Origin: Flavobacteriaceae bacterium
GTDB lineage: Bacteria > Bacteroidota > Bacteroidia > Flavobacteriales > Flavobacteriaceae
DNA: 64,000 bases
Direction: 5' to 3'
Assembly (NCBI GenBank): GCA_013373635.1
Contig: JABXHN010000022.1
Location: 124,001 to 188,000, forward strand
Positions within the stretch are counted from its first letter, which is position 1. The number at the start of each line of letters is the position of its first letter. Below, piece after piece: positions 1 to 64,000 of this stretch. The translations under genes were made by a program, and so were the position numbers. The notes beneath the pieces are model-generated. The model worked only from the letters and a program-made list of their open reading frames with translations. It made no database searches and was not told the origin of the DNA.

Positions 1-196
1 AGTTGATGATAGGGATAAAAAGTAGAATGACCCACCAAGTAGGTCTTCCGATGATTTTCATCAAGATATAGGCGTTGTAAATGGGAACTAGAGCTTCCCA
101 TGATTTTCTTCCTGCTTTTTGATAGAGTTTATAAGTTCCACCGAAGTGAATTAGTTGAATAATTCCAATAAACAATAGCCACTGTAGTCCATTCAT
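1..196 (-). CDS. lepB: Signal peptidase I, N-terminal part (truncated by window edge)
   Basis: Reverse translation from cat 194-196 gives MNGLQWLLFIGIIQLIHFGGTYKLYQKAGRKSWEALVPIYNAYILMKIIGRPTWW..., like flavobacterial LepB N-termini; adjacent to dapB as is common in this group. Confidence 0.75.
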   Translation of the reverse strand, partial: MNGLQWLLFIGIIQLIHFGGTYKLYQKAGRKSWEALVPIYNAYILMKIIGRPTWWVILLFIPIIN

Positions 197-201
197 AACT
201 T

Positions 202-900
202 CTAATTTTGATCAATAACGTCTTCCATTGAGAAGACCCCCGTTTTACCTATAATCCATTCAGCTGCAATTACGGCACCAAGAGCAAATCCCTCCCTGTT
301 GTGTGCAGTATGAGTGATATCGATGGAATCCACCTCTGTTTTATAACTGACAGTATGAGTTCCAGGAACCTCTCCTTCTCTTATGGAATGAATAGAAAGT
401 AAGTCTTTTTCAGTGGCATCGAGTTTCCACTTATCGTAATTTCCAGCTTCAATTACTCCTTCTGCTAATGTAATAGCAGTTCCACTAGGAGCATCTAATT
501 TTTTAGTGTGGTGAATTTCAGTAAGTTCAGTAGTGTACTCCTTATAGGGAGCCATTAGCTTTGCAAGAATACGATTGAGTTTGAAGAATAAATTAACTCC
601 GAGAGAATAATTAGAAGCATACATAAAGGCTCCGTTTTTATCCTTACAGTAGGTAACCGCTTCATCGTAACGATCCAGCCATCCTGTTGTTCCACTGATC
701 ACAGGAATACCTGCGTCCATACATTTGACAATATTATCAAAGGCCGCTGAAGGCATACTAAAGTCGATGGCGACATCAACTGAGGTCAAGTCTACTTCCT
801 GATCGGTATCTACAATAATGGGTATTTCATGTCCTCGATTTAAAGCGATTCCTTCAATCATTTTTCCCATTCTTCCATATCCTAATAAGGCAATCTTCAT
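202..900 (-). CDS. dapB: 4-hydroxy-tetrahydrodipicolinate reductase
   Basis: MKIALLGYGRMGKMIE N-terminal NAD-binding motif; HHTKKLDAPSGTA catalytic motif. Confidence 0.95.
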   Translation of the reverse strand: MKIALLGYGRMGKMIEGIALNRGHEIPIIVDTDQEVDLTSVDVAIDFSMPSAAFDNIVKCMDAGIPVISGTTGWLDRYDEAVTYCKDKNGAFMYASNYSLGVNLFFKLNRILAKLMAPYKEYTTELTEIHHTKKLDAPSGTAITLAEGVIEAGNYDKWKLDATEKDLLSIHSIREGEVPGTHTVSYKTEVDSIDITHTAHNREGFALGAVIAAEWIIGKTGVFSMEDVIDQN

Positions 901-903
901 GTT

Positions 904-1539
904 CTAATAAGTTAAGTTAACAGTCAATCCCAATACGGGAGTATTTGTGACTGGATTGATGATCAGATCAGGATGGTAATCCAAACTGAGATCTTCATTG
1001 ACATTAAATTGTTTTAAGTGAGCATCCACATTGGCATCAATAATATTTAAGGCATACATCCCTATGGTGAGAACCAGTGAAAAATCTCTAGCTTCCTGAG
1101 CGCGTTCTTGTGCAGTTTGTAAGGAACTGTCAGAAACATCAGGTTGTCCAATCACAATTCCTGAGTCGTTTAAATCGTAATAGGGATCTGTAGTAAATCC
1201 CATACGTCTCGACTTAAAGGCATCTCTAAATTTGTGATAAACTTTATTGTTATTTACATAGGCATAAGCAGTACTTCCAATAGCGGCATAAACAAGAGGA
1301 ATTTTCCAATAGCGCTTGTTGTAGGCCTGACCTAATCCAGGTAATACTGCTGAATAAAAAGCTGCTTTAGCAGGTGCTAAAGGATTCATCTTTTGATAGT
1401 CACCACTCTCAAACCCTTCTAATTTTTCTTCTTTTTTCTTTTTTTCATTACTCATCATATACACCGATTCTGAATCCTGAGCAAGGCTTAAATTGCCAAG
1501 AATGAGAAAGAAGATAAGTAGAAGAAGCTGGTTATTCAC
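904..1539 (-). CDS. DUF5683 domain membrane/secreted protein
   Basis: Signal peptide, SAVLPGLGQAYNKRYWKIPLVY motif; between dapB and parB. Confidence 0.8.
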   Translation of the reverse strand: MNNQLLLLIFFLILGNLSLAQDSESVYMMSNEKKKKEEKLEGFESGDYQKMNPLAPAKAAFYSAVLPGLGQAYNKRYWKIPLVYAAIGSTAYAYVNNNKVYHKFRDAFKSRRMGFTTDPYYDLNDSGIVIGQPDVSDSSLQTAQERAQEARDFSLVLTIGMYALNIIDANVDAHLKQFNVNEDLSLDYHPDLIINPVTNTPVLGLTVNLTY

Positions 1540-2422
1540 CTAAAATTGATTTTTTGATTTGGTTGAGTTCCTCCTCTGAAGTAAATCCTATTTCAATCTT
1601 ACCCTTACCAGAGGCATAAGTAATTTTAACTTTTGAATTTAACTGAGATTCAAAGGCTTTGCTCAAGTCTTTAATTTCTTGAGGAGTATCTGCCTTGGCT
1701 GGTTTTGCATTAGGACCTGCTTTGATTTTTTGAACCTCGCGTTCGGTTTCTCTTACCGATAGTTTTTTTGAAACAATGGTATTGTAGAGGTCTATTTGTT
1801 GCTGAGGATCTTCAAAATTAATAATGGCTTTACCGTGTCCCATAGAGATGAATCCATCGCGAATTCCCATTTGAACTAAGGGATCTAAATTGAGTAATCT
1901 CAAATAATTGGAGATCGTAGATCTTTTCTTTCCAACTCGTTTACTCATTTCTTCTTGAGTGAGATTGACCTCCTCGATCAATCGTTGATAAGATTGAGCA
2001 ATTTCAATAGGATCGAGATCTTGTCTTTGAATATTTTCAACAAGAGCCATTTCTAGAGATTCCTGATCGTTTGCAATTCTTACATAGGCAGGAATACTGC
2101 TTAGACCTGCGAATTTAGAAGCTCTAAAACGACGTTCTCCTGAGACGAGCTCGTAGGAATTAAACTTTAATTTGCGAACCGTAATGGGTTGAATAATTCC
2201 CAATTCTTTAATAGAGGAGGCTAATTCCTCGATAGCAGTTTGATCGAAATTGGTTCTAGGTTGATGTGGATTGACACTGATACAGTTTAAATCCAATTCA
2301 ATGACATTACCTACTAACTGATCTGCATTCTTATCTGATACTGTATTGATATCGTTTTTTGGATCGTTTAATAAGGCTGATAATCCTCTTCCTAAAGCCT
2401 GTTTCTTTGTTGCTTTTGCCAT
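1532..2422 (-). CDS. parB: Chromosome partitioning protein ParB
   Basis: ALGRGLSALL, NPHQPR, ELVSGERRFRA motifs. Confidence 0.95.
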   Translation of the reverse strand: MAKATKKQALGRGLSALLNDPKNDINTVSDKNADQLVGNVIELDLNCISVNPHQPRTNFDQTAIEELASSIKELGIIQPITVRKLKFNSYELVSGERRFRASKFAGLSSIPAYVRIANDQESLEMALVENIQRQDLDPIEIAQSYQRLIEEVNLTQEEMSKRVGKKRSTISNYLRLLNLDPLVQMGIRDGFISMGHGKAIINFEDPQQQIDLYNTIVSKKLSVRETEREVQKIKAGPNAKPAKADTPQEIKDLSKAFESQLNSKVKITYASGKGKIEIGFTSEEELNQIKKSILGE

Positions 2423-2423
2423 T

Positions 2424-3188
2424 TTAACTATTATTTGAAAGTAGTTCTTGAGCTAATTTTAGATAATTATTTGCTCCAGTACTACTAGCGTCGTATTTGA
2501 TGATGGTTTCTCCATAACTCGGAGCTTCACTCAATCGAACATTTCGTTGAATGATGGTTTTAAAAACCATTTCACTAAAGTGCGTATTGACTTCATCGAC
2601 TACTTGATTGGAGAGTCGAAGTCTACTGTCAAACATGGTGAGTAATAATCCTTCAATGTCTAAGTTAGGATTGTGAAGTTTTTGAACACTCTTAATGGTG
2701 TTCAATAGCTTTCCTAGTCCCTCAAGTGCAAAGTATTCACATTGAATCGGAATGATAACTGAATGCGCTGCCGTCAAGGCATTCAAGGTCAGTAAACCTA
2801 AAGATGGTGCACAGTCGATGAGAATATAGTCATAACTGTCAACAATCGGCTTTAAAGCTTCTTTGAGCATGTATTCTCTGTACTGCTTGTCGACCAATTC
2901 AATTTCAATTGCTACTAAATCAATATGGGCAGGAATGATATCGACATTTGGAGAATTCGTAGAAACAATAGCTTCCTGCGCTGAAATCGTATGTTCTAAA
3001 AGCTGATAGGTTCCCAATTCAACCTCTTGCACATCGATGCCTAATCCTGAGGTTGCATTAGCTTGAGGATCCGCATCAATGAGGAGTACTTTCTTTTCTA
3101 GAACCCCTAAAGAAGCAGCTAAATTGACAGTTGTAGTTGTTTTGCCAACTCCACCCTTTTGATTTGCGATAGCAATAATTTTGCCCAT
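2424..3188 (-). CDS. parA: Chromosome partitioning ATPase ParA/Soj
   Basis: MGKIIAIANQKGGVGKTTTTVNLAASL deviant Walker A; start set at the internal Met (ORF extends to 3218). Confidence 0.95.
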   Translation of the reverse strand: MGKIIAIANQKGGVGKTTTTVNLAASLGVLEKKVLLIDADPQANATSGLGIDVQEVELGTYQLLEHTISAQEAIVSTNSPNVDIIPAHIDLVAIEIELVDKQYREYMLKEALKPIVDSYDYILIDCAPSLGLLTLNALTAAHSVIIPIQCEYFALEGLGKLLNTIKSVQKLHNPNLDIEGLLLTMFDSRLRLSNQVVDEVNTHFSEMVFKTIIQRNVRLSEAPSYGETIIKYDASSTGANNYLKLAQELLSNNS

Positions 3189-3314
3189 AGAACTAATGAT
3201 TTGCGGATAAAAATACAATTAAATACGCTGCTATAAAAAGGTTATTTGTTAACAGCAGTATAAAATTTACTAAAGAAATTAAAATTGTTTGATTTCCCTT
3301 GTTGATAGAGAAGC

Positions 3315-5357
3315 TTATAGCTGTTTTAAAATAAGAGAAGCTGCTTTTAAAATATTGGTACCTGGACCAAATATGAGATCCACTCCTTTGTTGTGAAGTT
3401 CAGTGTATTCGCTTTTCGGGATAATGCCTCCTAGTATGACTAGGGCTTGTGACTTATGTTTTTGTAAAGAGCTTTTAAGTTCTGGAATCAAGCTACTATG
3501 TGCTGCTGTTAAACTGGTCATGGATACAGCATCTACTTCTAATTCGACTGCCTTTTTTGCAACTTCTTCGGGAAGTTGAAAAAGAGGAGTCATATGAATT
3601 TCAAGTCCCAAATCTTCTAATGCGGATGCTACGGCCCCATAACCTCTATCGTGACCATCTTGTCCCATTTTTGACATTAAAAGGCGAGGTGCGCGACCTT
3701 TTTTCGATATATAGTCTTTTAATTGTTCTTTCACCTCTAAATAGTCTTTACTGTCTTTTACTCCTGCGAGGTACACTCCTTTTATCGGATGCGCTACAGC
3801 GGAGTATCGACCGTAAACTCGTTCTAAGGCATAGCTCATTTCACCTAAGGTAGCACCTTTTTGCGCTGCGATAACACTGAGTTCTAAAAGATTGTCAGTG
3901 TTGTTTTTGGCTCCTAAATACAATTGTTCTAGGGCCTCTTCAACTAGTTTGTTTGACCTTGATCTTTTGCGCTCTTGAATACGTTCCACTTGTTGTTTTC
4001 GCACTTTTGTACTATCGACCTTTAGTATTTTTATACTCTCATCAGCATCTGTAGTAAAAGAGTTCAGTCCAATAATCAGGGTTTTACCACTGTCAATTTC
4101 AGCTTGTTTTTCAATTGCTGCTTTCGCGATTCGCTCTTTAGGAGCTCCAGATGCTATAAATTGAGTCATTCCACCTGCATTGATAATAGATTCAATTAGT
4201 CTTGAAGCTTTTTCAATGAGATCATCAGTGAGCTGTTCCACCACATAAGAACCTCCAAATGGATCAACAGTTTTAGTGATTTTGGTTTCTAGTTGTAAGT
4301 GTAATTGAGTGTCTCTGGCAATCTTAGCCGTTTGAGGGGTCGGTAAGGTCATTGCCTCGTCAAGGGCATTGGTGTGAAGCGATTGAGTTCCTCCAAAAGC
4401 AGCAGCAGCAGCCTCTAGTGAGGTTCTACAAATATTGTTTAAAGGATTTTGAGCGGTAAGACTCCAACCACTTGTTTGACAATGGGTTCGAAGCATCAGC
4501 GATTTTGGATTCTCAGGATTGAATTCACTCATCAGTTGAGCCCATAGAACACGAGCGGCTCTCAATTTGGAAATTTCAGTAAAGTGATCCATTCCAATTC
4601 CAAAAAAGAAGGAGAGACGAGGAGCAAAATCATCGATTTTCATTCCTGTGTCTAAAGCTGTTTTTACATATTCTAATCCATCGGCTAGGGTATAGGCTAA
4701 TTCTATTTCAGCAGGGGCTCCAGCCTCTAACATATGGTAACCAGAAATACTGATTGGATTGAATTTGGGCATGTGTTCACTACAATAGGAAATGATATCA
4801 GAAACGATTTTCATCGATGCCTTCTCAGGGTAGATATAGGTGTTTCTCACCATAAATTCCTTGAGAATATCATTTTGTAAGGTGCCTCTGAGTTCATTTA
4901 AGGGTACTCCTTGATTGAGTGCACAGCAGATATAGAATGCCATTATTGGTAGAACAGCACCATTCATGGTCATGGATACGGAGATATCTTTCAGTGAAAT
5001 TCCATCGAATAGCATTTCCATATCCTCAATACTGTCAATTGCAACCCCCGATTTACCTACATCGGCATAGATGTTTTTAAAATCACTGTCGTATCCTCTG
5101 TGAGTAGGAAGATCAAAGGCTACAGAAAGCCCTGTTTGTCCACCTCTTAAATTGTTTTTGTAAAATTCATTGGATTCTTCAGCAGTTGAAAAACCAGCGT
5201 ATTGTCGAATCGTCCAAGGTTTTTTGAGGTACATACTCGCATAAGGACCTCTGAGATAGGGAGGACTTCCCGCTCCATATCCTTGGTGATCAAACTTTTT
5301 TTTAGAGGAACTCTTAGGGTATACCGGTTCTATATGTTGTAGTGACCTTCTACTCAT
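3315..5357 (-). CDS. scpA: Methylmalonyl-CoA mutase large subunit
   Basis: RQYAGFSTAEESNEFY, B12-binding SKMGQDGHDRG motif. Confidence 0.95.
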   Translation of the reverse strand: MSRRSLQHIEPVYPKSSSKKKFDHQGYGAGSPPYLRGPYASMYLKKPWTIRQYAGFSTAEESNEFYKNNLRGGQTGLSVAFDLPTHRGYDSDFKNIYADVGKSGVAIDSIEDMEMLFDGISLKDISVSMTMNGAVLPIMAFYICCALNQGVPLNELRGTLQNDILKEFMVRNTYIYPEKASMKIVSDIISYCSEHMPKFNPISISGYHMLEAGAPAEIELAYTLADGLEYVKTALDTGMKIDDFAPRLSFFFGIGMDHFTEISKLRAARVLWAQLMSEFNPENPKSLMLRTHCQTSGWSLTAQNPLNNICRTSLEAAAAAFGGTQSLHTNALDEAMTLPTPQTAKIARDTQLHLQLETKITKTVDPFGGSYVVEQLTDDLIEKASRLIESIINAGGMTQFIASGAPKERIAKAAIEKQAEIDSGKTLIIGLNSFTTDADESIKILKVDSTKVRKQQVERIQERKRSRSNKLVEEALEQLYLGAKNNTDNLLELSVIAAQKGATLGEMSYALERVYGRYSAVAHPIKGVYLAGVKDSKDYLEVKEQLKDYISKKGRAPRLLMSKMGQDGHDRGYGAVASALEDLGLEIHMTPLFQLPEEVAKKAVELEVDAVSMTSLTAAHSSLIPELKSSLQKHKSQALVILGGIIPKSEYTELHNKGVDLIFGPGTNILKAASLILKQL

Positions 5358-6720
5358 GATTCCATCTTTTTTCTTCCCAATAGGAAGCGATTCTTCTTTT
5401 TACAATTGGAATAATTGCTGTTTTTCTAGATTTCTTTACTAGAAAGGGTTTTCGTTCTGCTACTTTTTTTAGGCGCTCCCTTTTGTCTTTAAATGCAGTT
5501 GCTCCAATGAGCACCTCTTTATTTGCTTTGTAAAGTTCGAGTTCTTTTAGATGTTGTTTCTCAATTTCTTTTTGAATACTGCCGTTTTTGAGTTGAAATA
5601 ATAAACCTTGATTCTTTTCAATGAGCTTAAATATTCCAAGTGCCTTTTGAGAAAATTGTTCGGTTAGATAGTTGATGTAATACGAACCGTTGGCAGCATC
5701 TTGATGCTCGTTTAAACCTGCTTCATTCTTGAGCAATAAGAGTTGATTTCTGATGAGTCGGTTACTGCTTTTGTTGGAATTGTAGATCAAACTGTCATGA
5801 GCAATTCCTGAAACAGTATCGGCAGTTGAAAGCACAGAGGAAAGCAGTGAATTTGAAGAACGCACCAGATTTTGAACTGAATTATAAGCTGTGTAATAAC
5901 GCGAACTCGTTTTAGAAGATAGATCGTATGAAATTTCCACATCGAAAGCCTCTAGCAGACTAGGAATCAATAAACGCAAGGCCCTAACTTTTGCAATTTC
6001 AAAGAAAAAATGAGTTCCCACACCTAGTTTGATAGTAACTCTTTTAAGGAGGTGAAGTTTGTTTTCAGCTTCAAAATAATGTAAGTATTCAGCAAGATGA
6101 GCAAGGACCATTGCTATTTGATATACATTGTTCGCTCCAGCCTCAGCGATGCTGTAATTATCGAGTTCCAAACTCGGCTGAAAACCTTGTTGTATTAATT
6201 CTAAAAATGTGGTCAGAAGTTTTAAATCACTTTTTTGATTCAAATACCAATTACCAGTTACATAGAATTTTGACAGCGGATCAATGCTAAAAACAACTTG
6301 TTTTAATTGAGAAGAAACAATTCGATCGATCAGTTCTTCGCTGAGTTGTTGAAGGCATAAATGAACCTTTATAGTGTTCAAATCAATACCCTCGACCAGT
6401 AGATTGAAGTTGCAATTAGGAGTAAAGACCTTAAAGTGAATGGATTCTGCTCCTAGATCAATCGCTTCAAGAGCTAGTTTGTTGGCTTCTACATCCTGAT
6501 AAACAGCAATAGATTCCTCAATAGACCAATCTCTTTTAGCAAAATCGATAGATTGATTAAGGTCTTCTTCAGTGTAAAAGGGTTTGATGTCGATTCCTTC
6601 TAGGCTGTGAAAAATCATTTGCTGGGCGTAATCCTCACCCTCTAGTTGAAATTGAATCATTTGTTTCCAGGCCGAAGGATTCAGCTTAGAAAAACGATTA
6701 TCAATTTCAAGTTTACTCAT
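5350..6720 (-). CDS. mutA: Methylmalonyl-CoA mutase small subunit
   Basis: Homology-like sequence and overlap with the large subunit gene. Confidence 0.85.
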   Translation of the reverse strand: MSKLEIDNRFSKLNPSAWKQMIQFQLEGEDYAQQMIFHSLEGIDIKPFYTEEDLNQSIDFAKRDWSIEESIAVYQDVEANKLALEAIDLGAESIHFKVFTPNCNFNLLVEGIDLNTIKVHLCLQQLSEELIDRIVSSQLKQVVFSIDPLSKFYVTGNWYLNQKSDLKLLTTFLELIQQGFQPSLELDNYSIAEAGANNVYQIAMVLAHLAEYLHYFEAENKLHLLKRVTIKLGVGTHFFFEIAKVRALRLLIPSLLEAFDVEISYDLSSKTSSRYYTAYNSVQNLVRSSNSLLSSVLSTADTVSGIAHDSLIYNSNKSSNRLIRNQLLLLKNEAGLNEHQDAANGSYYINYLTEQFSQKALGIFKLIEKNQGLLFQLKNGSIQKEIEKQHLKELELYKANKEVLIGATAFKDKRERLKKVAERKPFLVKKSRKTAIIPIVKRRIASYWEEKRWNHE

Positions 6721-7051
6721 CTAATTTGTTTTTGATACTGTCTTTAAATTCAATGAGGTAGACTTCCTCATTTTTTTTCTGATAATAAAAATGCTCTCTG
6801 GCAAATTTTTCAATGGCCTTATCCGAAGATAACATCCTTACTGTTGCAGAATCTTTTGCTAATTCCTTTTTAAGATAATCTCGTTGCTCTTCAAGTTCAT
6901 TGATTTGCTTGTTGAGCTCTCTTTGTATTAAAAGAGAATTGGTGTCGAAAAACAACATCCAAATAGCAAAAATGGTCAAGATCAAGACGTATGAATTGCT
7001 CAATACTGCAAACCATTTCTTAGCTCTTAAAGACTTTATCTTTTTAAACAT
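6713..7051 (-). CDS. Septum formation initiator family protein (FtsB/DivIC-like)
   Basis: Single TM plus coiled coil, AREHFYYQKKNEEVYLIEF. Confidence 0.85.
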   Translation of the reverse strand: MFKKIKSLRAKKWFAVLSNSYVLILTIFAIWMLFFDTNSLLIQRELNKQINELEEQRDYLKKELAKDSATVRMLSSDKAIEKFAREHFYYQKKNEEVYLIEFKDSIKNKLDE

Positions 7052-7658
7052 TGAGCAGTTTGTTGTTTATTATCGTTTTTACAATATCGATTGCTACTGT
7101 ATTATATCTGTTGTTGGGAATAATGATGTCCACAAATTCCTTAGTAGGCTCTATAAATTCATCGTGCATCGGCTTGAGATTTTTTTGATACCAACTCAGA
7201 ACTTCCTCTGCATCCCTTCCTCGTTCTCTAGTATCTCTTTTGAGTCTTCGAATTAGACGCTCGTCAGAATCAGCATGTACAAATATTTTAATATCGTAAA
7301 GCGATCTAAGTTTAGGATCCGTCATAATGAGAATTCCCTCTACAATTAAAACCTTTGTTGGAACGATCTTGGTGTATGCTCCTGTTCTGTTGTGTTCTAC
7401 AAAAGAGTAGTGGGGTTGTTCAATCGATTTTCCTTCTTTGAGCATGTTTAAGTGCTCTTCAAGTAACTTGAAATCTATAGAGGAAGGATGGTCAAAATTA
7501 ACCTTTCTTCGCTCCTCCATATTTAGATGCGATAAATCGTTATAATAGGAGTCTTGTGAGATAACTCCTACATCTAAAGTGGATAATTCGTCAGTGATTT
7601 GATTGACGACAGTGGTTTTTCCACTTCCAGTTCCTCCTGCAATTCCAATAATTAACAT
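7044..7658 (-). CDS. udk: Uridine kinase
   Basis: GIAGGTGSGKTTVV P-loop, ISQDSYYNDLSH. Confidence 0.95.
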   Translation of the reverse strand: MLIIGIAGGTGSGKTTVVNQITDELSTLDVGVISQDSYYNDLSHLNMEERRKVNFDHPSSIDFKLLEEHLNMLKEGKSIEQPHYSFVEHNRTGAYTKIVPTKVLIVEGILIMTDPKLRSLYDIKIFVHADSDERLIRRLKRDTRERGRDAEEVLSWYQKNLKPMHDEFIEPTKEFVDIIIPNNRYNTVAIDIVKTIINNKLLNV

Positions 7659-7729
7659 GGGCGCTCTTTTACTTCAAAGATATAAAATTAGGCAGCATTA
7701 TCTAGGCTAATTTTTTTTACCTTCAACCT

Positions 7730-8806
7730 ATGAAATCATATCGCGTTATCGGATTGATGTCTGGAACCTCACTCGATGGTTTGGATATCGCTTACTGTAC
7801 CTTTACAAAATCAGAAAACAGTTGGAAATACAGTATCGATCATGCCCAGTGTATTGAGTACGATCAAAAATTTAAACAGCAACTCAAAGAATCAATTGAA
7901 TTGCCAGAGCAAGAGTTGAAAAAGCTCAATCTGGAATTTGGGAGATGGATTGGAAAGCAACTCAAAATCTTTGTTGAATCTAACAAGCTAGAGGTCGATT
8001 TAATCGCCTCTCATGGACATACGGTACATCATAGGCCAGATCAAGGGATTACGGTTCAGATAGGTGATGGTGCTCAAATTGCTACACAAACTGGAATTAA
8101 AACCATCTGTGATTTTAGAACACTCGACGTGAGTTTAGGAGGTCAAGGCGCACCATTGGTTCCCATAGGTGATCAATTGTTATTTTCAGAATATGAATTC
8201 TGTTTAAATCTAGGTGGTATTAGCAATATTTCATTTGAAGATCAACATGGCGTTAGAAAGGCTTTTGATGTGAGTATCGCCAATATGTTACTCAATTATT
8301 TGAGTCAAAAAATAGGAATGGAATACGACAGTCAAGGTCATCTTGCTCGAAGTGGAAGTTTGGATATTAGTCTTTTAAATCAATTGAACGAGTTGGATTT
8401 TTACAGTCAAGACGGACCTAAATCAATCGGATATGAATGGTTTACACAAGAGGTGAAACCTCTTTTTGATTCATCCCCATTAGCAATTGAGGATCTTTTG
8501 CATACAGCTTGTATTCACATCGCCTATCAGCTGGTGAAAACCATCAAAGAATACCATACAGCCGAGAGTTCAAAACTCTTAGTCACTGGAGGAGGAGCTT
8601 ATAATGACTACTTGATTGAATTGATGCGAAAAGGATTAGGTCCCAGTGTGGAAGTAGTGCTTCCTGACAGAGAGCTCATATCTTATAAAGAAGCTCTGAT
8701 TTTTGGTTTTATGGGCTTGTTAAAAGAATTAAACCAAAACAATTGTCTTAGTTCAGTTACCGGAGCCTTAAGAGATTGCTGTGCGGGAAAAGTGTATTTG
8801 CCCTAA
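7730..8806 (+). CDS. anmK: Anhydro-N-acetylmuramic acid kinase
   Basis: GLMSGTSLDGLDIAYC, ASHGHTVHHRP, NLGGISNIS. Confidence 0.95.
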   Translation: MKSYRVIGLMSGTSLDGLDIAYCTFTKSENSWKYSIDHAQCIEYDQKFKQQLKESIELPEQELKKLNLEFGRWIGKQLKIFVESNKLEVDLIASHGHTVHHRPDQGITVQIGDGAQIATQTGIKTICDFRTLDVSLGGQGAPLVPIGDQLLFSEYEFCLNLGGISNISFEDQHGVRKAFDVSIANMLLNYLSQKIGMEYDSQGHLARSGSLDISLLNQLNELDFYSQDGPKSIGYEWFTQEVKPLFDSSPLAIEDLLHTACIHIAYQLVKTIKEYHTAESSKLLVTGGGAYNDYLIELMRKGLGPSVEVVLPDRELISYKEALIFGFMGLLKELNQNNCLSSVTGALRDCCAGKVYLP

Positions 8807-8844
8807 ATAAAAAACGGCAGGCTGAAGAGGGTATCAGCCTACCG
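8805..8844 (-). terminator. Rho-independent terminator of the nagB-like gene
   Basis: cggcaggctg...cagcctaccg inverted repeat with A-run on + (T-run on -). Confidence 0.7.
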
Positions 8845-8868
8845 CTACCAAACTTAAACTTACAACAT

Positions 8869-10803
8869 TTATTTAGGAAAATATTGAACAAAACCTTCGA
8901 TTGCTTCGTACTCTGCTAGTCCTAGTGCATCGTAACGACTTGCTGTCGCTCTGTTTCTGTCTTCTGATCGTTGCCAAAATTCACGCTCATCAGATCCAGG
9001 GAACATCGCTCTGTCTTTTTGTGATTGGTGTTTGAAAATTGCGTTTCTCTTTCTAGATAAGTCTCTTGGTCCAATTGGAACTGCCATTTCAATTTCTGAA
9101 ACATCCCATTCTTGCCAAGCACCTCTATAAAGCCAGATATAACAATCTTTAATCCATGAAACATTATCTGCGATCAATTGATCGATTGCTTCAAAAATGA
9201 TACTCAAACAAACTCTGTGTGTTCCGTGTGGATCAGATAAATCTCCTGCGGCAAAAATTTGATGAGGTTTAATTTTATTGAGTAAATCGTATGTGATTTT
9301 AACGTCTTCTTTAGAGTGTGGTTTCTTCTTTACAGCTCCTGTTTCATAAAATGGAAGGTTTAAGAAGTGAGCATTGCTCTCCTTCACACCAGAAGCTCTA
9401 CAAGCTGCTAAAGCTTCACCTTTTCTGATATTTCCTTTGTAGTCTTGAACTAGAGGAGTATCAACCTCTCCAACTTTTTTATTTTTGAGTATTTGAGTGA
9501 TGCGTTCGTACTCATCTTTGAGTTCTTTATTATCAGGCATCATATCTCTCGCAAAATCCATAAATCGAATTACTTCATCATCAAATACAGCAATATTACC
9601 AGAAGTTTGATAAGCAACGTGTACTTCATTTCCTTGATCTGCAAGTCTTAGAAGGGTGCCTCCCATAGAAATCACATCATCATCAGGATGAGGACTAAAG
9701 ATGACAGAGCGTTTTGGGAATGGATCCCTGCGTTCCGGTCTATTGCTGTCATCTGCATTGGGCTTTCCACCTGGCCAACCAGTGATAGTTCTTTGTAGAG
9801 CATTGAAGACCAATAAATTGATGTCTTCTGCAGATCCTTTTTCAGCTACAAGATTACCCATTCCGTATTCATTGTAATCTTCATTAGTCAATTTAAGAAT
9901 GGCTTTATTGACCTTCTCAGATAGCCAAATAGTAGCTTTTTTAATTAATTTATCATCCCATTGACAGTCTTTTACAAGCCATGGTGTTTTAATTCTCGTA
10001 AGATCTGATGAAGCAGCATCGTCAACTATGAAGGTGCAACTCGGATGCTCTTGTAAAAAGGTAGCTGGAATACTTTCAATGATTGGGCCTTCTATTGAAG
10101 CTTTCACAACGGCAGATTTTCCTTCTCCCCATGCTACGATGATAATATGTTTGGATTGCATAATGCTTCCAACTCCCATGGTAATAGCTTTAGAGGGTAC
10201 GTTTTCTTGACCAAAGAAGTCGGAAGCTGCATCAAGTCTTGTAATTTTATCCAAGCGAATCAATCTCGTCTTTGATTGCATAGAAGATCCAGGTTCGTTA
10301 AATCCAATATGACCTGTTCTACCAATACCAAGTAGTTGAATGTCAATTCCACCTAAATCGGTAATTTTTTCTTCGTACGTTTCGCAAAATGCTTTTATTT
10401 GATCTCGCTCCAAACTTCCATCGGGAATATGAATGTGATCCTTTGGAATATCGATATGATCAAATAAGTGTTCCTTCATGAATCTCACATAGGAGTGAAT
10501 GGATTCAGCTTGCATTGGATAGTACTCATCGAGATTAAAAGTATATACGTTTTTAAAACTTACTTCTTTGTTTTGATATGCTTCGATGAGGTAATCGTAT
10601 ATTTTTATAGGAGATGAGCCTGTCGCCAATCCTAAAACAAAATTTTCACCTAAAGCTACTTTATCGTTGATTGCTTTGACAATGGTCGTTGCAATTTGTT
10701 TTGAAGCTTCATCAGAATCCTGATAGATTAGTGTAGGAATCTTTTCGAATTTTACCTCTTCTGTAGAGATATTTTTTTCTTTATCTGAATATATGAGACT
10801 CAT
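8869..10803 (-). CDS. nagB: Glucosamine-6-phosphate deaminase (NagB-like) fused to PIG-L/LmbE-family deacetylase domain
   Basis: N-terminal NLDEYYP and GIGRTGHIGFNEPGS isomerase motifs; C-terminal VIFSPHPDDDVISMGGTL (PHPDD) PIG-L motif; start at MSLIYSDKEK. Confidence 0.9.
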   Translation of the reverse strand: MSLIYSDKEKNISTEEVKFEKIPTLIYQDSDEASKQIATTIVKAINDKVALGENFVLGLATGSSPIKIYDYLIEAYQNKEVSFKNVYTFNLDEYYPMQAESIHSYVRFMKEHLFDHIDIPKDHIHIPDGSLERDQIKAFCETYEEKITDLGGIDIQLLGIGRTGHIGFNEPGSSMQSKTRLIRLDKITRLDAASDFFGQENVPSKAITMGVGSIMQSKHIIIVAWGEGKSAVVKASIEGPIIESIPATFLQEHPSCTFIVDDAASSDLTRIKTPWLVKDCQWDDKLIKKATIWLSEKVNKAILKLTNEDYNEYGMGNLVAEKGSAEDINLLVFNALQRTITGWPGGKPNADDSNRPERRDPFPKRSVIFSPHPDDDVISMGGTLLRLADQGNEVHVAYQTSGNIAVFDDEVIRFMDFARDMMPDNKELKDEYERITQILKNKKVGEVDTPLVQDYKGNIRKGEALAACRASGVKESNAHFLNLPFYETGAVKKKPHSKEDVKITYDLLNKIKPHQIFAAGDLSDPHGTHRVCLSIIFEAIDQLIADNVSWIKDCYIWLYRGAWQEWDVSEIEMAVPIGPRDLSRKRNAIFKHQSQKDRAMFPGSDEREFWQRSEDRNRATASRYDALGLAEYEAIEGFVQYFPK

Positions 10804-10821
10804 ATGATTGTTTTGATGGTA

Positions 10822-10829
10822 CAAATATA
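10822..10829 (-). promoter_or_regulatory. Putative Bacteroidetes -7 box (TATATTTG) of the nagB-like gene
   Basis: Matches TANNTTTG on the minus strand about 20 bp before the start codon. Confidence 0.5.
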
Positions 10830-10837
10830 GAAAATAA

Positions 10838-10888
10838 ATGCAAATAATGCAGTTTTTTGCAAGTAAATATGCAAGAAAATGCAAATAA
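10838..10888. promoter_or_regulatory. Cluster of TGCAA direct repeats (candidate DeoR-family operator)
   Basis: ATGCAAATAA 10838, TTGCAAGTAA 10857, ATGCAAGAAA 10869, ATGCAAATAA 10879 between divergent promoters. Confidence 0.5.
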
Positions 10889-10937
10889 CTTGATAATTAA
10901 ACATTTAAAACAGAAAATAATTGCAATGAAAAAATTG

Positions 10938-10945
10938 TATATTTG
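10938..10945 (+). promoter_or_regulatory. Putative -7 box TATATTTG of the DeoR-family gene
   Basis: TANNTTTG match, ATG at 10960. Confidence 0.5.
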
Positions 10946-10959
10946 TACAAAACTCAAGA

Positions 10960-11706
10960 ATGTTAAAGGAAGAACGACATCAAAAAATCCTTTCAGAAGT
11001 AGCGCTACACTCGAGAATACTGCTAACCGATATAGCCGATGATCTCAATGTATCTGTTGATACAATTCGCAGAGATGTAAAAGAACTCGACAAAAAACAG
11101 CGTCTTAAAAAAGTTCATGGAGGAGCTGTTTCTCTTGGATTTGTTAGTCACAATCCTCAAACAGAAATATACGCCCTTGAAGAAAAGCAAACTATTGCAA
11201 AAAAAGCTGCAGAACTTGTCAAAGACGGTTCAGTGATATTAATCGATGGAGGTACGACTTGTATGGAGTTTGTAAGACAAATTCCCATTAAAAAAAATAT
11301 TACCTGTTTCACGCTCAGTTTACCAGTAGCTTTAGAAATGATGAACAAGCCTAACGCTGAGGTTATATTTATTGGAGGAAAACTCTTTAAAGATGGTCAA
11401 ATGGCTATCGGTGCTTCAGCGATCAACAATCTTTCTCAAATACGATTGGATTATTCTTTTATTGGAACTGGTTATGTAGATCCTATATACGGTTTAACTG
11501 AGTTTGATTGGGATATTGTACAATTAAAAAAGGCAATTATCAAAGCTTCAAAGAAGACGGTATTGTTGTCAATTTCTGAAAAGTTTAATTCGCAACAACG
11601 GTATAAAACTGCTGATATTAACGCCATTAATACAATGATTACCGAATTAGATCCAAAAGATTCAAAATTGTCAGCATTTCAAAACCTAGATATCCATATA
11701 TTATAA
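10960..11706 (+). CDS. DeoR/GlpR family transcriptional regulator
   Basis: MLKEERHQKILSEV..., DDLNVSVDTIRRDVKEL HTH, KVHGGAV. Confidence 0.93.
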   Translation: MLKEERHQKILSEVALHSRILLTDIADDLNVSVDTIRRDVKELDKKQRLKKVHGGAVSLGFVSHNPQTEIYALEEKQTIAKKAAELVKDGSVILIDGGTTCMEFVRQIPIKKNITCFTLSLPVALEMMNKPNAEVIFIGGKLFKDGQMAIGASAINNLSQIRLDYSFIGTGYVDPIYGLTEFDWDIVQLKKAIIKASKKTVLLSISEKFNSQQRYKTADINAINTMITELDPKDSKLSAFQNLDIHIL

Positions 11707-12524
11707 TGACTGCTTTTAAAAAGACTACCGAGTCCGATTCACTCCATAACGATTTAGATAAAAAAACAGCAAAAGAACTTCTCGAAGGTATTAATAATGA
11801 AGATCAAAAAGTGTCTTTGGTTGTCCGAAATTGTATTGACCAAATTGAACCATTAGTCAATGCCTTAGTAGATCGTTATCAAAATGGTGGTCGACTTTTT
11901 TATATAGGAGCAGGAACCTCTGGGAGATTAGGTGTAGTCGATGCTTCTGAAATCCCACCCACATTCGGGATGCCTTTTGATAGAGTTATCGGTATTATTG
12001 CAGGTGGTGATTCAGCGATTCGAAAAGCTGTTGAATTTGCGGAAGACGACACAGAACAAGCCTGGAATGATCTATTGGAATACGACATCAATAGTAATGA
12101 TGTACTAGTGGGTATTGCGGCCTCCGGAACCACACCCTATGTGATTGGAGGAGTAAAAAAGGCTAGAGAAATGGGAATTTTAACAGCTTGTATTACCAAT
12201 AATTCTGGTTCTCCACTAGCCAAAGCAGTTGATCTTCCAATCGAAGCAGAGGTAGGCCCTGAGTATGTTACTGGATCGACTCGAATGAAAAGCGGAACAG
12301 CTCAAAAGTTGATTCTCAATATGATCTCTACAGCTTATATGATTAAGGTAGGAAGAGTTAAAGGGAATCGAATGGTACATATGCAGCTTTCCAACAACAA
12401 ACTAGTCGACAGAGGAACTCGATATGTAGCTGAAGCTTTAAATATTTCCTATGAACAAGCGAATCAACTGATTGAAAAACACGGTAGTGTCGATGCGGCT
12501 GTTTCTAATTACACGGCTAAATAA
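11706..12524 (+). CDS. murQ: N-acetylmuramic acid 6-phosphate etherase
   Basis: FYIGAGTSGRLGVVDASEIPPTFG SIS-domain motif. Confidence 0.96.
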   Translation: MTAFKKTTESDSLHNDLDKKTAKELLEGINNEDQKVSLVVRNCIDQIEPLVNALVDRYQNGGRLFYIGAGTSGRLGVVDASEIPPTFGMPFDRVIGIIAGGDSAIRKAVEFAEDDTEQAWNDLLEYDINSNDVLVGIAASGTTPYVIGGVKKAREMGILTACITNNSGSPLAKAVDLPIEAEVGPEYVTGSTRMKSGTAQKLILNMISTAYMIKVGRVKGNRMVHMQLSNNKLVDRGTRYVAEALNISYEQANQLIEKHGSVDAAVSNYTAK

Positions 12525-12647
12525 GGTGAATTACAATTGTTAAATAAGTGGTGTATTACGATCATTTTGACAATATGATAATCAAATAGATGCTTGATTT
12601 TCATATCCTTACTATTTTGTTAATATACACAATGAGAGAGCAGATTA

Positions 12648-12679
12648 TTTGTCATTGGGTGTTATTAGCCTTAAATTTG
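12648..12679 (+). promoter_or_regulatory. Putative Bacteroidetes promoter TTTG-N20-TAAATTTG
   Basis: TTTG 12648-12651 and TAAATTTG 12672-12679. Confidence 0.5.
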
Positions 12680-12684
12680 CAGCT

Positions 12685-12786
12685 ATGGAACTCATTACAG
12701 ATTTAAGTAAAAACAGCAGAATCCTAACTTTTCACTATCAGGTTTTTAGAAACCAGTCGGATAAATTTATCCCTCCCTCAAACTAA
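12685..12786 (+). CDS. Candidate 33-aa leader/small ORF MELITDLSKNSRILTFHYQVFRNQSDKFIPPSN
   Basis: ATG directly after the putative -7 box, Pro-Pro near its end; below the supplied ORF cutoff. Confidence 0.3.
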   Translation: MELITDLSKNSRILTFHYQVFRNQSDKFIPPSN

Positions 12787-12818
12787 AACAACCTTCTATC
12801 TCATCGATGATCGTCAGT

Positions 12819-12842
12819 AATTAATAGCAAATGCTATTAATT
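12819..12842. promoter_or_regulatory. Perfect inverted repeat AATTAATAGCA-AA-TGCTATTAATT followed by TTTC (hairpin/weak terminator)
   Basis: 11-bp perfect arms read directly. Confidence 0.5.
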
Positions 12843-12939
12843 TTCTTTGACTTGTTATACCTATCTGTATCATCGATCTATCACAAACACAAAGGAGAAT
12901 ACGCTGCCTCAAAAAGGGTGTATAATTAGTAATAACAAT

Positions 12940-13131
12940 ATGAAATTAATTAAGGTTAAAAGAACCACACGTTACGAAAAAAGATATTCCAAAAAAATGG
13001 GAGAGTTGACTACAACTGTCACTTATATCAAGCGCTATATACTTGGCATCCCTACTAAAGTGCTTCACAAATACCGCATGACCTATTACGGAGAAATCAA
13101 AGATTGCGATCAATGCAATTTAATGGCATAA
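12940..13131 (+). CDS. Small hypothetical basic protein upstream of proC
   Basis: MKLIKVKRTTRYEKRYSKKMGELTTTVTYIKRYILGIPTKVLHKYRMTYYGEIKDCDQCNLMA; likely start internal to ORF 12847..13131. Confidence 0.6.
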   Translation: MKLIKVKRTTRYEKRYSKKMGELTTTVTYIKRYILGIPTKVLHKYRMTYYGEIKDCDQCNLMA

Positions 13132-13167
13132 ACTTTAGTAAGCATAAATCACATAAATACACTATAA

Positions 13168-13974
13168 ATGAAAGTACTTGTAATTGGAGCAGGTAATATG
13201 GGTCTTACCTATGCTACTGGAATGTCCAAATCTAAAATATTAAAAAAACACAATATCATGGTCTTGGATAAGTCCGAGAAAACCTTGAAAAAAATTGATA
13301 AAATCGCCCATTTTGACGCTATGGATAAATTAGAGGATTGTGTTCCTCTAGCGGATATTATATTCGTAGCCGTTAAACCTTTTCACGCCGAAGAATTATT
13401 TCAGCGTATGAAACCTTTGGTGAATTCCAATCAAATGATCGTTTCGATCATGGCAGGAGTCACAATTGAATTCATTAAAAATTCTTTGGGAATTGATAAA
13501 ATCGTCAGAGCGATGCCCAATTTGCCGGCCCAAGTAGGAAAAGGACTTACGAGTTATGTTTCATCTGAAGAGGTTTCCTATTTGGAGCTAATTTTAGTCG
13601 AAGAATTACTCAATACAACAGGTAAATCAATTCGCGTAAAGGAAGAAAAATTTATCGATGCCTCTACTGGTATATCAGGTAGTGGACCTGCTTATGTGTT
13701 TTATTTTATGGAAAGTATGATGGAAGCTGCACGTCAAATGGGGTTTTCAGATCGTGTTTCAAAGGTACTGGTAAGTCAGACTTTTTCAGGTGCCATTGAA
13801 CTGTTTAATCAATCCAATATCAGTCCTGACGACTGGATGGATAAAGTAGCCTCAAAAGGGGGGACCACCAGAGCTGCTTTGGATTCAATGCATACAAATA
13901 AAGTGAATCTGTTGATAAAGGATGCTGCATTTGCAGCCTTTAACAGGGCAGTTGAATTAGGGGAGGAGTACTAA
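13168..13974 (+). CDS. proC: Pyrroline-5-carboxylate reductase
   Basis: VIGAGNMG, RAMPNLPAQVGKG, SGSGPAYVF, VASKGGTTRAAL. Confidence 0.95.
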   Translation: MKVLVIGAGNMGLTYATGMSKSKILKKHNIMVLDKSEKTLKKIDKIAHFDAMDKLEDCVPLADIIFVAVKPFHAEELFQRMKPLVNSNQMIVSIMAGVTIEFIKNSLGIDKIVRAMPNLPAQVGKGLTSYVSSEEVSYLELILVEELLNTTGKSIRVKEEKFIDASTGISGSGPAYVFYFMESMMEAARQMGFSDRVSKVLVSQTFSGAIELFNQSNISPDDWMDKVASKGGTTRAALDSMHTNKVNLLIKDAAFAAFNRAVELGEEY

Positions 13975-14747
13975 TGAAAAACAAAAAACTGATTGTTGTT
14001 AAGGTCGGTACGAATGTAATGACTAATAAAGACAACAGAATTGTAAGACCAGTACTTAAAAACCTAGTCAAGCAAATTGCAGAACTATACGAACGAGACA
14101 TTCAGACCATTTTAGTTTCTTCTGGATCGGTGATTGCAGGGAAAGAAGTCCTCGGAAACTCTGTTATTAAAGACAAAACTAAGAGAAGACAGGTTTATTC
14201 ATCTATTGGACAACCTAGGATGATGCGTCTTTATTACAATATTTTCAGAGATTACGGAATGAAGTGTGCTCAGGTACTTCCTACCAAAAGGGATTTTAAC
14301 CCAGGAGTTCACAGAGATAATATGATTAATTGTATCGAAGGCTTGTTACAAGAAGGGGTTGTGCCTATTACCAATGAAGATGATGCAGTATCCTTAGAAA
14401 TGTCCATGTTTTCAGATAATGATGAACTAGCGACTTTAATTGCAGAATTGATGAATGCTTCAAAGATGATTTTGTTGACTGATATTGATGGTTTATACGA
14501 TGGAAACCCAGATAAGGAACACACAAAATTAATTTCAGATGTTGAACCCAAAGAAAACCTATCGAAGTATATCTCTGATAGCAATAAGTCAGAAGGAGAA
14601 GGAAGAGGAGGGATGGGTTCCAAATTAAACCACGCCCAATTAGCAGCTAAAAAAAATATAACTACCTATATCGCTAATGGAAAAAATAAAAACGTCATTG
14701 TTGATATCATAGACGGAAAGCAGGTAGGTACTAAAGTTTCATTATAA
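13974..14747 (+). CDS. proB: Glutamate 5-kinase
   Basis: VVKVGTNVMT, VSSGSVIAGKEVLG, GGMGSKLNHAQLA. Confidence 0.93.
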   Translation: MKNKKLIVVKVGTNVMTNKDNRIVRPVLKNLVKQIAELYERDIQTILVSSGSVIAGKEVLGNSVIKDKTKRRQVYSSIGQPRMMRLYYNIFRDYGMKCAQVLPTKRDFNPGVHRDNMINCIEGLLQEGVVPITNEDDAVSLEMSMFSDNDELATLIAELMNASKMILLTDIDGLYDGNPDKEHTKLISDVEPKENLSKYISDSNKSEGEGRGGMGSKLNHAQLAAKKNITTYIANGKNKNVIVDIIDGKQVGTKVSL

Positions 14748-14760
14748 TAAAACAGTTACA

Positions 14761-15957
14761 GTGCTTTTAAAAGAACAATTAAAAAATAATGTACTGGCTT
14801 CAATGGAAGCCTTATTAGATCAAAATAGATCGAGTTTAATCAAAGCAAATCAAAGAGATTTAGATGCTTTTGATAAAGACGATCAAGCTTTATACGATCG
14901 ATTGATTGTCGATGATCACAAGATTGATCAAATGATTCAAGCAGTTAAAGAAGTTCGTTTACAAGAGGATCCAGTAGATAAAGTAATCGAGAGTAAACAA
15001 TTAGACAATGGTCTTAAAATCATTAATAAGACAGCTCCTTTTGGAACGATTATGATTATATATGAATCCAGACCAGATGTTACAATTGAAGCTGCAGTTC
15101 TCGCCTTTAAAGCCAGTAACAAGATTTTACTCAAAGGAGGAAAAGAAGCCTATCACAGCAATAAGAAATTGGTTGATTTTTGGCATTTAGCCTTAAATCA
15201 AAATGAGCTTTCTTCTGATTATATTCAGTTTTTAGAAATGGATCGCACCCAAACGCAAACCTTTTTAAAAGAGCCAGATCAAGCACTTGATTTGATTGTT
15301 CCAAGAGGAGGTGAACGATTGATTGATTTTGTAAAGCAACACGCAAAATGTGCAGTACTCGTCAGTGGTAGAGGTAATAATTTTATGTATGTTTCTAAAG
15401 ATGCCGACTGGAAAATGACTCTAGAAGTGATTGTTAATGCAAAAACAGATAAGATCTCAGCCTGTAACGCTCTCGATAAAATATTGATTGACAGGCAAAT
15501 TGAAAACTATCCAGAAAAACTAAAGGAATTAAATGCACTATTAGATTCGCTTGAAGTGGAGGTTGTTGTTGATCAGAGCAGTTCTAAAATTCTCGAGTCT
15601 AATGATATCGTAAAAGGAGTCGAGCAGTGGAAAGAAGAGTTTTTAGCGTTGAAATGCTTAATAGGAAGCGTTTCTTCTTTAGATAATGCTATAGCGTTAA
15701 TCAATGAACATTCAGGAGGTCATTCAGCTATTATAATGAGTTCTAACTTTGAAGAGGTGCATCAATTTATGCAAGAAGTTGACTGTGCAGCTGTCTATCA
15801 GAATGCTTCGAGTCGATTTACGGATGGAGGACAAATGGGCGTTGGAGCTGAACTCGCTATTAGTACCGATAAATTACATCACAGGGGTCCCTTGGGATTA
15901 AAGCAATTAGTAACCAATAAATACTATGTGTTTGGAACTGGACAAATAAGGAAGTAA
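14761..15957 (+). CDS. proA: Glutamate-5-semialdehyde dehydrogenase
   Basis: GTIMIIYESRPDVTIEAAVLAFK, IVPRGGERLI, NASSRFTDGGQMGVGAEL. Confidence 0.95.
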   Translation: MLLKEQLKNNVLASMEALLDQNRSSLIKANQRDLDAFDKDDQALYDRLIVDDHKIDQMIQAVKEVRLQEDPVDKVIESKQLDNGLKIINKTAPFGTIMIIYESRPDVTIEAAVLAFKASNKILLKGGKEAYHSNKKLVDFWHLALNQNELSSDYIQFLEMDRTQTQTFLKEPDQALDLIVPRGGERLIDFVKQHAKCAVLVSGRGNNFMYVSKDADWKMTLEVIVNAKTDKISACNALDKILIDRQIENYPEKLKELNALLDSLEVEVVVDQSSSKILESNDIVKGVEQWKEEFLALKCLIGSVSSLDNAIALINEHSGGHSAIIMSSNFEEVHQFMQEVDCAAVYQNASSRFTDGGQMGVGAELAISTDKLHHRGPLGLKQLVTNKYYVFGTGQIRK

Positions 15958-15969
15958 GTAAACTGAGAA

Positions 15970-16308
15970 TTAATCTTTAGTTTTTTTTCTTTTTTTCTTA
16001 GGCTTGGGTTCTGGTAATTCACGTACCGTCAAACGGATGAGCTCACTTAACCATTCACTGTCTTCCAATTGGTTTTCTATCAGGAAACTCATCTTTGCTC
16101 CTGGATAGGCAGGAGCTTCAGTTACTTCACCAATAAAAACTCTTCCAGCTTCTGTAGGTTTGATAAACAATTTGTTGTCGCAGATAAGACCGAAGATTTT
16201 ATCATCTGAATAAATACCGTATTCACCGAACATTTTAAGAGTTCTAATTTGACCGGCATTGTTTATTTGATCAACAATGAAATCCACAAAATCTTGATTG
16301 GTAGCCAT
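15970..16308 (-). CDS. TfoX N-terminal domain protein
   Basis: LKMFGEYGIYSDDKIFGLICDNKLFIKPT. Confidence 0.85.
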   Translation of the reverse strand: MATNQDFVDFIVDQINNAGQIRTLKMFGEYGIYSDDKIFGLICDNKLFIKPTEAGRVFIGEVTEAPAYPGAKMSFLIENQLEDSEWLSELIRLTVRELPEPKPKKKRKKTKD

Positions 16309-16353
16309 TTCTTAATGATTAAGAACTACAATTTAGCTAATTAATCGAAGAGC

Positions 16354-16382
16354 AAAAAAAAGGAACCTAAAAAGGTTCCTTG
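16354..16382 (-). terminator. Terminator of tRNA-Pro
   Basis: aggaacct-aaaa-aggttcct with T-run on minus strand. Confidence 0.65.
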
Positions 16383-16387
16383 TTTTG

Positions 16388-16462
16388 TCGGGGTGGCAGG
16401 ATTCGAACCTGCGACCTCCGCGTCCCAAACGCGGCGCGATAACCGGGCTACGCTACACCCCG
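16388..16462 (-). tRNA. tRNA-Pro (anticodon TGG)
   Basis: Reverse complement folds as cloverleaf: cggggtg acceptor, gcgtttgggacgc anticodon arm, ggttcgaatcc T-arm. Confidence 0.95.
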
Positions 16463-16527
16463 AAGAATTATCGGATGCAAATATAAGCTAACTAATTAGA
16501 AATCTATATCTTTAATCAAAAATTTTT

Positions 16528-17658
16528 ATGAACATGAGTAAAACCCTTATTACCCTTCTATTTTTTATTGTTTTTAGTTCAACAATTTTCGCTCAAGATC
16601 AACCTAATTTAGTCAACGATTCTAAAGTGGATTTAGTTCGTGTTGAAACAGTTGTTGAAGATGTCATTTCTCCATGGGGCTTGGTCTTTTTAAAGGACGG
16701 ATCCATGCTGATTACTGACAGAGGTGGTGATCTTATCTTGTTTAAAGATGGAAAGAAAACCATTGTAAGAAACACTCCAGAAGTTTATGCTAATAATCAA
16801 GGAGGTTTATTGGATTTAGAACTTCACCCTGATTATTTGAATAACGGATGGATCTATATGAGTTATTCCTCTACTGAAGGTGAAGAAAAAGGAGCTCATA
16901 CAGCATTAGTGCGATTTAAATTAGTTAGTGGACTAATGATTCAAATGGAGACACTTTACAAGGCAACTCCAAATACGACTAAAGGACATCACTTTGGTTC
17001 GCGTATTGAATTTGACGATAAAGGATATGTCTATTTAACTATTGGAGAACGAGGCGAGCGTGATGTCAATCCACAAGACATCAAGCGCGACGGAGGTAAG
17101 GTGTATCGTTTTTATGATGATGGAAGCATCCCAAGCGACAATCCCTATGTGGGAGTTGCAGGAGCTAAAGAAGCTATTTATTCATACGGTCACCGAAATC
17201 CTCAAGGAATGATATTTCACCCTCAAAGAAAAGAAATTTGGGTACACGAACACGGACCTAGAGGTGGAGATGAAATTAATATTGTCAAGGCAGGAAAGAA
17301 TTACGGATGGCCCATAAGCACTTATGGGATCAACTACAGTGGAACGCCTATCAAGTCTGACACAGATCAAACAGAAGGAATTGAAATGCCTATCCATTAT
17401 TGGTTACCTTCAATTGCTCCTTCAGGTATGGCAATGGTGACTTCAAATAAGTATCCTAATTGGAAAGGAAATATATTAGTAGGATCTTTAAAGTTTGCTT
17501 ATTTGGAACGACTGGTGTTGGATGGAACGAAGGTGACTTATCGAGAACGTCTCTTAAAAGACATTGGAAGAGTCAGAAATGTAAGACAAGGCCCTGATGG
17601 TTATATCTATGTGGGGGTCGAAGGAAAAGGAATTCTAAGATTGGTTCCCAAATCCTAA
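16528..17658 (+). CDS. PQQ-dependent sugar dehydrogenase (glucose/sorbosone dehydrogenase family), secreted
   Basis: Signal peptide; PWGLVFLKDGSMLITDRGG, GHRNPQGM, HEHGPRGGDEIN. Confidence 0.93.
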   Translation: MNMSKTLITLLFFIVFSSTIFAQDQPNLVNDSKVDLVRVETVVEDVISPWGLVFLKDGSMLITDRGGDLILFKDGKKTIVRNTPEVYANNQGGLLDLELHPDYLNNGWIYMSYSSTEGEEKGAHTALVRFKLVSGLMIQMETLYKATPNTTKGHHFGSRIEFDDKGYVYLTIGERGERDVNPQDIKRDGGKVYRFYDDGSIPSDNPYVGVAGAKEAIYSYGHRNPQGMIFHPQRKEIWVHEHGPRGGDEINIVKAGKNYGWPISTYGINYSGTPIKSDTDQTEGIEMPIHYWLPSIAPSGMAMVTSNKYPNWKGNILVGSLKFAYLERLVLDGTKVTYRERLLKDIGRVRNVRQGPDGYIYVGVEGKGILRLVPKS

Positions 17659-17669
17659 TAAAACATAAA

Positions 17670-17693
17670 AACCTAGCATTGCTAGGTTTTTTT
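17670..17693 (+). terminator. Rho-independent terminator
   Basis: acctagc-att-gctaggt followed by T7. Confidence 0.8.
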
Positions 17694-17713
17694 ATGGGTT
17701 TAAGAACTAAAAG

Positions 17714-18157
17714 TTACTTGTTGTAAGTTCTTTGGTGATGTGTGTAAATTAATAGAGCTGCACCTATAATAGTCAGGTTCTTGATAATGTACTGACCTAC
17801 AAGAGTAGGGGTAAACATAAAGGCCCATGCATCTTTTGGCAATACGACCATCGGTAAAAAAGTGGAGAGCATATGGAGTAAAAATACCCCAACAGCAATT
17901 TTTGTATACTTAGGAAACAGGAATAAAATTCCAATTAAACACTCAAAAATTCCAAAAAGCGGAATGAAAGTTGAATCGTCTAAAAAGTAATTGATGGTGA
18001 ATTCACTTAAATTTTGAACTAAAGTTTCTGCTGGGGAAATTCCAATTGTCTTTAAGATTCCAAACCAAAAATAAACTACGAATAAACTGATTCTAGTGTA
18101 TTTTACAACTTTGTTTTCATCTAATTTCATATAGTCTGTTTGTTTGTTTTGCTCCAA
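17714..18157 (-). CDS. DoxX-like/DUF417-like membrane protein
   Basis: Four predicted TM segments; FWFGILKTIGISPAETLVQNLS, FGIFECLIGILFLFPKYTKIA. Confidence 0.65.
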   Translation of the reverse strand: MEQNKQTDYMKLDENKVVKYTRISLFVVYFWFGILKTIGISPAETLVQNLSEFTINYFLDDSTFIPLFGIFECLIGILFLFPKYTKIAVGVFLLHMLSTFLPMVVLPKDAWAFMFTPTLVGQYIIKNLTIIGAALLIYTHHQRTYNK

Positions 18158-18246
18158 ATGTACAATCTTGAATCTTAAAATCCACTGATTTTTATCAACA
18201 ACTACTTTGAGTACTTATTTTTTATATTTTTATAAAAATCACTTTT

Positions 18247-19803
18247 ATGAAATTAAGAATCCTCTATATCAGTTTGTTAGCTCTTGCTTTATTTTCATGT
18301 AATGAACAGAATTTAAAACAAAATTCTAGGCCAAATATTGTGTTAATTCTCGCAGATGATCTCGGTTATGGGGAATTAGGTGCCTATGGTCAAGAACTTA
18401 TAGAGACACCAAATATAGATGCTCTTGCTCAGTCAGGAATGAAATTCACCTCTTTTTACAGTTCTGCTCCTGTTTGTGCTCCTGCTCGCTATATGCTGCT
18501 TAGTGGAAGACATTCTGGTCATTCCTTTATTCGAGGAAACGACGAGTGGAGTGAACGAGGAGCTGTATGGGATTACAATGAAATGATAAAAGATTCTACT
18601 CTGGAGGGACAGCGTCCTATTCCATCCAATACTCCAATGCTTTCTAAAATGCTTAAAAGTGTTGGATACAAGACTGGAATTGTGGGTAAATGGGGATTGG
18701 GTGCGCCACATACAGAATCGATCCCCAACAAAATGGGATTTGATTATTTCTATGGCTACAATTGTCAGCGTATCGCTCATACTTATTACCCTGTTCATCT
18801 TTATGAAAACGAACATCGTGTAAACCTAGAAAACGATACCATAGCACCTCATATGAAGATGAAGGAAGGTTTAGACCCAAATTTAGACGACTCCTATGCA
18901 GAATTTAATTTAAATCAATATGCGCCAACTTTAATGTATGAGAAGATTGAACAATTTGTAGATCGTTCAAAAGACAATCCTTTTTTCTTGTATTGGGCTT
19001 CTCCAATTCCTCATAACCCACTTCAAGCCCCAAAGAAATGGGTGGATTATTATCAAAAGAAATTTGGCGAAGAAGAACCCTATCTCAATACTAAAGGGTA
19101 TTTTCCAAATAGGACCCCAAGGGCGACATATGCTGCAATGATCTCATATCTCGATGAAAACGTCGGTAAACTTGTGAAGAAATTAAAAGAGGAGGGAATT
19201 TACGAGAATACCATCATTCTATTTACCTCGGATAATGGAGTAACTTATTCAGGAGGCACCGATGGGATTTATTTCAATTCATCTGGCCCTTTTGGAGAAG
19301 AATATGGTAGAGGTAAGGGTTTTGTGTACGAAGGAGGTATAAGAGTGCCATTGATTGCTTCGTGGCCGGGTAAAATTCAGGCTGGTACTAAAACTGAGCA
19401 TATGGCTGCTCAGTACGATATTGTCAAAACAATTTCTGAACTAACAGGCTTTGAACTTGAGGGTTCTCAGGATGGAATCAGTTTTTACCCTACGCTCTTG
19501 GGGCAGGATCAAAAAGAGCACGAGTTTCTCTATTGGGAATTTCCAGAATACGGAGGGCAAATTGCCATTCGAATGGGAGACTATAAATTAATACGCAAAA
19601 ATCTTAAGAATCAGGAAGAACCAAGCTTAGAACTCTATAATTTAATAGAAGATCCTGCTGAACTCAGCAATATCGTTGACAAGCACCCAGAACTAGTTCA
19701 AAAGGCTTTAGAGATATTTAATCGAGAACATCAAACGCCTGAAGTCGATCGGTTTAAAATTCCACTTTTGGAAAAGGGTCTTTTGTCAAATGACAAGCAA
19801 TAG
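18247..19803 (+). CDS. Arylsulfatase family lipoprotein
   Basis: Lipobox ALFSC; PNIVLILADDLGYGELGAYG; CAPARYMLLSG sulfatase signature (C-x-A-R). Confidence 0.93.
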   Translation: MKLRILYISLLALALFSCNEQNLKQNSRPNIVLILADDLGYGELGAYGQELIETPNIDALAQSGMKFTSFYSSAPVCAPARYMLLSGRHSGHSFIRGNDEWSERGAVWDYNEMIKDSTLEGQRPIPSNTPMLSKMLKSVGYKTGIVGKWGLGAPHTESIPNKMGFDYFYGYNCQRIAHTYYPVHLYENEHRVNLENDTIAPHMKMKEGLDPNLDDSYAEFNLNQYAPTLMYEKIEQFVDRSKDNPFFLYWASPIPHNPLQAPKKWVDYYQKKFGEEEPYLNTKGYFPNRTPRATYAAMISYLDENVGKLVKKLKEEGIYENTIILFTSDNGVTYSGGTDGIYFNSSGPFGEEYGRGKGFVYEGGIRVPLIASWPGKIQAGTKTEHMAAQYDIVKTISELTGFELEGSQDGISFYPTLLGQDQKEHEFLYWEFPEYGGQIAIRMGDYKLIRKNLKNQEEPSLELYNLIEDPAELSNIVDKHPELVQKALEIFNREHQTPEVDRFKIPLLEKGLLSNDKQ

Positions 19804-19863
19804 AAAAATTCTCATTTAGATTAAATATAAAATTGAATTGTTTTTCTATTTTTGCCACTTCAA

Positions 19864-19937
19864 CGGGATGTAGCGCAGTCCGGTAGCGTACACGCATGGG
19901 GTGCGTGTGGTCGCTGGTTCGAATCCAGTCATCCCGA
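19864..19937 (+). tRNA. tRNA-Pro (anticodon GGG)
   Basis: cgggatg acceptor, cacgc-atggggt-gcgtg anticodon arm (GGG), ggttcgaatcc T-arm. Confidence 0.94.
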
Positions 19938-19944
19938 CTTCATA

Positions 19945-19976
19945 AAACACCAGACTAGTTGTAGTTTGGTGTTTTT
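19945..19976 (+). terminator. tRNA terminator
   Basis: aacaccagact...agtttggtgtttttat. Confidence 0.65.
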
Positions 19977-19984
19977 ATTTAAAC

Positions 19985-20773
19985 TTAGTTCAAATCACTA
20001 GGTCTTAATGAGGAAATATTTTTGAAAATATCTGAAATAGTTAATTCTCGAAGCTCTGTGATTTCTTTAACGGTGCTGACTTGTTCCTGTGGTAGTGGAG
20101 CGTCTCGAGACTCCATAATATCAACAAATCTATTAAAATAGTCTGCCGTTATATAATTGATGACTTGATCAGTTCCTAAGTAATTATTGAGAACTTTATA
20201 GAGCTCCCATCCAGTTCGAACGCCATCTCTTTGATGCATTGGTAAAAACGTGTTGATTTCTAAATCTTCATAATCACTCTCTCTAAATTCCTCGACACTC
20301 ATGTAGTTTAAAACCATAAATTTTGATGGTTGAGAGCTGTGTTGAGTTCCAAAATGCCCTTTGGAAGATACCATGTATTCAGAAATAGAGGTATAGTCGT
20401 CAAACACAGATTGTACAACGCTTCTAAACTCTTTATTTTTTTCGTACTTTTCAATCTCAGAAACGCGTTCATCCCATAGGATTTCCCATTTTTCAAAATC
20501 GTCAAAATCGTTAAAAAAAGTTATGTATAAGAAAGTCGTCTGTTTGGCATTTGCAGTCCCAGAATTGACCATTTGCCACATATCCCAAGCGAGAATTTCT
20601 CCTTTTTTCATACGGTATTCGTGAATTTTCTTAAACGTTGAGAGTTCATTTTCGATATGCTTTTTGACTTTTTGAGAATCAACAGTACCAAAATAAAAAT
20701 GAGCATAGACGGTCTCTTGAGCAAAGGCAAAAGAAGTCACAAGTGTGAGTAGTAGAATGACAAATTTTTTCAT
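19985..20773 (-). CDS. Hypothetical secreted protein
   Basis: Signal peptide MKKFVILLLTLVTSFAFAQ; no family recognised. Confidence 0.7.
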   Translation of the reverse strand: MKKFVILLLTLVTSFAFAQETVYAHFYFGTVDSQKVKKHIENELSTFKKIHEYRMKKGEILAWDMWQMVNSGTANAKQTTFLYITFFNDFDDFEKWEILWDERVSEIEKYEKNKEFRSVVQSVFDDYTSISEYMVSSKGHFGTQHSSQPSKFMVLNYMSVEEFRESDYEDLEINTFLPMHQRDGVRTGWELYKVLNNYLGTDQVINYITADYFNRFVDIMESRDAPLPQEQVSTVKEITELRELTISDIFKNISSLRPSDLN

Positions 20774-21024
20774 AAGAAGAACGTTTAGGTGAATAACCAA
20801 ATTATAGCTTTAAGTTAGTCAATTTTATGGTTAAATGCAAAAAAAATGGTATTACTAAGTTTTTGGTTTTCAATTAAATGAATCATGTTTACTAGGTGTT
20901 CTACTTAAATTACCTTTGAGCGATAAATTTCCAGTGATAAATATCAATTTGTGTAAAACGCTTGTTTTTTTGTTTTTATTTTTGAAAAATATTATTTTTA
21001 TTTTACTGACTACAACACAAACCG

Positions 21025-21465
21025 ATGAACCGTATTCGATCTATACTCATTATAATCCTCGTTTCCCTATTGGGTATGATTACTTATTCTTTGTATGGGT
21101 ATAATGCAGAGGTTCTGGGGATGTATCCAACACGACCCAGTAATTTCTTTAGAAATACCTTAGGAGTTTCTGTTGAAGTGGGATGGGTCATCTTTTACAG
21201 TATTGTTTTGTTGTTTTGTTTGATCTACAGAAGATTTAAGCAAATGATTCGAATTAAATCAACTACCTTAAAGGGCATTGTTTTTGGAGCTATTATGTTT
21301 GTGTTTTTCACAGAACTATTAGTGGCAATTTTAAATGCAGTAGGTGATTTACCCAAAGAATCTGACATCTTATTGAAGTCACTAAGCTACCTTATAGCTC
21401 ACCTGATTTTAGGAATTACGATCGCTCATAGTTATGAATTCCTGAATAAAAAACTTCTCAAATAA
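21025..21465 (+). CDS. Hypothetical four-TM membrane protein
   Basis: Hydrophobic ORF; paralogous to the degenerate copy downstream. Confidence 0.7.
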   Translation: MNRIRSILIIILVSLLGMITYSLYGYNAEVLGMYPTRPSNFFRNTLGVSVEVGWVIFYSIVLLFCLIYRRFKQMIRIKSTTLKGIVFGAIMFVFFTELLVAILNAVGDLPKESDILLKSLSYLIAHLILGITIAHSYEFLNKKLLK

Positions 21466-21663
21466 ATTGCATTTTTTCTCAATATGTAAATTTTGAGATC
21501 ATTTTTGACTCTGATTCTTGTATAAAATTCTTTGAGATTGCAAGTGGTTTTAAAATACACTCTTTTTACTTGAGTATATTTCATTTAAGTCGCGTTAATT
21601 CATTGTATTAAAAAAATGAATCAGTGTATTGCAATTGTTTTTAAATCTCTGCTCATCTGACTT

Positions 21664-22054
21664 ATGGTAGTCCTGCTTACCTATTTGTTGATCTTTGTCT
21701 TTGTATTTTTAGGTATGTACAGGCTACATCCTGGACTCTTCTTTTCGGTTATCTACGGCGTTTCTATGTTTCAAGGATGGTTGATGTATGGGTTGATGGC
21801 CTTTGGTTTGTCTTGGTTGGGGTTATTACAGATACCTTCAATTGTCAAACATAAAAAATACTTACATGAATGGATTAATTTGGGGAGGAGTATTTTTTCT
21901 GGTCACTCAATTCGTAATTGCCATTTTTAGATTTATTTTTTCTTTTGAAAAGGATTATGAAATATCAAATAAGACCCTATCACTAGTTATTTTGCATGTG
22001 TTGATCGGTTTGTTGATTTCGTAAGCCACAAAATTCTTATATTCTAAAAACTAA
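21664..22054 (+). pseudogene. Degenerate tandem paralogue of 21025..21465
   Basis: Frame 1 product (GMYRLHPGLFFSVIYGVSMFQGW...) and frame 2 product (GLIWGGVFFLVTQFVIAIFRFIF...) align consecutively to the upstream protein; +1 shift near A6 at 21853-21858 and in-frame TAA at 22022-22024. Confidence 0.7.
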
Positions 22055-22271
22055 AAATTGTGAGATTATAGCGCATTTTTAGTGATAAAATAGCGCCAAG
22101 CTATTATTCCCATTTGAAATTTACTCGCTTTTGAAATATCTAAATTCTTCTTGGTGTAGGAGGGTAGAACTGCTTTATTGATTTTAGCAGTAATTTTAAA
22201 CAATTGTTTTTTGATCATTCTTTTGTTGTTTGCACCGTTAAGTTACAATAAATTTGTATTCTTTTGTGATT

Positions 22272-22646
22272 ATGGAAACACCATTGACACTATACGATCG
22301 ACTTGGAGATGATAACCTCAAAAAACTACTCGATACTTTCTACGATAAAGTTTTTGAGAGTCAGGTCATCGGACATATGTTTAAATCTACTCCTAAGGAG
22401 GTCATTAAAGACAAACAATTTTGTTTTTTATCTCAATTTTTAGGGGGTCCACTTCGATATAATCAGAAATACGGACCACCCAAAATGCGAATGAGACACC
22501 TGCCTCACCCAATTGATCAGGCTGCTAAAGAGGAGTGGTTGTCTATCATGAAGTCTTCCATAGATACATTGGATATCGATTCTGATTTTAAAGAAACGCT
22601 TTACACTTGCTTTCCAAAAGTGGCAGAATTTATGGTTAACCGATAG
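22272..22646 (+). CDS. Truncated hemoglobin, group II-like globin
   Basis: LYDRLGDDNLKKLLDTFYDKVF, SQFLGGPLRYNQKYGPPKMRMRHLPHPI. Confidence 0.88.
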   Translation: METPLTLYDRLGDDNLKKLLDTFYDKVFESQVIGHMFKSTPKEVIKDKQFCFLSQFLGGPLRYNQKYGPPKMRMRHLPHPIDQAAKEEWLSIMKSSIDTLDIDSDFKETLYTCFPKVAEFMVNR

Positions 22647-22686
22647 ATAGGTTAAAAATCCTGTGACAAATCCATATCTTTGATTT

Positions 22687-23625
22687 ATGATTGACTTTTT
22701 ATACATCGTTTTGGGATTAGCGATTCTAATTCTAGGAGGTAATTGGCTTTTAAAAGCTTCTGTCGCTTTATCCTTAAAAATAAACATCCCCAAGATCGTT
22801 GTCGGTATTACAGTGGTGTCTTTTGCTACTTCAGCTCCTGAGCTTATTGTCAGTATTAAATCTGCTATGGATGGATATCCAGATCTTTCATTAGGAAATG
22901 TCGTGGGGTCTAATACCGCAAATTTAGGATTGGTTCTTGGGATTACTTTACTGCTGGGGAAGATCGATATTACTAAATCCTTTTATAAGACGGATTGGCC
23001 GGTGATGATGATAGCGACTCTTTTATTTTTGTGGTTTATTTTTAATGATCAGGTACTTGTGTTTTGGGAGGGCCTTAGTATGTTTATCATACTCATTGTT
23101 TTTATATGGTATTTGGTGCGTTTTCAAAAGTCGGCCGTTATTGATGAAATGCCAGAGGACGATCAGCTACTGCCATTTATTAAGATTTTTTCATTTTTAG
23201 GGATAGGAGGGATTGCCTTATGGGGAGGTTCTGAACTACTCATTAAAGGAGCAGTTGCAATGGCTTATGATTTTGGTGTTTCAGAGAGAATCATCGGTAT
23301 TACAGTGGTGTCTGTGGGTACAAGCATTCCTGAACTTGCTGCATCTGTGATTGCGGTTTTAAAGAAAGAAAAAGCAATCTCTTTAGGAAATTTAGTTGGA
23401 TCCAATATATTTAATCTTTTAGCAGTTTTGGGTATTACCTCAATGATTGTTCCTATTCAGGTAATCGATCAACAACTGATTAATTCTGATGTCTTTTGGA
23501 TGCTAGGTGTATCTGTGCTTATTTTTCCATTGGTGTTCTTTCCAAAAGGGATGAGACTTTCTTGGCCTGATGGATTGATTTTACTTGCTGTATATTCCCT
23601 TTTCATCTACAATACAATACAATAA
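22687..23625 (+). CDS. Calcium/sodium antiporter (CaCA family, YrbG-like)
   Basis: Repeated GTSxPEL alpha motifs (FATSAPELIVS, VGTSIPELAAS), GSN(T/I)xN. Confidence 0.93.
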   Translation: MIDFLYIVLGLAILILGGNWLLKASVALSLKINIPKIVVGITVVSFATSAPELIVSIKSAMDGYPDLSLGNVVGSNTANLGLVLGITLLLGKIDITKSFYKTDWPVMMIATLLFLWFIFNDQVLVFWEGLSMFIILIVFIWYLVRFQKSAVIDEMPEDDQLLPFIKIFSFLGIGGIALWGGSELLIKGAVAMAYDFGVSERIIGITVVSVGTSIPELAASVIAVLKKEKAISLGNLVGSNIFNLLAVLGITSMIVPIQVIDQQLINSDVFWMLGVSVLIFPLVFFPKGMRLSWPDGLILLAVYSLFIYNTIQ

Positions 23626-23653
23626 AAAAACACCGCCTTTTGAGCGGTGTTTT
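23624..23653. terminator. Bidirectional terminator
   Basis: aaaaaaacaccgccttttgagcggtgttttc. Confidence 0.8.
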
Positions 23654-23675
23654 CTATAGTTAAATAATAATGTTA

Positions 23676-24689
23676 TTATTTCTTTTCAGCAGACTTAACT
23701 GTCTTGATAATTCTTGAAGCTACTTTGTATGGATCAGCGTTAGAAGCAGGTCTTCTGTCTTCTAGGTATCCTTTCCATCCGTGTTCTACAGTGTAAACAG
23801 GAATACGAATTGAAGCTCCACGGTCAGAAATACCATAGCTAAAATCATTGATTGAAGCAGTTTCGTGTTTTCCAGTTAAACGTTGATCATTGAATTCACC
23901 GTATACATCGATGTGAGCGTCAACGTGTGGTCTAAATGCCTCACATACTCTTAAGAAGGTATCTTTGTCTCCACAAGTTCTTAATGTAGTATCAGAGAAG
24001 TTAGCGTGCATACCAGAGCCGTTCCAGTCACCTTTAATTGGTTTTGGGTGGTATTCGATATAGTAACCATATTCTTCAGTTAAACGGTCTAATAAGTAAC
24101 GTCCGATCCAAATTTCATCACCGGCTTTCTTAGCACCTTTTGCGAATAATTGGAATTCCCATTGTCCACAAGCAACCTCTTGGTTGATTCCTTCAAAGTT
24201 TAATCCAGCTTCGATACAAAGGTCTGCGTGACGCTCAACGATTTCTCTTCCGTGGGTGTTTTTACCACCTACTGAACAGTAATACATTCCTTGAGGTCCT
24301 GGGTAACCACCAACTGGGAATCCTAAAGGAAGTTGAGTATGAGTGTCCATGATAAAGTATTCTTGCTCAAATCCAAACCAGAAGTCATTTTCATCATCAT
24401 CGATAGTTGCTCTAGCATTTGATTCATGAGGAGTACCATCAGCATTGTAAACTTCAGTCATTACTAACCACCCGTTTACACGTGCAGGATCTGGGTATAC
24501 AGCTACAGGTTTTAGGATACAGTCAGATGATCCACCTTCAGCTTGTTTTGTAGAACTTCCGTCAAATGACCAGTTGTCAAGATCTTCTAATTTACCACTA
24601 AAGTCGTCTACAACTTTAGTTTTACTTCTAAGGTTAGCTGTTGGAGTATATCCATCTAACCATATGTATTCTAATTTAGATTTAGCCAT
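23676..24689 (-). CDS. Glutamine synthetase, eukaryotic-like GSII type
   Basis: LEYIWLDGYTPTANLRSKTKVV, WSFDGSSTKQAEG, FGFEQEYFI, WNGSGMHANFS. Confidence 0.93.
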   Translation of the reverse strand: MAKSKLEYIWLDGYTPTANLRSKTKVVDDFSGKLEDLDNWSFDGSSTKQAEGGSSDCILKPVAVYPDPARVNGWLVMTEVYNADGTPHESNARATIDDDENDFWFGFEQEYFIMDTHTQLPLGFPVGGYPGPQGMYYCSVGGKNTHGREIVERHADLCIEAGLNFEGINQEVACGQWEFQLFAKGAKKAGDEIWIGRYLLDRLTEEYGYYIEYHPKPIKGDWNGSGMHANFSDTTLRTCGDKDTFLRVCEAFRPHVDAHIDVYGEFNDQRLTGKHETASINDFSYGISDRGASIRIPVYTVEHGWKGYLEDRRPASNADPYKVASRIIKTVKSAEKK

Positions 24690-24753
24690 AATGATATGAT
24701 TTATTGTATTAAAGTTGCACAAAAATAATTAAAACTAAGATTAGGTGATAAAT

Positions 24754-24817
24754 TTTAGGGGTGTAAATATTAAAAACTTATCAAGAATTTCGACACCCTC
24801 TTTTTTTTAGGGGGTAT
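24754..24817. promoter_or_regulatory. Candidate nitrogen-regulatory operator(s) between GSII and GSIII
   Basis: ACACCCTCTTTTTTTTAGGGGGTAT at 24793-24817 plus half-site TTAGGGGTGT near 24755; same layout as glnK upstream sites. Confidence 0.5.
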
Positions 24818-24879
24818 TTTATCAATAATTAAAAAAAATATATTTATTTTGTGATATCATTAAATAAAACCTCTAACTA

Positions 24880-27057
24880 ATGGAATCACAACGATTTAAG
24901 GCTGTAAATAATGTACAAGAACGCCAGCCTATTACCATTGATGAACAACAGAGAAGATCTACCTACTTTGCTACAAATGTCTTCGGTGATTTCAATATGC
25001 AACAATACCTTACTTATGATGCTTTAAATGCGGTAAGAGCAGCTATATTTGAAGGGACCAAAATCAGCAGAAAAATTGCTGATCAGGTGGCCGAGGGAAT
25101 GAAAACCTGGGCAATTGAAAAAGGAGCGACACATTATACGCATTGGTTTCAACCTTTGACTGGTTCAACAGCGGAAAAACACGAGGCATTTTTTGATTTA
25201 CAACCCAATGGTCAAGCTATTGAAATTTTTGGAGGGAGCCAGTTAGTACAACAGGAATCAGATGCTTCTAGTTTTCCATCAGGAGGAATCAGAAACACTT
25301 TTGAAGCAAGAGGTTTTACAGCTTGGGATCCGAGTTCTCCAGCCTTTATATACGGTAATACCCTATGTATTCCTACCATCTTTGTCTCTTACACTGGTGA
25401 AGCATTGGATAATAAGGCTCCACTTTTAAAAGCCTTGCACGCCATAGATGAGGCTGCAACTGATGTGTCTAATTATTTTGATAAATCAGTTGCCAAGGTC
25501 AATGCGACTTTGGGATGGGAACAAGAGTATTTTTTAATTGATAAGCAGCTCGCTAATTCCAGAGTGGATATTAGTTTATCTGGAAGAACACTTGTTGGGA
25601 CAGCGCCTGCTAAAGGTCAACAATTGGACGATCATTACTTTGGAGTGATTCATTCTAGAGTACTCAGTTTTATGAAAGAGTTAGAGCAAGAGTGTATTAA
25701 ACTTGGAATTCCAATTAAAACTAGACACAATGAAGTGGCGCCTTCTCAGTTTGAAATAGCACCAAAATATCAAGAGGCGAATTTATCAGTAGATCACAAT
25801 TTACTATTGATGGATTTAATGGAAAAGATAGCCGATAAGCATCAGTTTAAAGTACTTTTTCACGATAAGCCATTTAAAGGACTCAGTGGATCTGGAAAGC
25901 ACAACAACTGGTCACTGCTTACTGATACAGGAACCAATCTCTTGTCTCCGGGATCGACCCCTACTAAAAACCTTCAATTTTTAACTTTTTTTATCAATAC
26001 CATCATGGCTGTTGATACCTATGAAGAGGTTATTAGAGCTTCACTTAGTTCTTACAGCAATGATTTGAGATTGGGAAATCAAGGTGCTCCATCTAAGATA
26101 TTTTCAGTTTTTGTTGGGGCTCAACTAGCTTCTGTTTTAGATGATTTAGAAGGTGTTTCTACTGGAAAATTATCTCCAGAAGAAAAGACGGAATTAAAAC
26201 TCAATGTCGTTGGTAAAATTCCAGAAATCCTCATGGACAATACCGACCGAAATAGAACATCTCCTTTTGCTTTTACTGGAAATAAGTTTGAGATTAGAGG
26301 GGTAGGAGCTAAGGCTAATTGTGCACAAGCGATGACAGTGCTCAATACCGTTGTCGCTCATCAACTCAAAGCCTTTAAAAAAGAGGTCGATCAATTAATC
26401 GACAAAAAAGGACTCAAAAAAGACGAAGCTATTTTTAATGTGCTTAGAGAGTATATTAAAAAATCAAAGAGAATTCGATTTGATGGAGATTCTTATAGTG
26501 ATCAGTGGTTTAAAGAAGCTGAAAAACGCAAACTTTATAGTTTTAAAAACAATGTTGAGGCGATAGGAGTATACGCGGATCCAAAAGTAATTGACTTATT
26601 TGAAAAGGTCCATGTATTTACAGCTACTGAATTAAAAGCTCGACAGGAAGTTGCTTTGAAATCCTATGTGATCAATGCTCAAATTGAAGCGAAAGCATTG
26701 ATCGAAATGGTCAATACTCAAATTATTCCAGCGGCTCTTTCGTATCTAGGATCGCTCTCTTCTTCAGTTGTCAATATCAATCAAGCCTTGTCGAATTCTA
26801 AATCTAATTATTCAACTGATATGGTTCGATCGATTGACAATCAAGTATCTGAATTAAAATCCTTGACTGATCAATTGATAGAAGCCGTAAGTGCTTCTGA
26901 ATCTAAGGAGTCTTTAGATCAAAATGCAAAACTTTCGAGTGAAACGGTGGTTCCTTTAATGGATGCAGTTCGAATTCAGGCAGATGCATTGGAACTTGTG
27001 GTTGCTGATCAGCTGTGGCCAATTACTAAATACAGAGAACTGCTCTACATAAAATAG
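24880..27057 (+). CDS. glnN: Glutamine synthetase type III (GlnN)
   Basis: 725 aa; GWEQEYFLID, KTRHNEVAPSQFEIAP, GSGKHNNWSL, NRTSPFAFTGNKFE. Confidence 0.95.
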   Translation: MESQRFKAVNNVQERQPITIDEQQRRSTYFATNVFGDFNMQQYLTYDALNAVRAAIFEGTKISRKIADQVAEGMKTWAIEKGATHYTHWFQPLTGSTAEKHEAFFDLQPNGQAIEIFGGSQLVQQESDASSFPSGGIRNTFEARGFTAWDPSSPAFIYGNTLCIPTIFVSYTGEALDNKAPLLKALHAIDEAATDVSNYFDKSVAKVNATLGWEQEYFLIDKQLANSRVDISLSGRTLVGTAPAKGQQLDDHYFGVIHSRVLSFMKELEQECIKLGIPIKTRHNEVAPSQFEIAPKYQEANLSVDHNLLLMDLMEKIADKHQFKVLFHDKPFKGLSGSGKHNNWSLLTDTGTNLLSPGSTPTKNLQFLTFFINTIMAVDTYEEVIRASLSSYSNDLRLGNQGAPSKIFSVFVGAQLASVLDDLEGVSTGKLSPEEKTELKLNVVGKIPEILMDNTDRNRTSPFAFTGNKFEIRGVGAKANCAQAMTVLNTVVAHQLKAFKKEVDQLIDKKGLKKDEAIFNVLREYIKKSKRIRFDGDSYSDQWFKEAEKRKLYSFKNNVEAIGVYADPKVIDLFEKVHVFTATELKARQEVALKSYVINAQIEAKALIEMVNTQIIPAALSYLGSLSSSVVNINQALSNSKSNYSTDMVRSIDNQVSELKSLTDQLIEAVSASESKESLDQNAKLSSETVVPLMDAVRIQADALELVVADQLWPITKYRELLYIK

Positions 27058-27127
27058 TTGGTAAATAAATGGGTTTGGGCTTCGCTACTTGTAAGCTTTC
27101 TTTTATTTTTGCCCTAAATACACTTTT

Positions 27128-28309
27128 ATGAGTACGAATTCGAGTGAACGTTACAGTGCCAGAGGAGTATCTGCCTCAAAAGAAGATGTGCACAAGGCAA
27201 TCAAAAACATCGATAAAGGATTATTTCCAAAGGCTTTTTGTAAGATTGTACCTGATTACTTAACAGGTGATGATGATTATTGTTTGGTGATGCACGCTGA
27301 TGGAGCAGGAACCAAATCATCCCTGGCTTATATGTATTGGAAGGAAACTGGAGATCTGTCTGTTTGGAAGGGTATTGCTCAGGATGCACTCATCATGAAT
27401 ATTGATGATCTTATCTGTGTGGGAGCTACGGATCGAATTACGCTTTCTTCGACTATTGGAAGAAATAAAAACTTGATTCCAGGAGAGGTGATTTCTGCTA
27501 TTATCAATGGAACTGAAGAACTTATCAGTGATTTGAAATCCCATGGCATCAAAATTTATTCGACTGGAGGAGAAACCGCAGATGTAGGTGACCTAGTTCG
27601 TACGATCATTGTTGATTCAACTGTTACTGCTCGTATGAAGCGTAGTGATGTGATCGACAACGCTAATATCAAGGATGGAGATGTGATTGTTGGATTGGCC
27701 TCTTATGGTCAGTCAACTTATGAGAGTGAGTACAATGGCGGGATGGGATCTAATGGATTGACTTCTGCTAGACATGATGTATTTGCATCTTATTTGGCTG
27801 CAAAATATCCTGAGAGTTATGACAACTCAGTTCCTGAAGATTTAGTGTATTCAGGAAAAATGAAACTGACAGATCCAGTTGAAGGTTCTCCTATTAACGC
27901 AGGGAAACTAGTTCTTTCTCCAACCAGAACTTATGCACCTATAGTTAAAAAAGTGCTTGAGTTATACAATTCGGATGATATTCATGGAATGGTTCACTGT
28001 AGTGGAGGCGCACAAACTAAAATATTACACTTTGTAGAAGGATTGCATATTATCAAAAACAATATGTTTAAAGTTCCACCGCTTTTTAAATTAATTCAAG
28101 AACAATCAAAAACGGATTGGAAAGAAATGTATCAAGTGTTTAACTGCGGTCATCGATTAGAGTTCTATCTCAATCCTGAGGTTGCACAAGATGTGATTGC
28201 AATAGCAGAGTCTTTTGGAGTTCCTGCTAAAATTATCGGTAGAGTGGCTCAGAGTAGTGAGAAAAAACTGACCATTAACAGTGAATACGGTGAATTCACT
28301 TACAATTAA
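27128..28309 (+). CDS. purM: AIR synthase family / phosphoribosylformylglycinamidine cyclo-ligase
   Basis: [35 protein letters not shown]. Confidence 0.88.
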
Positions 28310-28341
28310 TCTTTAGTAGTTTAGAAGGAGGACTTAAGAAT

Positions 28342-29418
28342 ATGTTAGATAAATTAAATGTAGTAAAACAGCGCTTCGACGAAGTATCAGATTTGATCAT
28401 TCAACCCGATATCATCTCTGATCAGAAACGTTATGTTCAAATCAATAAAGAGTACAAGGATCTCAAGCTTTTGATGGACAAAAGAGATCAGTACCTAGCG
28501 CTTACCGATAATATCAATGAGGCTGAGGAAATTATTGCCGATGGCAGTGATCAAGAAATGCTTGAAATGGCGAAGATGCAATTAGAGGAGGCTAAAAATC
28601 AATTGCCTACTCTAGAAGAAGAAATCAAATTCTTATTGATACCTAAAGACCCTGAAGATGCCAAAAACGTCGTGATGGAAATTAGAGCAGGAACGGGTGG
28701 TGACGAAGCGAGTATCTTTGCAGGTGATCTCTTTAGAATGTATACCAAGTACTGTGAGAGCAAGGGTTGGAAAACCAATGTGATTGATCTCAGTGAGGGA
28801 ACTGCAGGTGGTTATAAGGAGATTCAGTTTGAAGTCAATGGTGAAGATGTTTACGGTACCCTTAAATTTGAAGCTGGAGTACACCGCGTTCAACGTGTCC
28901 CTCAAACGGAAACTCAAGGTAGAGTTCATACCTCAGCTGCAACAGTGATGGTGCTTCCTGAGGCTGAAGATTTTGATGTACACATCGATCCTAAAGACGT
29001 TCGTATCGATTACTTCTGTTCTTCTGGACCTGGAGGACAATCGGTAAACACTACTTATTCCGCAGTGCGTTTAACACACGTACCTACAGGACTTGTAGCT
29101 CAATGTCAGGATGAAAAGTCTCAACACAAAAACAAAGACAAAGCATTTAGAGTACTTCGTTCGCGTTTGTACGATATGGAGCTCGCCAAAAAACAAGAGG
29201 AGGATGCAGCGAAGCGTAATTCTCAGGTGAGTAGTGGAGATCGTTCTGCTAAGATTAGAACCTATAACTATCCACAGGGAAGGGTGACGGATCACAGAAT
29301 CAATTTAACCCTTTACGATCTGCAAAATATCGTCAATGGAGATATTCAAAAAATTATCGACGAGTTAATGCTTGTTGAAAACACAGAAAAACTAAAAGAA
29401 GCCTCAGAATTATTCTAA
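28342..29418 (+). CDS. prfA: Peptide chain release factor 1
   Basis: [35 protein letters not shown] (GGQ). Confidence 0.96.
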
Positions 29419-29419
29419 T

Positions 29420-30241
29420 ATGAATCTAGAATTGCTCCTTAGTCAAATTCAAAAAAAGCAATCCTTCCTTTGTGTGGGATTGGATGTAGATTTGGATAAA
29501 ATTCCCGCTCACTTATTAGGGGAGGAAGATCCTATTTTTGCTTTTAACAAGGCGATTATCGATGCGACTCATTCCTATGCAGTAGCCTACAAACCCAACA
29601 TTGCTTTTTATGAGGCCTATGGAGTAAAAGGTTGGCAAGCACTTGCTAAAACGGTTGATTATATCAATTCTATCGATGAAAACCTCTTTACGATTGCTGA
29701 CGCCAAACGAGGAGATATTGGAAATACTGCTTCTCGTTATGCAAAGGCTTTTTTTGAGGATTTAAATTTTGATTCAGTTACAGTTGCGCCTTATATGGGA
29801 AGAGATTCTGTAGAACCCTTCTTGGAATTTAAGGACAAATTTACCATTCTTTTAGGTCTTACCTCTAATCCTGGAGCATCTGATTTTGAACTTCAAGAAA
29901 TTGATGGTAAACCACTTTATATGGAGGTGATCGAAAAGTCCGCTACTTATAAAAACGCACATCAATTGATGTATGTCGTTGGAGCGACAAAGGCATCCTA
30001 CTTAGCTGATATTAGAAAGCTTATTCCAAATCACTTTTTGTTAGTGCCAGGTGTTGGAGCGCAGGGTGGAAGCCTTTCAGAAGTTTGTGAATACGGTTTT
30101 GCAAAAAATGTGGGATTGCTCGTCAATTCTTCGAGAGGAATTATCTATGCTTCAAGCGAAAAAGACTTTGATCAGGTGGCTGCACAAGAAGCGCAAAAGC
30201 TTCAGCTTCAGATGAAATTAGAACTTGAGAAACGTTTGTAA
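29420..30241 (+). CDS. pyrF: Orotidine-5'-phosphate decarboxylase
   Basis: [28 protein letters not shown]. Confidence 0.95.
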
Positions 30242-30407
30242 AGAAAAAAAACAAAACCGATGCTCCCATCGGCTTTGCCTCACTCAAATAAAACTAAACT
30301 TTTTAAAACTTCAACACTGTAGTGGAGTTGTGTGAAGGATAATAAAAAACAATCTCTACATTTATAACGCAGCTGTAATTGCTTTATTGTATGAGGATTA
30401 AATTTTT

Positions 30408-31256
30408 TTATGAAAAAATAATTGTCTTGTTGTTGTAGACAATTGTTTTGCGGTTTAAATGCAGTGAAATAGCCTTAGATAGTACAATTTTTTCAAGATC
30501 TCTACCCTTTGAAATAAAGTCTTGAACCGAATGAATGTGAGATACCAGAGTGGTGTCTTGTTCGATGATTGGTCCAGCGTCTAAATCTTCGGTCACATAA
30601 TGTGAAGTAGCTCCAATAATCTTAACTCCTCGATCAAAAGCAGCGTGATAAGGTCTTGCTCCAGCAAAAGCAGGAAGGAAGGAGTGGTGTATGTTGATGA
30701 TCTTATCTTCGTACTTGTTTATCAAATTTGGAGATACAATTTGCATATAGCGAGCTAATACGATAAAATCTACGTTGTGCTCCTTCAAAAGAGCTAATTG
30801 CTTTGATTCAGCTTCCGCTTTCGTTTCCTTACTTACTGGGATATGGTAAAAAGGAATATTAAACTGTTTAGCGACAGCTTCTAAATCAGCGTGGTTTGAG
30901 ATAATAAAAGGAATTTCAACTTCCCAATCCCCAGCTTGGTATCTAGAAAGTATATCGTATAAACAGTGGTTGAATTTAGATACAAATACCGCCATTTTAG
31001 GTTTTCTAGCTGTATTGTATAATTCATAGGTCATCTGATAACGATCAGCCACCTGAGCTTTAAATTCTCTTTCAAAGCGTTCCTTGGAGACACCATCCTT
31101 TAATACGAGTTCTGTTCTCATAAAAAAGACGTTGAGGTTTCGATCTACATGTTGATCTAAATAGACAATATTTCCACCTTTTTGTTGAATGAAATTGGTG
31201 GTATTGCTAATGATACCAATTTGATCATTGCAATAGATGATGATGCAGAGTTTCAT
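30408..31256 (-). CDS. purU: Formyltetrahydrofolate deformylase
   Basis: N-terminal ACT-like domain; ISNHADLEAVAKQFNIPFYHIPV, NIHHSFLPAFAGARPYHAA. Confidence 0.94.
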   Translation of the reverse strand: MKLCIIIYCNDQIGIISNTTNFIQQKGGNIVYLDQHVDRNLNVFFMRTELVLKDGVSKERFEREFKAQVADRYQMTYELYNTARKPKMAVFVSKFNHCLYDILSRYQAGDWEVEIPFIISNHADLEAVAKQFNIPFYHIPVSKETKAEAESKQLALLKEHNVDFIVLARYMQIVSPNLINKYEDKIINIHHSFLPAFAGARPYHAAFDRGVKIIGATSHYVTEDLDAGPIIEQDTTLVSHIHSVQDFISKGRDLEKIVLSKAISLHLNRKTIVYNNKTIIFS

Positions 31257-31347
31257 TTAAGATATTTTCAGGCAATTTAAGTTCCCTCTCCATATCTCGC
31301 AAGAGATGTGAGGCATTATTACAAATACGTTAAGGGATGTGATACTA

Positions 31348-31740
31348 TTAGTAAGAAAAACTCTTAACCCACTTTTTGTAAAGTTTGCTGAATTGAATGG
31401 CTTCGTATTTAAACAAAGAGATGTATTCTCTGTTATTTGAAGGGTTGTTTTCCAGTCCGTTACAATAAGAAATAAGGTTAAAAGAAATAGAGTCTACTTG
31501 CTTTATAGAATACAGGCGCTCCTCAATATTTTGAGTTTTTGTCAATTTTTTAAGACATTTTCTAAGTAGTTTAATGTCGTTATTAATAGACTCGAAGATT
31601 CTGTATTGAAGGCTCCAGTGTTTGTATGAAGACATTAGCTCAGGGTCAAATGACTCATTAACAGCTAGTGCTCGACTTATTTGGTCGATTTCAGCTGCTT
31701 TATGGTATACAGACCTTGCGCTATGTTTATTGTGATTCAT
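31348..31740 (-). CDS. Hypothetical protein
   Basis: Open reading frame with plausible start; no family recognised. Confidence 0.55.
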   Translation of the reverse strand: MNHNKHSARSVYHKAAEIDQISRALAVNESFDPELMSSYKHWSLQYRIFESINNDIKLLRKCLKKLTKTQNIEERLYSIKQVDSISFNLISYCNGLENNPSNNREYISLFKYEAIQFSKLYKKWVKSFSY

Positions 31741-31838
31741 ACTTTAAAATTACACCTAATTGATGTATCTTTACCTAAATAAATAAGGTTAATTTAATTT
31801 TTTGACTAATAAATTAAGGTAAGATTAATATTTTTTTT

Positions 31839-32294
31839 ATGAATTTAAAGCTTGATGATAAAGATTGGAAAATACTATTTGAATTGCAGCGTGATTCGAG
31901 AATATCCATGGCTGAATTAGGAAGAAAAGTAAGTTTATCAAGTCCTTCAGTTCACGCTCGAGTTTCGAAGCTCGAAGATAAAGGAGTTATACATTCTTAC
32001 AAGACAATGGTGGATCACATCAAGGCTGGTTTTCAATTAAAGGCCATGATTATGCTTCGTGTTTTTATGGGAAAACTAAATCCTTTTTTAGATGTTGTTC
32101 CGTCTTTTAAAGAAGTTGTAAATTGCTATCGTGTAACTGGTAATGAAAATATTATCATGGAGGTAGTGTTTGTAGATCAATTTCACTTGGAAAAATTTAT
32201 AGACAAACTCATCAAATACGGAGAGACTAGAACACATATTATTCTTTCAGAAGTCGTATCGGATGCTCCACTAAACAAACCCATTAAGTTATGA
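31839..32294 (+). CDS. Lrp/AsnC family transcriptional regulator
   Basis: LDDKDWKILFELQRDSRISMAELGRKVSLSSPSVHARVSKLED. Confidence 0.93.
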   Translation: MNLKLDDKDWKILFELQRDSRISMAELGRKVSLSSPSVHARVSKLEDKGVIHSYKTMVDHIKAGFQLKAMIMLRVFMGKLNPFLDVVPSFKEVVNCYRVTGNENIIMEVVFVDQFHLEKFIDKLIKYGETRTHIILSEVVSDAPLNKPIKL

Positions 32295-32953
32295 TTAAAA
32301 AATTGATTTATTTTTCAATAGTCCTATTGATGTTTGTCTCTTGCAGTGATGGTAAACGCTATCACAAGGAGGAAGAAATTTCAAAAAAGGCAGCTGTAAC
32401 TTCAACCTATGATTTTGAATTGGATATAAAAAATCATCAAGAAATGCTCAATGAGGAATATGCTAATCCTAAAACATCACCCCTTTACGACAGGCATCGA
32501 GTTGATTTTGAAGGCTTGGATTTCTTTGCTCCTGACGAGCGTTTTAGAGTTAAAGCACGTTTAATTGTCACTCCAAATACGACTCCTTTTATGATGCCAA
32601 CCACCAATAAAAAGGTTGAAAAAGAGGAGCGTGTCTATGGAATACTCGAATTTGAATTGTTGTCAAAAACCTATCAACTCGAAGTATATCAAAGCTCTGA
32701 TTTAATGAAAACTACTCAATACGCTGATTATTTGTTTTTGCCTTTTACAGATCTTACCAATGGAAAAGAAACTTACGGAGGGGGGCGTTATATAGATCTT
32801 AGAATTCCAAAATCAGACAGTATCATTGTTGATTTTAACAAATCATATAATCCTTTTTGCGCTTATAATGTCAATTATGCCTGCCCGAAGGTTCCAAAGG
32901 TGAATCACTTAGAAGTAGCGATCCAGGCTGGAGTTAAGAAATTTAATCCATAA
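32291..32953 (+). CDS. DUF1684 domain lipoprotein
   Basis: Lipobox MFVSC; FLPFTDLTNGKETYGGGRYIDL, DFNKSYNPFCAYN. Confidence 0.88.
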   Translation: MIKKLIYFSIVLLMFVSCSDGKRYHKEEEISKKAAVTSTYDFELDIKNHQEMLNEEYANPKTSPLYDRHRVDFEGLDFFAPDERFRVKARLIVTPNTTPFMMPTTNKKVEKEERVYGILEFELLSKTYQLEVYQSSDLMKTTQYADYLFLPFTDLTNGKETYGGGRYIDLRIPKSDSIIVDFNKSYNPFCAYNVNYACPKVPKVNHLEVAIQAGVKKFNP

Positions 32954-32981
32954 AAAAAAGGCAGCCGTTAAGCTGCCTTTT
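32952..32981. terminator. Bidirectional terminator
   Basis: aaaaaaaaggcagccgttaagctgccttttaa. Confidence 0.75.
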
Positions 32982-33012
32982 AATGAAGAATTGAGGTATT
33001 CTTCAATCACGA

Positions 33013-34011
33013 CTACAGTGAAACGATTGCTGCAAGAACAAAAGAGCTTAAGCTTTTTGAAGTTCCGTCTAAAAATGCAGCGTCAGATGATGAGTCTAAT
33101 CTAAGTTCAGGCTTTAAGATTAAGTTTCCGATGGTTGCAGAACCTGTAAGTGTTAATGCAATTACTGAACTGTCTTCGACTCCGGTTCCAATAGCGCCAA
33201 AGTCACCAGTTTCTGCAAAATATTCACCTCTTAATCCAATACTAAATGAATCAGAAGTAGCTAATTGTGGGTATAGTGCAACTCCAGTAAATCCAATTTC
33301 ATCAGACTTATAAGATGCAGCGTTGATTCCGAGGAAGAAGCTGTCGCTTAAATCAAAACCTCCAGTATAATCAATTTCATAAGCTCCATCATCCGTTAAA
33401 AAGTTGAAGTATTGACCTTTGATTCCAAATTGAGCTCCAAATGCATAGCTACCAGTTGGGTTGTATTCAGTCATGTCTGTAGGGTTGAATACACCTAACA
33501 TTAAAGAAATATCATCTGCTAATGTGAAATCTGCTTTTATTCCAGTGTGGCTAAATGGACCATATGAGAATAGGTAAGAGGTTGAGTAGTTAAAGTTAGC
33601 GGCAGGAGCAATCACTTCATAACCTAAGAATGTATTAAAGTTACCCATTGATAAGGTTACTTTGTCACTTACATTCCAGTAAGCGTATAATTGGTTAACG
33701 ATGTTTCCTGTAGCTGAGTACATTGGAGAAGCAAAAATAGCGTCAGTACCTCTTGGTCCGAATACTAAATCTGCAACAAATCCTGATTTTTCTCCCTCAT
33801 AAGCTAATACTACATTGGCCATTCCTAAGGCAAATCCATCTAAATTAGCGAAAGAAGATCCTGGAGCTTCTGGAGTAGATCTAAAATAGGTGTCGATAGA
33901 AGCACTTAACTTAAGTGGGCTTTCTTGAGCGAATGTTACAAATGCTACTAGTGAAAGAACTAAAGTAAATGCAATTTTTTTTGTCGGTATTAAAAAGTTG
34001 TTTAAATTCAT
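33013..34011 (-). CDS. Outer membrane beta-barrel porin
   Basis: Signal peptide; SASIDTYFRSTPEAPGSSFANLDGFALGMANVVL, alternating barrel strands. Confidence 0.8.
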   Translation of the reverse strand: MNLNNFLIPTKKIAFTLVLSLVAFVTFAQESPLKLSASIDTYFRSTPEAPGSSFANLDGFALGMANVVLAYEGEKSGFVADLVFGPRGTDAIFASPMYSATGNIVNQLYAYWNVSDKVTLSMGNFNTFLGYEVIAPAANFNYSTSYLFSYGPFSHTGIKADFTLADDISLMLGVFNPTDMTEYNPTGSYAFGAQFGIKGQYFNFLTDDGAYEIDYTGGFDLSDSFFLGINAASYKSDEIGFTGVALYPQLATSDSFSIGLRGEYFAETGDFGAIGTGVEDSSVIALTLTGSATIGNLILKPELRLDSSSDAAFLDGTSKSLSSFVLAAIVSL

Positions 34012-34116
34012 GGCTGTAAAAATAATGTTGATATAAATTTTTGCGAAAACTAACTAAACTAAACAATGAACGGAGCGAGCTAATCGCTCCGTTTGTTTTT
34101 GTAGTGTTTTCAGTTA

Positions 34117-35361
34117 TTAGTGTTGGTTGAGACGGAAATCTGAATAAGCGTTCATTCCGTGCTCGTGTAGGTCTAAGCCTTCTAATTCTTCTTCTTTTGA
34201 AACTCTGAGTCCCATAGTTTTCTTAAGAATGTAAAGGATGATGAATGATGTAGCGACACAGAAGATCCCAACTGCAACTACACCTTCTAATTGGTATAGG
34301 AACTGATCCCATCCTGCTAAGTCTCCAAACATTCCAACTGCTAAGGTTCCAAAGATTCCAGTTCCTAAGTGAACTGCGATAGCACCAACAGGGTCGTCCA
34401 ATCTCAAGCGATCGATAAAGCTTACTGCAAGAACGATGATTGCTCCAGCGATCAAACCGATTACAATGGATTCCATAGGAGACATTAAATCAGCTCCAGC
34501 AGTGATTCCAACGAGACCACCTAAGATTCCGTTTAAGAACATGGTAAGGTCAAAGTTTTTGTAAAGGATCGTCGATAAGATAAATGCTCCAAATCCACCT
34601 GCAGCTGCAGCTAATGAAGTTGTTACTAGTACGAGTGATGTAGTTCCAGGATCAGCTGATAATACAGATCCTCCGTTAAATCCAAACCATCCTAACCATA
34701 GGATTAATACTCCGGCAGTTGCCAATGGAATATTGTGACCTGGAATCGCTTTGATGGTTCCGTCTTTTCCAAATTTTCCAATACGAGCTCCTAACAGGTA
34801 TACTGCTACAAGTGCAGCCCAACCTCCTACAGAGTGAACAAGTGTTGATCCAGCAAAGTCATAAAAACCTGCGTCATCACCACCTAGGGTAGAAAGGAAT
34901 CCACCTCCCCATTGCCATGATCCAACAATTGGGTAGATTAATCCAACATATATGATCGTAAAGATCATAAAGGAACCTAATTTAATGCGTTCTGCTACTG
35001 CTCCGGATACAATAGTTGCAGCGGTTGCAGCAAACATTCCCTGAAATAAGAAGTCAGTCCAATAGGTGTAACCTCCATCGGCATAAGCAGCGGTAAGACC
35101 TCCATCAGGAAGGCTTAATCCAAATCCTGAAAATCCTAAGAACCCGTTGAATTCACCTGGGTACATCAAATTAAATCCTGCGATAAAATATAAGAGTAAT
35201 CCTGCGGTGATGATAAAAATGTTTTTAAATAAAATGTTGATGGTATTTTTTTGTCTGGTGAGCCCGATTTCTAAAAATGAAAATCCTAAGTGCATAAAAA
35301 ACACTAATGCTGTTGAGAGCATCATCCAGATGTTGTTGGCGGTAAATAATCCTGCGTCCAT
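34117..35361 (-). CDS. amtB: Ammonium transporter
   Basis: FLFQGMFAATAATIVSGAVAERI, DFAGSTLVHSVGGWAAL, WLGWFGFNGGS. Confidence 0.96.
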   Translation of the reverse strand: MDAGLFTANNIWMMLSTALVFFMHLGFSFLEIGLTRQKNTINILFKNIFIITAGLLLYFIAGFNLMYPGEFNGFLGFSGFGLSLPDGGLTAAYADGGYTYWTDFLFQGMFAATAATIVSGAVAERIKLGSFMIFTIIYVGLIYPIVGSWQWGGGFLSTLGGDDAGFYDFAGSTLVHSVGGWAALVAVYLLGARIGKFGKDGTIKAIPGHNIPLATAGVLILWLGWFGFNGGSVLSADPGTTSLVLVTTSLAAAAGGFGAFILSTILYKNFDLTMFLNGILGGLVGITAGADLMSPMESIVIGLIAGAIIVLAVSFIDRLRLDDPVGAIAVHLGTGIFGTLAVGMFGDLAGWDQFLYQLEGVVAVGIFCVATSFIILYILKKTMGLRVSKEEELEGLDLHEHGMNAYSDFRLNQH

Positions 35362-35421
35362 GTTTTATGTTTTTTGAATAGCTTTCGCTATGGTTTTATT
35401 TTGTTTTAACTTTTGAGCTTC

Positions 35422-35760
35422 TTAGTTGATTCCTTCGTGTCCGTCCTCTCCAGTTCTAATTCGGTAGGCTTCACTGATTTCAGAGACGAATATTTTGCCA
35501 TCTCCTACGTTTCCAGTTCTAGCAGCTTTCATAACTGCTTCAATAGTTTTGTCTAAGAAATTGTCAGAAACTACAATGGATAACACTCTGCGCTGGATAT
35601 CGGTTGTGCTATATGAGATTCCACGGTAAACGTGTCCTTCTTTTTCGTTTCCTACTCCAGTTACATCCCAGTAACTAAAGAAATTGACTTCGATTTCATG
35701 TAATGCGTCTTTTACATCGTCGAATTTTGATTTTCTGATAATTGCTTCAATTTTTTTCAT
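35422..35760 (-). CDS. glnK: P-II family nitrogen regulator
   Basis: MKKIEAIIRKSKFDDVKDAL, GHVYRGISY T-loop, KAARTGNVGDGKIFV. Confidence 0.95.
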   Translation of the reverse strand: MKKIEAIIRKSKFDDVKDALHEIEVNFFSYWDVTGVGNEKEGHVYRGISYSTTDIQRRVLSIVVSDNFLDKTIEAVMKAARTGNVGDGKIFVSEISEAYRIRTGEDGHEGIN

Positions 35761-35801
35761 AATGAATTGTGTTAAATCAGTTTTTTTTAATGATTGTGAT
35801 T

Positions 35802-35809
35802 CAAAAGTA
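35802..35809 (-). promoter_or_regulatory. Putative -7 box TACTTTTG of glnK-amtB
   Basis: TANNTTTG on minus strand about 42 bp upstream of start. Confidence 0.5.
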
Positions 35810-35824
35810 GATATATTTTTATCT

Positions 35825-35849
35825 ATACCCCTAAAAAAAATAGGGGTAT
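35825..35849. promoter_or_regulatory. 25-bp palindrome ATACCCCTA-A7-TAGGGGTAT (candidate N-regulation operator)
   Basis: Perfect 9-bp arms over the expected -33 region of glnK. Confidence 0.55.
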
Positions 35850-35877
35850 TATATAATAATTATCATATTAATAATTT

Positions 35878-35902
35878 TATACCCTATAAAAATGAGGGTA
35901 TA
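35878..35902. promoter_or_regulatory. Second 25-bp palindrome TATACCCT-N9-AGGGTATA
   Basis: Perfect 8-bp arms, 53 bp from the first palindrome. Confidence 0.5.
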
Positions 35903-35959
35903 ATAAAAATATAACCTATAATTTTTTGATAAGTATTAAAAAACAGGGGGTGCTAACAA

Positions 35960-35986
35960 AAAAAAACAGGAATAGATCCTGTTTTT
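35960..35986. terminator. Terminator hairpin
   Basis: aaaaacagga-atag-atcctgttttt. Confidence 0.65.
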
Positions 35987-36034
35987 GTGTTTTAAAGGGG
36001 GTATTGCTTTAAAATAAAGCTATAAAAAATCTAA

Positions 36035-36415
36035 TTATGATGTTTTGGTAAGGTAAAGACCAGCTAATACTGCTAAGATTCCTAAAACAACACTCGCTAA
36101 TACATATAGAGCTAGATAGGTGTATTCACCAGCCTTGAGTAAACTTTGGTTTTCTAAGGCAAACGTTGAGAAGGTGGTAAATCCACCACAAAATCCAATA
36201 ACGAGTAATGCGTGTTGATTGGAATTGATGAGTTGATAACGAGAAGAAAGTCCAATGAGGATACCAATAAGCAAACTTCCTAATATATTTGAAATAAAGG
36301 TTCCTAAATAGAAATAACTAAATGAAGGGTTGAGGGTTTTGCTTATTAGAAATCTCAGTACAGAGCCTAATCCTCCACCTAAAAAAACAAATGCTATAGT
36401 TTTTAAGCCTTGCAT
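36035..36415 (-). CDS. crcB: Fluoride efflux transporter CrcB
   Basis: FLGGGLGSVLRFLISK, GFCGGFTTFSTFALE. Confidence 0.94.
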   Translation of the reverse strand: MQGLKTIAFVFLGGGLGSVLRFLISKTLNPSFSYFYLGTFISNILGSLLIGILIGLSSRYQLINSNQHALLVIGFCGGFTTFSTFALENQSLLKAGEYTYLALYVLASVVLGILAVLAGLYLTKTS

Positions 36416-36416
36416 T

Positions 36417-36605
36417 CTAGTAGTTTAGTTGTTTTTTGATCACAAATAGGAGTGCAATAAATACGACAAAAGCAATAGCGACCCATTTAACTCCTTTGTA
36501 ATTTTTTTGGTGTAATTTTTTATCCTTGGCGTAAGAGCGAAATGTAAAGACCGCAAAGCCAATTACAAATAATACTGCAAAAATGATTTGTCCTTTTGTG
36601 AACAT
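36417..36605 (-). CDS. Small two-TM membrane protein
   Basis: 62 aa, hydrophobic helices, adjacent to crcB. Confidence 0.6.
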   Translation of the reverse strand: MFTKGQIIFAVLFVIGFAVFTFRSYAKDKKLHQKNYKGVKWVAIAFVVFIALLFVIKKQLNY

Positions 36606-36645
36606 ATTCTCTATTTTTACACAAATCTAATGAAAATACCTACAC

Positions 36646-37032
36646 ATGAAACACAAGATTAAAGCCGTTCAAGAATTTCACAAAGCTTTTGAGTTAGGAT
36701 ATAAAGATAGTCCTCATGCAGATTTAGGTGCAGCAAAGAATCTACTTCGATTCAATTTAATGGATGAAGAGAACAAGGAATACTTGGAAGCAGCTAATAA
36801 TAACGATTTAGTTGAAGTGGCAGATGCGCTTGGAGATATGCTTTATATTTTATGTGGAACTATCATAGAACACGGAATGCAGCATAAGATCGAAGAGGTC
36901 TTTGAGGAAATTCAGCGTTCGAATATGAGTAAATTAGGAGCCGATGGTAAGCCGATATACAGAGAAGACGGTAAAGTACTTAAAGGTCCTAACTATTTTA
37001 AGCCCAATATCAAAGAAATTTTAGATAAGTAA
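36646..37032 (+). CDS. Nucleoside triphosphate pyrophosphohydrolase (MazG-like/PRA-PH superfamily)
   Basis: LMDEENKEYLEAANNNDLVEVADALGDMLYILCG (EExxE, ExxD). Confidence 0.88.
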   Translation: MKHKIKAVQEFHKAFELGYKDSPHADLGAAKNLLRFNLMDEENKEYLEAANNNDLVEVADALGDMLYILCGTIIEHGMQHKIEEVFEEIQRSNMSKLGADGKPIYREDGKVLKGPNYFKPNIKEILDK

Positions 37033-37052
37033 TTACCTTATTATATAGGTAT

Positions 37053-37083
37053 AAAAAAAGCATCTTATTTAAGATGCTTTTCT
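37053..37083. terminator. Bidirectional terminator
   Basis: aaaaaaagcatcttatttaagatgctttt. Confidence 0.8.
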
Positions 37084-37103
37084 TTTATAGTTAATTCTTG
37101 CTC

Positions 37104-38171
37104 TTAGAATGCAGCAACTCTCCATCCATAGGGATCTTCAGATTTGTTTTGCTGAATATCAGTAATGATCTTTTTAAATAGATCAGAGTACTTGTTCTCA
37201 ATTTCAATAAGCTCGTATTTTTCACCTTTATATCCAAATCCTTTGATAGGACTTACTACTGCAGCAGTACCAGCTCCAAACATTTCTTTGAGTTCTCCTG
37301 CTTTGTGAGCTTCAATCACTTCACTAACTTTGATTGGACGTACTTCAAAATCAATACCCTTGTCTTCTGCAATTTGAATCAAACTCTTACGTGTAATACC
37401 ATCTAAGATACTTTCAGAAGTTGGTCCAGTGAGGAGTTTGTCTCCGATTCGAATAAAGATATTCATCGTTCCAGCTTCTTCGATATATTCATGAGTGTTG
37501 GCATCAGTCCAAACGATTTGTTGAAATCCTTCTTTCTGAGCTTGTAGAGCAGGGTAGAAGGATCCACCGTAATTTCCACCAGCCTTAGCATAACCAGTTC
37601 CCCCTTGAGCAGCTCTTGAGAATTTCTCAGCAATCTTAACTCGAACTTCACCTGCGTAATAGGATTGAACAGGAGAACAGATAATGATAAACATATATTC
37701 ATTAGCAGGAGAGGCCGCAACCCCTTCTTCAGTAGCAATTACAAAAGGTCTGATGTAAAGAGAGTTTCCATCACCAGATTTAATCCACTCTTGGTCTAAT
37801 TCTAAGAGTTTAGATAAACCGTCGCAGAAGTAATCTTCTCTGAAAGCAGGCATCGCTAGACGCTCAGATGAAATATTGATACGGTTGAAATTGTCCATTG
37901 GTCTAAACAACCATACTTTGCCGGCATCATCCTTGTAAGCTTTCATTCCTTCGAAGACTTCTTGTCCGTAGTGAAATACTCGGGCAGAAGGAGCTAGACT
38001 TAGGTTTTGATAAGGCTTGACCTCTGGGATACTCCACTCACCATTTTTGTAGGTTGAGATCATCATATGATCTGTAAATACTTTTCCAAAACTCAAAGAT
38101 TGGAAGTCTACATGTTCAATTTTTGATTGAGTTGCTTTTTCAACTTTTAAAGGAGTCCCAAATGATTTCAT
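37104..38171 (-). CDS. ilvE: Branched-chain amino acid aminotransferase
   Basis: YGQEVFEGMKAYK, YIRPFVIAT, EEAGTMNIFI, ILDGITRKS. Confidence 0.95.
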   Translation of the reverse strand: MKSFGTPLKVEKATQSKIEHVDFQSLSFGKVFTDHMMISTYKNGEWSIPEVKPYQNLSLAPSARVFHYGQEVFEGMKAYKDDAGKVWLFRPMDNFNRINISSERLAMPAFREDYFCDGLSKLLELDQEWIKSGDGNSLYIRPFVIATEEGVAASPANEYMFIIICSPVQSYYAGEVRVKIAEKFSRAAQGGTGYAKAGGNYGGSFYPALQAQKEGFQQIVWTDANTHEYIEEAGTMNIFIRIGDKLLTGPTSESILDGITRKSLIQIAEDKGIDFEVRPIKVSEVIEAHKAGELKEMFGAGTAAVVSPIKGFGYKGEKYELIEIENKYSDLFKKIITDIQQNKSEDPYGWRVAAF

Positions 38172-38259
38172 TTGCTTTTTAATTAATTATGTGTGTAAAA
38201 TTAAAAATTATTAAGGATTGGGATTCATTTTTTTAGGATTAATTGTTGAACTTTGAACT

Positions 38260-38928
38260 ATGAGTTTACCTAAGCGAACCGTAATTACAACAGGGGATGG
38301 ATCCAAGACACTTCATATGGAAGATTGGAATGAGCAGTATCATTCCAAACACGGAGCTATTGCAGAGGCTTACCATGTATTTATTAAATCTGGATTAGAG
38401 CATCTAAACAAACAAAATATCGATATTCTAGAAATAGGTTTTGGAACAGGACTCAATGCATTGATTACCTTCAGTGAAGCTCAAAAAAATAGGCTTCAAA
38501 TCAACTATGTTGGAGTCGAAGCTTATCCAGTTCCATTAGAGCAGGCTATAGAAATGGATTATGCTACAAAAATTGAGGGAAAGGGCTTACATGAAGTATT
38601 TCAAAAGATGCATAAAATTGAGTGGAATAACCCAATTGAAATCAATACTGAATTTAGACTCACAAAGAGAGAGCAAAAGTTTCAGGAAATTAAAGATCAG
38701 AACTGTTTTGACTTAATTTACTTTGATGCTTTTGGATATAGAGTACAACCAGAGTTGTGGTCAAAAGAGATTTTTGAAAAGATGTATCAATCCCTAAAAG
38801 ATGGGGGAGTATTGGTAACTTATGCAGCGAAAGGAGTAGTGAGAAGAACAATGCAAGAAGTTGGTTTTGCAGTAGAAAGACTACCTGGACCTCCTGGTAA
38901 ACGTGAAATGTTACGAGCTACGAAGTAG
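38260..38928 (+). CDS. mnmD: tRNA (5-methylaminomethyl-2-thiouridine)(34)-methyltransferase MnmD
   Basis: ILEIGFGTGLNALIT, DLIYFDAFGYRVQPELWS, RLPGPPGKREMLRA. Confidence 0.92.
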   Translation: MSLPKRTVITTGDGSKTLHMEDWNEQYHSKHGAIAEAYHVFIKSGLEHLNKQNIDILEIGFGTGLNALITFSEAQKNRLQINYVGVEAYPVPLEQAIEMDYATKIEGKGLHEVFQKMHKIEWNNPIEINTEFRLTKREQKFQEIKDQNCFDLIYFDAFGYRVQPELWSKEIFEKMYQSLKDGGVLVTYAAKGVVRRTMQEVGFAVERLPGPPGKREMLRATK

Positions 38929-38939
38929 TGAGAAATATT

Positions 38940-39098
38940 CATGCGAGAGAAGCGAGCATAAATATTATAGTGCAACGAAGCATACATGCGAGAGAAGCGA
39001 GCATAAATATTATAGTGCAACGAAGCATACATGCGAGAGAAGCGAGCATAAATATTATAGTGCAACGAAGCATTCAAGCGAGAGAAGCGAGCATAAAT
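38940..39098. repeat. Tandem array of a 45-bp unit (3 near-identical copies plus a partial fourth)
   Basis: catgcgagagaagcgagcataaatattatagtgcaacgaagcata at 38940, 38985, 39030 (last 3 nt diverge in copy 3), partial 39075-39098. Confidence 0.95.
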
Positions 39099-39132
39099 AA
39101 ATAGAACAATGAAAATTGTATAATTAAGGGAT

Positions 39133-39729
39133 ATGTGCGGAAGATTTGGTTTTGCAAAAGGTATAGATGATTTTTCAAAGAAGTTTCATATTCCAATGGA
39201 ATCTCGATACAATATTGCTCCAAGTCAACAAATTGTAGCAGTTAATGAATCCTTTTCTGCTTTTAAAGCCCAATGGTCATTTCTTCCTAGTTGGTCCACT
39301 TCAACAAAACCACTAATTAACGCTCGAATTGAAACTTTAGATGAAAAGCCGAGTTTTAGAGGTTATCAAAAGTGTTTAATCCCTGCTTCTGGTTGGTTTG
39401 AATGGAAACGATCTACAACAGCGAACATCCCATACTATTTTACTACAACTGATGATTGGTTTTATATGGGAGGTATTATTATTGAGAATCAAATCGTTAT
39501 TCTTACTAAAGAAGCCGATCAGCATCTAGAATCCATTCACCATCGAATGCCCCTTATATATGCTAATTCTTATGATAAGATGTGGGAGCTCGATCAAATA
39601 AATCATAAATTAGCCGAATCAATTGTTCCTTATTCGGTAAGTGATAAAATCAATAAGGCGAATTATGATTACAAAGATTTATTAACACCAATAGACTATC
39701 CCTCACAAGGATCGTTGTTTAATTTTTAA
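39133..39729 (+). CDS. SOS response-associated peptidase (SRAP/YedK/HMCES family)
   Basis: MCGRFGFA, RYNIAPSQ, INARIETLDEKPSF, CLIPASGWFEWK, HHRMPLI. Confidence 0.94.
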   Translation: MCGRFGFAKGIDDFSKKFHIPMESRYNIAPSQQIVAVNESFSAFKAQWSFLPSWSTSTKPLINARIETLDEKPSFRGYQKCLIPASGWFEWKRSTTANIPYYFTTTDDWFYMGGIIIENQIVILTKEADQHLESIHHRMPLIYANSYDKMWELDQINHKLAESIVPYSVSDKINKANYDYKDLLTPIDYPSQGSLFNF

Positions 39730-39737
39730 AAAATAGA

Positions 39738-40301
39738 ATGAAAAAATTACTCTTAGCATTTTTCTTAATCGTTTCATACACAAGTATTGCTCAAGAAACC
39801 TACACTTCAGAAAAGAGTGTTAATGCATTTAATTTGTTGATATTTAAAACATTGGATGTAACTTTTGAAAACTATATCGATCAAGAGAGTAGTTGGGGTA
39901 TTTGCGCCTTAATGGCACTCGAAGGTGAATCCCGTTTTAATGCGGATGCACCTTATTATTACGAATCTCTTGCAATTACTCCATTCTATAAATTGTATTT
40001 TGGAGATCGTCCTAATTCGGGATTCTTTATTGAGGGATTTGGAAACTTAAGCTTTGGTAAGGTGGATCGTTGGTATTATGACTATGACTACTGTTATGAA
40101 TGTAGTTCTGTGTACTATCCATCAAATCCCATAAAATCCTACACCGCATTTAATGTGGGATTATCGCTTGGAAAAAAATGGGTTACTAAAAAAGATATCA
40201 CCTTTAGTGTTTTCGCTGGAATAGGTAGAGCTTTAACGGTTTCTAATGATGGACCTGGCTTTTTTCCAAGAACTGGAATATCCATTGGTAAACGCAAGTA
40301 A
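39738..40301 (+). CDS. Secreted/outer-membrane beta-barrel-like protein
   Basis: Signal peptide MKKLLLAFFLIVSYTSIAQ; C-terminal GxSLGKK barrel-like strands. Confidence 0.65.
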   Translation: MKKLLLAFFLIVSYTSIAQETYTSEKSVNAFNLLIFKTLDVTFENYIDQESSWGICALMALEGESRFNADAPYYYESLAITPFYKLYFGDRPNSGFFIEGFGNLSFGKVDRWYYDYDYCYECSSVYYPSNPIKSYTAFNVGLSLGKKWVTKKDITFSVFAGIGRALTVSNDGPGFFPRTGISIGKRK

Positions 40302-40370
40302 TTTTTTTCTTAAAAGAGTTTGTACTAGAAGTAAAAAGCCATTATATTTGCAGCCCATTACAATGGAATT

Positions 40371-40444
40371 GGCCTCGTGGCGCAACTGAATAGCGCATCT
40401 GATTACGGCTCAGAAGGTTGAAGGTTTGAATCCTTCCGAGGTCA
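40371..40444 (+). tRNA. tRNA-Arg (anticodon ACG)
   Basis: ggcctcg acceptor, tctga-ttacggc-tcaga anticodon arm, cgaggtc 3' acceptor. Confidence 0.94.
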
Positions 40445-40456
40445 CAACAAAACTAA

Positions 40457-40484
40457 AGCTCATTCGAAAGAATGGGCTTTTTTT
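40457..40484 (+). terminator. tRNA terminator
   Basis: agctcattc-gaaa-gaatgggct followed by T-run. Confidence 0.8.
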
Positions 40485-40641
40485 GTTTCTTATGAATTAA
40501 TAAAGGATTTAATTTTTATATATACACCTTAAGGAATTATTCTTGTAACAGCGTTTGAAGTTTAAAAGGAATTAGATTAATTCAACTTTTTTAAAGAACA
40601 AATTCGAGTATAATTCTTAATTTTAAGGATATTTTACACAA

Positions 40642-41652
40642 ATGACACACGAATTTAAAACCCTTGTAGAACACGCCCATAAGTGGCAAAAGGAAGGTAA
40701 AAAATCAGTTTTGGCATCAGTAGTTGCCTTAGAGGGTTCTTCGTATAGAAGACCTGGGGTTCGCATGCTTATAAATGAACAAGGAGAAGCTGTTGGAGCA
40801 GTTAGTGGTGGTTGTGTCGAAAAGGAAGTACATTTTCAATCGCTTTCTGTTTTTAAAGAGGGAACCTCCAAAATGATGACCTATGACGGAACACTTCGTT
40901 TAGGTTGTGAAGGAATCATCTATGTACTTATTGAGCCTTTTGAAGTTTCAGATGATTTTGTTCGAACATTTAACGCTACTTTGGAATTGAGAAGTCCTAT
41001 GAAAATAGTTTCTTATTACAAAAAAGAGTTTGGAGTTTTTGAGGGGATTGGTACTGAAATAATTATTGATAATACTCCATTTACCTTTAACAATTTTAAA
41101 AAGTCAGATTCGGATTTAATTACCTTCGAACAGGAGCTGCCGCCTATTTTTCAATTGCTTATCATTGGAGCAGAACACGATGCAGTTCAGTTGTGTAAAG
41201 CGGCATCTAATGTAGGTTGGCAAGTAACGGTTATGGCCTCTGCTGATGAACAAAAAACCATCGATTACTTTACAGGTGCTCATCAATTGGTGACTCCTCT
41301 GTTCGATCAAATTGATACATCAAAAATAGACGAGCAAACAGCTGTAGTTTTAATGACTCATAGTTTTAATAAGGACGTTCAGTATTTGTCTGCTTTACAA
41401 AATTGTACTCCAGCATATTTTGGACTGTTAGGTCCTAAACATCGAAGAGAGCGTTTAATCAATCAATTTTTGGAGTTTAATCCAGAGGTCGATTCCGATT
41501 TTATAGAGATCCTAAGAGGTCCAGCAGGAATCAATATAGGGGCGGAATCAGCACAAGAAATTGCAATCTCCATTATTGCAGAGATTCTTTCTGTTCTTAG
41601 AAATCAAGAGCCGATCGTATTAAAAGATAAATCAGGAACGATTCATGCCTAA
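40642..41652 (+). CDS. XdhC/CoxI family molybdenum cofactor maturation/insertion protein
   Basis: GSSYRRPGVRMLINEQGEAVGAVSGGCVEKEV; Rossmann-like C-terminal domain. Confidence 0.92.
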   Translation: MTHEFKTLVEHAHKWQKEGKKSVLASVVALEGSSYRRPGVRMLINEQGEAVGAVSGGCVEKEVHFQSLSVFKEGTSKMMTYDGTLRLGCEGIIYVLIEPFEVSDDFVRTFNATLELRSPMKIVSYYKKEFGVFEGIGTEIIIDNTPFTFNNFKKSDSDLITFEQELPPIFQLLIIGAEHDAVQLCKAASNVGWQVTVMASADEQKTIDYFTGAHQLVTPLFDQIDTSKIDEQTAVVLMTHSFNKDVQYLSALQNCTPAYFGLLGPKHRRERLINQFLEFNPEVDSDFIEILRGPAGINIGAESAQEIAISIIAEILSVLRNQEPIVLKDKSGTIHA

Positions 41653-42247
41653 GGTCCCCATTCTTTTATTAGCTGCGGGAGCTTCATCACGAATGGGTTC
41701 TTCAAAGGCATTACTTGATTGGAATAAAGAACCCTTAATTGTTTCTAGAATACAAAATTTATTAGCAACTGGGCAAAAGGTATATGTAGTATTAGGAGCC
41801 TATGCAGACACCATTATCCCCGTTATCAAAGGATTGAAAGTGACCATTTGTACGAATACTCATTGGGAAGAGGGGATGAGCACATCCATAGCTTTTGGAG
41901 TAAAAAGTATCCAATCGAATGAAGAATGGGTCGATGGAATTCTCATAGCCACTATTGATCAGCCATTAGTTGACAATCAACATCTTAAAGCAATTTTGGC
42001 TAGCTTTAAAGAAGGGCAACAACAAATTATAGTTTCAGAATCTAGTAATGGATGGCGTGGAGTTCCTGCACTTTTCGATGCTCATTACCTTGAAGCATTG
42101 AGTCGTTTAAAAGGTGATACAGGAGCTAAAACAATTGTACAGGTACATCCTGAAAAAGTTTATACAGTAAAGGGAGGTGAAAAATTAGTTGATATGGATA
42201 CTCCAGAGCGCTATCAGCAACTTTTAAAAGCTACCCACCAATTGTGA
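41645..42247 (+). CDS. Molybdenum cofactor nucleotidyltransferase (MocA/MobA-like)
   Basis: ILLLAAGASSRMGSSKALLDW, TIDQPLVDNQHL. Confidence 0.92.
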   Translation: MPKVPILLLAAGASSRMGSSKALLDWNKEPLIVSRIQNLLATGQKVYVVLGAYADTIIPVIKGLKVTICTNTHWEEGMSTSIAFGVKSIQSNEEWVDGILIATIDQPLVDNQHLKAILASFKEGQQQIIVSESSNGWRGVPALFDAHYLEALSRLKGDTGAKTIVQVHPEKVYTVKGGEKLVDMDTPERYQQLLKATHQL

Positions 42248-43238
42248 TCATCGATCTATTTTTTGAATGGTGATTTGGATCGGCAAACTTTTCATTGGTA
42301 TCTAGACCTGCTCTTACAGCAGCTTTCGCTAGTACTGCTTTTTGAATAATGGGTTCAATAGATTCTCCGTTTCGATGCGCTGTTAGTAAATCAGATTCTT
42401 TTTCTGAAAACAAGCAATTTCTCAATTTTCCATTAGCAGTTAAACGCAGGCGATTGCAAGAATCACAAAAGGGATTCGTTACCGTACTAATTATTGCGAA
42501 TGACCCTTTAAAGCCCTTAATTTTATAGTTCTTTGCCGTATCGTTTGGGGCGTCTTCTATTTTTAATACGGAATCTTTAGGGTAGGACTCATTTACTAAT
42601 TGGTTTATTTCCTCTAAGCTAACTGCTTTTGAACGGTCCCATCTATTGCCATCAAAAGGCATGAATTCAATAAAGCGAATGGAAATTGGGAGCTCTTTAG
42701 TGAGTTCAATAAAATCTAAGATTTCAGAATCGTTAGTTCCTTTGAGCAATACGACATTTAACTTTATTTGGAATCCCTCATCAATAAGTAAATATAAATT
42801 TTTTATGACCTTCTCAAAGTTTGGTTTCAGGGTCATTTCTTGAAATCGATCGGCTATTAAGGTGTCTAAACTCACATTGATAATGGATACCTTGGACTTT
42901 TTTAACTCAGAAATGTATCGATCAATATTAACTGCATTGGTGGTCATCGCAATGGAGACATCAAGTGTAGAAAGCTTTTCAATGATCGTTGTAAAATCTT
43001 TTCTAACTAGAGGTTCACCGCCAGTTAATCGAATCTTATCCACTCCATTTGCAACGAATACTTTTGCAATTTCATAGATTTCATCGGCAGTCATTAATGC
43101 GGGAGAAGGGGATAGGGGAACTCCTTCTGCTGGCATGCAGTAGGTACACCTTAGATTACACTTTTCTGTAAGAGAAATTCTTAAGTAGTTGTGATTTCTA
43201 CCGAAGGAATCTTTTAATATGTCGGTGTTCAATGCCAT
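42231..43238 (-). CDS. moaA: GTP 3',8-cyclase MoaA
   Basis: LRISLTEKCNLRCTYCMPAEG radical-SAM motif, CDSCNRLRLTANGKLRNCLF. Confidence 0.96.
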   Translation of the reverse strand: MALNTDILKDSFGRNHNYLRISLTEKCNLRCTYCMPAEGVPLSPSPALMTADEIYEIAKVFVANGVDKIRLTGGEPLVRKDFTTIIEKLSTLDVSIAMTTNAVNIDRYISELKKSKVSIINVSLDTLIADRFQEMTLKPNFEKVIKNLYLLIDEGFQIKLNVVLLKGTNDSEILDFIELTKELPISIRFIEFMPFDGNRWDRSKAVSLEEINQLVNESYPKDSVLKIEDAPNDTAKNYKIKGFKGSFAIISTVTNPFCDSCNRLRLTANGKLRNCLFSEKESDLLTAHRNGESIEPIIQKAVLAKAAVRAGLDTNEKFADPNHHSKNRSMITIGG

Positions 43239-44143
43239 TAATGTCTTTTGCCTTTAACTACATCGAATAAGTGTAATATTGTTGGAAATACGGCCTCCAA
43301 AGACTCAGTTGCTCCTTTAGTAGATCCTGGTAATGCAAGAACTAAGCTTTCCCCAATAAGTCCAGCAACCGATCTCGAAAACATAGCAAATGAAGTGCGT
43401 TCTTGCCCATAGGCTCTCATGGCTTCTTCTACGCCTGGAAGTTGTTTATCTAAAAGGGGAATTAAAGCATCTGGAGTGTTATCTCTCGGGGAAATACCCG
43501 TACCTCCACAAAAGAGGATGAGTTGTACACCTGCCTTAGAAAGTGTTTTTGCTCGTTCTTGAATTCCGTTCCTATCATCTGAAATCACATCGTAGTTTGA
43601 TATGGAAACTCCTTGTTGTTCTAGTAATGTACAAAGTGCTTTTCCTGCTTTATCTTCTCCTTCTCCTTTTGAGATAGAATCAGAACAAACGATCACAGCC
43701 CCTTGGATACTTGCTTGTATTTTTTGAACATCCGATTTGCCACCTGTTTTTGACAACAATTTTATCTGTTCAATACTCACCTGTTTGTCGATAGGTTTAA
43801 GCATGTCGTACATATTAAGTGCTACTACAGAGGCACCGTGCATGGCTTCCACTTCAACTCCTGTTTTATAAATGGTTTTAACAGTACATTTAATCTGAAT
43901 TTCTAAACCGTTAATTTCATATTCAAAACCCGTGTATTCTATAGGTAATGGATGACAATCGGGTAGTAACTCAGGGGTTTTCTTAACTCCTAATAAACCG
44001 GCAGCTTTACTCATTTCAAAAACATCTCCCTTGGGGACTTGTTTGTTGTTAATAGCTTCGATAGTAGCTTGGCTCCCCACCTTTACAATGGCTTGAGCAG
44101 TTGCGATTCGCAAACTGTTTTTCTTATGTGTAATATCGACCAT
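43238..44143 (-). CDS. moaCB: Bifunctional MoaC-MoaB/MogA fusion
   Basis: MoaC EMSKAAGLLGVKKTPELLPDCHPLP and EVEAMHGAS; C-terminal ILFCGGTGISPRDNTPDAL. Confidence 0.94.
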   Translation of the reverse strand: MVDITHKKNSLRIATAQAIVKVGSQATIEAINNKQVPKGDVFEMSKAAGLLGVKKTPELLPDCHPLPIEYTGFEYEINGLEIQIKCTVKTIYKTGVEVEAMHGASVVALNMYDMLKPIDKQVSIEQIKLLSKTGGKSDVQKIQASIQGAVIVCSDSISKGEGEDKAGKALCTLLEQQGVSISNYDVISDDRNGIQERAKTLSKAGVQLILFCGGTGISPRDNTPDALIPLLDKQLPGVEEAMRAYGQERTSFAMFSRSVAGLIGESLVLALPGSTKGATESLEAVFPTILHLFDVVKGKRH

Positions 44144-44145
44144 AG

Positions 44146-44586
44146 TTACTTATTTTCTTTCCATTGATGAGTTTCGTCTTCGAAGAGTTCCTTCCCAAAA
44201 ATGGGAACATTTGCTTTAATTTCATTCACTACTTCTTGTAATGCATTAAAAACGGTAGTTCGATGCGCTGCAGAAACAAACACAAAAATACAGATTTCAC
44301 CTGCCTTTACCTTTCCAATACTGTGGTATATGTGCATACAGTGAATAGGGTGCCTCTCAAATGTGTGCTCCTTAATATCATGACAAATTTGATTGGCCAT
44401 TTCTATTTGTGCAGTAAATTCAATTGCTTGAACGATTTTCCCCTCGATTTCATCGGCCCTCACTTGACCTAAAAAAATATCATGAGCTCCAATTCCTGTT
44501 TTGGATTGATGAGCTGCAATAGATTGTGCTATTTTTTCAGGAGTGATGGCTCCTTCGACAAAGATATTTTTAATGCTTTTTTTCAT
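44146..44586 (-). CDS. moaE: Molybdopterin synthase catalytic subunit
   Basis: IFLGQVRADEIEGKIVQAIEFTA, HSIGKVKAGEICIFVFVSAAHR. Confidence 0.93.
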   Translation of the reverse strand: MKKSIKNIFVEGAITPEKIAQSIAAHQSKTGIGAHDIFLGQVRADEIEGKIVQAIEFTAQIEMANQICHDIKEHTFERHPIHCMHIYHSIGKVKAGEICIFVFVSAAHRTTVFNALQEVVNEIKANVPIFGKELFEDETHQWKENK

Positions 44587-45359
44587 GCGTTTATGTTACA
44601 GTCATTTAATTCGATATAAGACAAATCTTCCTCGATTACTTGTTTAACAAGGGATTCATTTCTTCTAAATTGAAAACTGTTTTGTTGATTGGTTAATAGA
44701 TTAATGCTTACAAGTTTACCACTTAGAACTTCACCTAGGTTTAATATCATTTTCAATACTTCATTTGCCTGATAGGTGCCTAAAATACCTGGTAATACTC
44801 CCATTACACCCGCTTCTTCACAATTGGGCACCTCTCCTGCTTTAGGTGGTGTGGGAAACAAACAGCGATACGTTGGACCTCCTGCATAATTAAAAACGGA
44901 TAATTGGCCTTCGAACTTATAAATTGCAGCAAAAACAAAGGGTTTGTTTAGTTTAATGCAGGCATCATTAATTAAATATCGCGTTCTAAAATTGTCTGTG
45001 CAATCCACGACAATGTCATAGGGTTTTATAATTTCTAGAGCATTCGAAGTAGTTAGTGCAACAGGATAGGATTTTATGTTTAGTTCCGAGTTACGAGCAC
45101 TTAAAAGTTCTTTCGCAATATCCGCTTTATTTAAATCAAGATCCTGTTCTCTAAAAAGCACTTGTCGTTGTAAATTGGAAAGGCTTACGGTATCAAAATC
45201 GACAATTCCAATGGTTCCCACTCCAGCTGCATTTAAATAGAGCAATAGAGGAGCTCCAAGCCCACCTGCACCGATGACTAAAACTTTTGATTCAGCGATT
45301 TTTAGTTGACCTATAAGTCCTACTTCTGATAATGTGATATGTCTGCTATAGCGTTTCAT
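44583..45359 (-). CDS. moeB: Molybdopterin-synthase adenylyltransferase MoeB/ThiF/HesA family
   Basis: RYSRHITLSEVGLIGQLKIAESKVLVIGAGGLGAPLLLYL; DCTDNFRTRYLIN. Confidence 0.92.
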   Translation of the reverse strand: MKRYSRHITLSEVGLIGQLKIAESKVLVIGAGGLGAPLLLYLNAAGVGTIGIVDFDTVSLSNLQRQVLFREQDLDLNKADIAKELLSARNSELNIKSYPVALTTSNALEIIKPYDIVVDCTDNFRTRYLINDACIKLNKPFVFAAIYKFEGQLSVFNYAGGPTYRCLFPTPPKAGEVPNCEEAGVMGVLPGILGTYQANEVLKMILNLGEVLSGKLVSINLLTNQQNSFQFRRNESLVKQVIEEDLSYIELNDCNINA

Positions 45360-45363
45360 GGGC

Positions 45364-45597
45364 TTATCCTCCAGAAAAAGGAGGGAATATATCAATATTT
45401 TTAGAGGTTATTTCATCTTCTAGTTCACCAATGGTGTTGTTTTGTGCAATTTTCAAACTGAGTTTCTTTAGGTCAGGGTATTCATTTTCAAGCCATATAA
45501 CAAGCTCTTGAATGGTGATTGCTTCAACATCAAGCACCTCTTTTGATTTTCCAACCACTTCGACTAATTTTCCGTAATAGGTAAGGGTTACATCCAT
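45364..45597 (-). CDS. moaD: MoaD/ThiS family sulfur carrier
   Basis: Small ubiquitin-like protein ending FPPFSGG (C-terminal GG). Confidence 0.9.
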   Translation of the reverse strand: MDVTLTYYGKLVEVVGKSKEVLDVEAITIQELVIWLENEYPDLKKLSLKIAQNNTIGELEDEITSKNIDIFPPFSGG

Positions 45598-46346
45598 TAT
45601 ATTAGTAATAATTTAAAAGAAGCAGCAGCTAGTACCACTACTAAAAGATACTCTAGTTTTTGATTGTTCCACTTTTTAGAACCGTAATAACTTCCCATAA
45701 GTCCTCCAGCTAAAGCTAGGATGATCATAGGTAGTATGGAAGTAGAAAAGGCAACACCAGAGCTGAATTGTCCAATGAGTGCGGCTGAAGAATTAACCCA
45801 AATAAATAATGCGGAAATTGTAGCCGCTTCTTTCATTGAGGACCAGTGTAATAGTAAAAGTACAGGGGTTAAGATAATACCACCACCAATTCCAATTAAT
45901 CCTGAAAAGAAACCAATAAGTCCTCCTATCAGTATGGCTTGATATGGGGATACGTTTTTTACTGCCTCACTGCTCGATGGCTTGTAAAGCATTCTTGCTA
46001 CAGCAACTAATAAAAGCAGTCCAAGGATTTTTTTGTACAAATTAGGGTCAATATTAAAAACGCCTCCAAGGTAAGCTGCTGGAATTGATCCAACGGCAAA
46101 CCATACAAATAGCTTAAATTTAAAATGTCCTGCTTTGTAATATTGGTAAAATGAAATACCCGCAACAAACAAGTTTAAGATCAGAGCGGTTTGTTTCATG
46201 ATCTCGTTGGGAAATGAAAATAGCGCCATCAAAGCTAAATAACCACTGGCACCACCATGTCCAACACTGGAATAGAGAAAGGAAACTACAGGTAAAAGAG
46301 CAAAGAAGTAAAAAATCGGCTCCATGATTAATTCGGAATTAGCCAT
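45597..46346 (-). CDS. TSUP family (TauE/SafE) membrane transporter
   Basis: SSVGHGGASGYLALMALF, GFFSGLIGIGGGIILTPVLLL. Confidence 0.92.
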   Translation of the reverse strand: MANSELIMEPIFYFFALLPVVSFLYSSVGHGGASGYLALMALFSFPNEIMKQTALILNLFVAGISFYQYYKAGHFKFKLFVWFAVGSIPAAYLGGVFNIDPNLYKKILGLLLLVAVARMLYKPSSSEAVKNVSPYQAILIGGLIGFFSGLIGIGGGIILTPVLLLLHWSSMKEAATISALFIWVNSSAALIGQFSSGVAFSTSILPMIILALAGGLMGSYYGSKKWNNQKLEYLLVVVLAAASFKLLLI

Positions 46347-47503
46347 GTTTTTGCACGAGTTCCTTTCTCCATTAAGGTTGTATAAGACGGAACAAATACT
46401 AAGGCATTCGCTTTTGAAAAACTTAGTAATGTAGCCGAATTGTGTTCATCAATAATATGAGCTTGGGATTCATGAACAAGAGCTTTTAAGAAAAGCGCTC
46501 TACCAAATTTATTAGAGATACTCGAATCGATGGTGGTGTGTATACAAGATAATCCATCGCTCTTTTTTCCTAATAATTTATGGAGGATTGGAACAACGTA
46601 TACATAAAAACAATTGAGTGTCGAAGCGGGATTCCCTGGAAGTGCAAAGACCATTTTTGAGTCTTTTTTTCCAAAAAACAAGGGTTTTCCTGGTTTTTGA
46701 TTCACTTTATAAAATTCTTCTTGTACTCCTAAATTTTCTAGCGATTCACGTACAAAATCGTAGTCGCCTACCGAAATACCTCCAGATATTAATACTAAAT
46801 CGGATTTTAAGGCTTCCTCAAGGCTGTTTTGAGTATCCTCTAAAGTATCTTGAGTATAATAAATCGAACAATTTTTAATTCCTTGTTGATTTAAGGCTGA
46901 TTCTAAAACAACACTGTTGCTTTCAAATACTTTTCCTTCTTGAAAGGATTCTCCAGGTTTTAAGAGTTCATTTCCAGTAACGACGATAGCTACTGAAGGC
47001 TTGTTATGGATAAGCACCGATCGAATTCCCATACTTTGCAAAAGTCCTATCGAAGATGGATTTAGAATATGTCCTTTAGAAAACACAAGATCTCCAGCGT
47101 TCATTATACTACCAATAGGACGAATATTTTGTCCTTGCTTAGGTGCTTCTTCCAATAGAATGGTTTGATCTAAACGGTTTGCTTTTTCTTGAATTACAAC
47201 AGAATCGGCTGAGGAAGGAACCATGGCTCCCGTAAAAATGCGAACTGCTTCTCCAGGATTTAAATGAAATGTCTTTGAGGATCCTGCAGCCATTTCACCG
47301 ACCACTTTATAAGTAAGGGAATCATGAGATTTTAATGCATAGCCATCCATGGATGATTGAGCGAAGTGGGGTAGAGATATCATTGCAATGACGTCATCTG
47401 CCAAAACACTTCCACAGATACGAGAAGAAACAGCTGCAAAAACGCTTGTGTTTTTTACAGCTGTTTGATGTATGAGTTCTAGAGCTTTTTCTACTTCAAT
47501 CAT
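46328..47503 (-). CDS. moeA: Molybdopterin molybdenumtransferase MoeA
   Basis: HFAQSSMDGYAL, IFTGAMVPSSADSVV, LISGGISVGDYDFV, ALPGNPAS. Confidence 0.95.
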   Translation of the reverse strand: MIEVEKALELIHQTAVKNTSVFAAVSSRICGSVLADDVIAMISLPHFAQSSMDGYALKSHDSLTYKVVGEMAAGSSKTFHLNPGEAVRIFTGAMVPSSADSVVIQEKANRLDQTILLEEAPKQGQNIRPIGSIMNAGDLVFSKGHILNPSSIGLLQSMGIRSVLIHNKPSVAIVVTGNELLKPGESFQEGKVFESNSVVLESALNQQGIKNCSIYYTQDTLEDTQNSLEEALKSDLVLISGGISVGDYDFVRESLENLGVQEEFYKVNQKPGKPLFFGKKDSKMVFALPGNPASTLNCFYVYVVPILHKLLGKKSDGLSCIHTTIDSSISNKFGRALFLKALVHESQAHIIDEHNSATLLSFSKANALVFVPSYTTLMEKGTRAKTWLIPN

Positions 47504-47512
47504 TAAGATTTA

Positions 47513-49765
47513 TTATGAATTTAATTCATTGATAAATGGTTGATGGTAAAGACGTTTCCCACTGGCGCTATATATTGCATTGGCAAGTGCGGCCTGTACA
47601 GGTGGATAAGGAGGTTCTCCCATTCCAGTTGGAGCGATATCGCTCTTTACAAAATCAACAGAAACTTTCTTAGGTGCTTCGTGATGTCTAATGAGTCTGT
47701 ATTTATCAAAATTGTCTTGCTGAGGCATTCCATCTACAAAACTTAATCCGCCATACATAGCAGTTCCAATCCCATCTACTGTCCCACCCTCAGCAAGGTT
47801 GGTTGCTGCATCTGGGTTGACAACGATTCCGCAATCTACCGCTGCGAATACCTCGTCAATTATAGGTTTAGAACCATCCATGCGAACATCAACTACGTTA
47901 GCTACATAGGATTGATGACAATAGTAAGCAGCGACTCCTCTTTTGAGATCTTTTTTGTCTTCTGCACCCCATTTGGCGTTTTTCTTAACGAGTTCCAAAA
48001 CTCCTGCATAGCGTTTAGCATCGTAATCATTACGCTCTCCAACAGGCTTGTCTTGGGCTCTTTTTAAAAGTTCCAATCTAAATTCTAAAGGATCTTTTCC
48101 AAGTGTTTCAGCTAATTCATCAAGGAATGATTGTTCTGCCGATGCGTTAAAATTAGAGCGGGGGGCTCTGTAGGCACCGATGGTAATATTTGAAGGAATC
48201 ACCCATTTTTCAGCTAAATAATTATCGATAGCTCCAGCTGGGAATCGATTTTCATGTAAAGGGCTTTCAGGAATTCCACCTCCAATGACGTGTATCGCAG
48301 TGAGATTGTTGTTTTTATCGATTGCCGCTCTATACTTTAACGTATAAGCAGGACGATAAGTTCCATAGGTCATGTCATCTTCTCGAGTATAGACCAGTTT
48401 AATAGGAGCTTTCACATGTTGAGATATCAAAGCTGCTTCAACAACAAAGGTTCCGTAGAGACGTCTTCCAAATCCACCCCCCATTCGACTCAAGTGAACT
48501 TCAATTTTTTCTCTCGGCATTTTTAATCGAGTAGCCACAGAACCTTCAGCAGCTTCAGGAGTTTGAACAGGACCCGATAGGATCGCGCGATCCTCAGTGA
48601 CATCCGCAAAGAAGTTCATAGGCTCCATCGTATTATGTGCTCTAAAAGGGGCAGTATAGGTTCGTTCTAATACTTTTGCAGCTTCTTTAAATGCCTTTTC
48701 TGGATTACCATCCTTACGAGCTGTTTGAAGTGGTAGTCCAGAATAATCATTTAATTTTTTATTGTGATCAACTGAACTCTCTAATCCAGTAGGAATGGAC
48801 ACATCAGTTGCATTGCCACCCCAACCTGCTTGCTTAATGGTGGTTTTTGGCATATTTTGCCACACTACTTTAAGTACTTTTTTAGCTTTCATCACCTGCC
48901 AAGTAGATTCTCCTACAATCACCACCTGTTCATTAAAGGCAGTGATGTCGGACCAGCCTCTCGCATCTTCATCATTGAAGGTATTGATGGTAAATACATC
49001 TTTGATCCCAGGCATATTGATGACCGAAGAGGCATCGAAAGACTTTAAGACTTTTCCAAAAGCAGGGGGGTGTACGATCATTGCTGTGAGCATACCCTCT
49101 TCTTTAATATCTAAACCAAAGAGGGGTTTTCCAGTAACGATATTTTTCCCATCGACATTCTTTTTGGAGTGTCCGATGATTTTATAATCAGCTAGTTCTT
49201 TGAGTTCCACTTCTTCTGGTACCTCTAAGATAGATGCTTTCTCAGCAAATACACCGTAGTGATCTGATTTTCCAGAAGCTTTATGAGTAATAATTCCATT
49301 AGAAGTTGTGAGCTCCTCAATAGGAACACTCCAAGATGAAGCGGCTGCCATCAATAACATTTTACGAGCAGTGGCTCCTGCTTGTCGTAGAGGAACCCAA
49401 CTACTGCCAATTGATCTAGAACCACCCGCAATTTGCCAGTTACCAAATAGACCCACATTAAGTGGAGCCTGTTCTACAAGAACATTTTTCCAATCGATAT
49501 CCAATTCTTCGGCCACGAGCATCGGCATCGAAGTCTTTACGTTTTGACCGATTTCAGGGTTGGGTGACATAATAGTTGCTAGGCCGTTTTCTCCAATCTT
49601 TAAATAGCCATTTAATTCATACCAATTATTTGGTAACGCCATCAGTTCTCTTTCAGTTGAATTACAAGATGCAAGCCAATTGAAACTCAAAATGATTCCA
49701 CCAGAACCGAGGGAAACATTTCTTATAAATTCTCTTCTTGAGGTTTTTGTTTTAAATGTAGACAT
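47513..49765 (-). CDS. Xanthine dehydrogenase-family molybdopterin-binding subunit (isoquinoline 1-oxidoreductase beta-like)
   Basis: SRREFIRNVSLGSGG Tat motif, LASC lipobox; RMGGGFGRR, IGAYRAPRSNFNA, GMGEPPYPPVQAALANAI. Confidence 0.94.
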   Translation of the reverse strand: MSTFKTKTSRREFIRNVSLGSGGIILSFNWLASCNSTERELMALPNNWYELNGYLKIGENGLATIMSPNPEIGQNVKTSMPMLVAEELDIDWKNVLVEQAPLNVGLFGNWQIAGGSRSIGSSWVPLRQAGATARKMLLMAAASSWSVPIEELTTSNGIITHKASGKSDHYGVFAEKASILEVPEEVELKELADYKIIGHSKKNVDGKNIVTGKPLFGLDIKEEGMLTAMIVHPPAFGKVLKSFDASSVINMPGIKDVFTINTFNDEDARGWSDITAFNEQVVIVGESTWQVMKAKKVLKVVWQNMPKTTIKQAGWGGNATDVSIPTGLESSVDHNKKLNDYSGLPLQTARKDGNPEKAFKEAAKVLERTYTAPFRAHNTMEPMNFFADVTEDRAILSGPVQTPEAAEGSVATRLKMPREKIEVHLSRMGGGFGRRLYGTFVVEAALISQHVKAPIKLVYTREDDMTYGTYRPAYTLKYRAAIDKNNNLTAIHVIGGGIPESPLHENRFPAGAIDNYLAEKWVIPSNITIGAYRAPRSNFNASAEQSFLDELAETLGKDPLEFRLELLKRAQDKPVGERNDYDAKRYAGVLELVKKNAKWGAEDKKDLKRGVAAYYCHQSYVANVVDVRMDGSKPIIDEVFAAVDCGIVVNPDAATNLAEGGTVDGIGTAMYGGLSFVDGMPQQDNFDKYRLIRHHEAPKKVSVDFVKSDIAPTGMGEPPYPPVQAALANAIYSASGKRLYHQPFINELNS

Positions 49766-49776
49766 GATCTTAATAA

Positions 49777-50232
49777 TTAACTGTTAGACGCTCTTTTGAT
49801 GGCTTTCTTTATTCGAGTGTATGTACCACAACGACATAAATTTCCACTCATTCCCATTTCGATTTCTTCATCAGTAGGATGAGGGTTGTTTTTAAGAAGA
49901 GAAACTGCAGTCATGATCTGTCCAGTTTGACAATAACCACATTGAGGTACATCTTCTTCCAGCCAAGCTTGTTGTACAGGATGTTCTCCATTTTCTGAGA
50001 GTCCTTCTATAGTAGTAATTTCACTGTTTCCAACCATAGATACTTGAAGTTGACAAGCTCTGGTTGCCGTCCCATCTAAATGAATAGTACAAGCACCACA
50101 TTGAGCGATACCACAACCGTATTTGGTTCCAACGAGATTTAAATGATCTCTGAGTACCCATAAAATGGGAGTATCTGGTTCTACATCGACTTGATGCGAT
50201 GCTCCGTTAACCTTAAGTGTAAATTGAGCCAT
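49777..50232 (-). CDS. (2Fe-2S)-binding subunit (isoquinoline 1-oxidoreductase alpha-like)
   Basis: [42 protein letters not shown]. Confidence 0.95.
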
Positions 50233-50342
50233 AGAGTTTAAGAATTAGTTTGTATAGTTTGTCGATAAAGACAAGGACACAAAAGATAAGAATTATTTCA
50301 GTTTGATGTCAGAAAACACCAAAGGTTTAAAGAATGTTTAAC

Positions 50343-50376
50343 AAAAAAAGCAGTCTAAATGAAATCCAGACTGCTT
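50343..50376 (-). terminator. Minus-strand terminator lying upstream of the 2Fe-2S subunit gene
   Basis: agcagtct-aaatgaaatcc-agactgct with T7 on minus strand. Confidence 0.65.
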
Positions 50377-50392
50377 CAACAGGATTAAAATT

Positions 50393-50581
50393 AATTATAG
50401 AATGATTCGAATGAGCGAAGCTCCAAAAGAAATCGAAGTTCATTTTGTGAAAAATGACATTAATCTAACTGGATTAGGAGAACCTACTTTCCCTCCTACC
50501 TTCGCAGCTGTAGCAAACGCTTTATACAAGGCTACAGGTAAGAGATATTATAAACAGCCTTATTTGAGTTCAATATCCTAA
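50393..50581 (+). pseudogene. 3' remnant of a second xanthine dehydrogenase-family molybdopterin-binding subunit gene
   Basis: NYRMIRMSEAPKEIEVHFVKNDINLTGLGEPTFPPTFAAVANALYKATGKRYYKQPYLSSIS* aligns to the C-terminus of 47513..49765 (KYRLIRHHEAPKKVSVDFVKSDIAPTGMGEPPYPPVQAALANAIYSASGKRLYHQPFINELNS). Confidence 0.85.
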
Positions 50582-50649
50582 CTAGAAAGATACTATCCTT
50601 TTTAGCTCCTCTAAAAAGTTTGAACTTTCGTCAGAGGAGGTCACTAAAG

Positions 50650-50687
50650 CGGAGAATTTGTCAAAATTGATGGATTCTCCGTTTTTT
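50650..50687 (+). terminator. Rho-independent terminator downstream of the remnant
   Basis: cggagaat...attctccg followed by TTTTTT. Confidence 0.75.
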
Positions 50688-50796
50688 ATTTCACTTTACT
50701 TCCTATTATTGGGATTGATATTAAAATAGCATTTATCACTCCTAAATTTTAACTAGATAATAGTACTTCTCTATTCACTTGGGTTACTCCAAGCGT

Positions 50797-50820
50797 TTTT
50801 TTAGTATACCTACTAAAAAA
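50797..50820. promoter_or_regulatory. Perfect inverted repeat TTTTTTAGTA-TACC-TACTAAAAAA
   Basis: 10-bp perfect arms upstream of SQR. Confidence 0.5.
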
Positions 50821-50834
50821 TGAATCCTCACTAA

Positions 50835-50850
50835 TGTAACCTTCGTTACA
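50835..50850. promoter_or_regulatory. Crp/Fnr-like palindrome TGTAAC-CTTC-GTTACA
   Basis: Perfect 6-bp arms, N4 spacer, 57 bp before the SQR start. Confidence 0.6.
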
Positions 50851-50906
50851 CATAAAATAAGATTGGATGGTTAACTTTAGAATGTAAATCAATCAAAACA
50901 AACACC

Positions 50907-52169
50907 ATGAAATCAAACTATCAAATTTTAGTAATCGGAGGAGGAACAGGAGGAATCATGACTGCTGCTCAATTTCTAAAAAAAGACAAAAATTTATCTA
51001 TTGCAATAATTGAACCAGCGGATACCCATTGGTACCAGCCTGCTTGGACTCTAGTTGGAGCTGGAACCTTTGATATGGCTAAAACCAAACGCACTATGGC
51101 AAGTGTAATGCCAAGTGGAGTGGATTGGATTAAAGATTATGCCGTTGGATTTAACCCAAATGAAAATATTGTAAGAACAAAATCTAATGGAGATATTAGT
51201 TATGAGTACCTAGTAGTTTCTCCAGGTCTTGTTATGGCACCCGAACTCATCGAAGGTCTTCCTGAAGCACTCGATAAAGGAGTAGTGTGTAGCAATTATA
51301 CCGATCCAATTCACACTTGGAACGTACTTAAAAATTTCAAAGGAGGTAACGCTCTCTTTACACAGCCTTCTACACCTATTAAATGTGGAGGTGCTCCACA
51401 AAAAATCATGTACTTAGCGGCTCATTATTTTAAAAAACACGGATTGGCAGATAAGACGAACGTCATTTTTGCAACCCCAGGCTCTGTGATCTTTGGAGTG
51501 CCAGAAGTAAAAGCAACCCTGGAAAAAGTACTACATCGTTACAAAGTGCATTTTAAACCATTTTATGCTCCTTTTAAAATTGACGCTGAAAAACAGATTG
51601 CTTATTTTAAATACGTTGCTCCAGAAGGAGATGATTGTGTTATGAAAACCGAAACCGCCATTGGTGAAAAAATCAGTGGAGAAACAGTGATCGAGATACC
51701 ATTCGATATGCTTCATTTAGCGCCACCACAAGCAGCACCTAAGTTTGTTCGTGATTCAGAATTAGCCAATGCTGATGGTTGGTTAGATGTCAATATCAAT
51801 AGCTTACAACACAATAAGTTTGCCAATGTATTTGGGATAGGTGATGTTGCAGCACTTCCAACTGCTAAAACGGGGGCTGCAATTCGCAAGCAAGTACCTG
51901 TTGTAGTTGAAAATATCTCACGATTGATGAACGCTCAAAAAGAAATGGACGCATCTTACAAAGGTTATTCTTCATGTCCACTGGTGACAGGATATGGTAA
52001 AATGGTACTCGCAGAGTTTGATTATAACAATAAGTTTACTCCAGATCCTAAATTAAAGCAGATGCTCATTTTTAATTCTGCTAAAGAACACTGGAGATTG
52101 TGGATGTTGAAAAAGTTTATGCTTCCATATTTGTATTGGAACAAAATGCTGAAAGGCGAAAAAGTGTAA
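50907..52169 (+). CDS. FAD-dependent sulfide:quinone oxidoreductase family protein
   Basis: ILVIGGGTGGIMTAAQFL, WYQPAWTLVGAG, CGGAPQKIMYLA, GIGDVAALPTAKTGAAIRKQ. Confidence 0.92.
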   Translation: MKSNYQILVIGGGTGGIMTAAQFLKKDKNLSIAIIEPADTHWYQPAWTLVGAGTFDMAKTKRTMASVMPSGVDWIKDYAVGFNPNENIVRTKSNGDISYEYLVVSPGLVMAPELIEGLPEALDKGVVCSNYTDPIHTWNVLKNFKGGNALFTQPSTPIKCGGAPQKIMYLAAHYFKKHGLADKTNVIFATPGSVIFGVPEVKATLEKVLHRYKVHFKPFYAPFKIDAEKQIAYFKYVAPEGDDCVMKTETAIGEKISGETVIEIPFDMLHLAPPQAAPKFVRDSELANADGWLDVNINSLQHNKFANVFGIGDVAALPTAKTGAAIRKQVPVVVENISRLMNAQKEMDASYKGYSSCPLVTGYGKMVLAEFDYNNKFTPDPKLKQMLIFNSAKEHWRLWMLKKFMLPYLYWNKMLKGEKV

Positions 52170-52223
52170 TTTGTTTTGGTTGATTGGAAAAGGGTGGTGC
52201 TTTCGGGTACTGCCCTTTTTATA

Positions 52224-52239
52224 TGTGACCTGTGTTACT
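52224..52239. promoter_or_regulatory. Second Crp/Fnr-like site TGTGAC-CTGT-GTTACT
   Basis: Same architecture as 50835-50850, 50 bp before the DUF2892 start. Confidence 0.45.
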
Positions 52240-52288
52240 TAGAGAGTAACTATCAAGGATTACTTTTACTTTTTTAAAATTTAAAATT

Positions 52289-52501
52289 ATGATGAATAGA
52301 TGTATTAGAGCCATTGCAGGAAGCTTTGTGCTCATTAGTGTAGCTTTAGCAGTGTATGTGAATATCAATTGGCTGTGGTTTACTGTTTTTGTTGGTGTGA
52401 ACCTCATTCAATCATCAATCACCAAATGGTGTTTAATGGAGACTATTCTCAAAAAGTTGGGAGTAAAAGACAGCTCATCTAAGGCTGATTGTTGCAGTTA
52501 A
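52289..52501 (+). CDS. DUF2892/YgaP-type transmembrane protein
   Basis: NRCIRAIAGSFVLISVALAVYVNINWLWFTVFVGVNLIQSSITKWCLMETILKKLG. Confidence 0.92.
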   Translation: MMNRCIRAIAGSFVLISVALAVYVNINWLWFTVFVGVNLIQSSITKWCLMETILKKLGVKDSSSKADCCS

Positions 52502-52631
52502 TTTAGACTGATCAGCTTTATCAATAGTCGTATAATAAGTATTAATAACTTTTTGTTTAACTCGAGGGTAATATCTCTTATTTTTGAATGAAAATTATAG
52601 AGCATTATAAAAAGAATTAATAAATAATATT

Positions 52632-53573
52632 ATGTCAGTAGAACGAATTAAAACACTCATCATAGGATCAGGACCTGCAGGATATACTGCTGCAATTTAC
52701 GCCTCAAGAGCAGATTTGAAGCCTGTAATGTATACAGGGATGGAGCCAGGAGGACAATTGACTACCACTACAGAAGTCGATAACTTTCCAGGATACCCAG
52801 AGGGGATTGATGGGCCAACAATGATGGTTCAACTACAACAACAAGCAGAACGTTTTGGAACGGAAGTTCGCATTGGAATGATCACATCTGTAGAATTCTC
52901 TGATGAGGTTCGTGGAATTCACAAAGCAATTGTCGATAATAAAACCGAAATTGAAGCTGAAACTGTGATTATCAGTACTGGTGCAACTGCTCGTTACCTT
53001 GGATTAGAAAGTGAACAACGCCTTAGAGGAGGAGGAGTATCAGCATGTGCTGTTTGTGATGGTTTCTTTTATAGAGGACAAGATGTAGCCATTGTAGGTG
53101 CTGGAGATACCGCTGCAGAAGAAGCTTCGTATTTAGCTAATATTTGTAATAAGGTAACCATGCTAGTTCGCCGTGATGAAATGCGCGCTTCAAAAGCAAT
53201 GCAACACCGCGTTAATAGTATTGAAAATATTGAAATCAAGTACAATACTGAAGTTGATGAAGTATTAGGAGATCAAGTTGTCGAAGGGTTGAGAATGGTC
53301 AATAACCAAACTGGAGAAAAAGAAGAAATCGCTATTACTGGATTGTTTGTAGCCATCGGTCACAAGCCTAATACTGATATTTTCAAAGGTCAATTAGATA
53401 TGGATGAAACAGGGTATTTAATAACCCAAGGAAAATCTACTAAGACTAATAAACCTGGAGTATTTGCAGCTGGAGATGTTCAAGACAAGGAATACCGTCA
53501 AGCTGTTACAGCAGCTGGTACAGGTTGTATGGCAGCATTAGATGCAGAGCGTTATTTAGCTTCAAACGAATAA
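52632..53573 (+). CDS. trxB: Thioredoxin-disulfide reductase
   Basis: IIGSGPAGYTAAIYASRA, SACAVCDGFFYRGQ, GAGDTAAEEA. Confidence 0.96.
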   Translation: MSVERIKTLIIGSGPAGYTAAIYASRADLKPVMYTGMEPGGQLTTTTEVDNFPGYPEGIDGPTMMVQLQQQAERFGTEVRIGMITSVEFSDEVRGIHKAIVDNKTEIEAETVIISTGATARYLGLESEQRLRGGGVSACAVCDGFFYRGQDVAIVGAGDTAAEEASYLANICNKVTMLVRRDEMRASKAMQHRVNSIENIEIKYNTEVDEVLGDQVVEGLRMVNNQTGEKEEIAITGLFVAIGHKPNTDIFKGQLDMDETGYLITQGKSTKTNKPGVFAAGDVQDKEYRQAVTAAGTGCMAALDAERYLASNE

Positions 53574-53578
53574 AACAC

Positions 53579-54640
53579 CTAGTTGTTTTTAGAATCATAA
53601 TGGGTATTGATGAGCTCTGTAAGCTTTTCAATATCCATTTTTGTATGTCTAGCTGTGATGACAATTCTGTAGATCAGAGGATCTTTTTCTGTTGGGTAGT
53701 TAAATTTAGTCATCAGAATTTTATTCGCTTCTAATAGTTCGCAAAGCTCATTATCTCTAAAACCAAACGCAGGGTGATCTTTGTGGAAATGGAACTCCTC
53801 TGGATGTTTCAATTGTTTTAAGAACAGGCGGATGTTTTTATGGAGTTTTTTATACTGTTTTTCGTAGATCTCAGAAGATTTTACAAAGGCGTATAAATGA
53901 CCTGGACTCGCTGGTGATGCGCCTCCAAAAAAAGAAGTTTCTTTGATCTTATTGATGCGTTTTTTACTGCTGATGATAGCACCTGCTCCAATTCCAAAAC
54001 CTTTACCCAAAGAACAACAAACAATCAGCTCTTTTGGCTTGAATTCTTTTAATATCCCATAAGAACCAGTTCCATTTTCAGTGATTCCAATTCCGTGGGA
54101 GTCATCCGCTATTAGGATGCACTCTTGAAGTGGTATTTTATGAAGCCAATCATAGGTTGGATAGTTGTTCCCAAAAAAATCAATGGTGTCTAAATAGATG
54201 ATAGGGGTTTTCTTAGGTCCTTTGGCAATATAGGCGTTTACAGACTCAATAAAACTCTCGTAGTCAAGGTACTCTTTGTATTTCTGACGTTCGAGTGCTG
54301 GATGGGTGTTGGGGCTGTAAAAACTCTTATAGCGTTCTTCTTTAAACAGAGAAGCGACTAGTTGACCTGCTAAATAGCCAGATGAAACAGTTAGTGCTGC
54401 CTTAGCACCACAGACTTCAGCGAGTTTGATTTCTGCTTTTTTGTAAATATCAAGGCCAACATTCGATAGTCTCGATGCTCCAAAATGAACTCCGTACTTG
54501 AGAACTCCTTTGAGCATCTTTTTCTTAAACCTAAAGTGATGGTAAAGTCCGAGATAATTGGTTCCTCCATAGTATGTATAGAGTTCTCCCTTGTGTTTTA
54601 TTTTAGTACTAATACTTCGCTTGAGTTGTTTCATAATCAA
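53579..54640 (-). CDS. Pyridoxal phosphate-dependent aminotransferase (AONS/KBL-like alpha-oxoamine synthase family)
   Basis: ADDSHGIGITENGTGSYGIL, CSLGKGFGIGAGAI (PLP Lys). Confidence 0.88.
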   Translation of the reverse strand: MIMKQLKRSISTKIKHKGELYTYYGGTNYLGLYHHFRFKKKMLKGVLKYGVHFGASRLSNVGLDIYKKAEIKLAEVCGAKAALTVSSGYLAGQLVASLFKEERYKSFYSPNTHPALERQKYKEYLDYESFIESVNAYIAKGPKKTPIIYLDTIDFFGNNYPTYDWLHKIPLQECILIADDSHGIGITENGTGSYGILKEFKPKELIVCCSLGKGFGIGAGAIISSKKRINKIKETSFFGGASPASPGHLYAFVKSSEIYEKQYKKLHKNIRLFLKQLKHPEEFHFHKDHPAFGFRDNELCELLEANKILMTKFNYPTEKDPLIYRIVITARHTKMDIEKLTELINTHYDSKNN

Positions 54641-54643
54641 AAC

Positions 54644-55654
54644 TTATAAAAGCGCTACTCCTGATCCTCCTAATTTAGGATAGTGAATCACAGCATTTGA
54701 ATCGATATAGACTCCTTTTGCAATGTCTTTTGCAAGAAGTAGTGCACCGTCCATATCTACATAATCTAGATAGGGTAGTAGTTGTGCAATCGCAGAGATT
54801 CCAACGGTGGATTCAGTCATACAACCGATCATTACTTTTAAACCAAGCGATTTTGCTTGACTGATCATTCTCTTGGCTGGAGTAATTCCACCACATTTAG
54901 TCAACTTGATATTAATACCATCAAAATAGGGAGCGCATTTGACAACATCAGACTCTACAATACAGCTTTCGTCGGCTATGATGGGAAGCTGTGAATGCTC
55001 TTTAAGTTGTTGCATTCCCTCCCAATTGTCTGCCTTGAGGGGTTGCTCAATAAATTGGACTCCTAAATCTTTTAATTCTTTTGAGTAATCGATACACTGC
55101 TGGGCAGTCCATGCACAGTTGGCATCTACTCTAAAGATAGCATCAGTTTCCTCTCTTAAAGATTTTACAATCTCAACATCCTTATCAGTTCCCAATTTAA
55201 TCTTATAGATGGGCCAGGGTTGTTCTTTCAACTTTGCCTTCATCTTGTCGATTGTATCGATCCCAATGGTAAAATTAGTCGTCGGTATCTGATCTAGGGT
55301 AGTTCCCCATAGTTCATACAGTGGTTTTTGATGGATTTTACCCCAGAGATCATAAGCAGCTAAGTCTAAAGCACATAGAGCAAAACTACTCAACTTGAAT
55401 TGCTCTAACCAAAGATAGAATTGCTCGGGATCTTCAAAGCTATATTCTAAAAGAGCTTCTTGAAGCTCTAAGAGCTCTGATTTCATCCCTTCTATAGTTA
55501 TCCCATAATAGGGATTTGAGGTTGCTTCTCCATAGCCATGATGGCCGTCTAGTGATAACTCAACAATTAGAGTGTCTTGAATATCGGTACTCTCCCTTGC
55601 AATAGTAAAGGTGTGTTTGAGTTCTAACTGATATTCTAAAAGTCGTAGTTCCAT
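54644..55654 (-). CDS. Dipeptide epimerase (enolase superfamily, L-Ala-D/L-Glu epimerase-like)
   Basis: YKIKLGTDKDVEIV, FRVDANCAWTAQQ, ADESCIVESDV, KLTKCGGITPAKRM. Confidence 0.9.
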   Translation of the reverse strand: MELRLLEYQLELKHTFTIARESTDIQDTLIVELSLDGHHGYGEATSNPYYGITIEGMKSELLELQEALLEYSFEDPEQFYLWLEQFKLSSFALCALDLAAYDLWGKIHQKPLYELWGTTLDQIPTTNFTIGIDTIDKMKAKLKEQPWPIYKIKLGTDKDVEIVKSLREETDAIFRVDANCAWTAQQCIDYSKELKDLGVQFIEQPLKADNWEGMQQLKEHSQLPIIADESCIVESDVVKCAPYFDGINIKLTKCGGITPAKRMISQAKSLGLKVMIGCMTESTVGISAIAQLLPYLDYVDMDGALLLAKDIAKGVYIDSNAVIHYPKLGGSGVALL

Positions 55655-55682
55655 TTCAAAAGATGAAGAATAAATATAAACA

Positions 55683-55712
55683 AAAAAAGAGTTGATTGAA
55701 TCAACTCTTTTT
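55683..55712 (-). terminator. Hairpin terminator near the dipeptide epimerase start codon, downstream of padR-pspC
   Basis: aaaaaagagttgattgaatcaactcttttt. Confidence 0.6.
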
Positions 55713-55732
55713 AATCATTTTCATCTGTTGGT

Positions 55733-57337
55733 TTACTGCTCGCAATCCAAGCATTCAAGCTGGTTGTTTGAGCTCATTTTCCAAAGGTGATCGGCCATGT
55801 CTTTTCGGTAGAAATCCATATTGTTATCCACCTGATGTGAAATATAATTCGCAGTGTTTGAATCGAGCTGAATCACTGTGTTTTCTGGAAGATAAAGATC
55901 GATTTCAACTTCTTGAGCCTTTATTTTACTGTCTGTAGGAGCTGTAAAGTAATTGTTGAGATAGAGTGTATTAGAAGTTAACTCATAATCATAAGCAATC
56001 TTTTGAGCACGCTCTAAGGCTTTTTTGTAGTTTCTTCCTTTGGCAGTTCTACTGACTTCAACGGTTGGATTTGCTCCATTTGAATTGTGTACATCAAATC
56101 GAATGTGTCTCGAAAATAAGATTTGTTCACCATCTTGATCATAAGACATACTCATATGATCAATGTTAAAAAGTGGATCAACACGATCGTAATGTTTTGA
56201 AGTTCTCATTTTTACATAGAGGGTGTCCACTGCTTGTAATTGTTCTATTTTAGGATTTTCACTAACTCTTATTGATTCAGTAGCTACTTGATTGATGCTG
56301 ATGAAAATCAGTGCAAAAATACTGAGTAACCAAGCACCTAGAAGACTTAATTTAACCACACCGCTCATTGGTTTGATGTTTTTGATAAGGATTTTAAGCC
56401 CTAAGTACATCAACATAAAGAAGGGGATTCCAATGGCTAATATCAAAAGTATAGAACTCAACCATACTGGAAAATCTACAAATGATTCTGCTAAAAAAAT
56501 TGGAGCGATATCAGATCCAAAGTTGACATCGATAAATGAAAAGGTAATAAATGTGATAAAAATAGATATGATAACAGCAAAGGATACTAAAATCAATATC
56601 ACTCCAATAAGTTTTCCGGCAAAAGCAAAGATTCCTGTGATGAGTTTTCCTAAAAAGCTAAAGAAGGAACCCACAATGCTGGTAATCATTCCAAAGAAGG
56701 ATGATCCTGTTTCTTTTACTTTTTTACCAGTTTCGTCTAAATCGAAATCGTCTACTTTTTTTTTAACGTTTTCAAAACCTTCTTTGACCTTGCGCTCTAT
56801 ATTGCTAAGGTTCGCCGCTTCACCTTTCATCTCAAGTTTTTGAGCAGTAGTAGCAGCTTCAGGCACGATAATCCAAAGAATTAAGTAGGCGATAATTGGA
56901 AATCCTCCAAAGAATAATACGATAAAAATAAGTCTAACCCATACTGGATCAATACCTAGGTAATGTCCAATTCCGGAACACACACCTCCGATGATTTTAT
57001 CATCAGTATCTCTGTAAAGTCTCTTGGTTTTGTTGGATTTTTTCGATCCAGTAGTTTCTTCATCAAAGATGGAGTCGTCTACTTGATAATCGTCTGGTTG
57101 TCCAAGTTTTGCAATAATATAATCTACATCATCTTTTGTAACAACTTCTTTTTCTTTAATTCGTTCTGAAAATAGTTCAGCAATTCTAGCTTCTATATCA
57201 GCGATAATTTCTTCATTTCCCTCAGTACCCTTCAATGATTTTTTTACAGCATCTAGGTAGGATTGAAGTTTGTCGAATGCCTCTTCATCGATGTGAAAAA
57301 CGATTCCAGCGAGGTTGATATTTATAGTCTTATTCAT
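55733..57337 (-). CDS. PspC domain-containing membrane protein
   Basis: RLYRDTDDKIIGGVCSGIGHYLGIDPVWVRLIFIVLF. Confidence 0.92.
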   Translation of the reverse strand: MNKTININLAGIVFHIDEEAFDKLQSYLDAVKKSLKGTEGNEEIIADIEARIAELFSERIKEKEVVTKDDVDYIIAKLGQPDDYQVDDSIFDEETTGSKKSNKTKRLYRDTDDKIIGGVCSGIGHYLGIDPVWVRLIFIVLFFGGFPIIAYLILWIIVPEAATTAQKLEMKGEAANLSNIERKVKEGFENVKKKVDDFDLDETGKKVKETGSSFFGMITSIVGSFFSFLGKLITGIFAFAGKLIGVILILVSFAVIISIFITFITFSFIDVNFGSDIAPIFLAESFVDFPVWLSSILLILAIGIPFFMLMYLGLKILIKNIKPMSGVVKLSLLGAWLLSIFALIFISINQVATESIRVSENPKIEQLQAVDTLYVKMRTSKHYDRVDPLFNIDHMSMSYDQDGEQILFSRHIRFDVHNSNGANPTVEVSRTAKGRNYKKALERAQKIAYDYELTSNTLYLNNYFTAPTDSKIKAQEVEIDLYLPENTVIQLDSNTANYISHQVDNNMDFYRKDMADHLWKMSSNNQLECLDCEQ

Positions 57338-57344
57338 GATCTGC

Positions 57345-57668
57345 TTATTTAGTAACTTTTTGAACAGCGTTTTTTAATTCATTCCAAGTTTGATCTAGTT
57401 CCTTGGTGAACTCTCTTCCCTTTTCTGTAAGAGAATAGTACTTTCTTGGAGGACCTGAAGTTGATTCTTCCCATCGGTAGTCCAATAGGCCAGAATTTTT
57501 AAGTCTTGTAAGTAGGGGATAGATGGTTCCTTCTACAACAAGCAACTTAGCCTCCTTAAGAGCATCTAGGATTTCTGAGGTGTATTTATCTTGTCCGTCC
57601 ATCACGGAAAGAATACAGAATTCCAGTACTCCTTTTCTCATTTGTGCTTTTGTATTTTCAATATTCAT
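57345..57668 (-). CDS. PadR family transcriptional regulator
   Basis: QMRKGVLEFCILSVMDGQDKYTSEILDAL, GTIYPLLTRLKNSGLLDYRW, PPRKYYSLTEKG. Confidence 0.95.
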   Translation of the reverse strand: MNIENTKAQMRKGVLEFCILSVMDGQDKYTSEILDALKEAKLLVVEGTIYPLLTRLKNSGLLDYRWEESTSGPPRKYYSLTEKGREFTKELDQTWNELKNAVQKVTK

Positions 57669-57686
57669 ATACTAGAATTTTAATTC

Positions 57687-57751
57687 ATATAGTACTTTCT
57701 AATGCAAATATATGTATAAAAGATAGTAGTATGCAATACAAAGTACTATAT
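57687..57751. promoter_or_regulatory. Inverted arms ATATAGTACTTT ... AAAGTACTATAT bracketing the padR-pspC promoter
   Basis: 12-bp perfect arms at 57687-57698 and 57740-57751; -7 TATATTTG (minus) at 57705-57712 between them. Confidence 0.6.
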
Positions 57752-57835
57752 ATTAACAAAATATTAACATATAAATCATCTCTAGGAGCTTAGTTAATTG
57801 AAAACATTACTTAAATTTATGAACAAATAAATCCT

Positions 57836-58285
57836 ATGAAGCCTTCTAAATACAATTGGTTTATGTTTTTTAAATTGCCATCTGCATGGTGGTGTGGTGT
57901 ACGTTTACATCATTTAGAAAATGATAAAGCAGTAGTTCGTATTAAACACAGTTGGTTTAATAAAAACCCTTTTAAATCGATGTTTTGGGCAGCACAGGGA
58001 ATGGCAGCTGAGTTTTCAACTGGTGTTTTGGTGATGGAAAAAATTCAGCTTTCGAAAAAACCCATATCCATGCTCGTTGCCAATAACAAGGCTAATTTTT
58101 CAAAAAAGGCTAGGGGAACCATTACTTTTAGTTGTTCCGATGGTCAATTGATCGATCAAGCTATTGAAAAAACGATTGCAAGTGGTGAAGGCCAAAAGTT
58201 TTGGATGACTTCAAAAGGAATTGATTTAAACGGAGACTTAGTTTCCAATTTTGAATTTGAATGGACTATAAAATTAAGAAAATGA
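57836..58285 (+). CDS. DUF4442 (thioesterase-like hot-dog) protein
   Basis: FFKLPSAWWCGVRLHHLENDKAVVRIKHSWFNKNPFKSMFWAAQGMAAEFSTG. Confidence 0.9.
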   Translation: MKPSKYNWFMFFKLPSAWWCGVRLHHLENDKAVVRIKHSWFNKNPFKSMFWAAQGMAAEFSTGVLVMEKIQLSKKPISMLVANNKANFSKKARGTITFSCSDGQLIDQAIEKTIASGEGQKFWMTSKGIDLNGDLVSNFEFEWTIKLRK

Positions 58286-59082
58286 ACGCACACGAAATCG
58301 ATTATCGCATCCAAGGAGAAGAGATGCAGTTTGTAGAAATTGAATTAGATCCACAGGAAGCTGTCGTTGCAGAATCTGGATCTTTTATGATGATGAATGA
58401 CTCTATAGGTATGGAAACCATTTTTGGAGATGGTTCCAAACAAAATGAAGGAGTGATGGGTAAATTGTTTTCTGCTGGTAAACGTTTACTTACAGGAGAG
58501 AGTTTATTTATGACGGTCTTCTTAAACCATGGTCAATCAAAGCGACAGGTGAGTTTTGCGGCTCCTTACCCGGGTAAGATCATACCGATTGACCTCTCAG
58601 AACTAGGAGGTAAGTTTATTTGTCAAAAGGATGCCTTTTTATGTGCAGCCAAGGGAGTCTCTGTAGGTATTGAATTTTCTAGAAAACTGGGTAGAGGTCT
58701 TTTTGGAGGTGAAGGATTCATCATGCAAAAACTAGAAGGAGATGGAATGGCATTTGTACACGCAGGTGGAACACTAGCCAAAAAGGAATTAGCTGCAGGG
58801 GAAACACTTAAAGTCGATACCGGTTGTTTAGTTGGTTTCTCTCAGCAGGTCAATTACGATATTGAATTTGTCGGTGGTATTAAGAATACGCTTTTTGGAG
58901 GTGAAGGATTGTTCTTCGCTCAATTGACGGGCCCTGGTACTGTATATGTTCAATCACTACCTTTTAGTCGCTTAGCTTCTAGAATATGGGCTGCAGCTCC
59001 AAAAATGGGAGGTCAACGCAAAGGAGAAGGCAGTATATTGGGAGGAATTGGAGACCTGATTGATGGCGATAATCGCTTTTAG
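58282..59082 (+). CDS. TIGR00266/AIM24 family protein
   Basis: EIELDPQEAVVAESGSFMMMNDSIGMET, GGEGFIMQKLEGDGMAFVHAGG. Confidence 0.9.
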   Translation: MNAHEIDYRIQGEEMQFVEIELDPQEAVVAESGSFMMMNDSIGMETIFGDGSKQNEGVMGKLFSAGKRLLTGESLFMTVFLNHGQSKRQVSFAAPYPGKIIPIDLSELGGKFICQKDAFLCAAKGVSVGIEFSRKLGRGLFGGEGFIMQKLEGDGMAFVHAGGTLAKKELAAGETLKVDTGCLVGFSQQVNYDIEFVGGIKNTLFGGEGLFFAQLTGPGTVYVQSLPFSRLASRIWAAAPKMGGQRKGEGSILGGIGDLIDGDNRF

Positions 59083-60350
59083 TAATGATCTCGAATAAGT
59101 CTGAGAACTTCACCCATTTCTTTTTTGACAACTGATGTTGGTTTGGTGTAGTGATTGTTCATAAAACTAAAGATCAAAGTAGTGCCGCTATTGGTTATTA
59201 AATACCCACTGAGATTAAAGTTATTTCCAAGGCTTCCAGTTTTAGCGTAAATATAGGGGCGATCCGTTCCATTTAACCAATGTTCTAAAGTTCCTGTTTC
59301 ACCACCTACTGGAAAAAATTCTAAATAATTGGGGCTTTCCTTTTGAATCTTTTCAAGGACTTGAACCATTGAGATGGGGCTAAATAGATTGTATCTAGAG
59401 AGTCCTGAGCCATCAACCCATCTTGGCTTTTGTTGTAAATCAGTGAGCAGTGTATCGATGACATAGCGTCTGATGTCATAGGAGTTTAATCGATTGTAAT
59501 GTTGGTTAGATGCGTTTAAAAGCAACTGTTCTGCTAAAAAATTATCACTTACCACCATCATCTGTTTGAGGATGCTATCTCTTTCGATACCTGAGAGCAG
59601 CTGATCAAATTCAATGGATTGATCTTCGCTTAAACCTATTTTTTTGTTGAGTTCTAACGATAATAAGTGAGCAGTGAGACTATCCGATTGTATAAATGGT
59701 ATATGAAGCGTGTCATTTTTAACAAGAGGAACATAGAATTCATTGGAGTAGTTAGCTCTTTTCTTTGGCATTGAAAAGGCTGTCATTTGACTACTATTAA
59801 CAAAGTATTCAGGCTTAAAACTCGCTTTACCATCGACAGTTCTTACTTCGAGTACATTTCCGTAAATCGGCAAAGCAGAACGTTCTGGTGAAAAAGCAGC
59901 ATCGTAATCTTCCCAAGCCCAACCAGGGCCAAAATGATCGTCCTCTAACTGACCTTTAAGCAGTTTAATGTGCTCCTTGTCCTTTAAAAAGTGATAGATG
60001 GTACTGTCCTTAAAAAATGGATGAAACAAACTAGGATCTGCAGTTCCTTTGATATAAATAGTGTCTTCTAAAGTAGTGTATTTAAGCGCTTCAATACGCT
60101 CTGGAATCAATTTTAGTGAGCTGTATAAAGTGAATATTTTAGTATTACTCGCTGGAGTAAAAAATCGGTTCCCATTGATATTAACAAGAGTGTCTTTTGT
60201 CATTGGATTGTAGACAAACAACCCAGTAAAATTATTTTTAAACACCTGTGAAACAGTGATCTGTTCCTGAATTTGACGTTGGGTTTTACTCAGTCTTGGG
60301 GAACATGAAACTATGAATCCAAGAAGTAATAGGATACTAATTCTCTTCAT
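59079..60350 (-). CDS. dacB: D-alanyl-D-alanine carboxypeptidase/endopeptidase (S13, DacB-like) lipoprotein
   Basis: FTPASNTKIFTLYSSL (SxxK), VVSDNFLAEQLL (SxN), YIYAKTGSLGNNFNLSGY (KTG). Confidence 0.92.
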   Translation of the reverse strand: MKRISILLLLGFIVSCSPRLSKTQRQIQEQITVSQVFKNNFTGLFVYNPMTKDTLVNINGNRFFTPASNTKIFTLYSSLKLIPERIEALKYTTLEDTIYIKGTADPSLFHPFFKDSTIYHFLKDKEHIKLLKGQLEDDHFGPGWAWEDYDAAFSPERSALPIYGNVLEVRTVDGKASFKPEYFVNSSQMTAFSMPKKRANYSNEFYVPLVKNDTLHIPFIQSDSLTAHLLSLELNKKIGLSEDQSIEFDQLLSGIERDSILKQMMVVSDNFLAEQLLLNASNQHYNRLNSYDIRRYVIDTLLTDLQQKPRWVDGSGLSRYNLFSPISMVQVLEKIQKESPNYLEFFPVGGETGTLEHWLNGTDRPYIYAKTGSLGNNFNLSGYLITNSGTTLIFSFMNNHYTKPTSVVKKEMGEVLRLIRDHY

Positions 60351-60351
60351 T

Positions 60352-61287
60352 TTATTTTTTTAATGGGCTAATGATTTTTACATCATTAAAGGCAATTTCT
60401 CCTCTAATCACTCCTGAAATGACATCTCTCAAGGCCTCACTAATATGAAGCTTAAGCTCATTTTTGTGATAGATTAACGAAATCTCTCTGGCAGGAGAAG
60501 GATTTTTAAAGCTTCTGATATTTGACTTTTTTGAATCTGATAGATTTCTGGTGTTGAGATAAGGAAGTAAGGTCATTCCAAGTCCTTCATCTACAAGATT
60601 GATCAAGGTTTCAAAACTTCCCGATTCAATATTAAAACCTGAATTAGTTGTTTTTAAACCACCACAAATATTTAAGATTCCATCTCTAAAACAGTGACCA
60701 TCTTTTAAGAGAAGAATGTTTTGATCGTCTAAATCTTCAGCATTGAGTTCTTTTTTTTCTAATAAGGAATTGTTGTGATTGAGATAGGCTACAAATGGTT
60801 CATAGTACAGAGGTCGCTCAACAAGACCATCGTTTTCCAAGGGTGTAGCTGCAATTGCAGCATCCAATTTACCTTCGTGTAAGTTTTTTATAATCGTAGC
60901 AGTGTTTTCTTCCTTGATGATTAAATTGACCTTGGGATATTTGTTGTTAAAAGCCTTTAAAAACAAGGGGAGTAGGGTAGGCATTACTGTTGGAATAACT
61001 CCAATGGTAAAATCACCACCAATGAATCCCTTTTGTTGATCTACGATATCGCTAATTCTAGAGGCTTCATCGACTATGTGTTTTGCCTGCTCTAAGATCA
61101 TGGCTCCAACCCTTGTGATTTCAATAGGCTTTTTGGTTCGATCAAAGATTTGTAGATCTAATTCATCTTCTAGTTTTTGTATTTGCATACTCAAAGTAGG
61201 TTGGGTCACAAAACAGTGTTCAGCTGCTTGAGTAAAATTTCTGTATTCTGCTACAGAGAGTAAGTATTTAAGTTGTGTAATAGTCAT
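60352..61287 (-). CDS. oxyR: LysR-family regulator, OxyR-like
   Basis: MTITQLKYLLSVAEYRNFTQAAEHCFVTQPTLSMQIQKLEDEL; KDGHCFRDGIL (OxyR-type Cys). Confidence 0.9.
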   Translation of the reverse strand: MTITQLKYLLSVAEYRNFTQAAEHCFVTQPTLSMQIQKLEDELDLQIFDRTKKPIEITRVGAMILEQAKHIVDEASRISDIVDQQKGFIGGDFTIGVIPTVMPTLLPLFLKAFNNKYPKVNLIIKEENTATIIKNLHEGKLDAAIAATPLENDGLVERPLYYEPFVAYLNHNNSLLEKKELNAEDLDDQNILLLKDGHCFRDGILNICGGLKTTNSGFNIESGSFETLINLVDEGLGMTLLPYLNTRNLSDSKKSNIRSFKNPSPAREISLIYHKNELKLHISEALRDVISGVIRGEIAFNDVKIISPLKK

Positions 61288-61403
61288 CGAGTATCAATTA
61301 TAACTATAAAGATATAAAATATATAAATATTACTTATATAAAATAATAATTCAAATAGCATAAATTTATACTATAATTACAAACCAATAAAAATCAATAC
61401 GTT

Positions 61404-61874
61404 ATGAATACAAATAGCATCGGATTATCTATAGAAAAATCAGCTCAAATCAGTGGATTACTCAATGAATTATTGGCCAATTTTCAAATCTATTACCAAA
61501 ATTTAAGAGGAATACACTGGAATATTAAAGGTCAATCATTTTTTGATCTTCATGTGAAATTTGAAGAACTCTACAATGACTCCAATCTCAAAATAGATCT
61601 AATTGCGGAGCGTATTCTAACCCTAGAACACACTCCACTTCACACTCATGAAGACTATATAAAGGTTGCAAAGATTAGAGTAGGAGTGAATGTCAAAGAG
61701 GCAAAAGAGGCTATTGTACTAATTTTAGATTCACTAAAAGAGCTCATAGTCATCGAACGATCGATTTTACAATTAGCTGCAGATGCTTCAGATGAAGGAA
61801 CTGTGAGTATGATGAGTGATTTTATCGCTGAGCAAGAAAAGACCGTATGGATGATGAAAGCTTGGTTGGCTTAA
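61404..61874 (+). CDS. dps: Dps family ferritin-like DNA-protection protein
   Basis: LRGIHWNIKGQSFFDLHVKFEELYND, DEGTVSMMSDFIAEQEKTVWMMKAWLA. Confidence 0.94.
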   Translation: MNTNSIGLSIEKSAQISGLLNELLANFQIYYQNLRGIHWNIKGQSFFDLHVKFEELYNDSNLKIDLIAERILTLEHTPLHTHEDYIKVAKIRVGVNVKEAKEAIVLILDSLKELIVIERSILQLAADASDEGTVSMMSDFIAEQEKTVWMMKAWLA

Positions 61875-62602
61875 TTCGTATGGGTTTTTGAGGAATCACT
61901 AACTAGTGAATTGATTTCAGAAAGTTCACTATCGGTGAGATAACGCCATTTTCCTATTTCCACATCTAAGGGTATGTTCATGATACGTACCCTTTTTAAT
62001 TTAGTCACCTTGTATCCCAAATATTCACACATTCTGCGAATCTGTCTGTTGAGTCCTTGAGTAAGGATTATTCTAAAATTGCGATCGTCAAGTTGCTCAA
62101 CAGTACATTTTCTGGTGACCTGACCTAGAATTGGAATTCCATTGGACATCTTTTGAACAAAATCAGCTTCGATCTTTTTGTTAACTCTCACGATGTATTC
62201 TTTTTCGTGATGGTTGCGAGCTCTAAGTATTTTATTGACGATATCTCCATCTGAAGTTAAAAGGATTAACCCCTCACTTGGCTTGTCGAGTCGTCCAATA
62301 GGAAAAATTCTTTTAGGGTATTTGATATAGTCGATGATATTGTCTTTTTCAACACGGGTGTCGGTAGTACAAACAATTCCAATAGGTTTGTTAAATGCGA
62401 TATAAACAGGCTTTTCATTCTGATTTTTTACTGGCTTTCCATCGACAGCCACAACATCGCTTTCCGATATTTTAGTCCCCATTTCTGGTAGCTCCCCATT
62501 AATGGTTACTCTTTTTTGTTCGATAAGCTTGTCAGCAGCCCTTCTAGAGCAGTATCCAATCTCACTGAGGTATTTGTTTATTCGAATTTTTTGGTCACTC
62601 AT
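61871..62602 (-). CDS. rluF: 23S rRNA pseudouridine synthase (RluF/RluB-like)
   Basis: S4 domain INKYLSEIGYCSRRAADKLIEQKRV; IFPIGRLDKPSEGLILLTSDGD. Confidence 0.92.
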   Translation of the reverse strand: MSDQKIRINKYLSEIGYCSRRAADKLIEQKRVTINGELPEMGTKISESDVVAVDGKPVKNQNEKPVYIAFNKPIGIVCTTDTRVEKDNIIDYIKYPKRIFPIGRLDKPSEGLILLTSDGDIVNKILRARNHHEKEYIVRVNKKIEADFVQKMSNGIPILGQVTRKCTVEQLDDRNFRIILTQGLNRQIRRMCEYLGYKVTKLKRVRIMNIPLDVEIGKWRYLTDSELSEINSLVSDSSKTHTN

Positions 62603-62623
62603 AAGGCAAAGATACCAAAAGAC

Positions 62624-63781
62624 TTATTCAATTCTATTCTCATCAAAGGCAGAAGGTAATAATTTTGGAATAAGGCGTATAAATATAGGGAGTAATAAGG
62701 CTCCACCGGGAAGCATAAATATTGCTAGGGAAGGGATGCTCTTAGCAATATCCAAAGCGTATTGTTGCACTTTTTTCTGTTCTTCAGGACTGAGATCTCT
62801 ATGAGTTGAATGACTTAGAAGCAATAGTAACTCCTTTGAATTTTTTAGTTCTCGAATAATGCGCTTGGAATTTCTCTTAATGAGTCGTTCAGCTAAATTG
62901 TTGATCTTGGACTGAAATCGTTGAATGGTATTCGAAGATTTTAAAGAACTTAGTTTTGATTCAAAATTCTCGGAGAATCGTTTGGCATTCTTTATACATA
63001 GTTGATAATCATCTGAGTCGAGATGTAATTCAGAGCTTATTGTTTGCAAATAGGATTGATGAGGTTCCTCAAGTTCGTTCTGTGCGTAAAGAATAATCGA
63101 ACACAAATCGAGAATATAGCGGTGATACCAATAGGTGTCTGTCTCAATACTATCAGCATCGTAATTTTCAAAGACTGTATCTGCTCCTAAATGAGCCAAA
63201 AGAATCCCGTAGAGCTGGTGTTTGGAGTCAGGTATTTGGAATTGTGTTTTTTTTCCATAGAGAATCGTCAACTCTTTTAAATAACCATAGGAATCGTCAA
63301 AATCAGTTTTATTTCTGAGAAAGTGATAAAAGCAAATGGGATCATAAATTACAAATGCATTGTAGAAATTGGAGCTGAACAATTGTGTCAAACGATTGTT
63401 CCCATTGTTGATTCTCTTATCGATAACCTCTTCTAGTGTGGTAGATGGGTTTTTTGACAAGAGATTTTTCCAAAAACTAGACGCCTTTACCAAGGGTTGG
63501 TAAAATTTGAGAACATCTTCTAAAAAGAGATTGTAATCTCTAGTCTTAGAGTATTGGGCATGCACTTCACAAAGTGCGTGTAAGAGATTGAGTTTCGCAA
63601 TCTCATCAGCTAATAATTCATGGGAAGTCGTATAGTTTTCTACGGTTTTAAAATGCAAACCATACACAAATCCTACGTCTGTCAATTGTTGGTATAAGTC
63701 TTTGAATTCTAAAATCGGATTTGATTTAGATTCAAAGACCACACCAAATTTTTTAACCCATGAAGAGGAAGAAGGATTCAT
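62624..63781 (-). CDS. LETM1-related protein
   Basis: C-terminal IPSLAIFMLPGGALLLPIFIRLIPKLLPSAF LETM1-like membrane motif. Confidence 0.85.
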   Translation of the reverse strand: MNPSSSSWVKKFGVVFESKSNPILEFKDLYQQLTDVGFVYGLHFKTVENYTTSHELLADEIAKLNLLHALCEVHAQYSKTRDYNLFLEDVLKFYQPLVKASSFWKNLLSKNPSTTLEEVIDKRINNGNNRLTQLFSSNFYNAFVIYDPICFYHFLRNKTDFDDSYGYLKELTILYGKKTQFQIPDSKHQLYGILLAHLGADTVFENYDADSIETDTYWYHRYILDLCSIILYAQNELEEPHQSYLQTISSELHLDSDDYQLCIKNAKRFSENFESKLSSLKSSNTIQRFQSKINNLAERLIKRNSKRIIRELKNSKELLLLLSHSTHRDLSPEEQKKVQQYALDIAKSIPSLAIFMLPGGALLLPIFIRLIPKLLPSAFDENRIE

Positions 63782-63783
63782 AT

Positions 63784-63809
63784 AAAAAAACCCTATAAAA
63801 GGGTTTTAA
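63784..63809. terminator. Hairpin terminator
   Basis: aaaaaaccctataaaagggtttt. Confidence 0.6.
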
Positions 63810-63812
63810 GAT

Positions 63813-64000
63813 TTATTGGATAATACCTGTACAGCTGACCCTTGCTCCAGCAGCACCACTTGGCTGTGAAACTAAATCATCAGTTCCTTGGTGAACGATT
63901 ACTGCTTTTCCGATGATGTTTTTGGTCTCATCCTCACAATCCATACACCACTCATCGGTCATAAAGTGTACTGTTGCTTTTCCATCAGCACCAACCGTAA
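63813..64000 (-). CDS. Superoxide dismutase (Cu-Zn) family, C-terminal part (truncated by window edge)
   Basis: Reverse translation TVGADGKATVHFMTDEWCMDCEDETKNIIGKAVIVHQGTDDLVSQPSGAAGARVSCTGIIQ*. Confidence 0.9.
   Translation of the reverse strand, partial: TVGADGKATVHFMTDEWCMDCEDETKNIIGKAVIVHQGTDDLVSQPSGAAGARVSCTGIIQ

Follow-up and report, generated by a model that had tools for sequence, protein, structure and literature searches.

In oceans, soils, and guts, Bacteroidota are among the major degraders of polymers, and no description of a transcriptional nitrogen regulator of Bacteroidota was found in open-access full text. In the stretch of Flavobacteriaceae DNA analyzed here (64,000 nucleotides, called the window below), two palindromes are found in front of glnK-amtB. 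This raises the question of what the palindromes are and which protein they may serve.

Palindromes in front of nitrogen-assimilation genes of the window

glnK encodes the PII protein (35422-35760, minus strand; PF00543). It is accompanied on the same strand by amtB, which encodes the ammonium transporter (34117-35361; PF00909), and, after amtB, by a gene for a BBP2 beta-barrel porin (33013-34011; PF07642). In other genomes the same kind of porin heads the amtB-glnK operon, and the palindromes precede the porin gene. Both palindromes of the window are on the minus strand and match the consensus ATACCCCTAAAATTTTAGGGGTAT. The proximal one, ATACCCCTAAAAAAAATAGGGGTAT (35825-35849), has perfect 9 + 9 bp arms flanking seven A; its dyad is at 35837, about -40, and it spans the -33 region. 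The distal one, TATACCCTATAAAAATGAGGGTATA (35878-35902), has 8 bp arms and a 9 bp centre, and its dyad is at 35890, about -93. The -7 box of glnK is TACTTTTG (35802-35809, minus strand; consensus TANNTTTG), with an inferred transcription start near 35797.

The first-pass annotation of this DNA had placed both palindromes, the -7 box, and a third site between the glutamine synthetase genes correctly to the base, and the centre spacing of 53 bp that it gave is the distance between the two dyads. It had also described the two palindromes as identical in extent. While both cover 25 bp, their arms are in different registers (the core common to all three window sites, once aligned, is CCC-N11-GGG), so the identical extent is partly a coincidence. 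Scored with the final motif matrix, the three sites reach 22.9, 16.6, and 23.5 bits, where the chance level is 0.4 matches above 12 bits in a shuffled 64 kb sequence. Across the full 2.5 Mb genome, TACCC-N13-GGGTA has just one further occurrence.

The third site lies between two divergent genes. One is glnA (23676-24689, minus strand; PF00120/PF03951), whose likely start is the ATG at 24689 (MAKSKLEYIWLDG; the mechanical open reading frame starts at 24722), and the other is glnN, which encodes a type III glutamine synthetase (24880-27057, plus strand; PF12437/PF18318). The palindrome, ACACCCTCTTTTTTTTAGGGGGTAT (24793-24817, minus strand), has its dyad at 24805, about -90 of glnA; it is the distal site for glnA and is also upstream of glnN. 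The 25-mer noticed earlier at this place is real but not solitary, being half of a glnA-directed pair. Its partner is a degenerate proximal half-palindrome, ACCCCTAAAATTTATCACCT (24743-24762, minus strand), with the dyad at about 24752.5 (about -37.5), and the -7 box of glnA, TATTTTTG (24720-24727, minus strand), is 25-26 bp downstream of this dyad, which would put the glnA transcription start near 24715. The two members of this second pair are 52-53 bp apart, in the same layout as at glnK. Other glnA promoters have the same geometry, and the intergenic site is present in all eight fetched loci of relatives that contain this intergenic region.

Conservation of the pair at glnK loci

The search for GlnK covered 60 relatives and a one-genome-per-species collection, and the upstream DNA was read. 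The motif fitted to the glnK upstream sites is atACCCCTAAAATTTTAGGGGTat, with an information content of about 22 bits. As an untrained criterion, a pair was defined as two copies of ACCC-N11-13-GGGT, with at most one mismatch, 51-55 bp apart. Of 63 related loci, 21 have such a pair immediately upstream of glnK, compared with a mean of 0.02 after shuffling. The other 42 loci have no immediate pair, partly since glnK is not the first gene. When glnK is internal (e.g., in loci L019, L022, L024, L027, L053, L062, and L067), the pair is often found before the first gene of the operon, which is usually the porin gene. Lutibacter oricola has two copies of glnK, with one site at each.

Genome-wide distribution of the motif

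A sequence-only model built from the glnK sites (R1) was used to scan the relatives, 91 Flavobacteriaceae genomes, and 197 genomes of the class. Genes counted as nitrogen genes were glnK-amtB, amtB, glnN of the GSIII type, glnA, gltB, the alanine dehydrogenase gene, and porin genes leading ammonium-transport operons. In the 91 Flavobacteriaceae genomes, 41 distinct sites were obtained at E ≤ 0.004, and 39 of them are located before nitrogen genes, so that the enrichment extends past glnK, the gene used for training. According to the first-pass annotation, its reading would be refuted if the motif were not conserved upstream of orthologous glnK and glutamine synthetase genes, or if it occurred at background frequency at unrelated promoters. 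The motif is kept at glnK/amtB and at glnN/glnA, and with this share of the top family matches at nitrogen genes the refutation did not materialize.

The two exceptions in the family are L182 and L185. In L182 (genome G031) a strong palindrome at 1500-1523 is found between folP and a DUF1599-like gene, which is followed by an ABC-type permease gene. Matches within coding sequences are mainly weaker ones. In the 197 class genomes, strong matches outside Flavobacteriales are found at glnN (L216, L217, and L218), and another match, L214, falls within an open reading frame. The bare half-site pair GGGGTNT-N30/31-ACCCC shows no clear excess over a reversed-pattern control in 296 class genomes and is thus too weak for defining a regulon by itself. 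Functionally, the element is very probably a nitrogen regulon operator. Ammonium-dependent expression through the site is an inference, and no expression data under nitrogen limitation were found.

Promoter geometry

When the distance is taken from each dyad to the nearest TANNTTT box, it clusters at 25-28 bp for proximal sites and at 77-81 bp for distal sites. The clusters consist mostly of glnK promoters; glnA, porin, and amt promoters are within the same ranges, and glnN and gltB promoters scatter. The -7 box TANNTTTG occupies positions -12 to -5 (PMC9723704), which puts the dyads near -38 (proximal) and -91 (distal). TANNTTT[GA] follows the proximal site in 20 of the 21 paired glnK promoters, and GG-N10-GC is found in only one of them. 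The criterion that a TANNTTTG -7 box of the main sigma factor of Bacteroidota should be at a fixed distance (25-28 bp) past the proximal site is met.

A second amtB-glnK operon in the window's own genome (L155, positions 2930-3009; G000:C16) also has two palindromes, at a distance of about 54 bp, and its -7 box, TAATTTTG, lies between them and not downstream of both. The pair is the more constant unit; how it is placed with respect to the promoter differs from gene to gene.

Occurrence outside Flavobacteriales

Of 64 genomes outside Flavobacteriales, 15 have GGGGT-N31-34-ACCCC upstream of glnN, compared with 0.03 by shuffling, and half-sites at these genes have almost no spacing other than 31-34 bp. 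Palindromes of 20 bp in a 53 bp pair have their inner half-sites at just this spacing. Before glnN in these other orders, the pair is about 21 bp (two helical turns) nearer to the promoter than at glnK, which puts the proximal half-site over the spacer between the -33 and -7 elements. The glnN promoters of L230-L253, and others outside Flavobacteriales, often have the inner half-sites alone (GGGGT-N32/33-ACCCC). In promoters of the L230-L253 type, ACCCC is 8-13 bp before the -7 box, and the right half of a proximal palindrome would overlap the promoter.

At the Bacteroidales glnK loci L093 and L085 (Prevotellaceae, Alistipes), a TANNTTTG box is preceded by GGGGGTAT half-sites or by one site only, at about 27 bp. 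The element may reach into some Bacteroidales, though most are without it. The arrangement recurs before nitrogen-assimilation genes across Flavobacteriaceae and, in a weaker form, in the wider class Bacteroidia.

Activation or repression

What is observed is a conserved motif that comes in pairs, together with its position and its gene targets. The palindromes are read here as paired operators of a dimeric transcription factor for nitrogen control in Bacteroidota, most likely an activating one. We give this reading a probability of roughly 0.7; protein binding, nitrogen sensing, and activation are inferred. One dimer of a homodimeric factor would be bound to each palindrome. A dyad distance of 53 bp corresponds to five helical turns, so the two dimers would be on the same face of the DNA, probably touching each other or RNA polymerase. 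The proximal dimer, at about -38, would fill the -33 region of the TANNTTTG promoter in place of the -33 contact and would most likely recruit RNA polymerase with the main sigma factor under nitrogen limitation. Activation would be strengthened by the distal dimer at about -91. Predicted targets are glnK-amtB, other amt operons, glnN, glnA, gltB, and the gene for alanine dehydrogenase.

A symmetric site that has a fixed partner and keeps a fixed distance to a main-sigma -7 box, over a missing -33 element, is the classic layout of activators that contact RNA polymerase, where a second dimer adds strength. The activator-dependent promoter suggested by the first-pass annotation is supported to the extent that the proximal dyad is usually 25-28 bp from the -7 box and covers the -33 region, but activation itself, while the most likely mode, is inferred from this layout. 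Against it, the position is not fully uniform: the layouts of the second amtB and of glnN in other orders deviate, and both would fit repression too.

The same operators could serve a repressor. Two dimers would bind cooperatively under nitrogen excess, possibly with a short loop, and exclude RNA polymerase, and nitrogen limitation would release them. Because of the shifted layouts at glnN and the second amtB, repression remains possible: varied positions suit a repressor, and there is overlap of the proximal site with the -33 region at glnK and with the -33/-7 spacer at glnN in other orders, and at the second amtB the two palindromes flank the -7 box. The narrow distance of 25-28 bp to the -7 box at several unrelated genes, together with the lack of a -33 element, is better suited to an activator, and the shifts of about 21 bp (two turns) between promoters keep the helical face, which a simple blocker would not need. 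We consider repression unlikely on these grounds, without dismissing it.

Comparison with known regulatory systems

Patterns of sigma-54, NtrC, NtcA, GlnR, CRP, FNR, NrpR, NarL, and IscR are absent from both window regions, in agreement with the first-pass annotation, which did not recognize the palindromes as sigma-54, NtrC, or NtcA sites. The NtrC/sigma-54 system of Proteobacteria is similar in having tandem palindromes upstream of glnK-amtB and glnA. It differs in that both window regions lack the NtrC enhancer GCACC-N5-GGTGC and the sigma-54 -24/-12 element GG-N10-GC, and the promoter here is of the TANNTTTG type. For Flavobacterium psychrophilum, the predicted sigma-54 regulon is described as one of gliding motility, exported proteins, and protein quality control/envelope stress (PMC9723704).

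The GlnR/TnrA consensus TGTNAN7TNACA is likewise absent from both window regions. The palindrome bound by GlnR and TnrA of Bacillota (MerR family) is AT-rich in its centre and precedes amtB-glnK and the genes for glutamine synthetase and glutamate synthase; at some promoters the sites are paired. The AT-rich centre and the nitrogen target genes are thus shared with the sites described here, while the half-site (ACCCC, not TGTNA), the 53 bp pitch of the pair, and the TANNTTTG promoter class are different.

NtcA of cyanobacteria (CRP/FNR family) activates a nitrogen regulon from a site near -41.5 that substitutes for the -35 contact. The position is about the same as here, but the half-sites of the present palindromes are wider apart than in CRP/FNR sites, and the NtcA site GTA-N8-TAC is absent from both window regions. 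Class III promoters of CRP have sites at -41.5 and -93.5. Like the present arrangement, they place two dimers at a distance of about 52 bp and in almost the same positions; they differ in motif, genes, and probable protein family. The type 1 site of IscR (Rrf2 family, ATASYYGACT...AGTCRRSTAT) is also a 25 bp palindrome with ATACCC/GGGTAT ends, but the inner GACT/AGTC is missing here, and the Rrf2/IscR core ATASYYGACTRWWWYAGTCRRSTAT was not found by the pattern check.

Candidate regulators

The binding protein is not identified. No motif was seen before a regulator gene among the family and class matches, and no regulator gene recurs beside glnK or glnN in the neighbourhoods examined. Lrp/AsnC and small MerR proteins are possible regulators, for which there are no binding data.

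The window has a gene for an Lrp/AsnC-type regulator between the glutamine synthetase genes and glnK (31839-32294, plus strand; PF13412/PF01037), within the conserved glnA/glnN...glnK cluster, and its product may be the factor. It holds the same cluster position in three genera. In E. coli gltBD is under the control of an Lrp-type protein, and in mycobacteria so is ald. Such proteins recognize AT-rich palindromes, and the octamers that they form could bridge two sites. The synteny is seen only at the scale of the cluster and not as adjacency to glnK or glnN; it is shared by the unrelated genes prfA, pyrF, and purM, and no palindrome precedes the Lrp/AsnC gene itself. It is a weak candidate, and we doubt that it is the regulator.

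A small MerR-like protein (about 110 aa) of nearly every Bacteroidia genome, acting in the manner of GlnR/TnrA, would be a long shot. MerR-type proteins occur in 49 of the 50 genomes searched, including all motif-bearing ones, which does not discriminate, and the small one is the sole MerR protein found in the motif-bearing G046, G047, and G042. Its size, along with the distance from dyad to contact, resembles the situation at GlnR/TnrA sites with AT-rich centres. It is also found, however, in genomes whose glnN lacks the motif, and its gene belongs to an unrelated operon without a preceding motif and has no direct link to nitrogen. In L294-L323 a MerR-like protein of about 110-130 aa, whose role is unknown, is encoded in several cases beside an M23-peptidase-like gene near alaS.

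The CRP/FNR family is disfavoured as the source of the regulator. No CRP-type HTH (PF13545) was found in G047 (92% complete); all other motif-bearing genomes that were searched have one. Outside this genus, a protein of 350-375 aa with a CRP-type HTH is encoded by many Bacteroidia (e.g., L324-L326); it is probably a CRP-type regulator joined to a receiver or sensor domain. A regulator of the Rrf2 family is unlikely. No Rrf2 protein was found in G046 and G047, which have palindrome pairs, or in G243, G245, and G171, which have the motif or half-sites.

That the palindromes are instead transcription terminators, attenuators, other RNA hairpins, or a dispersed repeat is hardly tenable. Their palindromic form, their A/T-rich centres, and their location past the end of crcB would fit it, but crcB has its own terminator in a separate hairpin (35962-35986, minus strand), the spacing to the -7 box is fixed, there is no Rfam match, copies per genome are very few, and sites also occur between the divergent genes glnA/glnN and gltB/porin, where there is nothing to terminate and a terminator role is ruled out.

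Novelty and significance

The paired operators of a dimeric factor thus remain the preferred reading. A nitrogen-regulon operator as such is of a known kind; the sequence, the pairing, and the probable regulator appear new, provisionally. No description of this operator was found in open-access full text. The first-pass annotation had called it a candidate undescribed operator, and the word "undescribed" stays provisional because most subscription papers were outside the search. By a small margin over even odds, we believe that this is a class-wide form of nitrogen control in Bacteroidota, in which an unidentified protein, as two dimers 53 bp apart, would do the job of NtrC, NtcA, and GlnR elsewhere.

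The analysis yields a defined operator, a promoter geometry, and a predicted regulon that covers ammonium transport, glutamate synthase, alanine dehydrogenase, and both glutamine synthetases. Together they narrow the hunt for the regulator to a pulldown and provide a handle for ammonium-controlled expression in flavobacteria.

Other genes of the window

At 40642-50232 of the window, moaA/moaC/moaE/moeA-like molybdenum-cofactor genes are found beside genes for a xanthine-dehydrogenase-like oxidoreductase and an XdhC-like protein. At 21466-22253, about 790 bp between membrane-protein-like and truncated-haemoglobin-like genes have no open reading frame of at least 90 aa, and this region may contain a decayed or frameshifted membrane-protein gene.
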